In this document: in pieces, positions 1 through 64,000 of the stretch
Numbering within the stretch: the stretch's first letter is position 1
Layout: the number at the start of each line of letters is the position of its first letter
NCBI GenBank assembly: GCA_010405405.1
Contig: MU004235.1
Coordinates: 1,440,538 to 1,504,537 of the forward strand
DNA from: Microthyrium microscopicum
Taxonomy: Eukaryota; Ascomycota; Dothideomycetes; Microthyriales; Microthyriaceae
Reading direction: 5' to 3'
Length of the DNA stretch: 64,000 nt
Translations under genes and position numbers: made by a program
The notes under the pieces: model-generated
Databases searched by the model: none
What the model was told of the DNA's origin: nothing
What the model saw: only the letters and a program-made list of their open reading frames with translations

Positions 1-1700
1 CCAACTCTTGAGGAACTCCCCAAATGGGTTGTTTTGAGCGAAGTCCTGGATGAAATTGAGCGCGACGTATATTTCAATCCAGTTGTAGACGATTCCAGTG
101 GTTCCATTATGATCATGTGCAGCAATCATGAGACGTGCGCCCAACTCAAGGAGTATCTCAAACGCAGACAGCTAGTCGAAGATGCAGAGGACGAGGAATC
201 TGAGCCCCATTTCGCAGCAAGCTTTATGCTGAAGGACAAGCTGCGGAGCTATATCTACTGGAAACGGGCGTTCGCCAAGATGAATGACTCTTTGAAAGCA
301 GATGTCGCGCAATCCATGGAATCGAAAGGCGAAGCTCAGCGCGACGCCCCTCGTCGAGGGCCACCAAACAAGCGGCGAAGAGTCCGCGGCGGCGCGGCTT
401 CTGCTAGTACTGCAAGCCGAATCGAGACTTCGAGGACTGCCGGCGACAAGGAAGCGCATCTGGCCAGCTTGCTTGAAAATGAAGTGCAAGCCGTGGGTGC
501 TGATGGTCTGCCTGAAGAAGAAGTTGTTGTAGATCCGCTAAGCGACAAAGACACATACTTCGAATTGCTCGAGATGCAAGACCTGATTATCGTTCATCCC
601 TATGACGGCGACATCGACGAGCATGCGATTGAAGAAGTGCGCCCGCGCTATGTCATTATGTATGAACCAGAGGCTGCATTCATACGGCGAGTGGAAGTGT
701 ATCGCAGCTCGCATACGGATCGGAATATTCGCGTGTACTTCATGTACTACAAAGACTCCGTGGAGGAGCAGATGTATCTTGCTTCGGTCCGCCGAGAAAA
801 AGATGCATTCACTAAGCTCATCCGCGAGCGAGGAGTAAGTGGCCACAAAAATATGATGATGTTTCGGAGGCTAACGACGCGGCGTAGAACATGGCGATCA
901 CGATTGATAATGCCAAACTTGATCCCGAAGAGGCTTTCTTGAGGACTATCAACACCCGTATTGCAGGTGGCGGCCGAGTAGCTGCTGCCACCGCCGAGCG
1001 GCCTAGAGTTGTGGTCGACACTCGAGAGTTTCGTTCCTCGCTGCCGTCGCTTGTCAACGCGCGTGGAATGGATGTTGTTCCCTGCATGTTGACCGTGGGT
1101 GATTATGTCCTGACGCCAGATATTTGCGTCGAGCGCAAGTCCATCAGTGATTTGATTGGCTCGTTGAACAACGGACGATTGTTTAACCAAGCAGAGACGA
1201 TGCTGGAGCATTACAAATTTCCAATGCTACTGATAGAGTTCGACCAAACGAGAAGCTTCACGCTCGATCCGTTCACTGACTTGTCGGCTGGTCCACAGAG
1301 TGCTTTGTCCTCTGCGCCAGACTTGCAGTCGAAGATTGTGCTTTTGACTCTCGCTTTTCCCCGAATGCGCATCATTTGGTCGAGCTCGCCGTATCAAACG
1401 GCCGAGATTTTCGAGGAGTTGAAAAAGCTGAACGACGAGCCAGATCCGCGCAAAGCTGTGAATATGGGTATACAAGAAGGTGATGATGCGGAGACAGTGC
1501 GTCCATTCAATCAACTTCCCATAGACATGCTTCGAGAGATTCCAGGAATCAACGAGAAGAACATCACTCGACTAAGCTTGGATATTACCAATATCCATGA
1601 GCTGGCGAATTACGAAGAAGACGATATTTGCGCAATGGTAGGTCGTGAAGCTGGTCGCCAGATCTATCGGTTCTTCAACCGAAATATTGGCCGAGACTGA
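1..1700 (+). CDS. RAD1: DNA repair endonuclease XPF/Rad1 (C-terminal part, 5' end outside window)
   Basis: Structure-specific endonuclease of nucleotide excision repair, working with the ERCC1/Rad10 partner in the nucleus. The frame is open from base 1, so the N-terminal helicase-like region lies upstream. Two exons are visible, 1-834 and 888-1700, joined in phase 0 by a 53-nt intron (GTAAGT donor, GCTAACG branch site, TAG acceptor); 548 residues are seen. Exon 2 carries the ERCC4 nuclease motif GDX(n)ERKX3D, read as GDYVLTPDICVERKSISD near 1098-1150 and followed by LIGSLNNGRL, almost identical to the animal protein. The C-terminal (HhH)2 dimerisation domain follows (PIDMLREIPGINEKN to the end). 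The start is not in the window, so length cannot be compared. Confidence 0.96.
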
Positions 1701-2049
1701 GCTGTTGGCCGTGTCTAGTGTAATTAGTAATTGTCTAATGAAAGCTGCATGGCCATCTCAGCGTACCGTGAAATTGGTGGGCTGGAACTGTAATCTGGAT
1801 TACCCCTTTTCCTAATTAGCACATCTGCCCCATGTCAGTCTTAGTCTTGTTCTTGCGACAAGCGGGCCGACATCAGTATGGTCAACTCGCAAGCAGAGTA
1901 CACATACCTTCCCATTAGAACTGACTGCTTCATTACGGCAATGTAGCCCTCGCGTGCCGATGGGCTTCTAATTCAGGGGCTTGGTCGGTCGCGTAGCGAG
2001 TGAAGTATACGGTCGTGGGAATCGAGCGCGGAGGTTCGGACAAGGACGC

Positions 2050-2165
2050 GGCGAAGCGAGGGAATGAGGGAACGCGGTATGAAGGCCAATCCAAGCTAAC
2101 CATCCATGCATCACCAAGACTACCAGTATTACCGTTATGAGTTCGGTGAGGGAGAGGGAGAGGGA
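2050..2165 (+). repeat. diverged intergenic repeat, copy 1
   Basis: The core reads CCATCCATGCATCACC, then CCAGTATTACCGTTATGAG, preceded by a GAGGGAATGAGGGAACG purine stretch. The same order of blocks recurs at about 2545-2690 and 2850-2965. Copies are clearly related but heavily diverged, so the duplication is old. Confidence 0.5.
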
Positions 2166-2544
2166 GGACAGAGCCGGGGTTAGGGCGGTGCTTCGAAAAG
2201 GGGTATTATGAGTCTGCGAAAGTTCAAGTCAAACCAAAGCCTTCTATCTACGCACCTATCGAGAGTTTAGTCTTGTTGTAAGTAGCATGGCCTTGTTTCA
2301 TACTTGCTTGAGCTTTTAGTTATGCGTGCTTCAAGGTTCTAATAAAAACGGTTACTGTCTTTAGCAAAAACTGAAGTCGAAGACTTGTCAGAACGAATTT
2401 GGGGAGCTCTTCAATTTCAAAGTTAGTAAGTGCTGTTGTAAATGCTTGATGTGCTTACTTGAGTCATTCTACCTCATCATACATGGTTATGAGAGAGTCT
2501 CAAACTGCTCTCCGTGCTTGAAGATGTTCGATATCGAGGTAAGG

Positions 2545-2690
2545 TAATTGAGGAAAGGGATTCGAGGAAGGGTATTCGAGGGAACGGTTTGGAAAAGTAA
2601 ATCGTAATCGGTGCCAAATATCATCCAACCACACCAATATTACCAGTATAAATCGTGCGTCGAGTTCGATCGCGGCTCGGAGGGCTTTCG
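2545..2690 (+). repeat. diverged intergenic repeat, copy 2
   Basis: Blocks in order: GAGGAAGGGTATTCGAGGG, CATCCAACCACACCAATATT, ACCAGTATAAATCGTGCG, GAGTTCGATCGCGGCTCGG. It matches copy 3 best, including the trailing TTCGATCG block. Confidence 0.5.
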
Positions 2691-2849
2691 AAATGGAAGT
2701 TGATCATCCTGCAAACACGTTACGTAGAAACTTGGTATCTGAGCTATAGCTTGATACAAATGTCAGCGGCGAATCAAATCGTCATTCGTACCTTAGACAA
2801 TCGATTACATGTTGCTTGTCTGCTTTTCTGACTTCACGATTTCGGCGGT

Positions 2850-2965
2850 TACGAGGAAGAGGGAATGGAAGGAATCGCATTTCGGTCGGCCCATCCATCA
2901 AACTCCAGCCTCGCCAGTATTACCAGTATGAAATCGTTCTCGTTCGATCGTGCGGTATCGGTAGG
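2850..2965 (+). repeat. diverged intergenic repeat, copy 3
   Basis: Blocks in order: ACGAGGAAGAGGGAATGG, CCCATCCATCAAACTCCAG, CCAGTATTACCAGTATGAAA, CGTTCGATCGTGCGG. It is the most complete copy; a short fragment (GCAGCCAGTAATACCGCG) near 3850 may be a further remnant. Confidence 0.5.
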
Positions 2966-4954
2966 GGTATTTTACTTTGCTGGAACTGTAATACCTCGTG
3001 GTTAATCCATCTTTCTCTTCCACTGCTACTGAAGACTGACAGAGCACTTTAACTTGACGAAAGCATCAGTCGATACGCTCATACTTTTGTCAAAACAATC
3101 GAACTGGATTGCAAGCCTGGGGGTTTCACTTACCGGCTGCGGCTCTTGCTGAGTATTCGCAATGTTGTATGACAACCAAATGTACAACTCTCAATCTGCA
3201 GATGTGACGGTGACGCTCTTGCCTCATTCCAAGCTCTTTTCTTTAGTCAAAAGCTTGAAACGGCTTCAATATGAAGACCTCTGTCACCGGCGTAAGGGTA
3301 GCTTCGAGGGAGGCATTCCAGTCGCTTTTAAAGCGTCTTTGTCCATGCATTTTGTCACATACTATGATCAGTTAGCAAGATGATAAGACCAGGTGAACCA
3401 AACTAGATAAACTCCTTCTTACTAACCTTTGCCTTGAGATGTTATCCTAGGTGGGGCCCACTTGTAGCGACCTCTGTTTCCAAATCTAATCTCATGATTC
3501 TCAAAAAGCACAAGTCCAGGCCAGCTCCGATGGGATTGATTTCCGTAGCTAGAGCATAAGCACTTGACTACACCCTGTAGATACGGCAGGAAATATGAGT
3601 CATTGGCGTCGCGTTCCGTCTTGAAGTGCCATGTAAAGAATCCGTATGCTACGAGGAGGTTGCTTTGAATCGGTTGCAAGGCGCAAACTTTCTTATCCAG
3701 GAGTCGTGAGATCTCTTTCCCATGCTCTTAGATATTTTACAATGGTGGGCCTTTTTGTTGGATTCAATTAGATGCTTTGACGAAAGCGCACTCCGTTTGC
3801 TGTTGAGGACAATTGAACTTTGATTGTTTTTGGCCATTCAGCCACCAACGCAGCCAGTAATACCGCGCTAGTTGCTCCTTGAGAATGTTAATGAATGGTT
3901 ACTAAGGATAAAGTACAACTTGCATTGATATTTGCTGCCAGTCCGTCGATTTTCAAGGCCCCACGTGGGTTTTCTGGTATTGTTTGCCACGGCTTCAATC
4001 CGCAACCAGTGCTGCTGGAACAAATCCGAAGCTTTGTAGTGTCTCTCCGGCGTGTTAATGCTGTTTGCTGGAAGTTTGATGAAATTGTAAGACCTTTTGG
4101 GACGGAGACGGCTGGTGTGAAAGTGAAGCAAGAGTTTGCCGCTGGGTTGTAAAGATTGTTTGCCCCTGAACTCTTTGAAAAAGGTGCACAAAGGTGGCTT
4201 AGAGGCGGAGGAAGGTATGAATGGTAGACTTAAGCATACAGAAGTAGAAACAAAGGGGGTGTTAAGAAGAGAAGAGCACGAAGGCTCATAATAACAAGGC
4301 TGAAGTGTGCATGGGTAGAGAAACAGGGCAGTCAGAGACTGGAGGGAGGAGTTTAGCTTCCAACACCATGGCAATCGTGACCTGGGGACAAAGTTTGCCC
4401 CAATCTCGCGCTTCATTCGCTGCTCGCCAAGTCAAAACGGTGGAGCTGCGTGTTTAAATCCTCGGCAATGTCAATTACCAGCCGCATCTACCTCATCACG
4501 TCTACTTTTCAAGACAAAAGCTCCCGCGAGGAAACCTCTCATTTCTAGCTTAACACTCGTTCTATCTACAGAAGCCGGTGCACTTATCAACTACATGCAC
4601 CCACCCAGCCGGCCGCCTTGATTTCCATAAGCATCCCATACTCCTTACCCGCTCCTCGCCTGGCACTCCGTGCTTTTACGACCACGAAGAGACCGAGATA
4701 TACATCCCGACGACAGAAAGCAACGGCCAGCCCACCTTATACCGATATGGAGGATAGGAGGATGCCCCCGATAGCCCGTGGTCAGACGTCAAAACGAGAA
4801 ACCAAGCTTCCGCCCAATGTGAAGGAGTAGAGGAACCAGAAAAACGCAAGACTTTAACTGCTCTGGCCTTGAGAGACTTGCTTACGCTGTCAATCCCAAC
4901 GACTTGATACACTCAAGGCAGCACCACAGGAAGAGGAGAATAACAGGAGTATTC

Positions 4955-4970
4955 CCATCGAATGCGATGG
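4955..4970. repeat. 16-nt palindrome (CCATCG-AATG-CGATGG)
   Basis: Perfect 6-bp arms around a 4-nt centre. It is the leftmost member of a local family found only between about 4.9 and 9.6 kb. Its right flank (TACATATCTAATCGG) resembles the right flank of the copy at 9557 (GTACACATCTACTCGG), so the repeat is longer than the palindrome. Confidence 0.7.
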
Positions 4971-5770
4971 TACATATCTAATCGGATGGCAGCCGTCGCT
5001 TGCGCGCACCAAGGCCAGCAACTTGGAATATTGGGTTTCGAGAGGCGCTGGAGACATACAAAAGGATGCATAACATACAGATGATGGAGCGGGCTTGATA
5101 GCGGAGCACGATAAACACATGATTTGAAGGCATTGGCAGGTTTAAAGCATGAATTGAATGGTTTATTGGATCTAAGATAACACGAAAACTAAAGCTAATG
5201 GCACAATGAAATGGAATGTTTGCAGAACCGGCGAAGAGGAGCCATGGGGTAAAAGACACTCTTCAATAGGAATTGCAGTTTGATGTAGCACCCTTTAAGT
5301 GAAGATTCCTTGGGAAAGAAAGAATCTTCACCGTAAAGGCGAGATGACTGGCTGGCTGACGAGTTATAGAAACTTGGGTGCATTGTATTCTACTTCGGTC
5401 TTCTCCAAGCACCAGGGTATAGACCAAGATGCAGGAGATGATGAAGAAGTCTGGCGGGCTTAAGAGGAAGAAGAGGAAGAAGAGGAGGAGAGAGGGATCG
5501 AGGGCTTAAATAGACAACGCGGAGGATTGTTGATGCGCTAGCACCACGGAACTTGATGGAATTCTGCGCCTGATGACTATTGTCATCATCACAAGGCTTT
5601 CAAAACGCGTCAGTGGTGTTTTGAAAAAAAGAGCGCTCCATCTGCGAGCCTAGACCGAAGGGGCCACCAAATTGGACATTGTGTCTGTCCCCATTTCTCC
5701 CTATTGTAGTTGTGGCTGTGCTTCCTGTGAATATTTGCCCAGAGTCAGAAGTCAGTCAAGTGTCTGAGCC
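4971..5770. other. intergenic, candidate minus-strand promoter cassette A
   Basis: On the minus strand a TATTTAAGC box (complement of 5506-5516) is followed by a long pyrimidine tract (complement of about 5460-5505), the usual look of a fungal promoter and start region. Downstream on that strand is a perfect 10-bp inverted repeat. A 62-codon ATG frame overlaps the hairpin (5383 to 5195) but has no recognisable domain. Cassettes B and C resemble it around the TATA box. Confidence 0.4.
5299..5331 (-). other. 10-bp stem inverted repeat in cassette A
   Basis: GTGAAGATTC and GAATCTTCAC are exact reverse complements separated by 13 nt (5299-5308 and 5322-5331). In the minus-strand transcript predicted from the TATA box at 5506-5516 this would be a stable hairpin about 190 nt from the promoter. 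Confidence 0.6.
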
Positions 5771-5950
5771 GTAGTGGTGGGTTTCAGTCATTTTGGAGCT
5801 CTTGAAGCCACCGAGCGACCTGTATTGAAGCCAGCATAAACATAGAGGTCTGCCATCACTTGAGATGGTAGATATAAGGTAGCCTGTTGTCCTTCAACTG
5901 CGATGAAACTTTAGGCTACTAACGTGGATCGCCTTGCGTGAAGTGTTTGA
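5771..5950 (+). repeat. tandem duplication, left unit
   Basis: Shares with the next unit the ordered blocks CAGTCAnTTTnGnnnTCTTGA, AGCnACC, TATTG-AGCCAGC and AGAGGT. The unit contains weak palindromes CCATCACTTGAGATGG (5853) and CCTTCAACTGCGATGA (5891), which lie 38 nt apart. Confidence 0.6.
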
Positions 5951-6135
5951 ACAGTGGTGAAAGTGGCTTCCAGTCACTTTGAGGTCTCTTGAAGCTACAG
6001 AGCAACCTTTATTGCAGCCAGCGCAGACAAGAGGTTCAACCATCGCTATTCATGGTAGATAGATGAAATTATATTGCCCATCGAATGCAATGGGACTTGG
6101 AGTTGATAACGTAGATCGCGTTAGATGAAGCGTAA
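5951..6135 (+). repeat. tandem duplication, right unit
   Basis: Second copy of a unit of about 180-185 bp. The matching palindromes are at 6040 (CCATCGCTATTCATGG) and 6078 (CCATCGAATGCAATGG), again 38 nt apart, which is twice the 19-nt period seen in the arrays at 8.7-9.6 kb. The copies have diverged substantially. Confidence 0.6.
6078..6093. repeat. 16-nt palindrome (CCATCG-AATG-CAATGG)
   Basis: Member of the 16-nt palindrome family with one arm mismatch, preceded at 6040 by a more degenerate copy. It sits in the right unit of the tandem duplication. Confidence 0.65.
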
Positions 6136-7308
6136 TAGACAAATATGACGGAGTCAATCATCTACCTTGACATGAAAATTACTGCATCTTAAAGCTTTTC
6201 ATCTTCGCCCAGCCCTGCCATATATTTCAGCTTAGTAAAAACTGGTTCCAGCGCACTGGAACTTCTGAAAGCGGCGTCCCAACCACATTGAATGCCTATG
6301 CCGTCGTTCTGGTATCGAGGTAGATGTGGATTTAGATCTGATGATTGACGTACACCCAGCATCAGCCCGATAGAAGGACTTTCTGGTGCCCAATCTTATT
6401 CACCGTTGCCAAGCACCAATTCTTCTCTATATAACCCAAAGTCAAGGGTAGATGGCACAGCTATCGACTTTCCGTGATAAACCCAGAGCTCTAACAGCTT
6501 GTCCAGCAACCAGAAGGTCCAATTCCACCTCAGCGACATCTGCTCAGACTCCGAAAGCGCGTCCAGATGGTTTTCGATCACCGTGGACTGAACTTTCGCC
6601 ATGCAGACCTTCCCAAGGACCTTTCAAATACCTCCAAACTGCCCAAGTGCAGAAGCTCAGCGAATGTGGTTGAATCCCGGCCGCCACGCTGCTGTCAGCC
6701 ACATGTCCCCTGGAATCCTTTCCCTGTCTACTCGTGGTTTTCACGCCCCCTAGCCCTCTGAGCCCACAGTTCTTTCCAACTTCTCAACGACCACCGACCA
6801 CATGCCTGTGGCAACCATCGTGAACTGAAGGCAAGAGCTCACTCGTCAAACATCAGAGACAAATCGCGCTAAACTCCTCAAGGCAGGTGTCTACATCAAA
6901 TGATTTTCCAATACAGCTCTGTTGGCGAATACTCAGATCAGTGTTTTGACCGTTCCATAGCTGTAGATAGTTCCACACACAATGTAAAGATACCATAATC
7001 TACAGATAGTTGCTTCGGCATGCCACCAAGTGCCTCGCTTTGTTTTGAATCTAAACGGACTTCCCAGTGTCGAGTTACAGCTCGTTATGTATCGCATCTT
7101 CAAGCCCACAAACCTCATCGGCTGGCAGCAGATTGGCCTGAGAGCCATACAATACACCAAATCAGCGGTATCGTGACTTCCCAGGCACCTTCATTGCCCG
7201 TGACAACACTGCGCTTATCCCCAACAGGAAGGCATTGACATCAATAAGTCGAAGCCGGAGTATTGTTGATGCGGTTATTCCGTGCCAAGACTCTTGCCAT
7301 CTGATGGG
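6136..7308. other. intergenic, no supported gene
   Basis: I see no gene here. A 68-codon minus-strand frame (6602 to 6396) has protein-like composition but no start context, splice partners or family I recognise. A motif near 7256-7273 (GGAGTATTGTTGATGCGG) recurs as GGAGGATTGTTGATGCGC at 5521, next to the TATA box of cassette A. Confidence 0.5.
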
Positions 7309-7360
7309 TATTTAACCTTTCGATCCGTCCACTTCTTCCAACTTTCTTCTTCTTCTTCCC
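7309..7360 (+). promoter_or_regulatory. TATA box and pyrimidine tract of cassette B
   Basis: TATTTAA at 7309-7315 is followed by a CT-rich run to 7360. The same string of features (TATTTAA, CTTTnG, CTTCTTCCAA, TTCTTCTTCTTCC) is found on the minus strand at 10370-10318, so it is part of a duplicated cassette. A TATA box about 30 bases before a start is compatible with either Pol II or a U6-type Pol III promoter. Confidence 0.5.
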
Positions 7361-7460
7361 ACACTAGATAGGTAGATAGTTTAGGTAGCTCGTCTCGACA
7401 ACGCCTTCGCTATCGCCAGTCACGTTCTTGAACAGATTTCGCTAACTTTCTTCTTTTCAT

Positions 7461-7573
7461 AGGTGAGGGGGGAGCATCTGCTCCCTCCTCAAACTATCGG
7501 GCCCGTTACCAGTGTCTTGGACACGAGTCTTCGGACTCGAGAGGCCTTGGGCAAGCCTCTCTCTTTTTTTTTT
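7461..7573 (+). ncRNA. candidate structured RNA: four hairpins then a T10 run
   Basis: Four inverted repeats follow one another: an 11-bp stem with one G-U pair and ATCT loop (7465-7490); GTGTC-TTG-GACAC (7512-7524); CGAGTC-TTCG-GACTCG with a UUCG tetraloop (7524-7539); and GAGAGGC...GCCTCTC (7539-7561). The last stem runs directly into ten T residues at 7564-7573, as in a Pol III terminator. A pyrimidine tract with CTAAC and CATAG just upstream (7442-7462) also resembles an intron 3' end, so the RNA could be part of a spliced transcript. I do not recognise it as U1, U2, U4, U5, U6, U3, SRP, RNase P or MRP RNA. Existence of the hairpins is certain; that it is a gene is inference. Confidence 0.45.
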
Positions 7574-7610
7574 CATTGCATTCTTTGCCTTGTGCGGAGA
7601 TGTGAGGAAG
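7574..7610 (+). repeat. 37-nt tail shared by cassettes B and C
   Basis: The sequence immediately after the T10 run matches the complement of 10096-10132 at 32 of 37 positions with no gaps, and both copies directly follow an oligo-T run (T10 here, T8 there). This establishes that the two loci are paralogous. Confidence 0.7.
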
Positions 7611-8491
7611 AAATTCCTTTACCATTTGGTGGTCATTATGCTTGATATTATTGGAGTGGGGCTGTGAGAGGCATTGTTTTGATGCGAAGTCATGACTATA
7701 TTGGCAATTGATAGTATCTGAGAGAGGTCTGTGAAGATTCTGTGACCATGAGCTATGTCAGAAGCTGTATATGTTCCTTTTCTATGGTGTTTTGAGACTG
7801 CTCTGGCGGTATTGCGTGTTTGTGGGGTATAATCGGGTGGTGAATATTGGCTCAGTCATTGTGGTCAACGAGCGGGCCAGATTATCGCTACGCTGCCACT
7901 CAATGCGCCCGGATGTTATGTGCATGAGGATGAGAAGCTTTTAATTATGATCGTGTTTATGGTAAATTGCATTATCGCTGGGTATTCTGGTGGTGGAGGT
8001 ACAGTGTCTTCACAGCGATGTTGTTCAAGCAAGCCCAAATTTCTGCCACGCTGCTGACAGCGGCGGCAAAGACGATGTCCCAGCGTACATATAATTCTAC
8101 TTTCATGCTAATTCTTGTGATAATTGGAGCCCGCCAGGCATACGAGGATGGTGGAGGCTCAGTGTTACCACTCCCTCCAGGTGGGCCATAAGAATCGGCA
8201 TTGTCCCAGCGACCACGGTGGCTACCAGCGTATCTTGTGTCTACAGTCCAGTACTGGCCATCTGAAGCGATTTATTATTACCTATCTCATGTAATCAATG
8301 GGCTAGAGCCGCAGTCGAAGGCAGTACGGCGTGCATGGCAGCCAACCAGGTCGCTGGAATACGTCAGTTCTGATGGCCACCCTAAATGTTCCGTTTTTCT
8401 GCCACTTTTCTACCTGTTTACTCCTCCACAACAACACACACTTTCAAGCTTTTCACATTGACCTTACAAATACACCTCCAAGCCCACCAAG
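7611..8491. other. intergenic and upstream region of the next gene
   Basis: No supported gene. Degenerate duplicated strings occur (GGTGGAGGTACAGTGT near 7995 and GGTGGAGGCTCAGTGT near 8151). The last 80 bases are a CA/CT-rich leader ending CCACCAAG before an ATG at 8492, typical of a fungal 5' untranslated region. Confidence 0.5.
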
Positions 8492-9776
8492 ATGTCTCCA
8501 ATTAGCATCATTCACCAGCTCCTCGCCGCCATTATGGCGTATTTCACAGGCCTGTTCTTCCAGCTCGCCGTCAACATCCACGGCACCAAGGCCATCAACA
8601 CCATCCTGACCGCCCTCTCTCGAAGTAAGAATACCATTTTCAACCACTTTCCAGCGTTTCCCAGCCATTACGAATTACACCGCGCCTCCCATCGCATTCG
8701 ATGGTCCCCATACGATGCTTTAAACACTCAGTGTTAGGCTTTCCCAAGGCCACGATAGCCAATGTCAGACAATTCCGGGCTTCTGAGCGAGAGAATTTCT
8801 CGAATTACTCGCTTCTACAAGACTTTACCATCGAATCCAATGACTGCCATCGCATTCGATGGTTCCCATATGATTTGTTTGCCATGGCGGCTTATGCTTC
8901 ATTTTGAGCGATTTTCCACATTTCAGCTCCCCTCAGAGGCAGATTTACACGCATTTTGGGCTTCATGGGATATTCTCATCGCTTTAGATGGCTCCCATCG
9001 CACTCGATGGGGCCCGTCGCACTCGCTGGCTGTTTGGCGTATTTTGATAAGAAGCTTGAACTAACATTTTCCAGATGATATTCACATTTCTCAGCTCCGA
9101 AAGGAGCTAAAATCCGTGGTCCGCAGTCAGCCAATGTGGAAATTCGAGGCGTACCGAGCGGCATTTGCAAAGAAGTTGTTCTGTGCATTGCGAATGGAGG
9201 TTTCTTCTCGCCGATTATTGGGAGAAACCATCACTACGAAGTTCTGACATCGTTCAATGGAGGTGGTTTTCTACATCGGCCCCGATGTGATCGACTTCGA
9301 CACGCTTGATACCTTTGCATTGATTGCAGTACTTTTGCCCTGGCTGCTTCGGGCTATGGGTTTACGGTCGCGCGGCTTGATAATCGGTGGGAAAACTCGA
9401 AAATTGGGCTCGGAAAGTGCTAAGTTCTTACAGGATCTATTCTCGAAGTCTGGCCAAAATGGCTGCAGAGGTAAGATTTCCCCTTTTCGAGCCAAATTTC
9501 TCGACAATGAACGATGAAACCGAAAGTACACACTCTCCCATTGCACTCAATGGCTACCATCGAATGCGGTGGGAGATGTACACATCTACTCGGAGAATAC
9601 AGGAACGGCCTATTCAAGGCGTGTTAGCTCTAAAAAATGTTATACTAACTAGTTTCAGCGATGCTTCAGAAGATTTGGTTGAGCAAAACTCTCTTATCTG
9701 CCGTTTTCTTCACGAATTGACCAGAATCAATGGTCCATTGCGAAGCGAGGTGGGAGCTTACGGAACATTCATGTAG
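8492..9776 (+). CDS. hypothetical protein, five exons, long palindrome-bearing introns
   Basis: Model: exons 8492-8624, 9075-9199, 9263-9386, 9434-9470 and 9659-9776, giving 178 residues with all phases consistent and a TAG stop. Intron 1 (450 nt, GTAAGA, CTAAC branch, CAG) and intron 4 (188 nt, GTAAGA, TACTAAC branch, CAG) have strong signals; introns 2 (63 nt, GTTTCT donor) and 3 (47 nt, GTGGGA donor) have weaker donors and are less sure. The N-terminus is hydrophobic (AAIMAYFTGLFFQLAV), then a basic helix-like stretch (QLRKELKSVVRSQPMWKFEA), a second hydrophobic stretch (FALIAVLLPWLL) and a polar tail. I do not recognise a family. The pyrimidine-rich leader and good splice signals favour a real gene; exon 3 borders may differ. 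Confidence 0.45.
8689..8704. repeat. 16-nt palindrome in intron 1
   Basis: CCATCG-CATT-CGATGG, perfect arms. A partial unit beginning CCATACGATG follows at 8708, exactly 19 nt after the start of this one. Confidence 0.75.
8828..8875. repeat. palindrome array in intron 1, 19-nt period
   Basis: Units begin at 8828 (CCATCGAATCCAATGA), 8847 (CCATCGCATTCGATGG, perfect) and 8866 (CCATATGATTTG, partial): two consecutive 19-nt steps. Confidence 0.75.
8976..9029. repeat. palindrome array in intron 1, 19-nt period
   Basis: Three units begin at 8976 (TCATCGCTTTAGATGG), 8995 (CCATCGCACTCGATGG, perfect) and 9014 (CCGTCGCACTCGCTGG), each a 16-nt dyad plus a 3-nt spacer. This is the clearest array in the window. 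Confidence 0.8.
9538..9572. repeat. palindrome array in intron 4, 19-nt period
   Basis: CCATTGCACTCAATGG (9538-9553, perfect) and CCATCGAATGCGGTGG (9557-9572, one G-U type pair) start 19 nt apart. In the first unit both arms changed together (CCATTG/CAATGG), which keeps the pairing. Confidence 0.8.
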
Positions 9777-10095
9777 GAATAAGCAAAATGTATCAGCTTA
9801 AATGTAACATAGTGTCCAGCTCTTGAAAGATGTGGACTTTTCAATGAATAGCCGTTTGGCTGGCTGACATGTCACAAGTATTTCTACAACAGCAGTGATA
9901 TGATTGAACTACTCCGCAAGCTTCTCATCTAACACCCACCCTGAAGCGGTCTTCAGCTTTCATCAACAATAGATAGGGTGACCGGGCAGCATAAGTGATA
10001 ACAATAATCCTAGAGAGCAGCATAACAGTAATACGACGTAAATATAATGGGCAGCGGCGGTACCCCTCCGTAGAACGATGAATATGAAAGTTTCC

Positions 10096-10132
10096 CTTCC
10101 TCACAGCTCTGCGCCAGGCAAAGCATGCAATG
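10096..10132 (-). repeat. 37-nt tail of cassette C
   Basis: Minus-strand counterpart of 7574-7610 (32 of 37 identical), directly downstream of a T8 run (complement of 10133-10140). Confidence 0.7.
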
Positions 10133-10318
10133 AAAAAAAAGTGTTTAAGGTCCTGGAATTACCTTCACTCAGATAAGCCAAGTAAGGCAAAACGAGGACC
10201 GCCAGCAAAAAATATCCTCTCCTTGTTCTAGATATGCCAGTCTACTTGATCGACTGACACACCGAGCGTCATAGAGGTGATGACTGGACTGGCTGTGAAA
10301 CCTGTCCCGCCGTTAGCA
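10133..10318 (-). ncRNA. candidate RNA of cassette C
   Basis: Lies between the pyrimidine tract and the T8 run and is similar in length to the corresponding part of cassette B. It contains a GGTCCT...AGGACC inverted repeat just before the T run and a CAGTC...GACTG pair. The body does not align with cassette B by eye. A 16-codon ATG frame (MLTAGQVSQPVQSSPL) is the only obvious coding option. Very tentative as a gene. Confidence 0.25.
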
Positions 10319-10370
10319 TGGAAGAAGAAGAAAAGATTTGGAAGAAGCGAGGGAAGCAAAAGCTTAAATA
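10319..10370 (-). promoter_or_regulatory. TATA box and pyrimidine tract of cassette C
   Basis: The minus strand reads TATTTAAGC (complement of 10362-10370), then a CT-rich stretch with CTTCTTCCAA and TTCTTCTTCTTCC, matching 7309-7360 in order and spacing. GTCTATTTAAGC is also exactly shared with cassette A (complement of 5505-5516). Confidence 0.5.
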
Positions 10371-11936
10371 GACCAAAGGAAAGCCCGGAATAATGTTTCT
10401 GCGATCGGTCCTTAATCCTCCGTTAATAGGCAGCAGAGACGGTTGGCAGGTGACGAGTTTACCGGCAGTATGGGTGTTATTTTGATTGGGAAAGAGCCTT
10501 ATGGGCTCGTCATGGCGCTGAGTAAGAGGCAGGACTATGACGATACTCAGAAGCCATCATCATGACCCGAGCTTCGTGAGTACGGTTCTTTGGTCACAGG
10601 AAGGAGAATGAGATAGCTGAGGGTCTGCTTCTCTACCATTGCATTTGCATAGACACGGCTGTGCGGCGGACAAAAGCGAAGATAGGAATGAATCAATAAG
10701 CTCGCTCAGGATTCTGCGCGAAAACAACACTTTGTAGACAGGCGATGGTTTACAATGGTCTATCAGCTTTCGGAACTGTTATTGATTCAGTTTGAGATGC
10801 GCGCTGTTGCTCTGGCTTGCGTCTCTTGTTCCGACAGCAGCGGCTAAAGAATCAGCGTCACAGTATTTACCGACGGCCATGGTCCTCAAGCTCACGGTAT
10901 CATGAACGGCCACGTCAACAGTTGAGTGCGCTGTCTAGTCTTAGTCGCAATATGTGCATAAGAATCAATGTTAATTCAAATGGCATCATCATTAATGGCA
11001 TTGCGCAAGTGACATCGGCTTTCCGCGCCACAGATTTCAAACCTTCCCAGTATTTCGAGACTAGCGCTACTAAACACATGTCTGGATACGCTGACGACTT
11101 CGTCAATATCCGACCATACAACGGAGGCACCATCAATATCATTAGCTCTACCATCTGCCTACCGTGGACTTTCGTACTGTTTGCCTACGCTACAAGATGC
11201 CTGATAACTGGACAAGAATCGTGGAAGTGACCGTTGTCATCTACATTGGTGAGCTGGTTGGGATGAGACTCTTTAGCTGGCTGTCTTGATCTTCACTTTG
11301 AACAGATTGAAGCGCGGCTAGCCGTCCGTGTTCAACAACTTGTCAACTCGTGTCGAGTGCTATCTTGTCTAGTAGCTTCGCCTATTTGCCAACACCACTC
11401 TAACTTGAAAGACGCGAAAGCAGTTTGATTCACCGACAAACTTTGGTCAGACCCCAATACCGCCTACCCATCAGTCAGGGCACCTTTGATACCGCTGGCG
11501 AGCCTTCCACTGCAAGAGCAGCCAACGCCGCCGTCATACGCTAATGCCATCCGCTGTGTTTGACGAACGAGCGCCAAATAGCCAATCTGCAAAGCAATCG
11601 TGGCTTTCCAATCCATTCTTGAGCTGTGTTCCATTTCCAAGTACTGTGAGATAATCATATAATTCACTGGGCAAAATTGATGAGGTGATGATGCAAATCA
11701 TGGAATTGTAAACACAAAATAGGAGGCGCAAAAAAATGAGCCCGTGCGTTGGAAGTTGGAAAAATGCCAAGACGTACCATGCAAACTCCACGCCACCTCC
11801 GGGTCCGGGCGTTGTATCAGTATCGTCACGATCATAACTTCATGCGCTGCAACTACTCCACGTTCCTTGCTTACAACCTCCTTCAAACTCTAAAAATAGC
11901 TTTCAAGCTTCAATACCAACAACTACAACCTACATT

Positions 11937-12366
11937 ATGAAGCCTGTTGTATCTGCTGGCAATGCCTGGACCTGGTAACTCCTCCTATTCGTCGTGCAGC
12001 ATGAGGTCCGACCCGCTAACAGAGTTGCAGCATCGTGGTCTCGGTCTTTGCTATCGTCATTCTCTCGATACTCGGATCGATGTTCAAGGTATGTAGCTTG
12101 AGAGACCATTCAAGCTTGAGCTTTGCTAATGTCTCACCTCCGCAGAACGGTCATCATACAGTCATGGGCTCGACAGAAGACCCGGTTGACGGCGCAGCCG
12201 TAGCGGGTACCATCTTCGGAGCAGTATTTGTCTACATTGTAAGCTTCACCTTATAACCACACTAAGCGTTGGTACTAACGATCAACAGGGATTCCTGGTA
12301 TTCTGCGCCTCTCAAGCGTTCCTACACATGCGCGAAAGCCGCCGCGGGGCGATAGCCTTATCATAA
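11937..12366 (+). CDS. V-type proton ATPase Vo subunit f (RNase kappa family)
   Basis: Small two-helix membrane subunit of the Vo sector of the vacuolar proton pump, the fungal relative of animal RNASEK and of yeast YPR170W-B. Four exons: 11937-11974, 12031-12088, 12146-12238, 12289-12366 (88 residues). The protein begins MKPVVSAGNAWTCIVVSVFA and has ILSILGSMF, GSTEDPVDGAAVAGTIF and VYIGFLVFCASQAFLH; the yeast protein has the same PVVSxGxAW, GSxxDPxDGxAVA and VFCxxQ pattern. Two hydrophobic segments (about 12-31 and 52-74) flank the conserved loop. All introns are 50-57 nt with standard signals. It is convergent with ELP3. It is easily missed because no single exon exceeds 31 codons. Confidence 0.92.
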
Positions 12367-12594
12367 TGGATGATTAGCAGTTTTTAGCATTAGGGACCAG
12401 TTGGTTCCTTCACGAACCAGGTGTACGGCGCTTTGTTTACTCTGCGTTGCCAACAGGGGAGTTGTACGAATTTGGCTTTACACGTGTAGCTTCAGCAAAA
12501 CAATGCACATAATCTTGAATGTCCTTTATGTTTTCAATATGTTTTCTTGTTCATACTCACTTTACAGGTTCATGAGTTACTAATACAGATTGAA

Positions 12595-14388
12595 TTACTC
12601 CTCGTCCGTGGAGTCATCGAGGTCAGGCAGCATCTTGGACATATATGGTCCATCCAGCCAATACCCCAAACGCGCATAGTAGCTTCTCACACCGACGCCA
12701 CTGATGACAGATATCTTACTGCTACCATGCTCATCCCTAGCAATTCGCTCCGCCTCTTCCATCAGCAACGTTCCAAACCCTTGGTGTTGAAACTTCTTTG
12801 GATCGCGCGCATGCACTGGCACAGCAGTTCCATACACATGCAATTCACGAACCAAACTTGTCGGTTGTCCTGTCAGCTCAGGGCGGAAGGTGTGTGTCGT
12901 GCTGCACTTCCGCAGTCTTAGCAGTGCGATCAGGATATCCTGCTTTGGGTCCTCGTAGGCCAAGAATGTCTCCCAGCCGCCATTTGCTGCATAATCTCTT
13001 CGCACCAACTCGACCTGCGACGGCCGTATCTTGTGCTTCACCTCGTTGATGCCTACTTCTCGCGTCCGCACGTCTCGGCATGTTGTGCCAAAGTCCTTCA
13101 TGCGGGCTAGCGCTAGCTCACGCAGATTGCCGTTCTCTACGCCGGATGTGACTAGAGGCATGGGAATATCACGCTGGACACGATAAATGCGCGTCCATGG
13201 AGGAATGAGAGCTAGGATGCGAGCCACTATGTCGATGAGCGCATTGGGTGTGTAGTTCTTGTACCGACCGGTCCGCCAAAGCTCGTAGAGACCAGTTCCA
13301 CGTATCACAAGAGTGGGATAGATTTTGAGACCGTCCGTCCGGAAGTCGGGATTCTCAAAGTACTCACGGAATTGATCCAAGTCCCGCTCCATACCCACAT
13401 TCGGCAAATCGGGCATCATATGAGATACAACTTTGAAGCCAGCATCTTTGGCCAACTTGAACGTTTCCGCAACAGCAGCAACTGTATGGCCACGGTTGGT
13501 ATCTCGGGCGACATCTTCATAGAGCGATTGGACGCCGATTTCGAGACGAGTGCAGCCATATCTCAGCATGGCCGATAGATGTTGGTCCAGACAATAGTCT
13601 GGCCGCGTTTCGATGGTAATGCCCACGCATTTGATGTCGCTCTGTTCTCCTGCGCTGACTGCTTCGTCGACATTGGTTGTGCAGTAGCCGGAGAGCGCAT
13701 TATGTAGCTGAGCTATGAACTCATCTCTATAGCTCTCTGGCAATGACATGAATGTGCCGCCCATAATGATGTACTCTACTTTATCGACGGAGTGGCCCAG
13801 TGATTTGATTTGGTCCACCCGACCTCGAGCTTGCTCAAACGGATCATATCGAGCTCGGATGGCTCTCATGGATGTTGGTTCGTAGCCTGTATATGACTGT
13901 GTCGAGTATTCAAAGTCTGAGTCTGGGCCACCGGGACAATACACACATATGTTCCCCGTGTAGGAAATATGTGGACATCTATGTGGTTTGCACATCACGG
14001 CTACCACAGCTATTCCAGACGACGTTCCTAATTCTCGTCAGCACGAATCATGAAGACGGGGAAAAGCACGGTATACGTATAACATACTGATTGGTTTTGC
14101 TATCAACTTTGGCAGGATATATTTCTTATAGTGCTCTGGTACTGCCGCGATAATCGCTGTCAAAGGCGGCAGCGAAGCCAGATAGTGTTTCTTTGCGATT
14201 TGGCCACGAAGAGAGTTAAGATTGATATCTTTCTTTGGTCCAGATCCATTTACTTGCTCCTCATAGTCTTGGATTAGAGCGCTGGCTATGTCTGCGCATG
14301 CGCGCATATACCGTTCATTTTCTGGAGCCAGTTTATGGCCCTTTGGCATCCGCCTTTGGCGGGTTGCTGTGGCCGTAACCGTAGCCAT
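12595..14388 (-). CDS. ELP3: Elongator complex catalytic subunit Elp3
   Basis: Radical SAM/acetyl-CoA enzyme of Elongator that makes the cm5 side chain on wobble uridine of tRNAs. Exon 1 is 14388-14088 and exon 2 is 14027-12595, joined in phase 1 across a 60-nt intron (GTATGT, GCTGAC branch, TAG) inside the conserved [17 protein letters not shown] segment; 577 residues, close to the yeast length. The iron-sulphur cysteines are in [19 protein letters not shown]. The motif GVQSLYEDV and the [11 protein letters not shown] region follow, and the C-terminal GNAT domain includes [16 protein letters not shown] and YYARLGY. The start ATG at 14388 was chosen because the upstream extension lacks an ATG. 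It is divergent from the succinyl-CoA ligase gene. Confidence 0.97.
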
Positions 14389-14693
14389 GATGGCTGAACC
14401 CCAAATCAGATCTTGCTTATGGATTTTCAAAATGCGAACTGTGGCTGTACTTTCAGATTAAAATTGAAGGTTTTGGTGATTCCAAAACCAAAGTCACAAA
14501 AAATGTGGCGGAAATAAGCGGACGGCGCGCCAAGACCAGCGCTAGTCCTGGAAACAGATCTCCGCCTTGAGCTCCTCAAGCTCTTTCGTTCTACCATAAG
14601 TTTCTCGAATCCATTGCTCGCCCATCTACCCTATTTCCTCTCTTCTTCTCTTCAATCCTGCGTTAGAGCGCTCTTGCAAACTTCGCGCTCACG
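14389..14693. promoter_or_regulatory. divergent promoter region ELP3 / succinyl-CoA ligase alpha
   Basis: 305 bp between two start codons transcribed away from each other. It contains CT-rich stretches near 14637-14652 on the succinyl-CoA ligase side. No recognisable TATA box. Confidence 0.5.
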
Positions 14694-15889
14694 ATGCAGG
14701 CATTTCGGCGTCCAATACAGAGTGGATTGCGACAAGTAATCCGCTCCAGGGGATACGCAAGCTCATCCTCTCCATACGCCTCGACAAACAAGAATCTGCG
14801 CATCAGTGGAGACACTAAGGTGCTATTTCAAGGTTTTACTGGAAAGCAAGGCTCGTGAGTACTATCCAATCGCGATTCGTGATGAAATGCGCTAATCGCC
14901 CCGTTCGCAGATTTCACGCGGAGCAAGCCATCGAATACGGTACTTTATCTCGTTAGTCCCCGAATGACGAGGAAACTAAAGCTTCATAGGCACAAATGTT
15001 ATCGGTGGTACAAATCCCAAGAAAGCTAGCACTGAGCATCTCGGTAAACCGGTTTTCGCGACTGTGAAGGAAGCTCGGGAAAAGACTGGCGCAAATGCAT
15101 CAGCTATCTTCGTTCCGTATGTTGAGATAAGTCGGATAAGAGGATAAACACTGATTTCTGGGCCACAGTCCACCACTAGCGGCAAAGAGTATTGAGGAGG
15201 CTATCGAGGCGGAGATGCCATTGGTCGTCTGGTGAGTTTGAGATTTGAGGTGCTGATAGGAGAGTTAACAAAACAATAGCATCACTGAGGGCATCCCTCA
15301 ACACGACATGGTCAGAATCACCGATATGCTCAAAACACAGGACAAGACACGTTTAGTAGGACCCAACTGCCCAGGTATCATCGCTCCGGGGCAATGCAAG
15401 ATCGGTATCATGCCAGGCTTCATCCACAAGCGTGGTCGTATTGGAATTGTCTCTCGGTCAGGAACTCTTACATACGAGGCCGTCAATCAAACAACACAAG
15501 CAGGCCTCGGCCAATCTCTCGTCGTTGGTATTGGTGGTGATCCATTCAGCGGAACCAACTTCATCGACTGCCTCGACGTCTTCCTGAAAGACAAGGAGAC
15601 CGACGGAATCATCATGATTGGTGAAATCGGTGGCAGCGCCGAGGAAGATGCCGCCGACTTCTTGAAAGAGTACAACACCGCCAACAAGCCAGTCGTCAGC
15701 TTCATCGCCGGTATCTCTGCTCCTCCAGGCCGGAGAATGGGACACGCTGGTGCCATTATCAGCGGTGGAAAGGGTGGCGCTGACTCCAAGATTGCTGCAT
15801 TGGAAGCTGCTGGTGTGCTTGTTGAGCGCAGCCCGGCAGGTCTTGGAAAGAGACTGCATGCTGAGTTCGTTAAACGTGACATGATATAG
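14694..15889 (+). CDS. LSC1: succinate--CoA ligase subunit alpha, mitochondrial
   Basis: TCA-cycle enzyme subunit that binds CoA and carries the phosphohistidine. Five exons: 14694-14854, 14911-14939 (only 29 nt), 14990-15116, 15169-15231, 15280-15889; 329 residues, the same as yeast Lsc1. The N-terminus ([20 protein letters not shown]) is a typical basic mitochondrial presequence. Landmarks are [20 protein letters not shown] (CoA-binding Rossmann part), [12 protein letters not shown], and [17 protein letters not shown] containing the catalytic His. Exon 2 has a weak GTACTT donor but is required to give EYGTNVIGG. Convergent with the HET gene. Confidence 0.96.
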
Positions 15890-16029
15890 ATTGGTTTGGA
15901 TGGATCAGTAGCGAGTAATGTGGGACGCTTGAGCGTCGTGTGTTCCACTAGGCGTGTTTGTTGAAGGCTTTGATACTTGTTTTATATACAATTCAATTCC
16001 GATGTGCATTTCACTTGACCTCCCCTTGG

Positions 16030-18262
16030 CTACCGTAGAACAACCTTGCGCCACCGTGGTCCAGGATCCAAACAAGTCTCCAAGACCTCTTTTCGCAACT
16101 CGACGATGCCCCTTCGTTCTGCGATCCCATTTTCATTACATACTAACAGTAAAGCCATAAAATCATTGTCTTTTGCTGCGATCAGCGCAAATGTTCCAAT
16201 CTCCGGAACTGGGTCTAGTTTCATATCTGTTCCCAGTCGCCCGCAGTCCAAGCCGGTTCTATCTCGTGCACAGAGATATGTCGTACGGCTGCTCTGCTGT
16301 ATAATGCGCTCCAGATTAAGGTTCAGGATGACGGTGTTGAAGTGTAAGAGTGGGTACGGTGAACTGTTGAGACTGAGATTACCCATGTCCAACTCATATG
16401 TAGCTATGTTGATATCCCTAAACTCTTGGGGCCCCTGAGCACGACTTTCCTCCACTGAGATTGGAGAAGATGCTGCGTGAGTGCCATCGTCGTTTATATC
16501 AACGACAGTAGAGATGTCCTGGTCGATTAGTCGATATTGATACGTTATCCAATGTCGAAGTGTGGAATCTAGAGCTGATTGACCGTAATCGCGGACTGGT
16601 TCTTCATGTTCGACTCCAGAGTAGTCCGCGACATATTTCCAGCCAGCCCACGAATAGCTTGGTAGTCCCTCGCGTCTCGGATTGACGATAGCGGGTGCAA
16701 AATCAGCTGCCTCAAAGAGCATCGATCGAGAGAGCGGCAATGGTAATCCTTGAAAAGTGCCAACACCAGATAGTAAGTGGAACTTATTGAGCATACCCTG
16801 GGCAGCGCGCAGCGCGTCGCTCTCATATGAGAATTGTCGGTAGCCATAATACATGATGAGAGTAGAGAAGTCTGTAAACTCGACGTGTCCTCTCATCAAA
16901 ACCTCGTAAAGTGAGGCAGAGTGATTGAAACCAACAAGCTGATGGTCTGGGGCATTCATTGCCTCGCTGTATAAATTTCTCTGGCATTTGAAGTAGACTT
17001 GATTGTTGATGAAAACGAGCATCCGATTAGACAGTATCTCTTCTTGCATGCTATGTGAATCACTATTAGTTCAGACTGGGTAGAAGCAATTCATTATCTA
17101 CTTACGTCCACGCTCGTTTGGAGTAAGCGCTTCGTCTCAAAAGCGTCTGCATATCCACGATGGTTGTCAGATGAAGCCCAGGAGCAACCTCTCTAGTCAA
17201 TCGCTTATGGTCGCGTGGAGTGGGGAACACTCCAGGTAGCCCAGAATAAGCGTCGCCTGTGGCTGCTACAATAGTGAGAATCGATCTCTCGTAATAGTAG
17301 TCCATGTTTTCGCAACATCTCTGCAGTTCATCCTCATCATCTTGCACTAGACACAAGCTATCAACCCAAAGATATCGTTCGCCAAGTTGATGTACGACTG
17401 ACATGGCGTCTTGCACTGTAGGTGGGATAAAGCCTCTACATGTCGCCAGCGCACCAGGGGTCATCAATTGCCCTGCGTTCGACTTTTCCAACAACAACCT
17501 GCTACTGTTATGACTTCCCCACACGTAGGACAGCGCAAGATATGCCAGACGAGGAACATCCATCGGGTTTACTTCAACAATGCACATCGCTTCAACATCA
17601 ATAAATCGAAATGCGATATCTTGAATATGTGGTCGACGAGTCGAATGTTCCCGCGGAGGCATACATTCGCTCGAGATATGCTCGGCTTCACAGGTTCTCA
17701 ACCACCGACTAACATCTCTGAAGTCTACCCACTTGTCTAATTCAGGCCTCGCTCTTAATAAATCCGATTCACCAAGCTCTGCGAGTACAACCCACGAGCC
17801 CAACGGAGAACATGACGCGTTGAAGCCATCTGCCGGCCCCCACTGGACCTGAACAAGCCTATCGTCACTGGGTGGCTTGTAGGCAGACATTGAGTCCAAA
17901 CCATCGACGCAAATGGAAGCAATCAACTCACAGAAGGGGCAGTCTCTTTGACGCAAATCGCCAAAAGTGCCGTATGCCCATGATCGGTCCCCGGAATATG
18001 TCCCATTGATCATACATTGCAGCTGAGGCTCGAGCGGCAGCTTCATGCAGTATCTGCAAAGAGGCCGCACCATAGCTTCTTGTTGTGCATTCGAGATGAG
18101 AAAACCCTCAACCTGATCGTAGTAATTGATGAGAAGGGGAGCTTGCATCGCGTTGGAGATGTGGTTGCTTACAAGTAGGTTCGCGCTTAACCTAATCGGG
18201 CGCGTCTCGATCTCCCGCATCTCGAGCTTGAGGTTGAGCTCACAAGCTGGCCAGACCTCCAT
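16030..18262 (-). CDS. HET (heterokaryon incompatibility) domain protein
   Basis: Exon 1 is 18262-17106 and exon 2 is 17050-16030, joined in phase 2 within the conserved RAWTMQEEILSNR motif by a 55-nt intron; 725 residues. The HET domain starts at YLALSYVWGS (residues 241-250), then YLWVDSLCLVQDDEDE and YERSILTIVAATGDAYSGLPG, ending near residue 400. The N-terminal 220 residues contain a Cys-rich stretch (PLCRYCMKL, DCPFCELIASIC). HET domains have been tied to non-self recognition and cell death in some filamentous ascomycetes, but most family members have no known partner. The upstream start lies only 50 bp from the AP-2 mu start; in-frame ATGs at residues 15 and 39 are alternatives. Confidence 0.93.
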
Positions 18263-18312
18263 CGCCTAAATATCGCCATGAACGACCATTTCACATCTCC
18301 TCCACTATCACG

Positions 18313-19729
18313 ATGATATCCGGCATCCTAATCTTCAATCAAAAAGGGGAAAACCTCATCTTCCGCTCCTTCAGATCCGACTGCCGCCCGCGGCTGGCCG
18401 ACATATTCCGCATCCAAGTAATATCGAATTCCCAAGTTCGCTCGCCGATTCTCACACTCGGAAGCACGACTTTCAGCCATACGCGTCATGAAAACATATA
18501 CCTAGTGGCCGTGACTAAGAGCAATGCGAACGCCGCGCTGGTATTCGAGTTCTTGGAGCGGTTGCGCTCGTTGGGGAAGGCGTACTTCAACAAGTTCGAT
18601 GAGGAGAGCGTGAAGAACAACTTCGTGCTGGTCTATGAACTTCTCGATGAGATATTAGACTTTGGATATCCGCAGAACACGGAGACGGAGTCGCTGAAGA
18701 CGTACATTACGACAGAGGGAGTGCGGTCGGAGAGAAAAATGCCAGTATGTGCTTCGCAAAAGTTATTGGCAATATGTTACTAATGAAGTTACAGGAGGAT
18801 ACTTCAAAAATCACAATGCAAGCTACAGGCGCTCAGTCGTGGCGGCGAGCAGACATCAAACATCGCAAGAACGAGGCATTCGTCGACGTTATCGAAGATG
18901 TCAACCTCCTCCTCTCCTCATCAGGCACAGTCCTTCGTGCAGATGTCAACGGTCAGATAGTTATGCGCGCATACCTTTCTGGCACACCAGAATGCAAGTT
19001 TGGATTGAACGACCGATTAACGCTAGGCGAAGATAATATCGCGCCTCCAACTAACAATCGGCTGGGAACGAAGGCAACGCGAGCGGCAGCTGGTTCAGTA
19101 GCGCTGGAGGACTGCCAATTTCATCAATGTGTGAAGCTAGGCAAGTTTGATGCCGAGAGAATCATCACTTTTGTGCCGCCAGATGGTGAATTCGAGCTGA
19201 TGCGTTATCGAGCCACGGAGAACATCAATTTGCCATTCAAGGTGCATGCGATTGTCAACGAGGTCAACAAGTCCAAAGTCAACTACAGCATTGCCATCCG
19301 TGCAAACTATGCGCAGAAGCTCTTTGCTACCAATGTGGTCGTTCGGATACCGACACCACTCAACACAGCACGAATCACCGAGCGTGTGTCGCAAGGAAAA
19401 GCCAAGTATGAACCAGAACAAAACAACATTGTCTGGAAAGTGCAGCGATTTTCAGGTGGAGCCGAAGTCATTTTGAATGCAGAGGCGACTCTGACATCGA
19501 TGACAAACTACAAAGCTTGGTCTCGTCCACCCATCAGTATGAGCTTCAGCCTTCTCATGTTCACGAGCTCGGGTCTGCTTGTTCGATATTTGAAAGTGTT
19601 TGAAAAGAACAACTACAGTTCTGTGAAATGGGTGCGATACATGACCCGAGCAGGAAATTATGAAATACGGTAAGCTTCTCCCCGAAGCAGATGGATGCTT
19701 TTGACTAACATTCTGCTTGAAGATTCTAA
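18313..19729 (+). CDS. APM4: AP-2 adaptor complex subunit mu
   Basis: Medium subunit of the clathrin adaptor for endocytosis, with an N-terminal longin-like domain and a C-terminal mu-homology domain that binds cargo and PIP2. Exons are 18313-18744, 18795-19669 and a tiny last exon 19723-19729 (Arg completed, Phe, stop); 437 residues, the family length. Visible: MISGILIFNQKGENLIFRSF start, HENIYLVAVTKSNANAALVF, YITTEGVRSERK linker, then WRRADIKHRKNEAFVDVIED, the MHD start. The last exon is inferred from GTAAGC, GACTAAC and AG and gives the expected NYEIRF ending; reading through would end YEIR plus stop. Confidence 0.95.
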
Positions 19730-20474
19730 AGTCCTTGCACAAGGCATTCAAAAGATACACCTGTTTATGAGCGTAGGGACTTGCATATGAGCTGCATTGT
19801 AATGGTGTTGGGCTGCTAATGTTTCTCCCCTTGTAAATATCGCATCCTTAAGCGAGAATTGAGCACATGTTTGTTGTGCTTGAACGTTCAATGATGGTTG
19901 GTGCTACTCCTCGTATCGATTAATAGGCAGAAACAAAAGCAGGAAAGATCCCAGTTTTCCTTGGCTGTACAAGCGAGTGATTCTTGACCTCGTATTCCTT
20001 TCAGAATCGTCAGGAGAAAGCTACAGCATCTTGAAACAAGATCTTCTTTTTGAGATTGCATGCTCGTGGGCTCGTTTTGTGAAAGTCATTAGTGGTAACC
20101 TCGAATAAGGCAAAATCCGCACTCGTCATTGGCGAATTATTCAATTGGCTCGGTGGGTGAAGTCTGCCTTGCTATCCCGATTTAGCATCGCCAAGTGGTG
20201 ATCTCAAGAGGTGCATGTGGTGGCTGAGTCTCCAATCAAGGAAACCCGCGACTCCATCATGACCCTTTTGAAATATTTTGAATTTCAATAGCTACTTCAT
20301 TCTCACGTTCTACTATGCTTCTGGCCGAATCGACCACTCACTGGTGATACATACTCCCTGCTGGTCAGTCGAGTTTCCCTCGAATGTATGACCAAGCTCG
20401 CAACCACATCTTTCCTCTTTTCGGAAGAAGAATGCAGCAACGATAGGTGGTGATATCGTCATATCAAACAAATC
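19730..20474. other. intergenic, no supported feature
   Basis: 745 bp between the end of the AP-2 mu gene and the start of the next gene on the same strand. I see no open frame, repeat or structured element that stands out. Confidence 0.6.
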
Positions 20475-22344
20475 ATGAGCGGACCATTAGGCTTTGCTGG
20501 TAACAGCGACCTTTACGGAATTGGTATGCTACTAGCTGATATCTCGCTTGATTTTGCGGATATATTTAGTGCCAGTGGTGATAATTCGATTGCTAATAGA
20601 TCTCAGGTATTCGAATTGGCTATTACTCCCAGGCCATTTCACTATGGATCAGTCATATGTGGGCTCCTTCGGAAGCCTACTTTCTCAACCCCATTACTCT
20701 GGTATTTCTGGTCTCCGTCATAATTGGCGTCTGCAATCTTTCTTTCCAAACATCGACCACTTATGCAATTGAGCCTTTCATGATAATGCAAGTAGCTTAC
20801 TATGTAAGTGCATCTACCAAAGATATTGACTAGTTCTCATGTTGCGCTGTAGATGTATTACATGAGCTTTGGTGGACCTCACGAATACGAGCTTCTCCGC
20901 TGGGAGGTTGACTACCTCAAAGTGGTCTTAACCATGTTGGTTGGCATTGGACTGCATGGTTTTGACACCTGGTTTTGGTGGCGTGGCTTGTATAAATTCA
21001 AGCCAACACCGGGTGAACATACTGTAGCGCTCTTCGTCTATTTCGGACAGAATGACTTGTATGGATACATCCGAATCGTTTCGCGAGTATGGAACGCGAT
21101 CGCTCTATACCTCCTGGTCTTCAATCTGGTCCTAAGGGTATCACAAAGATCTCTGGAAAGGACGGTGAATAGTGAGATACCGCCTTCAAGGCTGAAAGAG
21201 ATATCGCAAGGCTGGCTGACCACTCTATATCCATACAACCTAAACCAAACAGGATCTGAGAAAGGAGATCTTAAAATGCCAGCCACGCTATCACCACCAC
21301 GAGTCAGCAGACGTCCAAGCATCAACTCGATTCGTAGTGCACCAGTACCCAATTTGACATCGGAAAAGAGTCTCGGTCATAGGACGACGAGAACGTTCAA
21401 TGAGAACTGGCGGACAGACTTGGAAAAGAAGACGGACTTTAGTACTCCTGGCAAGGCCGAAGATGCCACAAGTCGAAATCATTCGCCGATACCACAAATC
21501 GTGACCACAGAGCCAGGCATTCAACGCACAAAAAGTGACCGTTTTAGAGAAAGGTTTCTTGGTTGGCAACCACAGGCCGCTCTCGGTGATCCAATATATA
21601 ACTATCAACCAAGTCTCGAAAACCTCCAGTTAGCCACCGATCTCATAAAAGATATCAACAAACCCGATCCTCACAAAAAGTGGCGCTGCATCACCTTCAT
21701 TTGGGACGTTCCAAGCTCAATAATACGATGGGAATGGACCTTATTGACTAATAAATTTCGCCCACGAGTCCTGACCGCAGTAACAGCGCATGCCAGATCG
21801 CTCAGCTACACCCTGGAGTGGATTATGACTGACGTGTGGAGACATGCTGTCAATCATCCTGCCTACCTCGTTGTCTCTGGAGATGATATTGCTCTTGCTT
21901 CTCGTATAAAGTTCACTTTAGAGGTAAGACTGCTGCCTGAATCGCTACTTAAACTTCAGAAGTACTAATCCATCCAAGGGAATCCGACCTCCAACGAATT
22001 GGGAACGTGGTAGCTGGGCATATATCCTCTTCTCGTCATGCAGTCTCCTAGTCATAGGAACAGAGCTTACAATAAATTGGAACAGCATCACCGGTGTACA
22101 AAACATAGGATCAGTTGGTCAACTTATTCCTGCCGCCATCGGAGTTGGCAGTCTGGTCAAAGTTCTATACACTGCCTTGTTTGAACGTCACCAGGGCCAA
22201 GATCTCTGCTTTGGTCAATGTCATCGTAAGAAAAGACAAGAAGAATGGGAAGATGCTTGCGAAGTATTTGCTCAAGCAAGGAGTGCATGGGAGAGGAAAA
22301 GGGACGCCGAGTTTATAGGAGATCCTTCTAGTAAGATCGTGTAG
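20475..22344 (+). CDS. uncharacterised multi-pass membrane protein
   Basis: Four exons: 20475-20523, 20607-20803, 20853-21923, 21979-22344; 560 residues, all junctions in frame with normal splice signals. It opens MSGPLGFAGNSDLYGIGIRI, a pattern I associate with an uncharacterised family of Pezizomycotina membrane proteins. Hydrophobic segments occur at about residues 43-62, 70-90, 105-125, 150-170 and, after a long hydrophilic and Ser/Pro-rich loop of about 250 residues, at roughly 455-475 and 488-510. The C-terminal tail is charged (RKKRQEEWEDACE). The topology suggests six or seven passes with a big cytoplasmic loop. Function unknown; no transporter or receptor motif seen. Confidence 0.85.
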
Positions 22345-22834
22345 GTCTAAAGTTATACACCTTTGAGCGTGGAGTTTCAACGATATGATGATAGTTGATT
22401 ATCGAATGATATAATGACCGAAAGCTATCTTTGATAAGATGAGAAAGCGGTGTATTTGAATTAAATAGAAGACATGACAACACATGATATGCTCCATCAA
22501 GTAAATTGGCCGCCATAGACTTTATCACATCTCAGTTATTATCCACAGGTAACTTCTAGCGAAGTGAATCAAGCGCAGTGTTTGTTTTCATCCATTGATC
22601 TAGTGAATAATAAAGAGATACAAGAAAGCGTTGCAAGTTAACAACTGTACAGGCCTATCGCATCTGTGATCCGAAAGGAAATGCACGAGAGAGAATGGTA
22701 GAAATCTTGAATTAGATTGTCCCGTCCTCTGTGATTTTGCTGAAGCAGCGTCATGTACTATGCTGGAATTGGCGCAGCAAGTCGCCTTACGATTACATAT
22801 ATTGTAGCATATTTATACAAGATGAGACCAGTCC
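22345..22834. other. convergent 3' region
   Basis: Between two genes whose 3' ends face each other. AT-rich, with no supported feature. Confidence 0.6.
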
Positions 22835-24987
22835 TTAAGCCTTGTTCTGCCAGGCATATTGACCTCCCACCAGTTGAGTCTTACCAACTGCCTCTGGCCC
22901 ATATTTCACAATCGCCTTCTGGAACATCTCTCGACAACGAACTCGACTTCCTAAGCGAGCGCAGAGAAGAAATGCGCCGCTCAATTTCCGATGTAGGCTA
23001 TATGTCTCCTCTGGTGGCGGAGAGAGTCGTTCGCGAAGCATGAGAGGAATTAAGCTTCTCACCCGATCCGTGATCGTTTGATCCTTGAAATCGAATACGT
23101 CGGGGGCAGTATCGCCGAATGGCTCGGAAAGCGTTATGATAGACTCGATGTGAGCCTTGACCATTTCTTTGCTTTCGTGTCCTGTTAAATAGCCTAATAA
23201 GATAGATTCTTTCTCCACACCTGAGCTATCCTGTCTTGCTGCTGCGTCCAGTAGATGAACATAGTTGGTAATAAATTCCAAGGGGTATTCTCGGCTGGCG
23301 CCGAAGTCGAGGAGCTCTAGTTTGTGCTCCTCTCCATTATACAAGAAATTTGTCCAATTGGGATCAGTCTGCATGAACTGAAAGTCGCATATCTCTCGTA
23401 AGCAGAGACGCAATATGTTGGTGCCGATCCAATCTCGCTCTTGTTGGCTCAAATTCGGCAGCTTGGTCACTGCAGTGCCATCCATGAACTCTGCGGTGAG
23501 CACTTCTTTTCCACAGGCGTCGTCAAATATCCGCGGAACCTTGAAAACGTTTTCATCATCAGATAACAAGGTGCGAAACCTTCTGGCACACTCTGCCTCC
23601 CGAATGTAATCACATTCCCAAGCCAATTCGGTTCGAGCATTGGCAATAGTTTTATCAAGAAATAAGCCACTCGGAAGCAGTTTGGATGCCGTCAATAAAA
23701 TGGAGATGTTGCTTAGATCAGAGTCGATCGATGTTGCAACACCGGGATACTGGATTTTGACAGCTACTTCATCCCCCGTTGCTTTGTAGGCAGCGCGATG
23801 CACTTGTCCAATGGATGCTGCTGCCACTGGCACCTCATCAAATCTGCTGAAAAGATCTCGCCAGTCAGAGCCTAGATTTCGTGATAGCACACTGTCACGT
23901 TGAGATGCTGGCATGTAGTCTGCGCTATCCTGTACTCGCTGGAGGACATTGTGAATCTCAGGAGGTAGCATCTTCAAATCTGTGTTTATTTAGCATGCAA
24001 AAAGATTAAACATGGACTGATCAATAATTTACCTTGAAAAGAGACCATTTGACCAAGCTTCAGTGCCGCACCACGCATTCTGGATAGACGCGCCACCAGT
24101 TTTTCTAGATTCCCAGGACTGAGCAGCACAGAGCCGGTCGAGCCTCCCCCAGTTACTCGTCTCAATGACTCTCCCATTGCGCCCACAGCCATACTCACCC
24201 CGAGGTTTCCATACTGCCAGAGGCGGCCAATGCGTGTTGATGGTACTCGAGACTCTCGCATCTGGAAGGGGATAGCCTTTGGCGATTCAATTGATACTTC
24301 CGATTGCGTTGTAGGATCATCTGGAGGTAAATGACTTGATGTATTGATGTTCGAGGAGTCTTTCAAATGATTTGTAGTGGGGTGCTCCAGGTCTGTTGTG
24401 GATGAAATGTCGCCTTGGTCCGGAGTCTCAATGCTTTGCTTAGTCGTAGAAGCACCAGTACTTGCTGTAGGAGGCTTGCTTGCTCTCACATTGGACGAAC
24501 CGCGTGGTGCTTCAAATTCTGAGGGTTGTGGAAATACGTCCGAGTTGATTCCCGTCTGCTTTGCCTCGGAAGAATCCCTTAGATCAGTCTCCACATGTCT
24601 AGGAATTGATGGAGTATAGTTTGTTGCAGAAGTCGCGGTTTGATCCAATGGCCCGGTGGCATCAATTGTTGATTCTGCAGAGTCATGTCGAGTACTGGTA
24701 CGTTGGAAATCTTCCTTTTGAGTCCTTTGATAGTTATCGTCAGAAGTTGGGTAGGGGTTGACATTCTGGGCTGATGTTTTGACGTCTTCTCCCAGTCGCT
24801 GCGCCAGTACAACAGCGGCCTTCACAGTCAAAGTGACGCGATCTGTTTGATCCTTTGCTGCCTTTGCAAGAGTTGAAGTACGATTAAAGACGTCGAATTG
24901 GTCTGATCGTAAAGCTATATGCTGCTTAGCAACAGACCGCGTAGCCTGCACCAGCCTTGTCACGTCCATGAAGCGTCGTCCTGCCAT
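22835..24987 (-). CDS. COQ8: atypical kinase COQ8 (ABC1/ADCK family)
   Basis: Mitochondrial ATPase/kinase-like protein needed for coenzyme Q synthesis. Exon 1 is 24987-24033 and exon 2 is 23979-22835 (phase 1, 53-nt intron); 699 residues, longer than yeast Coq8 because of a hydrophilic Ser/Thr-rich N-terminal region of about 250 residues. The family-specific KxGQ motif is KLGQMVSFQ (residues 310-318) and spans the splice site; next come AAASIGQVHRA (Ala-rich nucleotide loop), EVAVKIQYPGV (the lysine strand), WECDYIREAECARRF, TDPNWTNFLY (catalytic-loop equivalent) and LLDFGASREYP (metal-binding DFG). The N-terminus MAGRRFMDVTRLVQATRSVA is compatible with import. Divergent from the NTA1-like gene. 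Confidence 0.96.
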
Positions 24988-25316
24988 CTTTATCGCATTG
25001 TTCTAATATTTCCGTGTCAAATATGAGCAAAATGACCTAATTGACGACATAATTAATGTATAAATGTCATTGACGAGTTGGTCCAAAAAAAGTTGGGACG
25101 AAGTCAAGCTCAGTGGTCCGAGCTTCCTGGCCGTCACTTCTCAACATCAAAGATCTCTTCTTCAGCTTCTGTTTCAAGACATAATCAGACTGTTCATAAT
25201 TTACTCTTCTCTTCCGGCAGGCCGGACATATATTCTAAGGTTCTCTGCCTGGCTTTCAGGCTTCTTGCACGACTTGCGTAGATCTTCACAGCAGAGCAGA
25301 GCAGATCAAATCAGAC
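24988..25316. promoter_or_regulatory. divergent promoter region COQ8 / NTA1-like
   Basis: 329 bp between two starts. A 103-codon frame beginning at 25064 runs through it and out of frame into the amidase gene; I take it as chance, though in a long transcript it would act as an upstream ORF. Confidence 0.45.
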
Positions 25317-26347
25317 ATGAGGATCGCATGTCTCCAATTCGCTCCCCGATTAGGGGAGATCTATCCAAATATTGAAAAGGCAAATAAGATATTAGACAAC
25401 ACAGAAGAGCTCAAGACCCAGAGTTCCACAGCGCCACTATGGCTAGTGCTTCCCGAGATGGCCTTTTCAGGTGAGTTTAACTAGATTCTCTGGCATATAA
25501 ACGTTGACAAAGCCTTAAGGCTATAACTTCCATTCCCTGGAACACATCACTCCATTATTGGAGCCCACTGCAGGTGGACCTACAACCGAATGGGCAAAAG
25601 AGACCGCGAAAAGGTACAATGCCTATGTCACAGTCGGCTACCCAGAAAAGTCAATACCAGATCCTCCCAAACCAGGCGAAGATCCTAGAGCTGGCAACTA
25701 CAACAGCATGGTCACAGTATCACCCGGCGGCCAAGTCATTGCTCACTACAGAAAGCGCTTTCTCTACTACACAGACGAGACGTGGGCATCAGAAGGTGAC
25801 GGCACCAACCCGCCAAGCGGATTCTTTGCTGGCGACTTGGATGGTGTCACTGTTGCCATGGGAATCTGTATGGATATCAATCCCTATAAATTCACTGCGC
25901 CTTGGACCGATTACGAGTTTGCGAATCATGTTATTGAGAGCAGAGCTCAACTGGTGATTCTCAGCATGGCGTGGCTCACTAGGTTGAGTCCCCAGGAGCT
26001 GACCGAGTTGCCTTTACGTCCAGACAATGACACTTTCACGTATTGGATTGAACGGTTCCTACCATTGCAACTTGCTGGAGGAGGGCCAATTTTCATTGTG
26101 TTGGCTAATCGATGTGGCGTTGAGCGCAGTGCTTGCTATGCTGGTACCAGTGCTGTGATATCCTTTCGAAATGGCAAGGGATGCATATACAACATCCTTG
26201 GAAAGTATGATGAGCAATGTATGGTGGTCGACTTGAAGCAGGTATGCTATTCGTAGGCTGAGCACTGTAGTGATCTTGATATCTGACGACCTCTAGGCTC
26301 CCAAATACGAGATTCAAACTAATGGTTTGACTCCGGGCGGATACTAG
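25317..26347 (+). CDS. NTA1: N-terminal amidase-like carbon-nitrogen hydrolase
   Basis: Nitrilase-superfamily enzyme most like Nta1, which deamidates N-terminal Asn/Gln to feed the Arg/N-degron pathway. Three exons: 25317-25470, 25520-26241, 26297-26347; 308 residues. The start is MRIACLQFAPRLGEIYPNIE. The catalytic triad is visible: Glu in LPEMAFSGYNF, Lys in HYRKRFLYYTDE, and Cys in MGICMDINPYKF; the last string is characteristic of Nta1 rather than generic nitrilases. It is shorter than yeast Nta1 (457 residues), as in other filamentous fungi as far as I recall. Introns are 49 and 55 nt. The assignment to the family is firm; exact substrate is inference. Confidence 0.9.
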
Positions 26348-26770
26348 ATTTGCGAAGCAGGCAAACTGATCAGGCCTGGTAATCGCAAACTGACGTTTGA
26401 ATGCATTCTTGTTCTTGTGAGAAGGTTGGCTTTCGATTCTGAGTCTAGATTAGTTTGGAGCTGTGTAGCTTCACTCCGGTGAGGAAGGAACCGCCGAATA
26501 AGGAATGGCGCCCAACGATATTGATAGAGAATCTGATCATCACTGAGATACCAAGCAGTGCAACACATTATGCAACGAAATCCTCATGATATTTTTTTCA
26601 TTGACCCAACCTCAACTATTTCCCTGTCCCCATTGAACAGGATATTCGAGGCACCGAAACTCCGCTGTTATTGACAGATGCAAGAAACCTGACCGATACC
26701 ACATGAAAGCCTTTGGTCCATCGTGTCCAGAGAGAGATGGTTTTGGATCGGGTTTGGAGGGGCGAGTCGA
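26348..26770. other. convergent 3' region
   Basis: Between the ends of the NTA1-like and eL39 genes, probably 3' untranslated sequence of both. No separate feature seen. Confidence 0.6.
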
Positions 26771-27034
26771 CTAGATGCCGAGGCGGGTCTTGCGCCAATG
26801 TCTTCGCTTCGCGTTGTATCTATTCGATAATTAGCGACCGGCTCTTCGAGGTTGTTGATATATTGATGATGCCATACCGGATGGTGTTGCCGGTTCTGAG
26901 GCGAATCCACTGAGGGATGGGACGATTTTGCTTTTGGGCTCTCGCAAGCTTCTGCTTGGTACGGAAAGACTTGTGAGACTGTATTATGTCAGTATATGGT
27001 GACGATTGTGGTGTTCGGCGTGTCGTACCGGCAT
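26771..27034 (-). CDS. RPL39: 60S ribosomal protein eL39
   Basis: Small basic protein of the large-subunit exit tunnel. Three exons on the minus strand: 27034-27029 (6 nt, Met-Pro), 26978-26878, 26819-26771; exactly 51 residues as in other eukaryotes. The product reads [51 protein letters not shown]. Intron 1 (50 nt) has GTACGA, CTGAC and CAG; intron 2 (58 nt) has GTATGG, CTAATT and TAG. The gene cannot be seen as a single open frame; the family sequence makes the exon borders unambiguous. Confidence 0.97.
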
Positions 27035-27867
27035 TTTGATTGTCTGGATGGCCGTCGACAGTGTGTTTGGAGAAGGATGATGATTGAAGTTGGTGTGTCA
27101 ATTTCTGGGGTGGAACCGCAGCTTGGTGGGCTTGGCACTTCTTGCTGATTCAGCAAGAAAATTTTGGGGCCCAAGCGCAAACATTGAATTTCAACACCAT
27201 GCGCATGAACTAAAAGCTATCTCATCATTCTCATTCCTCTCGGTCATTTTGGACCCAACCATTCAATATCCCAATTCGTCAGTCTGATGAGGAACAAACG
27301 GACAACTTGCGAGCCGGTCATAGTGTTCGTAAAAACATGCGCGTAGCATCTTCATTCTCAACAGAAACATGCTACCCAGCCTCTTGACCTTACCTATGTC
27401 GTGTTCTTGTCCACAAATAACGTGGCAGGAGAGCTCTAAATTTACAGCAATGAGACTGGTCTGATCATTCAGACTTCAGCGTCGATGATTTCCTCTCTTT
27501 TACCAAATCTTTGCCCGTCTCGACCCACAGTGGCATCGCTGATCACTTTCGTAGCTCATGAAGTAGGTATTTTAAGTCGATACCCGGAGGTCTATCGCAC
27601 GATTGTTAGCCAGGACTTTTTCTCCTTACAGTCACAGGTCCAGCTATTCAGAACTTCGCTTGACCATGTGCTTAGACGCGGTCTTGGAACATTGTGCTAC
27701 AATAATTATAGGAATGCAAACGGTGTTGTGTGTTCGCGTAATTAGTCGCGTCTGCCATTCCCTCATAATGTAGAGGCTGGCTTGACTGGATGTGATTTCT
27801 TCAAGTTTCTACCTCTCATTCATTCGAGGTCCTTTTTGCATTTGTCAACTTTCACTTTGCTTCAAAC
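27035..27867. other. divergent intergenic region, no supported gene
   Basis: Promoter side of eL39 on the left and of the WSC protein gene on the right. An 86-codon ATG frame (27485-27745) has no recognisable domain or supporting context. The last 50 bases before 27868 are CT-rich. Confidence 0.5.
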
Positions 27868-29777
27868 ATGCTTAGCGTCTTAGTGCTATCGATACTTCTC
27901 CAGAGGGCATCTGCCTTCTGGAGAATGCCATGTACGGAGATGCTTCTGGGTCGAGTCGATCCTGTCGTTCAGCCTGGTGTCGCCTCTGCCCACGTCCATA
28001 CAGTCGTTGGTGGAAATAGTATGTCAAATTACTCTGAGAAAGATGGTAAGCAGCTAACAGTTGACAGATTTTGGAATCAACGCAACAGGTCTTTCTTTGA
28101 GTAACTCTGCTTGTACAAGCTGCGTCATCCAAGCAGACAAATCAGCCTACTGGACACCAGCCCTTTACTACGAATACCCAAATGGCACATTTATGATGGT
28201 GCCCCATGGTGGCTCAATTGTCTACTATCTAGGCCGCGGTAACAATGCAACACGCGTACCATTTCCCCCGGGATTCAGAATGGTCGTTGGAAGTGCAGCG
28301 GCTCGAAGTTTTGCCCAGACACCACTCACATACATGAATCAGCGGCCCATTGCAGAGCAAGTCAGCTGGCTTTGCATCGCGGATCCTTCGCAGCCGGAAA
28401 CCTATGGTCTTAATCAGACTGATTGCCCCTATGGATTGCGTTCCCAGATTCAATTTCCTACTTGCTGGAATGGTATCGACCTTTATAAGTCTGATCAGAG
28501 CCATGTTGCTCACTTGAGTGGAATCGATTCTGGTGACTGCCCACCAACTCATCCGTATCAGTTTGCACATGTTTTCCAAGAGATCTACCATCAGCCAAAT
28601 GATGTCCCCGATCAACAACCTGGAGGAAGATTCGTACTGAGCACTGGCGACCCCACTGGATACTCACTACATGCTGACTTTATGAATGGATGGTACGTTC
28701 ACTTTGCACACCACAAATGCAATTGACTAATCCTAAATAGGGACCAAGACGTCCTTGCCTGTGCCGTCGAGAACTGCGCTCTTGGTGAACAAGATGGCGA
28801 TCTACAAGACTGCCCGTGTTTACTACCAAGCTATAATCCCAACACCGCCCAATTCTGTCCAATGCGCCCCTCACAAGTTGTCGAAACAGTGACCGGACTA
28901 CTCCCAAAACTGCCCGGCTGCATCAACATTGTAAACGGTCCAGCAGCCGCGCAACCAGCCGATATGAACTGCCCTCCTAGCGTCGTAGCAGCAGGTCCCC
29001 AACTCCTCCCAACCCCAGACACAAGCCCGGTATACTTCGATATGCCCGTCGTAAATCAACCTTACGGCTTGCCAAACTGGACATATCTAGGCTGTTCCAA
29101 CGACACAAACAACGACCGTGCACTGCAGGGCTATTCGTTCAGCAACGGCACTGGCATGACCATCCAAACATGCCAGGCGTACTGCCAAGCGAATTTCTTT
29201 CGCTATGCTGGGGTCGAATTTGCGGATGAATGCTATTGTGGCGGGGCCTTGCTAAACAATCCAGTCTTTGGCCCTCTTTCCACGCAGCGGGAGAATCAGT
29301 GCTCGCTCCCTTGCTCAGGAAATGGGTCAACATACTGCGGAGGTGGAGGTCGTATTGATATTTATATAAATCCCACTATTGAGGCGTTGCCGGTACCCAG
29401 TCCCAAGCAACAGGTCGGCTCGTATTCATACAAGGGATGTTATATCGATTTTGGAGGTGCGCGCGCATTGAGAGACTATTCGGTTGCCAATGGCAGTATT
29501 GGACCTGATGTTTGTGCCGGGTTCTGCCAACAGCATGGATCGAGATATTTTGGTGTCGAGTTTGGGTGAGTATTACCGATGAAACATAACATCACTAACT
29601 GTTTCTAGGGCGGAATGCTATTGTGGGACTCAACTATTTAACTTAGGCATTGGTAGTCCAGATAGTTGTAGCGCGGCTTGTGCAGGTAATCATCTCCAGA
29701 CACAGAATATTTGTGGTGGATCAAATCGGATGAGCTTGTATTACTCGCCACTGGTTAGCCCGCCTCCTCCACCGTAA
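27868..29777 (+). CDS. secreted DUF1996 protein with two WSC domains
   Basis: Four exons: 27868-28018, 28068-28692, 28741-29565, 29609-29777; 589 residues. A signal peptide (MLSVLVLSILLQRASAF) precedes a DUF1996 domain (WRMPCTEMLLGRVDPVVQPG, SAHVHTVVGGN, FPTCWNGIDL, SGDCPPTHPYQF), then two WSC domains: LPNWTYLGCSND...DECYCGG...CGGGGRIDIY and YSYKGCYIDFGG...AECYCGT...CGGSNRMSLYY. WSC modules bind carbohydrate, and DUF1996-WSC proteins are extracellular or cell-wall proteins in filamentous fungi. Several N-glycosylation sequons are present. No GPI signal or membrane segment at the C-terminus, which is short and Pro-rich. The enzymatic role, if any, is unknown. Confidence 0.93.
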
Positions 29778-29922
29778 TAGGCAGGCTTTGGGTTTGTGGG
29801 TGTATATATCTTTCTTGCTAGCTTGAGAGGAGACTTTGGGGTTCATTTCAGTCGTCCTGTAGTTGGATATTGTAATGAACCCTCTGGAATTGGTGTATCA
29901 AACTCTTCAAAAACGCTTGGCT

Positions 29923-30456
29923 TCATTTCGAGCATGTCTGGCCAGTCTTTTTCAGAATTGTATCGACCAACTTTCCACAATCATCAACAATATCTTCAAA
30001 TTCTAAATCCAGAACTTTCTCCTGTGGAAACACATGTATAGTGCCAGTGATGGATGGTTTGAGTTCACCGCCGGAGGGCTGTTCTTCCAGTTCGAGTGGA
30101 CGACCCATTCGATCCATACCTCGCTCTTTCAGTGCCTTGATAATTGCGTGCTTGACTCTGCGACTGTGGTACTGCCTGACGACAGCTTTCTTGTGCAGCT
30201 TCGGTGATGAATACACGAAAGTCCATAGCGTGGTTCTGTCTGCTTCTTCCCATTTTCTTTTGAGGAGTAGTTTCAATGGATGATAATCCGGTTTACCTAT
30301 CACCATCTCTGTATTCCGGTGCAGGGTGTGAGGATAGACGAAGTGCCATTCGATGGCACGGGTGTGGCCTCCTGTTCTGGTATTTACCGGTGTTGATATT
30401 GGCTTGCTGGAGATTTGTCGACGCGCCGTTGCTGCCAGAGCGTTTATTTTGCTCAT
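29923..30456 (-). CDS. conserved-looking hypothetical protein, probably mitochondrial
   Basis: Single-exon frame of 177 residues with an ATG start. The first 25 residues (MSKINALAATARRQISSKPI) are basic, without acids, and rich in Ser/Ala, like a mitochondrial presequence. The middle is strongly basic and helical (HPLKLLLKRKWEEADRTTLW, HSRRVKHAIIKALKERGMDR) and the C-terminus acidic. The composition is what one expects of a small mitochondrial ribosome-associated protein, but I do not recognise a family. It is convergent with the WSC gene and divergent from eIF1A. Confidence 0.75.
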   Translation of the reverse strand: MSKINALAATARRQISSKPISTPVNTRTGGHTRAIEWHFVYPHTLHRNTEMVIGKPDYHPLKLLLKRKWEEADRTTLWTFVYSSPKLHKKAVVRQYHSRRVKHAIIKALKERGMDRMGRPLELEEQPSGGELKPSITGTIHVFPQEKVLDLEFEDIVDDCGKLVDTILKKTGQTCSK

Positions 30457-30907
30457 CAGGTCAACGTGAATCGTGATTGAAAGCGGACTTTGAGATGCCT
30501 AGGCTTGCTGTCAGCGGGCCATTGCTTCATTCAGCCCGCGGTTCTTTTGGATTTGTTCATCGTTGTTGTTTAACTCATACATAAACAAAGACAGGCGACC
30601 TTCGAGGCGACGAGGATAGACTTCGTCCTAAAGGAGCCTAGCGAAGAAAATGCATGAGTCAGCGACCGCGCTAGGCTCAAAGCGGTGGCTTACACGCGAG
30701 TTTGGAGGTTGCATGACAGCAAAGCGTGGGTGACTATTGTGGCGGGGTTCCATGGTCACTACTTGGGCACCATCAACCCATATTAAAGCATTTGATCCTT
30801 CGTCCTTCTTTCTTCACAACACACACTCTCTCCCTCCACAAATTCCCACCGAACAAACATCGCTCCATTCGCACTAGACCACTAAAAACTTACTTGCAAA
30901 CGACAAT
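30457..30907. promoter_or_regulatory. divergent promoter region of 29923-30456 gene / eIF1A
   Basis: 451 bp. The eIF1A side has CATATTAAAG (30778-30787), a possible TATA-like box, followed by a pyrimidine-rich leader (TCCTTCTTTCTTC, CTCTCTCCCTCC) before the ATG. Confidence 0.45.
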
Positions 30908-31534
30908 ATGCCTAAGAACAAGGGAAAAGTGCGCACTCCCTACCCCACATCTTCGGGATCATCTACTAACGCGATGAACAGGGTGGTAAGAATCGGCGTA
31001 GAGGAAAGAACGAAAACGACAACGAGAAACGCGAACTGGTCTTCAAAGAAGATGGACAAGGTACACACCCCTCATGTCACGAACCCATATATCCGTCACT
31101 AACGTTGGGCACAGAGTACGCCCAAGTCGTAAAGATGTTGGGCAACGGTCGCCTAGACGCAAAATGCTTCGATGGTGTCTCGCGTCTCGCACATATTCGC
31201 GGCAAACTACGAAAGAAGGTGTGGATAAACCAGGGCGACATCATTCTACTGTACGTACCATTACGTCCCTCTGTGTCACCTCGAACCTGCGAACCCGGCT
31301 AACCATTAATCCACTAGATCCCTTCGAGAGTATCAAGACGATAAGGGTGATGTGCTCATGAAGTACTCCGCAGACGAAGCCCGTTCCCTAAAAGCCTATG
31401 GCGAACTACCCGAAAATACCCGTATCAACGAGACCGACACATATGGCGAGGAGAACGCCGAAGGCGCCGGATTCGAGTTCGACGAGGATCGTAGTGGATC
31501 CGAGGAGAGCGACGTCGAGATTGACGACATCTAG
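30908..31534 (+). CDS. TIF11: translation initiation factor eIF1A
   Basis: Ribosome-bound factor for scanning and start-codon choice. Four exons: 30908-30928, 30982-31060, 31115-31250, 31318-31534; 150 residues. Basic N-terminal tail [22 protein letters not shown] fold with [20 protein letters not shown] and [20 protein letters not shown], then the acidic tail ending SDVEIDDI, which matches the C-terminal motif that contacts eIF5B. The first exon encodes only MPKNKGK. Introns are 53, 54 and 67 nt. Confidence 0.97.
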
Positions 31535-31948
31535 ACTCCAAGCGTTCATGCTGCTTATGGGAACGATGCATAAAAACCACCCACAACACACCCATGATGC
31601 ATCTTGTCGGCGTTGTTGTTCATCTTTCACGGCCGTGTCATTATTCTCTCCTATTATTGTTTCTCTCATGTTTATATGTCTGTCTTCCGCACCCAGCTGA
31701 GGCAAGACAGCTAGAGCGTTAAAACGAATGTCCTCGATGGCTGATATAGCAAGAATAGAAAGCATGGTATCAAATTCGGATCTTCGTACTAAGTTCTGCC
31801 CTTTTGAGCTGGAATATTCTGTTCCCTTATCCTTTCGCCGCTTAGAAATTACACTTGCTGATCTTGTGAATAGAACTATTGAACAGAAAACGCCCAACTA
31901 TGCATGCTAATTCCTTTGAACACCGCTTAGCTCGCCATTACCAGCACT

Positions 31949-33402
31949 TCAAACACTTGATCCCGACTGGAGTGGTATTCTCGCAGTTGTTGCTTGTGGA
32001 ACCACGTGAGTGCTAAAGCTCTGCACCCAAGGGGCCAATAATGCGCCATTGATAGGCTTGAAGACATATCCTGTTGCACTGGCAGCCGGAGACGCATTTG
32101 CTAATGCTGCTGCGCTTATTGATTCAGCCAGTGACGCGACTAGGCTTGAGCTCAAACTACTCAGTCCTGAGGCAATCGGTCCGGCGATTATTGCTGTTGC
32201 TGGCTCGGAAGATAACGGCGTGACGGATGGCGGAAGCACATTTGGCTTTGGGGTTGGTATTGGAGCTGGTGCAGCACTTGCTGCTGAACTCGCTAGTGTA
32301 ATAACTTGTGCAGTTGGTAGCGGAGCTGGTATTGAACTCGCTGCTGATGTCGCTAGGGGAATTGGTATGGAACTGGCCGCTGATGTGGGTATGGGAGCTG
32401 GAACAGCGTTTGGTATTGAACTGACTGGTGCTGGCACTGGATTGGGAGCCATGCTAAGAGGAAGTGGCGATGCCGTCGCAATAGTAGCAGGCTTCGGTGA
32501 CACCGGCACTGTGAGCGTAATTACGATCGTCGTCATTGCTTCTGATGACTTGGGATCCGGCAAAATTATAGTTGGTTGAGCTTTTGGACTTGCTGTCGTC
32601 CACAGCGGGATGCTTGTGGTTTTCGGCGTTGCCTGCGACGGTTTTGCGGTTTGATTCGCATATGGACTTGCAGTAGGTCGACCGCCTGGATTTGGCTCTA
32701 GAGGATGGGCGCCTGGTGGTTGACATGCCCTCAAAATCTGGTCAAATCGGATGTTCGGTAGGCCAAAGTCATTCTCGTTGATGTAGCATCCCTGGGATCC
32801 GGTCTTTACCCAAATATCGCTATGTTCTTGTCGGCCTGAATTGTAATTGCGTGGTCGCATGTCTGTATTTACCCAGCAGGTGAGATTCAGCTCGGTCCAT
32901 TTGTATAGATGTAGTGCATTATTAGTCAGAGGATGTATGCTTGGCCATGGTCGGCACCAGGTTACGTCGGCTGCTGTGATTACTGTCAAGTGGTTAAGTG
33001 GTTTGTTGAGATCGGGCGGTTGAGAGCCTGGCTGATATGGCCATCCTTTGGGAAGTGGAGGTGGACCGCATGTTTTGACGGTACCCCAGGGTGTAAGGTT
33101 ATCTTCTTGTTCGCAGTCGGATGGAGGAGGTGGACGGTAGGGAGAGAGTGAATGTCGTATTGATGGTCTTGTTTGAGGCTGTGATGGGAGTGGGATATCA
33201 ATGCTCTCCGTTTCTTCGAGATCTATCAAAGAATCTTGGCTCGCATAACCATCATCGCGAGCTACAAGCCAGGATAGTGTTAGTTTAATGCTTTTTTTAC
33301 GGATAATGAAAAAGTCCGTTATCTCATACCTATAGGTGTTGCGACAACAGTCACTGCGCGCGCCAGGCTTACTAGCACTACGAAAGTCTGATTGAAATGC
33401 AT
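31949..33402 (-). CDS. secreted Pro/Ala/Ser-rich hypothetical protein
   Basis: Exon 1 is 33402-33330 and exon 2 is 33261-31949 (phase 1, 68-nt intron); 461 residues. The signal peptide is MHFNQTFVVLVSLARAVTVV. A folded-looking domain follows (about residues 85-210) with WCRPWPSIHPLTN, YKWTELNLTCWV, DIWVKTGSQGCYINENDFGL, seen in other small secreted proteins of this group but without a function I can name. The last 200 residues are low complexity with near-repeats (SAASSIPIPLATSAASSIPA, PLPTAQ) of Pro, Ala and Ser, likely O-glycosylated. No clear GPI signal. It could be a cell-wall or effector-like protein; that is inference. Confidence 0.8.
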
Positions 33403-35098
33403 GCTGGGAACAGCCCGTATGAGAGGGGGACTTCAAGAGGAAGAATATAGAGACATGCTTCGTTATAGCATCCAGGTACAAAAATCACTTCCAGCCCACG
33501 GTAATCCAGTCGTGATCTGAACCTCGAGGATCAAAGTAAGGATAACAATTAGGCTAACAGATCAACAGATCATAAATGAGGAGACACGGAAAGCACACAG
33601 AACCATCATGTTCGGCGCCGCAATGCTATTACTTCCTAGCAGATAATGTGGTCTCGTGTCTAAGCTCTTCAAGATGCCACAGATATTGATGGAAGGCCAT
33701 CTACCAGATCCAGATCATAGCTGACGGATAACACCCATACTCTTGTCAGGGGTAGGGGTCGAAATAGCCAATGAAGTTGACTAGCAATATATGTGACGCC
33801 GATTTTAAATGGCATGTAATATAGCCCACCACCATCCTTCCAGAATGTTGGGACCACGAGGAGAATTTGTTCTGATCATCTGTTATGGCTCTTTAACTCA
33901 GAAAGGCAGGATGCAATGAATCTCTTCTTTTGGAAATTTTCTCTATATCCCATAAAGATTCTGCTGGGGCATAGCGAGTTGTGAACTTGTGTAACGTTGG
34001 ATTATGGTCAGAAGAGGAAAACTCTCAAGGTATAATTCAGGCCAGGAACCGCGCGGTACTGTTTAGGATATGTCGATTCGAACATCATAGTCAAAGATAT
34101 TATTGGTGGTCCGGCTTGAGCCGTCCTTGGATTTCCATCAACAGCACTCAATAGGTCGAAATAGTCCCGCGAAGAAGCTTTGACAGATCATCAAACCTTA
34201 AGAGGTGGATTGTCAGTGAGACGTTGTACATTTAGTGTCCGGTAAAATTTACTCGATTACCGTCGCTCTTATGGCCTTGAAATTATGTCCACAAAACATT
34301 GTAACTGGTCTTTGTCTCTGTGGAGACTGTCATCAATCAAACGACAATCATATAAAGGCGCCGTAGGATTCAATCTGAAAATCCGGTATCCTCTTCGCCC
34401 CTGCCAGGTTATCAGCATTCAATGGTCAAGGTCAGTGTCGGTCTATGATCCGTGGGGAGCGGTTCTGTAATATAATTCAGAAAAGGCATCGACTCCGCCC
34501 GATTTAGGTCACAACCTTGGAAGCCTCGGCGAAGGTCATCCTGAGTTTTATTAGTCGCCTCTCTTATGTTCATCCTTCCGCGCAGTATTGCGTTTGACTT
34601 GTGACACATGAATCTATAGTGTTGATGGCCATACAGTATCATGGTGCAGAAATATCACAGCGTACATCCGGAGAATAAGAGTAGTAAATAACGGAGATTT
34701 ATAGAAGATAGAAAAGAAGAATTGAATTGTCCCGAAATCTAATGATAGTACTGCGCTATTGAAGGTTCTAGAGCTCCTGAAAAAGTAATGTTCTTTTGCA
34801 TCAAGGCTTTCGGTGAGCCAGCGAACGCCCCTCGGCTAACTAGACCAGTTTCGTTATTTTTCGTAAATGACTGTTGGGACAGTTGGTTGGAAGTATTCGT
34901 GGCTTCGTAAAAACTGGCTGTCTTTGAAGATGTGGAGATAAGCTGGAATGATGTCGTTGGTTTGTAAATTGTATCATACGTTCGAGGTGCGTGAAAGGGG
35001 GCTTGCTCTGGGTCGTAACTAGGGAAACATTTTGAGATCTCATTCTCCAAATATGCATCTCAGTTTGTTCTCGTCGAAAATTCTTATAGTTTCGACTA
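33403..35098. other. AT-rich intergenic region, no supported gene
   Basis: 1.7 kb between two genes transcribed away from each other. The open frames found are short and have no recognisable domain. No strong inverted or direct repeat noticed. Confidence 0.55.
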
Positions 35099-36139
35099 AT
35101 GAAGATATCCCTCGCCATCGCGGTTGCGCTCATGCGCCTTGCATCGGCAAGCCAGTGTTATTACCCGGACGGGACTGCTCCTACTGACTATACTTATCGA
35201 GCATGTACTTCAGGAGGCGTCTCGTCTTGTTGCATTCCAGGAGAAGGCGACCAGTGCCTGAGCAATGGTCTCTGTTTCTGGCCAGCTGGGAATTACGCCT
35301 TCCGGGGCGCTTGCACAGGTATTTCGAGGTCTTGCTTACCAATTCATGAAAGAGTTCTGACAAGTGAAACAGATCAGACGTGGAATTCGGGCAATTGCAC
35401 CTCATTCTGCAAATCATGTACGTTGCGCGCGAATAGCGTCGATACCCAATTTGATTCTAATACCTGAACAGCAAACATTGGCGGTTGGGAACAGCTTGAA
35501 AGCTGTGGAGGAACAAAGTATTGTTGTATCTCGGATGGAGTGGACTGCTGCAATCATGCCAGTTATATCTTTGATATTGGTGTGCCTTCAGTGATCAACG
35601 ACTTTTCAGCAGGGACTACAGTGACGCCTACTGCAGTAGCCAACTTGTTGATCACAGCAAGCTCCACTGCTTCGACGACAGGAGCAGCATCCGGATCTTC
35701 GCAGTCGTCAGCGTCAGCGAACAGCAGCAATACATCAGAAACCAACAACGGGATTGGGACTGGTGCTTTGGTTGGGATTGCCGGTGGAATCATAACGTTC
35801 GCCGTCTTGGTCGCTGCTGCTGTTATCGCATACTACTGCATCAAGCGCCGGAAAGCCAATAAGCAACCTTCTCAGAATTTGATCGATATGAACGGTCCGA
35901 ACGTGTCAGTAGGGGTGATACGGCCAGGCACAGGCTATTCTGGTTATCAACGAGAGAAATATCCAGGGACACCGCAAACACCAGAATGGGATTCAGCGCC
36001 TGCATACCAGAGAGACTTTTATGCTTCGAATCAAGATCTCCTTCCAAAGGGCCTAAACGGAGTGACTTTGATCGAGCTTCAGAGTTCACCAGCGCATCCG
36101 GTTGATAACAATGGACATCAGAGGCACGAACTGGCCTGA
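35099..36139 (+). CDS. Cys-rich single-pass surface protein
   Basis: Three exons: 35099-35318, 35373-35417 (45 nt), 35472-36139; 310 residues. Signal peptide MKISLAIAVALMRLASAS, a Cys-rich ectodomain (CYYPDGTAP, CIPGEGDQCLSNGLCFWPAG, SFCKSS, CGGTKYCC, VDCCNH), a Ser/Thr/Ala-rich stalk, one membrane span (GALVGIAGGIITFAVLVAAA, about residues 198-220), then a basic stop-transfer (KRRKANK) and a cytoplasmic tail. This architecture is common in Pezizomycotina and resembles wall or surface sensors. Middle-exon borders rest on GTATTT and GTACGT donors and on frame. No known family name. Confidence 0.83.
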
Positions 36140-36217
36140 TCACCCTGGAGCTCCTTTTGCCAGGCAAAATTTGTTTCACTCCAGATCAGAAGCTCTCAGA
36201 TACCAAAAAAAGCATCC

Positions 36218-38106
36218 TCATACGTCCACCGTCACTGCAATAGGGTTCTTGGGTGATAAAGTCGAGGCCTCTACATGGACAATTTCGTATGCCGGTACCG
36301 ATTCATGACGCTCGATTGGAGTGTTCATGGCGCTCACAGCGCTACCGTTGTATGATCCTGTTGGTGGTTTCCATTTCAGAAACGATCCTTCCGCATCAAG
36401 AAGCTCTTTGCGAAGGTACCATTCTTCACCAGGGCCTTGCGGCTTGAACAAGAAGCTGACCGGCCATCCTCTTACTCCTGGTATCTCTTCAAATGCGAAG
36501 AAGACGAGATGAATGCGGGCGTTCTCTGGTGGAAGCTGGTAATCGGTAGGGATCTGTCCTGGAGGTAGTTTGAGAGCCATTTCTTCCAATTGCATCACTC
36601 TCTCATTCAATAGATGGCTGTAGAATGAATCAAACAAGCATTCTCGTTTTGGGCTTAGTCGAAGAAGTTCCAGAGCGCGGCGTCGTATTGTGGGATATCG
36701 ACATTTGCGAGCAACAAGCTCAAGTGGAGGAATGATTCCAAGCTCGAAGGAAAATAATTTTGACTGAGAGTTTGGAAAACGAATACCATCTCCGACTATC
36801 TCTTCTACGAGACGGATAAGTTCCTCAAACTCGGCTTTGTAAGAATCCCAGGAAGTTTCGTACAGCGCACAGGCGTTGAGAAGCCAAAGTCGAACTGTGA
36901 GGTGAACTGCGCGGAGCATACTTTTGCCTTGAGAGAGTGGATCTACCCAATTATCCCCTTCGTGTTCCTCCAAAGCATCAAATTTGATTTTCCACGAGTT
37001 GTATAGGTTCAGCATTCGCTCCTGCATGCGAAGGTCCTCGACACTTGGTGCACCACCAGAATGCTTCTTCTTTCCAACCTCATATACGAATCCTGTCGAG
37101 CGATTTGTTATGTCAAGTAAAGTGCCAATTGCTTCTTCCATATCCTTGAGGTCTTTGACTTCCCATGAATCTGGATCTGCATTTCGAGTGAGGAAGGATA
37201 CGCCAGGTCGGCCAAAGACTGATGCCGTGATATTGAGCGAACTGAACAACGGAGCCATGACTCTTTCAACTATCTCTGTCTCAAAGTTTAGAGAACCTTT
37301 TATGTGACTGGTGTTCAGTGCATCTGATCGTTCGGTCCTTGCTTGCTCAATCATCCTAATTCCTCCATCAATGTGTTTGATTGCAGCCCAGATGTCTCTT
37401 CGCAAGAACTCCAAGCACACAAACAATAAACACCCGATTACTGGTATTATAATAGAATCCTTTTCTTGCATTTTCTTAACCATAGATCGGATGGCGCGGT
37501 TGTAGTAGTACAGTGACAATTTCTTCAATGCGACGGTTCCAGAGCCGGGGGATTCGCCGACCATGGTATCGTCTTCGTAAACCGCACTTATGGCGACTAA
37601 CGCATGTCGTATTGAGGCCTCGTCAAAACTGACTTGAAGAACAAAGTTCCAAAATGGTTCTTGAAAGTAGCCAGAGAGCTGTGGAGCAGCTTTGAGGAAG
37701 AATAGTTCAATAGAGCGAAGCTCTTTTGGACTCTGGTTCGTGAACAAAGACATGGCTTGTACAGGCCCTGGCGATATGGGACTTGACTGTGTTGTAGATC
37801 CATCTGGTGAGGCTGAGCTTCGTTCGTTGTTGAGGTATCCCTCGCATTTTCTGCCAGTGCTGGCGCATCTAGAGTATTAAACATGAGTGTGATATTCTTC
37901 CAAAACTGCAACGAAGCTTTTGTAATCTTACCGAATACACTCTGGTTTTTGCTCATCGCATTTGACATGTCGACTCCTGTTTGAGATTAGTGTTGTTCTA
38001 CAGTTCCATACAGTAATCAAGCATACTTGCAGGTTAGACATCCAGTCCTAACTTTGGGCCCACTTGCTCTCGTCCTTTTCACCGGAGATCTCGCCTTTGG
38101 TTCCAT
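36218..38106 (-). CDS. Zn2Cys6 fungal-type transcription factor
   Basis: Three exons: 38106-38027, 37976-37932 (45 nt), 37868-36218; 591 residues. The zinc cluster is split over all three exons and only appears after splicing: C23, C26, C33, C40, C43, C50 in CLTCKSRHVKCDEQKPEC and IRCASTGRKCEGY, a perfect CX2CX6CX6CX2CX6C. A Ser/Pro linker follows, then a region beginning RSIELFFLKAAPQLSGYF and VLQVSFDEASIRHALVAISA, as in many regulators of this class. The target genes are unknown; the neighbours do not form a cluster that would tell. Confidence 0.93.
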
Positions 38107-41041
38107 GGTATAAATCGTTCAAATTCTCATTCCAGGTAAGGGGAGAGTTGAGCTGTGTTTAACGTATTCAAAGCTTCTCAAAGAGATGATGTTTGGCGTA
38201 GTACCAAATTGGACGTCATACAAAAATAGAATGGGAGGTGACAGGAGGAATGTATCGGATATTGTAGTTGCCTTTAGGATCGCCACCACGCTGGTAATGA
38301 TTATTTCGCCCACGTTCTTTTCTCGCGTCAGAGAAAAACAGTTGATAGCCCTGCTTGCAAAGCGCCCTCCGCTTCATTATACACAGTATACATGCCCCTT
38401 GAGCAAATGAGGAGGCTCCGTTATGACCAGGGAGCCCAGAGGGCCAATATAAAACAATGGATCGCGGCCTGACCAGTGTTATACCTACAGTCTTGGTAGC
38501 GTTTGTATAACTCTTCTCCTCATCCAATGTGGTGGTTCTGGCAAGTTTTCTATGCGGTTTTAATAGAGAGCATTTCCACGTCAAAATTTCTACCTCAGTC
38601 CCAATTTTACGGCCACTGATGGATTACCTTTATATTCGGTCCGAGTTTATATTCATATCCATAAGGGTTGTGATGGCCAGCTGCACTCCGCCACCCTATA
38701 GCATACCTAAACCTGATGAATGGGCATCGCTACTAATACAGGGAATCAGTTGATTGAACAAGGCTGGCATGTGGCTAGTCAAACTTGAAACTATGTAGAT
38801 GGGCGAACGATTCCTCCATTTATGCTATGTGGATCTTGTGATGCCTGCTTAAGATCTTATTGCCCTGTCACTTGTTATGGCCGCATTTCAGTTCGTGAAC
38901 AAACCCTCCATAGATTAATATCCAATATCTTTTACCCATGTTCCTTGACTGGCCAACATTTTATTGGTAGAAGTATTATGTTCCGCATTTCACACGGCTA
39001 CCAGAATACCAGTGGAGCCCTCAATTTACGGCTTCTCATCCGTTCATTTGCCAAACCCAATTTCGGCCACACCATGTTGAGTACTCTGTCAATAAAAGAT
39101 TAGTGAGCCAGGATTTTCTGTTCCTTATTATGTTTCTTCCTAAAAACATTGAATGTGCTGTCAGTGATCATATGGCCGTCTCGAAACATCACTGAGAGCA
39201 CATGTCAATGGACTGCCTGCTTAGGCCCCTATTTGAAATTCATCAATTTGGGTCTCTCATTGCCACTTGTCACTGAATTCAAAAGGAGACTGCGATTGTT
39301 TTGCAAGATTTCAATGCCAAGGTACCAGAATCACATACCGCCATATGTAACGTACGAAATCTGTGGCCTCTCATTTGTAGGCTGTAGCCGGCTTTATCTT
39401 ACAGCAGTTTAACAGCTTAGAGCATACAATCTCTGACGACGTAGGTCAGACTACGTATATGTTAAGTATTAATGGAATTCTTTCGGCCGAACTGGCGCCA
39501 CATCTTTCTCGGGGCTAGTCGGGCAAGTCAAAGCAGCCCGTCAAGGGCAGAAAGCCGATAGAGAACGTCGAGCAATCAATTGCTGATAATGCTTTGAAAG
39601 TGAGATATCCAACAGATTGAACCAAGATACACGCTTCCGCCCTGTATATCTACTCAGCATCAGTCAAGTCGATTTGATCTACTACATATCAAGCTCGAAT
39701 GACTTCTTAATTCAGGTGCATGCCATGGCAAACTTGGAACTGGGGGTGACTATTCTCGACGACATAATAGACTCGCATCTGGAGCGAGCTTGACATCTGT
39801 GAAACGAAGCTTGAGTAAAGGTTAACCAAGAACAACGCGAAATGCTACATGAGCTTTAACTACTTGAACAGTTATTTTTCGTCACTGTGACATTACCATC
39901 GAGCTAGAGACTCAAGGAAGGAGGACATCCCCGATGCTGAGGCTTAGAAGACGCACTTACGAACTGAAGCCCCACCCTGAAGCAAGTAATAACAACATGA
40001 ACCAGCAGAGCCCATAGCTGTGATAACATGCATCGACGAGGTTTGATCAAGACTAGGCCATAACCCAATATATCCGATCATGGCTTAACGGCAATGGCAT
40101 CGAAAGTTTGATCTACCGATCAGCCAAGATTCGAAGTTGAGGTTCCAAATGTCTGGTGGTTTCACACTTGCATGAGCTATATCTAGATTCAGGTTCACTC
40201 CGTCATCATGAAGCACGTCACTGCAATCAGATGGAGATCCTCCATTGATACGAGGGTTGAACTAGAAGGATTCATCGATACGATATTGCACATGCAGTGA
40301 ACAAAGAAAGTGCCGGGTACATGTAGCACTACGCCTGACTTTGCGAATAATGAATAACGCTTCAAGGTCAAATTTTAAGAAGCTGATCCTATCACGTTCC
40401 TTCGGAATTGACGATGACTAAAGGGCTGAGGGGTCTAGGGCCTTTCTTCAACTGCTTCGCCATTCGGTGACATGTGTAACTTTGGGGCTTGAACAACTCA
40501 GATGGTGTGCAAAGTATTTCTCATAGATGCTATTGTTGAGGATGTTGACTCTCTACAGCCTGCATAAGCTCTCATCACGAAATTGAACAAACTTCACTGC
40601 CACGTTTCTGGACAACCAAGAGGTTCTGACTTGTCAAAATGTTCTCATTTTATCATTCCACACATGTACATGGTGGAATAAAAATAGTGGAGAGATTTAA
40701 AACCTAACGTGCTCAGTCGGTCAATTTGGTGGTCCACAACACGAAAAGATCTGATCGAGGTATTTAGACTCGTCTTCTAAGCAAATCTGATCCAATCGAG
40801 AATGGTGAGTAACGTAAGGCCAAACGTGGCTCCAGCTGAGACTCCAAAACCATGGGACCTAGCAAAGAGGCTGATCCAGCCAGATTATCATCGCGATCAA
40901 GCTCCACCAGATCGAATGACACAAGCAGCTATGGCAAGCCATAAAAGCAACATAGGGCCAGAGTGATCTCGCCCAAGTAAAGGTGAAATTTCCACCGCAA
41001 CTTAACACCCTGAACCCATGATAATCACCAGAAGTTCCCAA
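38107..41041. other. longest AT-rich gap, no supported gene
   Basis: 2.9 kb with only scattered short frames and no recognised domain, tRNA or transposon. The base composition contrasts with the GC-rich transporter gene that follows. At the right end, ATGGTGAGT near 40802 looks like a start followed by a donor, but joining it to any acceptor before 41042 gives the wrong frame. Confidence 0.5.
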
Positions 41042-42651
41042 ATGGCGGGCCGAATTGTATCCGGAGCATACAAAATCGTCAGCGAGAAGCTGCAGAACGA
41101 TGAGATCTTTGAGGAGAACATCATCCGTATCGAAGCTTACGAATCAGAGCGTGAGATCACTCGTGCTTTTGACGAATATGAGACCGATACCAGAGAGGAG
41201 CGTGAGCTCGTCAGAAAGATTGATGTGAGGATCTTGCCAATCCTTGGGCTTGTGTATGCTGCTCAGTCAATGGACAAGGCTGGAATGGTAAGACTGAACT
41301 TTTACCATCTTTGTTTGAGTGCTCACTGATGTTTTGTTAGAACGGCACTCGTCTTGCTGGTAAAGCTCGCCAATTCTACAACAACAACCATGGATATTCA
41401 ACAGCAATGACCACGATGGCCGTCGGCTACATTGCTCTTGTTGTAGCATCCAACATGGTGCTCTCTCGAGTCCGCCCTTCGCAATTCCTAGCTGGTATTC
41501 TTGTAGTCGCCGGCATCATGAACGCACTATCAGCTACCATGCCAAACATTCAAAGCATGCTAGTAGCCCGTCTCCCAGGAGCCACCATCGAGGCCGTGAC
41601 ATTCCCAGCCATCCTCTACATCCTATCCTGCTGGTACAAGCCCCGAGAAATTGGCAAGCGGATCGCTATCTTCCCAGCAATCGGTATGATCACTCAAGCA
41701 ATCTCCACCACCATTGCAAGGAACAGCGTCGCTTTCACCAACAACTTGAACCCCTGGAGAGCAATCTTTATGGTCAACGGCCTCATCCTTCTGGGCGCCG
41801 CTCCCATGGTCGCTTACTCAATGCTCGACTACCCAGCAATCTCCCGCCTGCTCTCTCGCCGCGAACGCGAGCTCGCTACAATCCGCCTGCTCCGCACCGG
41901 CCAGGACACCGGCAGCTCAACCCGTCTCGGACTCGAACGCCTAGGCCACGTTGATGCTCTCATCGCCACCATCCGCGACCCACGCATCCTTCTCATTGCT
42001 GGATTATCTGTGCTGCTCGTCTCCGCGTCCTCAGCAAGCCATCTGATCACATCAACGTCCAGCTCCGTGCTCCAAGCATACAGCCCACTGCGCGCCCACC
42101 ACATTGCCCCAGGCGTCTTCATTTTCGGCCTTGTCGTCCTTGCCCTCACCATGGTACTCAGCGACCGCAGCACCGAGCGCCGCACCCCCATCATCGCTCT
42201 CCTCCTCGCCGCCATCGCCGGCCCAGCTACCCGTCTCGCAACTCATACAGGCGAGAGCACCATCATCCGCGTCATGGCCAACGCTCTCTTCGTTGCCGCA
42301 ATTTTCAGCGTACAACCACTCCTCACAGCCTGGCTCGTCAACACCATCCGCGCGCCCGCCGAGAAGCGTGCCGTAGCTATCGCGCTCGTACATGGCGTCG
42401 CTACTACCGCAGCCGTTGGAGGTGCACGCATGTGGCCCCGTGCCAACGGTTCTCGGACTCGCATTGATGCAGGCATGGCTACAAGCTTGTTGGCTATTGC
42501 TGCCGTTGCGGCTCTGGCCGTCCCAGCTATGCTGCCACTCAAGAACTACCGTGGAACTAGAGCCGAGCGTAGCCTGGAGACGAAACGACGAGCTCGAGTT
42601 GCGGTCGAGGAGATGCTCGAAGAAGAAGAAGAGTGCGAGAAGAGAATCTAA
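41042..42651 (+). CDS. MFS transporter, Dal5-like (anion:cation symporter type)
   Basis: Two exons, 41042-41287 and 41341-42651 (53-nt intron, phase 0); 518 residues from the ATG at 41042, with an in-frame ATG at 41018 as an alternative. Before the first span is RELVRKIDVRILPILGLVYA, typical of allantoate/nicotinate-type permeases. Then come GKARQFYNNNHGYSTAMTTM, ARLPGATIEAVTFPAILYIL, SCWYKPREIGKRIAIF (the loop basic motif), and PWRAIFMVNGLILL. The C-terminus is charged (EEMLEEEEECEKRI). Substrate cannot be told. The second exon is GC-rich with C-ending codons, unlike its surroundings. Confidence 0.9.
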
Positions 42652-43470
42652 GGTAGGTGAAAATCCGCGAAAGGCGAACTAGGGGCAAGAACATGCCAAG
42701 TATTTTACTTGCGTCTTCCTTCTCAACTCGCGCATCGGGTAGTTCCAATCTGGTAGATGGTCTTGCTTGGATTTGACACCAATCAGATACAGATAAGCAC
42801 ACCCAAATAGCAAAGCCTGGGTGATACACTCGCTAATAAATGTAAATACAAAATCCCTACGGTCATTGCAGGGGATATGAACCGGTTGTAAATAGATGTG
42901 GGCGTACCGCCACCAATAAAAGTGTTTTTCCTTTGTGATAAAATCTTGCACTTGCGGTATGCTGTTAAGATGTCAATTAGGCAAAGTGGGTCGGCTAAAA
43001 GTCATATAGTTGCTTCTCAGCGCGGGTTGAATACTGCAGAATATGTACGGCTCGCCGTAATGTTCAATCAATAGGGGTTTCATCAGGACCTAGGCATCAT
43101 ACGTGAAGATTGTGAAAAGTAGTTGGTTGTTGCTGATGAAAAGTTGACCTCGTAACCGAAAGCATTGAAAAAACCAACTCCACACAATTTGGAGCTTTGA
43201 GCAAAAAGATGCAGACTCCCCATTGAAACGGTTGCTCGTGCCGTTCTGGACCTTCACATATAGCAGTTGAAAATTAGTTTCTTGTTAGCCAAATTTCTTG
43301 ATATGACACTTACAGCTCCAAGCACCACATCTGACGCAGGAACGTATGGGATTCTCCGAACATCTCACTATCATGTCCACGCTCAATTTGGCTTCTTAAC
43401 GCATTCATTATACCTCGCATATATACACGTCGCCTCCTCTGCCTTCAAGCTCCAATGTTCACTCCAATAT
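42652..43470. other. convergent intergenic region, nothing seen
   Basis: AT-rich sequence between the ends of the transporter and NDUFA12 genes; no supported feature. Confidence 0.6.
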
Positions 43471-43985
43471 TTACGACCGTGCCTTGGAAACAGGTTCCCA
43501 GCTTGCTATCTTCACCTTCGTCGTACTATACGGCCGATAGGCGCTCCTACTCAGCGTCATCACTGGCTTATGTTCTTTCAACTCCCACACCCGTTTCATT
43601 GTCTGACTGAGGGGATCTTCTGTCGGCGGGAGATCAGTGCTGTAGGACATCCAGTTGTGCCAGCCAGGCTCGATCTGGTCCGGGGAGTATTCGGAGTTGG
43701 CGTAGTCGACCCACCGAGTTCGTAGCGGCAGCTCTTGATGTTTTGAGGTCGTGACGGGAGCTTCGTAGTATTTGTTGCCGAGACGGTCGGTACCGATTAG
43801 AATACCGGCTTTGGTGTCGCCGATGTTTTGTAGCTGGTGGGCTGCGTCCTAGGGGTTGTTGGGTTAGTTGAGGTTTGGGAAAGCATTGGGGAGCGGAGGT
43901 GTCGGGTAAGTAGCTCAATTGGGAGTATACGTACTCGGATGCCGACGCGCCAGAGATTGCGGAGTGTGCGGGTTACTGTTGACAT
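43471..43985 (-). CDS. NADH:ubiquinone oxidoreductase subunit NDUFA12 (B17.2)
   Basis: Accessory subunit of mitochondrial complex I. Exon 1 is 43985-43935, exon 2 is 43848-43471; 142 residues. The product reads MSTVTRTLRNLWRVGIR, DAAHQLQNIGDTKAGILIGT, DRLGNKYYEAP, ELPLRTRWVDYANSEYSPDQ, IEPGWHNWMSYSTDLPPTED, and ends with LSRSAYRPYSTTKVKIASW. The GTDRLGNKYYE, RTRWVDY and IEPGWHNW blocks are the family signature. The intron (86 nt) has a GTACGT donor and a TAG acceptor. Confidence 0.96.
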
Positions 43986-44349
43986 GGTGTTATATGTTGG
44001 AGAGGAGTTTTCGAGCTTGAGATCGTTGAGGTTGGCGGTTTGAATTGATGGTAATCAAGATGTTGATGTCGTTGATATTGAGGCTGCAAGGCGGGAATAA
44101 CTTGATGCCTGAGCTTGAGGGGTGCGGAACTTGCCGCAATATGATGGAACTGATCTTGATGAGTGAACAGCCCTCTGAGACCTTCAAAGTCACCTTTTAT
44201 GTTCTACGAATGACTGCCACTTCTGACTAGCAAAGTCGGTCGCTCAATTTCTTTTCTGATAGTCTCTCCTCCTGGCCTCTGATCCGCCCGTTTCGCAATC
44301 CTCCTGCTCCTCTTCATACATCGCTCCAAGCTACCTCCGGTTTGCCATA
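43986..44349. promoter_or_regulatory. divergent promoter region NDUFA12 / GID9
   Basis: 364 bp between divergent starts. The GID9 side has a pyrimidine-rich leader (TCTCTCCTCCTGGCC, about 44262-44280). No distinctive motif. Confidence 0.45.
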
Positions 44350-45865
44350 ATGGCCGAAACATCCTCTATTAAGCTAAGTCCAGACACTCATGTTCAATTG
44401 GTATGCTCTCGCAAGATTTCCTGAAGCTTCTCGTCTTGCTGACATGGTATTTTAGGACCAAACTCTCCTTCGCCTCCCCCATGAACTCTCCCGAAGAACT
44501 CTCCGAACCGCCAACCGCCACGTCGAACAGACACAGACAAAAGTGGACGATGCGCTCAAACAAGCTATGAGAAATACCGGCGGCGATGGATCCAAAAGCC
44601 TTGCTGCCATAGACCAAGCGATTGCTAGAGTAAAGGCAACTCAGCAGAAGCTTCAGGCTCTCGAAGACACCCAGCAACAACTCTCCCATCAGATGGCCTC
44701 GCGGATAGCACATGTAGACGAACTATATCGCATGAACACGCTGGCCGATGTCAAATACGAGAAATGGAGTCGCACACGGTTAGATCGGCTGATTGTAGAT
44801 TTCATGTTGCGGCGAGGGTATAACGAAAGCGCGAAAACGCTTGCGGCGGATCGTGGAATTGACCAGCTGGTGGATATAGACGAATTCGAGAACGTGGCTA
44901 AGATTGAGCGGTCGATACGGCAGGATCATCGAATAGATTTGGCTTTGACATGGTGTGGAGAGAATAAACAGACTTTGAAGAAGTTTGATGTAAGTGAACT
45001 TTCTTCAGATGGTTACTAGGGAGTGCTGACTGAGTTCACAGATAATGTTTGAATACCAGCTCAGGTTGCAACAATATATCGAACTCATACGAGAGGGAAC
45101 GGATAACAAGCTCTTCGAAGCTACGATACATGCTCGAAAGTATCTCATTGGATCACTCAATACATCTCCAGCGACCGGAATAGAATCCGCCGGATTGCTT
45201 GCATTTGCACTGAGTAGAGATACAGATGTGGAACCATATTGCGTACGTCTCCAACATTCGGTCTTTGGTCTTGAACTAATCAACAATAGGGCCTCTTCTC
45301 GGAAAGCCGCTGGGACACAGTCGCTGATGATTTCCTCGAAGCCCATCACAAAATCTTCTACCTCCCTCTCCGCCCACTCCTCCACATCGCTCTCACCGCT
45401 GGCCTATCTGCGCTCAAGACGCCAGCATGCCATTCCAAATTTGTCTCGCCTACTTCTGGTCTAAACCAAGCACGCTCGCCCTCAGCGGCGTTTGATTTTT
45501 CAGACACGAGTATGCAGACAGATGATGACAACGCGTCCATGCACAACAGCGCAACCATTGACTCGATTATCGATGGTGATGGCACGCTCTTCTCAGCCGC
45601 CACGGCACTCCTAAACACGCCCGTCTGTCCAATCTGCAGCACAGAACTCAATCAACTAGCCAAAAGCGTACCATTCGCCCACCATTCGAAAAGCCATGTA
45701 GAAAGCGACCCCGTCGTCCTTCCCAACGGCCGCATCTACGGACGCGAACGACTAATCGCTGTAAACGAAAAAATGGGCACGCCAGAAGGCTATGTGCGGG
45801 ATCCCATGGATCCCGACGCACCCTCCGTACAATGGAGCCAAGTCCGCAAAGTGTTCATATCATAG
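44350..45865 (+). CDS. FYV10: GID/CTLH E3 ubiquitin ligase subunit Gid9 (Fyv10/MAEA)
   Basis: RING-like subunit of the GID ligase that degrades gluconeogenic enzymes. Four exons: 44350-44400, 44456-44989, 45042-45242, 45290-45865; 453 residues. Order: a coiled coil (AIARVKATQQKLQALEDTQQ), LisH (RLDRLIVDFMLRRGYNESAK), CTLH (IERSIRQDHRIDLALTWCGE), CRA region, and the degenerate RING-Gid domain CPICSTELNQLAKSVPFAHH with LPNGRIYGRERL. All introns are 47-55 nt and in phase 0. The 3' end is 42 bp from the end of the BMT5 gene. Confidence 0.95.
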
Positions 45866-45907
45866 CATAAGCCTAGCGTTGTACCATATTATATAGACAA
45901 TACCAAA

Positions 45908-46918
45908 TCATTCTTCCTTGAACTTGTGCTGCTCATCCTCACTATCACTACTCTCCTCCCCAGCCTTCCGCTTCTTCCTCCTCTTCTTACCACCACCATC
46001 CTCATCCCTCTTCAGCCCAAATTCATATACCCTCGCCGCCCTATCCTCCCCCTTCCACGCACTCTCGCTCTCCTCTTGCCCATCCTCCCCTCCCTTCCTT
46101 ACAACCCCCAAAGTCCTCGCATGTCGATACGTCGGATACGTACTCTTATCGAACGCAAAAGACCTCAACACCGTAAGTCCCGCATGTCTCGCCAAATCCC
46201 GTATATTCCACAACGTATACGGCACACGCTCAAACAACGTAACCAGCACACTACTCTGCCTTAACGCGCCGGGGCCATTCACATCGCTGTAACCGCCCTC
46301 CTCACCGCCCTCATCGTCGTCCTCGCTGACATCCACCGGATCAAGCAAACCCTTCACACTCTCAAAGAATGCAGCAAGCAGCGCTTGGTTTGCGCGCACC
46401 TGCCTATTCACATCTGTGGATTTACCGCCTACATGCGGGAAATTGAAGACGATGCGACGGAAGCGTTGCTTTTTGAACGTGCGGTGGAGGGTTGTTGCGT
46501 CGATGGAGTAGCGTATTACATCGTCTTCTGCAGCGTCAAGCGTGGACGTTATGGTGGAAATGTGGGCAGCGGAACTCGGGTATTTAGCATGAACCTCCTC
46601 CTCGCTATCAAAAGCCGTAGCGACTAAGCTCGCAAGCGCATGGTCGGTGATTAGACTGGCGGCGAAGGAAAAGTCGCCTTCGCCGATGAGTAGGGTATGG
46701 TCGTAGGGACTGAAGGGGATTGTTGGTTTCCGTGTGCTTGCGCTCTTTGTTGCGGATGTAGAGCTGGTGGTGGTCGGATGTACGAGTCCAGTGCTTCTAG
46801 CAATAGGTGTAGGTTTGGCGGAGGGTTTTGCTTTTGATTTGAAGGTTGGTGGATTTTGGACACGGGAAGCGAAAGATTTATTTGCGTCGGGGAAGTTTGA
46901 GCGGCGTTTTTTGGCCAT
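45908..46918 (-). CDS. BMT5: 25S rRNA uridine-N3-methyltransferase (Bmt5 family)
   Basis: Nucleolar SAM-dependent enzyme with a Rossmann fold, family DUF2431; in yeast it methylates U2634 of 25S rRNA. Single exon, 336 residues. A basic N-terminus (MAKKRRSNF and a Ser/Thr/Lys-rich stretch) precedes LLIGEGDFSFAASL (residues 77-90, SAM site), then FRRIVFNFPHVGGKSTDVNR and LVTLFERVPYTLWNIRDLAR, both typical. A lysine-rich acidic tail (KKRRKKRKAGEESSDSEDE) suits a nucleolar protein. Confidence 0.92.
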   Translation of the reverse strand: MAKKRRSNFPDANKSFASRVQNPPTFKSKAKPSAKPTPIARSTGLVHPTTTSSTSATKSASTRKPTIPFSPYDHTLLIGEGDFSFAASLITDHALASLVATAFDSEEEVHAKYPSSAAHISTITSTLDAAEDDVIRYSIDATTLHRTFKKQRFRRIVFNFPHVGGKSTDVNRQVRANQALLAAFFESVKGLLDPVDVSEDDDEGGEEGGYSDVNGPGALRQSSVLVTLFERVPYTLWNIRDLARHAGLTVLRSFAFDKSTYPTYRHARTLGVVRKGGEDGQEESESAWKGEDRAARVYEFGLKRDEDGGGKKRRKKRKAGEESSDSEDEQHKFKEE

Positions 46919-47587
46919 TATGATAAGTGACTCCTTGCTCTTGAATTTCTAGAATTTCCTCTTCTCCTTCGATTCAGTCTTGAGTAGCTATATGCTGATA
47001 CAAAATTGTGAATGGTTTCGTGTGTTGTGGTGCAGATGATCAGAACAATGGAGAAGAGGAGTACAAGTTTGGGAGTTGTGAGGTTTTCATGTCGGGAATT
47101 TCCCCAACCCCCGTCTCCTAAAAAATTATTTTCAAGAGGACCAAGACGCAATGAAGGTTAGGAACGAAAGTTTAGAGAATGAAGAGAGAATGTTGTCTTT
47201 TCCATTAAGCTATAGTACACTTTCCTAGCCATGCACGCACGCTCGCTCGCTGCGCTAAACCTGCCACTAATAATCCTATCTTCTACAAAGCCTCGCTCGG
47301 CCTGTCATTTTGACATTCTATCTTGTTGCCACTCCACTACACTTTCTCGATCTTCTTCTCACGCAGCTTCGGAAGTCTTGCCATAGCACCTCAAGGATGC
47401 CAGCGAAGCTTGTCTCGTCAAATCGAGACTGAGTTGCTCTTGAGTTGGCCCACGATCAACAATGATGCCGAGTGCGGCTGAACGCTGCTTGGCCAAGTGA
47501 GACTAAGATAAACCAAACAGCGGTTCTGGGCTCGGTATCCGCACCATCGGAGCATCACAAAAGGAGCCGACTTCATCTGGAGGTGTT
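46919..47587. other. intergenic, nothing seen
   Basis: Between the BMT5 promoter and the 3' end of BRE1, which is on the same strand. A GC-rich CGCACGCTCGCTCGCTGCGC stretch near 47236 is the only notable string. Confidence 0.55.
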
Positions 47588-49964
47588 CTACACCATGTGC
47601 AGTTCGAGTTTATCCCCCTCGCTGAAAGGCTTCAAGCAAGTAGGACACTTGCGATTCCGGTTGGTGATTCGATCTTTGACGCACTCAGAGCACATGACAT
47701 GCCCACAAGACTTGAGTACTATATTCTTGGGGTTGGATCTGCACACGCTGCAATATACGAAGTCCTGTTTTAGTTGGTTAGTAAGCACAAACTTCGTGCA
47801 GCACAGGAACTGCTTACCTTGAGGTTTTTAACCATCTCACTCTCATCCTTGGGCGATTTATGCTTCAATGCATCCAGTTTCTTCTTGGTGTCGGTAAGCT
47901 GTGATTGTAAGCCTGCAGCTTCTCGTTGCGCTTCATATGTTGCCGCTTGCGCGGTGGCTAAATCTGTATCTTTCGCGGCGATTGCTCGTTTCCACGATTC
48001 CGTTTGAGTTGCGTGACCAGCTGCAAGAGTTTTTAGGCTGGTGACTTCTGACGTTAAAGTACGATGTTGTAGTGTTAATGCATCCAGTTGACTACGAGCT
48101 TCTGCCAGCTGTTTTTCAAGATTGGCGGCATACTCGCGGCTTTTATTCTCTGCTTCCTTCAGCTGTTGGATGATCTCAGCACTCTTGCCGCTTTGTTTGC
48201 GCATCAATTCGCATTCTTGACGTCGAGCCTCTAAAGCTTGTCGTTCGTTGAATCGTTTGCTTTCCAGTTGGTGCTTATCTTCGCGAAGTTTCTGGTTGTG
48301 CTCCTCAATCTGAACCGTCTCTTTCACCTTGCTCAGTGCCTTTTGCTTGTATTTGGTAATCGCTTCCTGCATGTTCGTCATCTCACTAGATAATATGTCG
48401 TACTGAGAACGCTTGGAAGCCAACTCGGATTTCAGTGCATCAACGCCTTGCTCCGCAATAGCATCAATGGCAGCATCTGCTTCCACCGGCTCACGTCTGA
48501 GCAACCTGACTTCATCTTCCAAAGCCAGAATTTGCTTTTCATGGGCCTCGTTGAGGCCACTGACCTCTCGCATGGCAAGAGTGTACTTGGTCTGATTTGA
48601 TTCAAGCATGGCTCTTTGCTGATGGGTCTGATCTCTTTCAGAGCGAATCCGCTGAATATCCAAGTCTACCCGAGCGACTTGAGCCTCGGCTTCTTCGATC
48701 CTCAGCCGGCATTCCTCTTCCACTTGGCCACGATAAAGAGTTCGTTCCGAAGCCAATTTGGTCGCTTCTTCTCGGAGTAGAACATTCTTGGCTTCGATAT
48801 CGTTGATGCGCTTTAGGACATCCTCGTGTTGTGCTTTGAGTGCTTTAAATAATTCGGTTTTGGCGTAGTCCTCGTCATTCAAGCTAAGCATCCGGGTAGT
48901 CGCAGTGCTGAGCTGCTCATTGACTTTGGCGTTATTGGCCTCCAGTGTGGCGATTTGTTCCTTGCATTTCTCGAGTTCAGCCATGATCTCGAGTTTGCGC
49001 TGTTCCAAAAGTTCTACTGATGCCCCATTGACCTCCGAGACCCCGTTAGTTGAGGCTCCGTTGGATTGCTTGGCTCCATCTGAAGAGCTCTCTCGAGCGG
49101 GACCCTGGTCCGATGTTGTTTGTTGGCGATTTAGCATTTCCAAATACTGACTGGTCTGGCTTTTTTGCTTGTCAAGGGCATGCTTTGCCATGCCCCACTT
49201 GTACATATAATCATCTTTCTTGGTGTCCGCCTCTTTCCAACTAAGCTCTAGAAGCTCATACCGTTCAGCATGAGCTTTCTCAGCAGCAAGCAATCGATCT
49301 ATTTCGCGTTGTAACTCGGCGATATCAGGTGTTGCGGTTGGAGCTCGCGCAATGATTGAATCCATGAGCTGTTGGAGAGTATTAAAGCGATCTTTGAGAG
49401 AGTTGTTGAATATGTCGTTACTCTTCAGTGAAAGGAGTTTGGACAGTTGGGATGGGTTGTCCTCGAGAGGTTTGGAAATTGAAGTCATATCACCAATGAG
49501 TACGGCTAGTTCATCCGAGAACTAAAGCGACGATTAGCCGGTGCCATCATGCCACGAATAGTATCCATACCTGTTCAAGCCATTTATCAACTGAGATGGC
49601 GCGTATCTTGAGATTCTTTTCCCGCTCTTGGCAGTCTTTCAGCTCTTGTTCAAGTCGCAATTTATCACGTTTATGTTCGCGCATTTGTCGCCAAATCGCA
49701 TCCTTCTGGACGGCCTAAAACAAGATCGGTGGTTAGTATTGTTGGCAGAAGGAGTATGAAAAGGGTACGCACCGATAAGTCGACAGCCCATGGGGAGGTG
49801 GTGGGCCCAATCTTGACATCGAGGGCATCATCAGTGTTGCCAGCCGTGTTCTGACGCTTGTTGGGTGGAGGTTGTAAGTCATCGTTTTCAATGGGGCGTT
49901 TGCGCTCTTCCATCTTGATAGATGCAAGCGATGGCTTTGACTGTAGCATGGCCTTGAGACTCAT
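47588..49964 (-). CDS. BRE1: E3 ubiquitin ligase Bre1 (histone H2B)
   Basis: RING ligase that monoubiquitinates histone H2B. Four exons: 49964-49773, 49714-49571, 49521-47818, 47764-47588, all junctions phase 0; 738 residues. The N-terminus has KMEERKRPIENDD and PPPNKRQ (nuclear-localisation-like), then long coiled coils through the middle, for example ALEDEVRLLRREP and EKQLAEARSQLDALTLQHRT. The C-terminal RING is in its own exon: CSVCRSNPKNIVLKSCGHVM, CSECVKDRITNRNRKCPTC. The start at 49964 is the first ATG of the frame; the next Met (in KMEERKRP) is also plausible. Confidence 0.95.
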
Positions 49965-50876
49965 GGGAGCGTTGGCAACGCAGACTCCCGTTTCGGGCAC
50001 TCGCCCCTCAGGCTGGGTCGGCTAGCCCACCGTCAACGATCGCGCACCAGTGAGGAAACCAAGAGCGCGAAGGTCAGAAGAAGCAGTCGATGATACTTTC
50101 AATGGGAATAGCAAAGTGAAAAGAGCAGGATAGTGTGGTGGATTTGTGGATAGGAGAATGTGAGAAGTGTGAGGAGTTGAAGTGCAATTACAGATGTCGT
50201 TGAGGTTAGGGTAATCTCAGCACTCGACAGACACTAGCACACGTGGTGATTGGCTGAAGGGTGCATTTACTAGGAATAGCTAGCGCATTGAGATTAATCC
50301 AATTTGGTTTAGACTTTGGAGACAATTGATCTTGCCCATTTTTATATTTCTCTCGCCTTCTTTGTCTAGCTTCTAGAGAAGAGTGAAATGAATCCTACGA
50401 AACGCCAAAGGCCAGGCGAACAGCGAACGCAGACATCAACTTTCATCTTCAAAAACACGTGAAACAATCGCGTCGCTGCTCTGGAATGTTTGACAGCTGC
50501 AGCCAATGCATGAACAGTGTAGCCCCCTCTTAGAGTAGCTCTATCAATTCAATGCTCTTTTGTCTCTGAGAGATTGCTCCATATCTTGTTACCAACCACC
50601 AAACCTTCCATCGTGACTGCCTACACACTGCATGTGGTATTGTGAAGGGTATCGATCGCTCCTTCCCCCCTTCTCGATATCAACAGCAATCGCGATCCAC
50701 TTACTCCTGTATCAGATAGCTCTACTGCTCGCAAACCATCAACAATCTTCATACTCGCTCTGCCAACAAGGCAAAAATGAGCATTCTCCCTTCCTCGCAA
50801 CCGCGCCTCCAACTATTCATCACACCAATTACTGCCACAAAAGCCTCATAGTCCTTTCGGGCCTTAAACCGTCACA
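49965..50876. promoter_or_regulatory. divergent promoter region BRE1 / GH3 beta-glucosidase
   Basis: 912 bp. The right half is a long CT- and CA-rich leader (from about 50590) likely to be the 5' untranslated region of the glucosidase gene. No gene inside. Confidence 0.45.
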
Positions 50877-53798
50877 ATGGCCCAACAAGCCAATCCTCAC
50901 ACCCTCTCCGTCCCGCCCGCCGGACCATCTATCCACCGTGTCTCCACCGATGACGATGATAGCGACATTGACGGTGCCTCACACGGTTCCTCCAACAGAG
51001 AGCATCGCCGCCTCATAAGAAACACTAGCGGTCCAAACTCGCGGACTCAGACCACAAAGCCTCGAGGAGGAGCAGATCAACCATCAAAGAAAAGCAGATA
51101 CCCAGCCTGGTGGCCACGGTGGTTACGACTTAGCAAGTTCGTCTGCTACCTCTTCGCGCTGTTCGTCGGCTGCGTGGTACTGCTGATTGGACTGAATCTA
51201 TTCTTTTTCTGGCGCGCACCACCGGATGGTCAGAGTCCGGCGTTTTATCCTTCGCCGAAAGGTGGCTCTGCGAGAGAATGGGCGGATAGCTATGCAAAAG
51301 CTGCAAAGATGGTGCGGCAGATGACGCTTCCGGAGAAGGTCAACGTGACGACGGGAATTGGCTGGATGATGGGAATGTGTGTGGGCAATACTGGGCCGGT
51401 GGAACGGTTAGGATTTCCGAGCTTATGTTTGCAAGATGGTCCGCTGGGTATTCGATTTGCAGACAACATTACGGCATTTCCGGCTGGGATTACTGTTGGC
51501 GCGACGTGGAATCGCGAGCTGATGTATGAGCGTGGAAAGGCACATGGACTGGAAGCCAAGTTGAAGGGCGTGAATGTTCTTCTGGGACCATGCATGGGCC
51601 CTGTCGGAAGGTCACCGCTGGGCGGCAGGAATTGGGAAGGTTTTGGCTCAGATCCAGTGCTGCAAGGCATAGCTTCGGCAGAAACGATCAAGGGGATTCA
51701 ATCACAAGGTGTCATTGCAACGGCGAAGCATTGGGTGGGCAACGAGCAGGAGCATTTTCGGCAGTCGAATGAGTGGTTGACGCCAAATGCGATTTCATCC
51801 AATATCGACGATCGAACTCTGCACGAACTTTATGCGTGGCCTTTTCAGGACAGTGTAAAAGCTGGAGTGGGATCCGTCATGTGCTCATACAATCAAGTCA
51901 ACAATTCCTACGCTTGTCAAAACAGCAAACTGATGAACGGAGTGCTTAAAGACGAGTTCGGATTCCAAGGATTCATCCAGTCTGACTGGCTTGCTCAAAG
52001 AAGTGGTGTTTCAAGCACTCTAGCCGGACTTGATGTCACTATGCCTGGAGATGGTCTATGGTGGGCAGATGGAAAAACTCTCTGGGGGCCTTCCTTAACC
52101 ACTTCTATTCTTAACGGATCCGTACCAATGGACCGACTTGATGATATGGCTACGCGTGTCGTCGCTGCTTGGTATCAAATGGGTCAAGACACTGACCCCA
52201 AGCTGAAAGATGGACCCAATTTTTCATCTTGGACAAATCAAACCATTGGGCTTATTCATGCTGGTAGCGATGATCAGACCAAAGGCGTTGTCAATAAGTT
52301 TGTCAATGTCCAAGGAGAGGGCGTGACTTTCCACTCTACAGTCGCAAGGAATGTGGCAATTGAAGGCATTGTCTTGTTGAAAAATACAGACAACTTTCTA
52401 CCATTAAATCGCAATGGAACTTCCCAGGCCTCGACTACCAATACCACGGCTTCAGGAATCAATGTTGGTATCTTTGGCTCTGACGCTTTTCCTGATCCCA
52501 ATGGACCGAACTCGTGCACGGATCGCGCCTGTATGGACTGGACGATCGGCTCCGGTTGGGGCAGTGGTGCTGTAGAATTCCCATTTTTGGTCTCGCCATA
52601 TGAAGCTCTCCAGCGCTTCTTCAACAATCACTCGACTGTAGAACTATCGACGTTCAAAAGCAACAAGCTCACAGTCGCTGATCTTAAAGACACTGCTGAA
52701 CAGCAGCTATGCCTAGTTTTTGTCATGGCTGACGGAGGCGAAGGCTATCTCGCCGTTGGCGACGTTAAAGCAGACCGAAATGACCTCTTCGTCCAAAAGG
52801 ATGGAGTAGCTCTTCTTGAAAACGTCACAGATAAGTGTGGTGGAGACGTGGTCGTCGTAATCCACGCTGTAGGCCCCGTTTCAATCGAAAGCTTCATCGA
52901 CAAGCCCAAAGTAAAAGCCGTCCTCCTCGCAAATCTCCCAGGCGAAGAATCCGGTAACGCCCTCGCAGACATTCTAGGCGGCACCGAAAACCCCAGCGGC
53001 CGCCTACCATACACCATGGGCAAGTCCCTCGACGACTACGGCCCAGCGGCCAACATCATCCGAATGGTTACGCCCAAACAGCCCATCCCGCAACAAGACT
53101 TTACAGAAGGTCTGCTCATAGACTACCGCCATTTCGACCACTACAACATCACACCACGCTACGAATTCGGCTACGGTCTATCATACACCACCTTCGCCCT
53201 ATCAAACCTAACAATCCACAACTACAAGCTCAAATCCGCTCTCCCAGACCCTCGACCAAACTCCACCGCCAACCCACCAACCTACGACACCAAAATCCCA
53301 TCCATCGACTCCGCCATTTTCCCCTTGACAATCCGCCAACTCAAAAAGTACATCTATCCCTACATCACCGCCTCTGACGCCCGCAAGATCAAACACATCA
53401 CCGTCCGCCAACCACCCGCCACGCCCCTCTCACCAGCCGGCGGCGCACCAGGCGGCAATCCATCCCTCTACGACATCTTCGTCAACGTGACCGCCACAGT
53501 CACCAACACCGGCACCCGCGACGGCAAAGCCGTAGTCCAACTATACATCTCATTACCAACCAATTTCACCGACCCAGAAACCCATGAAACACCCATGTTT
53601 CCAGTCCGCGTGCTCCGAAACTTTACAAAAGTGGCTTTGAAAAAGGGCGAGAACACCACAGTAGACATGGCGTTAACGAGGCGCGATCTGAGCTATTGGA
53701 GTGCAGTGCGCGGGAACTGGGTGATGCCGACAGTGGGTGATATTGGGATTGCAGTTGGGTTTTCGAGTCGGGATTTGCCGCTCAAGGGCGTGTATTAA
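50877..53798 (+). CDS. membrane-anchored GH3 beta-glucosidase
   Basis: Intronless, 973 residues. A hydrophilic N-terminal cytoplasmic region (HRVSTDDDDSDIDGASHGSS) is followed by one membrane span (FVCYLFALFVGCVVLLIGLN, from about residue 88) with no cleavable signal peptide, so the enzyme should be a type II membrane protein with the catalytic part outside. The GH3 N-domain has RLGFPSLCLQDGPLGIRFAD, AKHWVGNEQE and the nucleophile Asp370 in FIQSDWLAQRSGV; the C-domain and a fibronectin-III-like domain (TVTNTGTRDGKAVVQLYIS, RVLRNFTKVALKKGE) follow. Many N-glycosylation sites. It belongs with the membrane type often called bglE-like rather than secreted cellulolytic forms. Confidence 0.95.
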   Translation: MAQQANPHTLSVPPAGPSIHRVSTDDDDSDIDGASHGSSNREHRRLIRNTSGPNSRTQTTKPRGGADQPSKKSRYPAWWPRWLRLSKFVCYLFALFVGCVVLLIGLNLFFFWRAPPDGQSPAFYPSPKGGSAREWADSYAKAAKMVRQMTLPEKVNVTTGIGWMMGMCVGNTGPVERLGFPSLCLQDGPLGIRFADNITAFPAGITVGATWNRELMYERGKAHGLEAKLKGVNVLLGPCMGPVGRSPLGGRNWEGFGSDPVLQGIASAETIKGIQSQGVIATAKHWVGNEQEHFRQSNEWLTPNAISSNIDDRTLHELYAWPFQDSVKAGVGSVMCSYNQVNNSYACQNSKLMNGVLKDEFGFQGFIQSDWLAQRSGVSSTLAGLDVTMPGDGLWWADGKTLWGPSLTTSILNGSVPMDRLDDMATRVVAAWYQMGQDTDPKLKDGPNFSSWTNQTIGLIHAGSDDQTKGVVNKFVNVQGEGVTFHSTVARNVAIEGIVLLKNTDNFLPLNRNGTSQASTTNTTASGINVGIFGSDAFPDPNGPNSCTDRACMDWTIGSGWGSGAVEFPFLVSPYEALQRFFNNHSTVELSTFKSNKLTVADLKDTAEQQLCLVFVMADGGEGYLAVGDVKADRNDLFVQKDGVALLENVTDKCGGDVVVVIHAVGPVSIESFIDKPKVKAVLLANLPGEESGNALADILGGTENPSGRLPYTMGKSLDDYGPAANIIRMVTPKQPIPQQDFTEGLLIDYRHFDHYNITPRYEFGYGLSYTTFALSNLTIHNYKLKSALPDPRPNSTANPPTYDTKIPSIDSAIFPLTIRQLKKYIYPYITASDARKIKHITVRQPPATPLSPAGGAPGGNPSLYDIFVNVTATVTNTGTRDGKAVVQLYISLPTNFTDPETHETPMFPVRVLRNFTKVALKKGENTTVDMALTRRDLSYWSAVRGNWVMPTVGDIGIAVGFSSRDLPLKGVY

Positions 53799-54398
53799 AG
53801 CGTTTTTTCTTGTATTGTTTAGCGGTATTGGCTATGATAGTGCCTGTTGAGAGACGGTGTAGTGTTTTGTATTATAGAATAAGAAAGGAACCTTGAATTT
53901 CTTATTTCATTGAGTTCGGGCTGAGGATTTGACTTGGTAGTAATCTTACTATGGCTAGATCTAGTACTTGGAGTGTCTTACACCATTTCATATAAATCAT
54001 TCATCGTGGTATACATATCATAGCTACTCTAGTCCTATCTGTTAGTGCCAGATATCATCACTATACCACTATCTGATTCATCTCCTCGCCACACAGTCAC
54101 GAACAGCACAAAATCAATCAATGAAATCAGTTATTGCATATCAGTACAACAATACAAATGAACATCGCCATAACCGTTGGTAAGTCTGTCTATCAAGCAG
54201 CAACTCGTAACGACCCAGAACCAATGCAAGTTCGCAATAAAGCACATCCTTTCCCGAATGCTAAAACTTTTGCCCCTAACGCCCTATATGTGTGCCCGAA
54301 GAAAAGAAAAACATGATATGTTACAAGATTTGATAATTCTCCTCTTCGACACGTGGAAAAACGCACAAACACTCGAGCTTCCCATGATAATGCCATGC
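53799..54398. other. convergent 3' region
   Basis: Between the ends of the glucosidase and INO80 genes; AT-rich, no supported feature. Confidence 0.6.
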
Positions 54399-57300
54399 TT
54401 AGACTTCACCATCAACAATGGCCAACCGCTCCTTCATAGTCTTAGCCTTTTTACTAATTCGCTTTTTCTTGCCGGGAGGTGCAGCAGCTTCAATCGGTGT
54501 GGCAGCACCACTAGGTTTGGCACTATCCTCAAAGTGGCCCTCGCCTATCATACTCATTAGCATGCTTGCAGTTGTAGGGGACAAAGACGGTGACTTACCT
54601 TCGTGATACATATCCTCCAGCGTACCAGCAACACCACGCTTCCGCTTCTTGGCTCCAGCTTTCTCCTTCTTGTCTTCGCCGCGGGCAAGAGCTTCTGCTT
54701 CAAGACGTTCGATTTCTTCAGCTTGATCATCATCGGCAAGCCATAATGCGATGTCCTTGGTACGATTTTCGCGACTCCGAGTGTTGAAATCGATACCAGA
54801 CCCGGCGCTCGATTGACCAGAGATGACAACACGCTGAACTTCTTCCTTCTGCAGCGCACGCTTACGGATACGTTCTTCGATTGTGCCGCGCGTAATGAGA
54901 CGGTAGACAGTGACTTGGCGAGTTTGACCAAGACGATGAGCGCGATCCATGGCTTGGCTATCAATGGTAGGATTCCAATCGGAGTCGTAAAAAATAACAG
55001 TGTCAGCGGACGTCAAGTTGATACCTAGACCACCAGCGCGAGTGGATAGCAGGAAGACAAAGATGTCGGGGTTGGACTGGAAGTCTGCGACGGTGTCACG
55101 ACGGTCTTCGAGTTTTGTAGAACCATCGAGGCGGCAGTATTTGTAATTGCGGTAGGTTAGGTACTCTTCCATCAAGTCGATCATGCGGGTCATTTGGAAG
55201 TATAGCAGTACGCGATGACCGCCGGCCTTGAGTTCCTTCAGGAGAGTATCGAGACGGGCTAATTTACCGCAGTCGGAGACGAAGCGGGTCATGCTAGGTA
55301 CGGTGATCTTGGTGTATCGAGCGAGGCGCTGATCGGCTTCTGGAAGCATGTCCACAGCAGCTGGAATGAGGTCGGGATCGAGTTTTTGTTCGACAATGGC
55401 ATCTTCGAATTGCTGTGTGACACCGAACAATGCTGTCTGCATTGGGATGTTGAATAAGCAATCTTGAGTCTCGATGATCGCACCTTGCGAGGAGCAGTCA
55501 AGATGGATTGGTGGAGCAGATGCTTGTGGTCGAGCGGCAGGCTCAAGGTATCCGAGTCCAGATGCTTCGTAGACAGATGTACGCATATCCAGAAGAGCCT
55601 CCAGTTTGCCATTCTTGCCAGCAGCCTTCTCAGAAAGAGAGTTCATGTCTTTTATGTTGAACAATGCATGTACAGGCGTGAACTTATTGTCGTCTTGGCC
55701 ATCGTAGAATGCCCCTATGCGACCAAGATTCCGTGACTTGGACCGAAGATCAACGGCACGCTGAAAGACGTCTTTACCGTAGATGCTGGAAACTTCGCTG
55801 GCCGAAGCATCACAAAATCGCAGCCAAGAAAAGATGCCATCCTCTTTAGCAGATTTGTGAATATATTCAGGACTGAAGATGTTCATCATATGATGAAGCG
55901 TCTTATTCCGCCAACCTGCTTTTTCGTTGTCTGGGCCAGGAATGTCAAGTCGGCCGCCATCTCGATATACGAGGCGAGGAACCGTATACTCGATCTTGTT
56001 TCGCACACTGTACGCGACGTTGACGTTATTTCCTTCGCGCACAAAAGATGCAGTCTCGGCCCAGTAGCTGAAGGAGAACGGCGACGCAGTATCAGCACGC
56101 TCAAAAAGATCTGGATGATTGCAGACTTTTCGGAACTGCATGACCAAGTTCATGAGTGTTGCAGTATCTTGATCGTCTCCAAGCTGTGCCTTTTCAATGA
56201 GATCCATCAAGCTGATACGATTACGCAAGCTGGTGTAGTATGCGCGTTGACGATATGTGAGGTTGCAGAAGACATCCATTTCAATCTTGTCTCCGAGTTC
56301 TTTCTGAACATGCTTCTTGACACGACGCAACATGAACGGCTTGAGAATCATGTGCAGTCGCTTCAGCTGATCTTCATTGAGCTTCGTGTTGCTCTGCGCG
56401 TGGCTTTCAATGTCTTTGGAGAACCATTCGCTGAACTCGTCGTGAGAATCGAAAAGTGTCGGCATAATAAAATGTAGCAAAGCCCAAAGCTCCTGCATGT
56501 TGTTCTGGATTGGTGTACCAGTAAGCAATAGTCGATTACGGCAGTGAAACTGAAGAAGACTTTTCCATCGAGAGCTCTGAGAAGACTTGATAGCTTGAGC
56601 CTCGTCAAGAATCATATATTGCCAAGTCATGCGCTGGAAGTATTGAGCATCTTGAACAACGATTTGATAGGAAGTAACCAGCACGTGGAAATTAGCTTCG
56701 CGTTGATAGGTGATGTGTTTGCGATCCCAGAACTTTCGAAGAACTTTGCGATCCTTTGCAGTTCCCCAGTATGGTAGGACTTTGAATTCAGGAACGAATT
56801 TTGCAATCTCCTGTTGCCAATTGTGAAGAGTTGATGCTGGCGCGACGACCAAGAATGGACCCCAAATGTTGTGCTGTTCGGCCAAATGTGCCATAACAGA
56901 GATAGACTGTACAGTCTTTCCAAGACCCATTTCGTCTGCCAGAATACCGTTGATGCCTTGCTCGTAAAGATTGACAAGCCAGTTGAGACCCTTGAGCTGG
57001 TATTCTTTCAGAGAACAAGACAAAAGCTTTGGTTGAGCAATATCCATGCTTTGCAAACTCGTGGGATTCTGAAAGTTCATCTCGCCATCATCGTCGTCTT
57101 CATCCATGGCAGCTCGATCAAATTCCTTGGCTCGGTCCTTTGCTTCTTGGATGGCATTTTGAGCATTTGCCATGGCAGCATCACGTAGTGCGGTTTCGTC
57201 TTCATCATCAAAATCGAGATCTTCAAAGTTGGTGACTTTCTTCCCAACCTTGGACGGTTCCTCCGGCATGTTGTCATTCTCCGGTTCAGGGATGGTTGTG

Positions 57301-59652
57301 TCCTTGGCAGCAACATCATCGGTAGATCTCTCGAGTTCTTGCGTTTTGACCTTCTTGCCAATGAAATGGGAGTACAACTCGGTTTGAGAGATCAAGAAAT
57401 TGAGCTTGCGGCGTTGACGAGCAGCTTCACGTTCAGCTTCTTCCTTCTTGGCATTCTCAAGTTCCTGTCGTTCTGCCATCTTGCGCTGATCGCGTTCATC
57501 ACGTTCATTGCGTCGCCAGAACGTAGCCATCTCTCGCATACTTCGCTTCGCCCGCGCTTGCACATCTTTTGTGCTCTTGTTGGTACGAAGTTGGAATCGA
57601 CGAGCTTCTTTACCAGCGAGTTGAGCAGTCTTGCGCAAATTGGAAGCTTTGGTGCCAATGGAGTCGTTTCGAATACGGACAACCTTGGCAATATCGCGCT
57701 TTGATATGTCTTTCCAGATTGAGTCGAAGAACTGATTATAAACCTTGGAGGTATACGGCTCTTTGCGAGGCACAGCCGGAGGAGCTGGAGTATCAGGTTC
57801 AGAGTCGAGCTCATTAACCGAGTCTCCATCACGTCCAGGCTTGACCTTTTCCAGCTTCTCCAGACGCGCTGCCTTCTTGGGAGCGATGGCTGGAAGAGTT
57901 TCGCCGCGGTCAATAGCCGCTTGAGCCGCTGCCGCTGCGTCTTTCTCTGCCTGCTTTTGCTCTTTGCTCTTGCGTGGGCGCGTAGTCATTCTACCGCCAC
58001 GGCCACGGCGTGAGTCTTTTTGATCTTCACTAGCTTGGAAAGAGCCCATGATTCCACCCTCCATGTTTGGTCCTTGAGGTGTGACATCCCGAAGTTCCTT
58101 GCTAACAGCAACACCGGAGAGTAATTGAGTTGTGTGGCGAATCTTCTTCTCATGCTTGTTAGCATCGCGGAGAAACTTTTCTTTGTCATCACTATTCTCG
58201 GCTTGGTTAGCACGTTCCAAGGCTTCTTCTCGCTTCTGGGATTCTTGCTGGAGAGCTTTCTCGCGACGTCGCTTGCGTTGCATGTCCTTCTTGCGTTCTT
58301 TTTCTTCCTTGACTTCTTGTGCCTGGACTTCTTTCCATGCAACATGTTCATTTACTCGGAAGTATTCCTCTTCACCACGCTTGGCACATGCTTCGAATAT
58401 CGCAAGAAATCGATGTGAGGTGTAAACGCGTCGACGCTATACTAGTCAGCTTGATCAATGTCATTAAGGGCGTCGCATACCTTTCGATGTTGCTCCTCCT
58501 TTTCTGTCAACTCAGACGCGCGTCGTTTGCCTAGACCTTTGAAATCATCCTTCCAAGTGTCAAGCTCGACTGGGCTTACACCATCGTCGGAATCATCCAG
58601 AGATCTTAGGGCTAATGCCATGTCTTGAGGATCCGGACGATGTTTAGATGAAGTTGTACCATTCGTGGCACCATTCATGTGAACATCAGAATGACCATTA
58701 GCCATTTGCTTCCCTTGTGATTTCGATGGAAAATCTGGTGTGACAGGGCCAGGGGCAATGGCTTGCGAAGATGTAGAGATGGGATCGAGTTTGATGGGAT
58801 GGTGGGATGGTTTTGATGATGACCGACGACGTTCTGCTGACGGAGGCTTGCCATAGGATGGCGAAGGCTCTTCATTATTTCCTGAAATGATGCTTGATAG
58901 GGCCATCGGATCTGCTCGCCGTGGAGGAGTCTTGATGGAATTCAAATTAGTTGATGAAATATTGTAGTTGGGGATTTATTTATGCTTACCTCTTTGGCGG
59001 GTGGCCGAGTGGGTGATGAATAGGCGGGGTTGGAGTACATTGCAGATGGCGGTGGATGAATGGGAGATGGTCGATGGTAGTTTGCCGCGTTGGGAGATTG
59101 GGAAGGTCTTGAGGTTTCGAAGCTCACTGGGGGCCGTGCATCGCCATAACCAACAGGGTCTCGTCGCTGACGTGGGTGGTTAGTAGCAAATCGGGCAAAA
59201 AGGAGTATATAGTGAATTTATTTGTCGGTAATCACTGGAGACAAACTTACCTCTATCGCGGTTGGATCGTATCTGGTGGTGCCTCGAGGCGTTATAGAGC
59301 TATCCCCGAAATCTTGTGTAGGATCATAGTATTTGGAGGGCGTTTCTCGCTGAATGACGGAAGTCAAGGGAGGAAGTCCGTTTGGTGGTGATGCCGGACT
59401 AGGGTGCGAAGGGTTGAAGGAAGGTTGAAGGGTTGGAGGTGGATGGTAATTGTTAAAGCCTTGTTGAGTGGGCGATGGAAGGGAGGCATGGTTCGCACTG
59501 GCGGCAGCATTTGCCAAATGGGTTAAAGCTACAGCGGCATTGTCTCCTGAAGCTGGGTTTGTGGTGTCTAGTCCACTTCGCGACAATCTGCGAGTACCAT
59601 TCCCATCATCCGACTGACGAGGAGAATTTTGTAGCCCCGAGCCGCGATACAT
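54399..59652 (-). CDS. INO80: chromatin-remodelling ATPase INO80
   Basis: Catalytic subunit of the INO80 nucleosome remodeller. Exons: 59652-59251, 59166-58990, 58930-58481, 58436-54599, 54544-54399; 1670 residues. The first 350 residues are Ser/Pro-rich and disordered. Then a charged coiled region ([20 protein letters not shown]), the DBINO/HSA region ([20 protein letters not shown]), the SNF2 ATPase ([28 protein letters not shown] Walker A, DEAQ box in [12 protein letters not shown]), a long insertion characteristic of INO80, and the helicase C lobe ([34 protein letters not shown]). The last intron (54598-54545) is 54 nt, in frame and free of stops, so reading through adds 18 residues; its GTAAGT, GCTAATG and ATAG signals make splicing more likely. 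Confidence 0.95.
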
Positions 59653-62184
59653 GTTTCTGGTGGTTTCTTCCCCAATGCACCTGAGACACGACTACAACGG
59701 GGTATTTACCGTGAATCAGGAATCGTGCGCGAGGAACCCATAGGCAATGTAGAGGTGAATGAATTGAAGATATGAAAGCCTAGATGGCAATGGGTTGAAG
59801 CCTGGTGGTGTCCACTGGTTTCGCGTTTGCGATCCAAGCCAATGAGCTACAGCAATGATGGTGTCGCAAGCGGCGCGCACACGTCTCGATGTATGATAGG
59901 GATTATGTAGGGCGACGATAGAGCAATTCAGACTGATGGGAAGACAGTGTGCGGTTTGTCAAGGGTAAATGAGACGCGTTTTCGGACCAGGCAGGCGGAA
60001 ATGTAGGGTAGTATGTGGTGATGCAGTTGAGATGGACGGTTTGGTGTTGAGAGACAAAGTGTAAATCAATGGGGAAAATGGGTGGTTGAGATGGGAAGAG
60101 ATGAGGGTGATGCGGGAGATGAAAAGACGAGATGGATGATGGGATGAAAGAAGGCAAAGATCAAAGGAGAGATTGAGGAGATTCAGGGAATTATTAGGAA
60201 GGGGACTGGACTTAGTTGGAAGCGGCGACGCAGAAGTGGCAGACACGCAGCTGCCAAAGTTAGGCGTAGGTACTGTAGCATAGCGTATCGGCGTGGAAGG
60301 GGAAGCAGCGACTGAGAAGCGTTGACCCTTGCTCCTTCCTTCTCAACTTCTCCACACTTTTCTCACCACCATAGCCATCATCATCTATTTTATTTTATTT
60401 TGCCTTTTATCCTTCGTTTTGTTGATTTTTGCCTTTTTATTCCATCTCAATACCTCAAGTAAATGTTGCTGGATTTCTTTTGGGCCAGATGGGACAGATT
60501 TGGCGTTCCGGAGGTAGTCAACTCGCATCATCAGTCCTGAGTCGGCCGACCCTATCATCTCCTTCTCTGACTTGTTCAGTCTGCACCCAAAAAGACAAAT
60601 TCAAAACTCCCCAAATTGACCCCTGCTTAACCATTCGTACTTAGGGTTAGGTCTACTACTCTCCACTCGCTTTGGCTTCATCTTTTCCCAATCTGTCCTT
60701 TTCCATCCCTCAAATCCTGCCGGGCTTGAACCTTTGCCACTCATCATCCGCCATCAATCTTCCTTTACGTTCCTAGAATTGTCGTCTTCATTTGATCCTC
60801 ACTGCTTTACCAGTAACGCCACCATTTGAAGTCCTACACAAACAACAAGCTCAGCATTAGGAATTTACCTAGACATGATCACTGATTTCAAATTTGTCTT
60901 TAATGCCAAACATTCCTTCTGATGCTCAATCCTCCCATTACTTAATTATTCCCATCAAGATCGTTTAGTTGGCTTTTCTACAAGATTGGTTGTGGGGGAC
61001 AGATTAAGCTGGCAAGCTCGTAAGCAAAGAATCAAAATGCGTGGCTTCATCTCCCTTTCACGGCGATCGTGCTCAGACCACACTCTGAGATATCCGATTC
61101 TACTGTATCTCTCAATCCCAGTCAGTGCACATTTATATTGACCTATAAACATTGACTAGATAGTCTATTATCTTCACCATTTCCTGGTCCAAATTTCATT
61201 GCGTTACTACTTTAGAAGAGATCTGCATAAATCCAACTTCATTGATGGCAAGCTACAAGGCTGAAATATGTAGAATTGACCAATCACATTGTATATAAGT
61301 CCATACACTTATGCCACATTATCTAGGTTCATAACATTCATAATGGAATGATATTCCATTTGCTCAAATAAGTCCGGAAGAAAGCTCTCAGGTACAATTG
61401 TTTTGTTGCTATCACTTTTCCAGGAATTGTCTCATGAAACAGTCAATATCATGCTCAGCCTGGTAGAAAGCTTTGCTCGCTCCAGGAGGCTGAGCAACAC
61501 CTCAAAAACTTGAGCCACTTTCTTCGCTCAAAGAAATCTCAACACTTTCACTAGTGAACCAATCATGCCTGCGTCCAGGTAGAATATTGGAAGCCACTTC
61601 CTCCGATATGCATGTTGGGGTCCGAAAAGCTGTGGCTGAAGACTGCGGATTTCCATGTAGCTAACCCAGCCGTAGCAGTTTCCCGTCCAGGATATAATAG
61701 GCAACCAAGATGACCGGTCAACTACCATCAACCAGCCAAATACCGTCATATTTTGTTTAAGGTAGCCAAGTCCCCTCATACCCTCCAAACTAGCAAGTCT
61801 GAGCAACAGTCGGTCTTGCCTTCAGTTTGTATTCCTAAAAGGTACTTCCTTTGGCAATCACCACCTATCACTGAAACTGGTGAACCACCTCTTGCTCTCA
61901 ACCTCTGTGACATTTGATCAGCCTAATCCATTTACAGCCTTCTCGGCCATCACCACCGCATAAAACCCTCCGCATCTCTCAGTCCCGCGTCTTCTACACT
62001 TCTTCCACCACCTTGTTACCTTTGCACGAAACTGCAGCGTGTCGTTAACCACCGCCAGTCTTTGCTATTACATATCATTGCATCGCATTACAACACATCA
62101 TAAGCTCGCAACGCTCATCCACGCGCATCGCATTATCCCAACGCAAGTGTTGTCTACAGTACTAGACCACGAGGATCAGGCAAT
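59653..62184. other. divergent intergenic region, no supported gene
   Basis: 2.5 kb. The left 650 bp are purine-rich on the plus strand, so pyrimidine-rich on the INO80 strand, and fit a long INO80 leader. TTAGGGTTAGG at 60641-60651 is a short telomere-like string. The last 150 bp before 62185 have CA/CT-rich leader character with repeated CGCATCGCATTA-like strings (62082, 62126). No coding frame supported. Confidence 0.5.
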
Positions 62185-64000
62185 ATGGACCAACCTGTAA
62201 GTACTACATCCGCCTCACATGCCCGCCCACCAATTACAGCAAGCGCCTTCCTTTATTCCCTCAACTCCCTTCGCCTTGATGAACTTCACTTGACACTTTA
62301 ACTTGCATTATTCCACGCCCCTCCTCCAGCCTACACACCTCTTACACTCCCATCTCCCACCACTAATCCCTTTGATAATTCTCAACCCTCTAACCCATTC
62401 TTCCAGACCACCACCAAAAACCCAGACTCATTAGCAGAGAATCTGGCAGCAGTGAACTTAGCGGTTCAACCACCTACTGAGAATTTGAAGATGGATAGAC
62501 CGACTCCGACATTCCTCACTTTGCCGCCCGAGATTCGGCTGCAGATTTATGAGTGTTGTTTTGAGGCTTGTGGGGATGCGACGATGGTGTTGAAGCAGGT
62601 ATGTTCTAGTGAGGTTGTTGGAGGACTGAGTTGCTTGTCTGCGCCAGTGGCGTTGATGGGGAGTTCAGTGTATCAGTGGATGTTGGAAAGGTGGTGGTCT
62701 TGAGAGGGATATGTGCTAATGGGGTTGTAGCAAATTGAGCATGCTGATCCGGACATCGACACTGATAGTCCTGTTGACGATGAAGAGGATGACGGTGGTG
62801 AAGATGACGAAGAGCGCGATGAAGATGATGAGGACGGTGAGGGTGAGGATGACGATGAGGACGAAGAGGTGAGTTTCTACCCAACAGCAATTCTTGGGAA
62901 GTCCATGAAGTGTTTTGTCAACTACAGCGCTTCATGGGAATTTCAGCGTTTCATGCTCACTTGCACGTCTCATAGAGTTGATGGCTAACAAGAATTCAGG
63001 ACGACGAAGAAGAAGATGACGTCCAGCTTGACACTAACGGAGCTATCATCACTGATGCCGGACATGGCGCCAATGTTACCTCGAACTCTGCTCCTGTTGT
63101 CACTGAGATTCGACTCGACGATGAAGACGACGAGAGTGCTGATGAAGGTGGCGCTGGACAAGCTACCGCCACTCCTGCGATGATAGTTACCAATGTCTTC
63201 GCCGGTGATGCTGCCGAGGCGGATGAAGATGACGACGAAGATGACGGTGAAGATGATGATGACGGCGAAGAGGACGACGAGAATGCAGAGGACGAAGATG
63301 CCTCTGAGGACGCAGATATGGACGATGGTCCTCCACTGGCTCCAGAACCCGACATTGACGGAATGAAAGCCATCCTCGAGCGTCGCCCAGATCACCCAGG
63401 TCGCCAAACTCAATATCGCCACATGTTCGGCATTATGCAACTCTCTCATGCACCACCACCTCTGGCTCTACTTCAGACGAACAAGCAAGTCTACGATGAA
63501 TGCATCCACCACTACTATGGTAAGGAAGTGTTCTAGTTGTGATCTTAGTTCCTACTAACAAATCCCAGGAAAAGCGGCACTCTACTGGGACGTCACCGCC
63601 TCATTCGCCCACGAATCATTCTTCCGCGAAATGCTCGAGCACTTGCTCTCCAACACCAACGGTCCTCTTCTCCAGATCCGCCGCATCTTTCTCCGCTTCG
63701 TATGGGACTCTGAACTCATGCCACACTACCCATCCGGCCCAGTCATCGAGGCCGCTATTCTACCAGACCGCATCAACCAGATGGAGTCTCTCCTCAACGC
63801 TATGCCAAAACTCGAGAGAATCCAGCTGAACTATCATGACACCACTAACTCGACTCCTGGCGCTATAGAATTGCTATCCACGGTCGTCGAGAAGTTGGTT
63901 ATGGTCACCGCCAACAACATCTCGGGTCTTGCCGTGGATCTGGACACGAAGACATTCTTCCCTGAGACTGGTGTCGATCTTGCTGAGGGTTCGTTGTTGA
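62185..64000 (+). CDS. acidic F-box/2EXR-like protein (3' end outside window)
   Basis: Exons seen: 62185-62196 (12 nt, MDQP), 62407-62598, 62731-62868, 63000-63519, and 63569 to beyond 64000. The N-terminal motif FLTLPPEIRLQIYECCF is the F-box/2EXR-like start common in many uncharacterised Pezizomycotina proteins. It is interrupted by two very acidic stretches of Asp/Glu (exon 3 nearly whole, and DEDDDEDDGEDDDDGEEDDE in exon 4), after which the family pattern resumes (PPPLALLQTNKQVYDECIHH, YWDVTASFAHESFFREM). Exons 3 and 4 are phase-consistent and their acidic composition continues across the intron. Function unknown; the acidic insertion is unusual. Confidence 0.8.

Follow-up and report, generated by a model that had tools for sequence, protein, structure and literature searches.

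The window, a stretch of 64,000 nt of nuclear DNA from a filamentous ascomycete, contains a gene-poor patch of 4.6 kb (4.9-9.6 kb, in the XPF-ELP3 interval) that holds about 12 copies of a short self-complementary word in both orientations. The palindrome family is real, but the evidence fits a local repeat in decay better than an array with an established function. The explanation that we favour, at somewhat less than an even chance, is a local hairpin-prone short repeat whose copies arose through fold-back template switching or through slippage, and on which no constraint is evident. The features of the patch are displayed in Table 1.

Table 1. Palindrome clusters, predicted gene and duplication in the patch; unit scores are arm matches out of 12.
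Feature	Positions	Strand	Description
Cluster c4955	4955..5008	.	unit 4955 (12/12), loop AATG = minus orientation; degenerate 4974 (8/12) and 4993 (7/12); 19-nt steps
Cluster c5853	5853..5906	.	units 5853 (10/12) and 5891 (9/12), 38 nt apart; middle slot without recognisable unit
Cluster c6040	6040..6093	.	units 6040 (10/12) and 6078 (11/12), 38 nt apart; tandem-duplicated copy of c5853
Cluster c8689	8689..8717	.	unit 8689 (12/12) and shortened unit CCATACGATG at 8708 (6/12)
Cluster c8828	8828..8875	.	8828 (10/12, minus), 8847 (12/12, plus), degenerate 8866 (7/12); 19-nt steps; first two opposite
Cluster c8976	8976..9029	.	8976 (10/12), 8995 (12/12), 9014 (10/12); all plus; 19-nt steps
Cluster c9538	9538..9572	.	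9538 (10/12, both arms changed at CpG), 9557 (11/12); opposite orientation
Tandem duplication, ~190 bp	5755..6133	+	5755-5946 against 5938-6133, 70.6% identity, E 4.8e-24; carries c5853 and c6040
G1, predicted orphan gene	8492..9720	+	exons 8492-8624, 9075-9199, 9263-9470, 9659-9717; stop 9718-9720; 175 aa
G1 predicted intron 1	8625..9074	+	GTAAGA ... CTAACATTTTCCAG, 450 nt; contains c8689, c8828, c8976
G1 predicted intron 3	9471..9658	+	GTAAGA ... CTAACTAGTTTCAG, 188 nt; contains c9538

Sites were scored over the 12 arm positions of CCATCG-N4-CGATGG and compared with 200 sequences of 64 kb simulated with a Markov-1 model. All four sites with 12/12 matches (4955, 8689, 8847, 8995) are located inside 4.9-9.6 kb; for the whole window, the simulations gave a mean of 0.0 and a maximum of 0. 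The same is true of all six sites with at least 11/12 (simulated whole-window mean 0.17, maximum 3) and of 14 of the 18 sites with at least 10/12 (mean 2.4, maximum 7). The coordinates and the clustering reported in the initial annotation were correct. Its statement that none occurs outside the patch applies to sites of at least 11/12, which are absent from the remaining 59 kb of the window, but not to those at 10/12, four of which (17901, 49879, 50027, 50944) lie outside, approximately the number expected by chance. Most of the dyads listed there were also recovered, four as perfect units and 9538 with both arms changed; however, 6078 has one changed arm (CCATCG/CAATGG) and is not a full dyad. 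The suggested count against shuffled sequence was also in agreement, because a looser pattern with at most 2 mismatches gave 27 matches versus 9.1 expected, and 0 of 100 shuffles were as high. Additionally, perfect dyads with 6-nt arms show an excess of loop length 4 in this DNA (11 versus 1.26 expected); these 11 comprise 4 CCATCG units, the 9538 variant, and 6 hairpins unrelated to the family.

The set of 14 units used below consists of 12 sites of at least 10/12 in the patch, together with 5891 and 4974, which were added for their spacing. Two other sites of at least 10/12, 8206 and 9273, were dropped; their loops are unlike those of the family, no 19-nt neighbour was noted, and they score less than 7 bits in a profile scan. 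Four 9/12 sites (5544, 6955, 8258, 8342) were also excluded. The outside site 49879 reaches 15.1 bits in the profile scan, above the leave-one-out scores of 3 accepted units (6040, 10.2; 5853, 11.8; 9014, 15.0).

A spacing scan was made from 9 strong anchors, giving 18 places, so that a pair of adjacent anchors is counted twice. Offset 19 had the top mean score (5.72), with at least 8/12 at 6 of the 18 places, compared to 3 of 18 for offset 38 and 2 of 18 for offset 35. The high mean of offset 10 (5.44, with 1 of 18 places at that level) is attributed to the palindrome overlapping itself, and the means of the remaining offsets are about 1-4. It can be seen that neighbours within clusters are mostly 19 nt apart, as had been claimed; several partners (8708, 8866, 4974, 4993) are degenerate. 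The two 38-nt examples, 5853/5891 and 6040/6078, are a single event copied by the tandem duplication, and therefore they are not independent; the slots in their middle score 4/12 (5872) and 3/12 (6059). Among the clusters, Tandem Repeats Finder reports only 8987-9031 (period 19, 2.4 copies, 76% matches). Regarded as a tandem repeat or minisatellite, the family has 19-nt steps and 2-3 units per cluster in mixed orientation. A coding repeat was rejected because the period of 19 cannot be divided by 3 and no strong coding signal lies over the units.

For the 6 units of at least 11/12, pairwise identity is 0.94 in the arms, which had been used for unit selection, and 0.92 in the loop, compared to 0.29 for a loop null built with the same orienting rule as the real units. 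For the 3 nt on either side, it is 0.62 before the unit and 0.27 after it (null 0.25). For 12 units, the corresponding values are 0.82 (arms), 0.68 (loop), 0.47 (before), and 0.28 (after). In neither set was the constraint on arms but not on loop observed that a homodimer site would display. Conservation of the 4-nt loop is close to that of the arms, so the copying involved whole oriented 16-19-mers. The loops read CATT/CACT or the reverse complement AATG, so the copies are in both orientations. Units 8689 and 8847 are the same in sequence, 4955 is the exact reverse complement of both, and the loop CACT is common to 8995, 9014, and 9538. At 4-14 nt after the unit, flanks still have an identity of 0.33-0.38 versus 0.25 in the null, an excess that is probably due to neighbouring units. 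By eye, spacers within a cluster look less alike than expected of duplicated 19-mers.

The duplication is the one place where the decay of units can be compared with that of their surroundings. Identical columns amount to 22 of 32 in units and 113 of 160 in flanks (Fisher p 0.83), and the four units have 10, 9, 10, and 11 arm matches where neutral decay predicts 10.0 per unit. Units in the duplication have diverged as fast as the flanks, which is measurable for 4 of the 14 units only; in this sole internal duplicate, sites are not better kept than flanks, as homodimer sites would be. A higher-order repeat of 158/148 bp joining 8689, 8847, and 8995 was rejected, since the blastn match (8844-9015 / 8686-8867, E 1e-7) rests on its ends and the score of the middles was reached in 31 of 500 shuffles.

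According to the favoured explanation, an oriented 19-nt word, (CTC)CCATCGCATTCGATGG, was copied head-to-tail and inverted within the gene-poor patch. Its self-complementary arms may allow slippage or fold-back of the nascent DNA strand. If the hairpin formed by fold-back has the minimal loop of 3 nt, the new 16-nt copy would lie inverted at a distance of exactly 19 nt, beyond an arbitrary 3-nt spacer. The same-orientation copies 8976/8995/9014 would result from ordinary tandem slippage, the segmental duplication copied 5853/5891 to 6040/6078, and all copies would afterwards decay at the neutral rate. Template switching that makes and repairs stems is described in PMC8794818. The loop shared with the arms, the two orientations, the decay of units like that of flanks, two-sided pair changes that many shuffles equal, and the restriction of sites of at least 11/12 to the patch all favour local copying. 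The copies, their orientations and spacing, the segmental duplication, and the decay in the duplicate are observed, and the copying mechanism and the absence of function are inferred from there on. However, fold-back predicts inverted neighbours, yet among 10 neighbouring pairs 5 are closer inverted and 5 closer direct, in 9 the difference is no more than 1-2 letters, and the pair with the largest difference, 8995/9014, is direct (14 versus 10). Perfect units next to unrelated flanks need recent copying or maintenance, and the 3.7 kb from 4955 to 8689 is far for a single template-switch event. Also counting against local copying are the span of the neutral-decay test (4 of 14 units), paired cells and a covariation towards the upper end of shuffles, the seemingly unlike spacers within clusters, the excess identity at 4-14 nt after the unit, and the outside site that outscores 3 accepted units. 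A stronger form, a self-copying nuclear palindrome in which the 16-nt hairpin seeds inverted copies at 19 nt over a 3-nt loop, makes a young gene's introns longer, and maintains the match between its own arms without selection, seems improbable to us.

The predicted orphan gene G1 has no Pfam match at E <= 1, and its best PDB match has E 0.52. The frame of 175 codons has a mean codon score of 0.039 versus -0.105 in the null (p 0.003) and falls between the extremes of 14 known frames (-0.068 and 0.166); the score is carried by exons 1 and 2 (0.163 and 0.078), with exon 3 at -0.025. Predicted intron 2 (9200-9262) has the unusual donor GTTTCT, and without this intron the frame stops after 101 codons. 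Predicted introns 1 and 3 contain 8 of the 14 units.

The main rival, which we consider unlikely but worth serious weight, is the protein-binding array put forward in the initial annotation. A protein, probably a dimer, would sit on each 16-bp dyad with a 19-bp spacing for dimer contact, and would regulate G1 or nearby RNA-like units. This agrees with the conservation that drops abruptly where the 16-mer ends on its 3' side and less completely on its 5' side, leaving the 3' spacer free and the spacing fixed, with the homotypic clustering in a single gene-poor stretch, and with perfect units that persist beside unrelated flanks. However, an asymmetric loop about as conserved as the arms, in both orientations, is unexpected for a homodimer that reads the arms, and the units in the duplication (4 of 14) decay like flanks; together these argue against simple selection on the dyad. 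Moreover, 19 bp correspond to about 1.8 helical turns rather than the two turns per unit once supposed, so neighbouring sites are out of phase, and 8 of the 14 units are in predicted introns, not in a promoter. RNA hairpins had also been suggested. In this reading, dyads folding in transcripts (G1 introns, RNA-like units) would act in splicing, processing, or small-RNA production; the intronic position of those 8 units fits, but we regard it as improbable. Compared to shuffles, c9538, whose pair jointly makes a hairpin with arms of about 19 nt and a 3-nt loop, folds far better (z -5.1/-5.3), c8828 moderately (-2.7/-3.5), c8976 less (-2.25/-1.86), and c4955 not at all (-0.3/+0.7), with c5853 outside the folded set. 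Predicted intron 3 has z -3.4 and intron 1 only -1.95, and 100-nt windows with z below -2.5 make up 12.8% of 4.9-10.4 kb versus 4.5% beyond 12.6 kb. Strong RNA structure as a common property of the units was rejected. The conserved loop also differs from the free loop expected of a hairpin. The matched arm change at 9538, taken earlier as a hint of compensation, is two CpG transitions. Over the units, pairs changed on both sides number 2, compared to 0.8 for shuffles (reached by 95 of 500), and the covariation score and paired cells were reached by 30 and 36 of 500 shuffles, respectively, giving no clear compensatory signal. Rfam 15 gave 0 matches at gathering score in the window; of five matches below threshold in 1.7-12.6 kb (E 0.12-1.5), the one over c9538 is mir-1677, with 22.2 bits where 84 are needed. 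A telomerase RNA locus was rejected, as no AACCCTAAC occurs in the window.

Rather improbable as well is a MITE-like mobile element of about 45 bp, with two inverted units as terminal inverted repeats and a 7-bp target duplication. The inverted pair of c9538 has the direct repeat GTACACA on either side, each time 5 nt away (single-test p 0.006), and the copies, found in both orientations, have flanks that are unrelated. Since 10 definitions of the 7 clusters were tested, p becomes about 0.06; in the other 9 definitions the flanking repeat is 3-4 nt and never longer than 4 nt, so that terminal inverted repeats with target-site duplications were not found at several copies. The three-unit same-orientation array c8976 and the lack of sites of at least 11/12 in the other 59 kb also misfit, and no transposase family appeared among Pfam matches at E <= 1 in six frames of 1.7-12.6 kb, where genes cut by introns can escape. 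The units may instead be subterminal repeats of a larger DNA transposon. The mobile short repeat initially envisaged is supported in a weak sense, by the local copying of whole 16-19-mers in both orientations, but a footprint like that of transposition is confined to one cluster.

If fold-back is true, the locus documents, in a compact and natural setting, short palindromes arising, multiplying, and decaying in nuclear DNA, and the 19-nt step, equal to the 16-nt word with a minimal 3-nt loop, is a fingerprint of the mechanism. If binding is true, the patch is a homotypic cluster of regulatory sites for a fungal protein. In either case, an apparent compensatory arm change needs control before it is read as selection, as two CpG transitions suffice here. 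The two-unit pattern had 0 matches in viral and prokaryotic contigs, likewise one unit with the next left arm, and blastn of 8600-9700 against plasmids gave no match; absence from viral, prokaryotic, or plasmid collections says little. Among the literature matches listed, which are partial and no proof of absence from print, no description of this repeat was found, nor anything relevant on fungal intronic minisatellites or on CCATCG with regulators. Listed papers on short palindromes and introns in fungal genomes dealt with organelles, mostly mitochondrial genomes in one list, and with CRISPR or small RNA.

Minisatellites are known in filamentous fungi, including intronic ones. They share with this family a short tandem unit, a place in non-coding DNA including introns, and local confinement; here, however, there are only 2-3 units per array, in 7 clusters, and the palindromic unit occurs in both orientations. 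Bacterial REPs are genome-wide and tied to RAYT transposases. REP/BIME arrays are similar in their short palindromes of alternating orientation, in small clusters of non-coding DNA, whereas this locus is eukaryotic, with its best sites limited to the patch and no transposase family found nearby (1.7-12.6 kb). Quasi-palindrome or template-switch mutations are understood as single events at single sites, but this family has 7 clusters of a single word, in which 19-nt steps predominate. Their likeness (PMC8794818) lies in local reverse-complement copies and stem-arm repair without selection; PMC3855049 and PMC3820800 are listed on the same topic. The symmetrical stwintrons of Hypoxylaceae, according to PMC8469720, are proliferating introns with terminal inverted repeats of 45-55 nt that are copied as whole introns. 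Such terminal repeats were not found here, as the dyads are internal and none lies at intron ends among 25 of 76 inverted pairs listed. Both systems present inverted symmetry in fungal introns; in this patch, however, it takes the form of 16-nt dyads in the interior of predicted introns that otherwise differ, as well as in DNA outside introns.

The exact palindrome CCATCG-N4-CGATGG is present at 4 sites between 4.9 and 9.6 kb, against 0.0 expected in the whole window by simulation. With at least 11 of the 12 arm positions matched, 6 sites are found in this stretch (0.17 expected window-wide), and with at least 10 of 12 it holds 14 of the 18 sites in the window (2.4 expected). It can be seen that the clustering is real and well beyond chance; the excess over shuffled sequence, raised in the initial annotation as a point to be checked, stands, since the two-mismatch pattern gives 27 matches and 0 of 100 shuffles reached this number. 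The palindrome family described there keeps its coordinates and main description, with corrections to individual dyads: 6078 has one arm changed, and 8708, 8866, 4974, and 4993 are degenerate. The sites at 8206 and 9273 (at least 10/12, within the stretch) were left out as units for their unlike loops, and 5891 (9/12) and 4974 (8/12) were taken in for their spacing, giving a set of 14 units. No other 16-mer in the window equals this copy number (at least 13/16 matching, within 4.6 kb), low-complexity coding repeats near 63 kb excepted.

Around the 9 strong units, the top spacing is an offset of 19 nt (6 of 18 places with at least 8/12), followed by 38 nt (3 of 18 places). The two 38-nt pairs, previously counted as separate examples of the spacing, represent one event, because a 190-bp tandem duplication carries both; the middle slot of each pair contains no unit. 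Beyond this stretch, the top match to the unit profile is 49879 (TCATCGTTTTCAATGG, 15.1 bits), a score higher than three accepted units reach in leave-one-out scoring. By chance, the window should hold about 2 sites of at least 12 bits; 1 was found outside the stretch, and 49879 is not distinguishable from chance within this window. A weaker palindrome (9/12) lies 31 nt beyond it (49879-49925).

The window comes from the nuclear genome of a filamentous ascomycete. The Pfam scan of 9 window proteins also matched succinyl-CoA ligase, AP medium subunit, a fungal-specific transcription factor domain, BRE1, and others, and the top PDB matches of the protein at 54402-58436 are Ino80 entries, presumably from Chaetomium. 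All described units are located between the convergent genes XPF and ELP3, where no strong coding signal was found except for one V-ATPase subunit f-like exon.

Features in and around the gap between XPF and ELP3
Feature	Position	Strand	Details
XPF (name given here)	891-1697	+	ERCC4 domain (Pfam)
Transcription-unit-like stretch	5540-5200	-	TATTTAA box, CT-rich tract; folding z -2.9
Tandem duplication, 190 bp	5755-5946 / 5938-6133		blastn of gap against window; 70.6% identical, E 4.8e-24
Transcription-unit-like stretch	7256-7610	+	TATTTAA box, CT-rich tract; folding z -3.2
Predicted orphan gene G1, 175-aa frame	8492-9720	+	consensus splice signals
GTACACA direct repeat, target-duplication-like	9526-9584		5 nt outside each end of inverted pair 9538-9572
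Transcription-unit-like stretch	10400-10096	-	TATTTAA box, CT-rich tract; folding z -4.75
V-ATPase subunit f-like exon, beside ELP3	12146-12250	+	PF23489, E 6.3e-14; two stretches, one frame
ELP3 (name from domain pair)	12598-14007	-	radical SAM and weak acetyltransferase domains (Pfam)

The G1 model has GTAAGA donors and CTAAC branch points 6 nt upstream of CAG, and needs one additional 63-nt intron with a weak donor. Its codon score resembles that of known window genes and differs from stop-free gap sequence; exon 3 taken alone scores unlike the known genes. No Pfam match at E of 1 or below and no convincing PDB match (best E 0.52) were found for G1. Its predicted introns hold 8 of the 14 units: the clusters starting at 8689, 8828, and 8976 in a 450-nt intron, and that at 9538 in a 188-nt intron. 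A length of 450 nt is long for a fungal first intron. For the remaining 6 units, no clear host intron was found.

RNA hairpins are the least supported explanation common to the units. Six of the seven clusters were folded, and z on the plus and minus strands was -5.1/-5.3 at 9538, -2.7/-3.5 at 8828, -2.25/-1.86 at 8976, and -0.3/+0.7 at 4955; 8689 (-2.1) and 6040 (-1.6) gave their values on the plus strand only. The predicted introns 1 and 3 of G1 scored -1.95 and -3.36. In a scan of 100-nt windows with 24 shuffles each, z fell below -2.5 in 12.8% of windows at 4.9-10.4 kb versus 4.5% beyond 12.6 kb, and the 40 lowest include 9501, spanning the 9538 cluster (-5.3/-4.3), and 6001, spanning the 6040 cluster (-1.1/-3.0). 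Five plus-strand windows at 14151-14800 also fold strongly (z -3.0 to -5.6).

The three transcription-unit-like stretches may form a local family of structured non-coding RNA genes, and none matched Rfam at gathering score. Those at 7256-7610 and 10400-10096 have 51 nt in common at the box and CT-rich tract (78%) and a 45-nt element after a T-run (89%); 5540-5200 is more weakly related. Strong GC-rich hairpins in a chain, one with a UUCG loop, precede a T run at 7463-7575, an arrangement resembling a structured RNA whose end is pol III-like (z -3.9 for 7455-7580).

When the units are oriented by their loops, the entire word in common is (CTC)CCATCGCATTCGATGG. Both orientations are present, and 8689 and 8847 are exact reverse complements of 4955. 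Identity among the best 6 units is 0.94 in the arms, which had served to select them, 0.92 in the loop, 0.62 in the preceding 3 nt, and 0.27, the chance level, in the following 3 nt; for 12 units the values are 0.82, 0.68, 0.47, and 0.28. Loop identity is favoured by the orienting, and its null (0.29) was built by the identical rule. Identity 4-14 nt past the unit is also above chance (0.33-0.38), for which neighbouring units probably account. Selection on the dyad only would leave the loop free, and the units therefore seem to derive from one another by copying.

The 190-bp duplication, the sole internal rate measure, covers 4 of the 14 units and shows their neutral decay: unit columns are identical at 22/32 positions versus 113/160 in the flanks (p 0.83), and, taking half of the flank divergence, 10.0 of 12 arm matches would be expected per unit, where 10, 9, 10, and 11 were observed. 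Compensatory arm changes, proposed initially as a further test, were sought among the 14 units (13 distinct) with 500 shuffles. Paired cells (85.9%) were as high in 36 shuffles, pairs changed on both sides (2) as many in 95, and covariation (0.186) as high in 30, which is on the upper side of chance and not clearly beyond it. The matched arm change at 9538, first read as a hint of selection for the dyad or of a mechanism keeping it, consists of two ordinary CpG transitions, with CG turned to TG in one arm and to CA in the other; by our count of four combinations, two such independent transitions are mirror-matched in half of cases.

A protein-binding cluster is a possible alternative in view of the sharp 3' edge of the word and the fixed spacing; arguing against it are the conservation of the asymmetric loop and the decay of the four duplicated units at a neutral rate. 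The GTACACA repeats, equidistant on either side of the 9538 cluster (p 0.006, in 1 of 10 definitions tested), are suggestive of a tiny mobile element, whereas flanking repeats at all other clusters are at most 4 nt.

Most likely, the family is a local, decaying, hairpin-prone repeat, in which any function is hypothetical. The 19-nt step equals the 16-nt word plus 3 nt, and about 3 nt is the smallest loop in which a strand folds back. Once one palindrome is copied, the growing strand may fold back, in which case the next copy would be inverted and placed 19 nt further on, after an arbitrary spacer. Such fold-back agrees with the inverted pairs 8828/8847 and 9538/9557, and pairing at 9538 extends past the units; the same-orientation run 8976/8995/9014 would require ordinary slippage. 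Among 10 neighbouring pairs, 5 are better inverted and 5 better direct, by a margin of just 1-2 letters in 9. We infer copying by both steps, and template switching that creates and repairs stems is described in the literature (PMC8794818).
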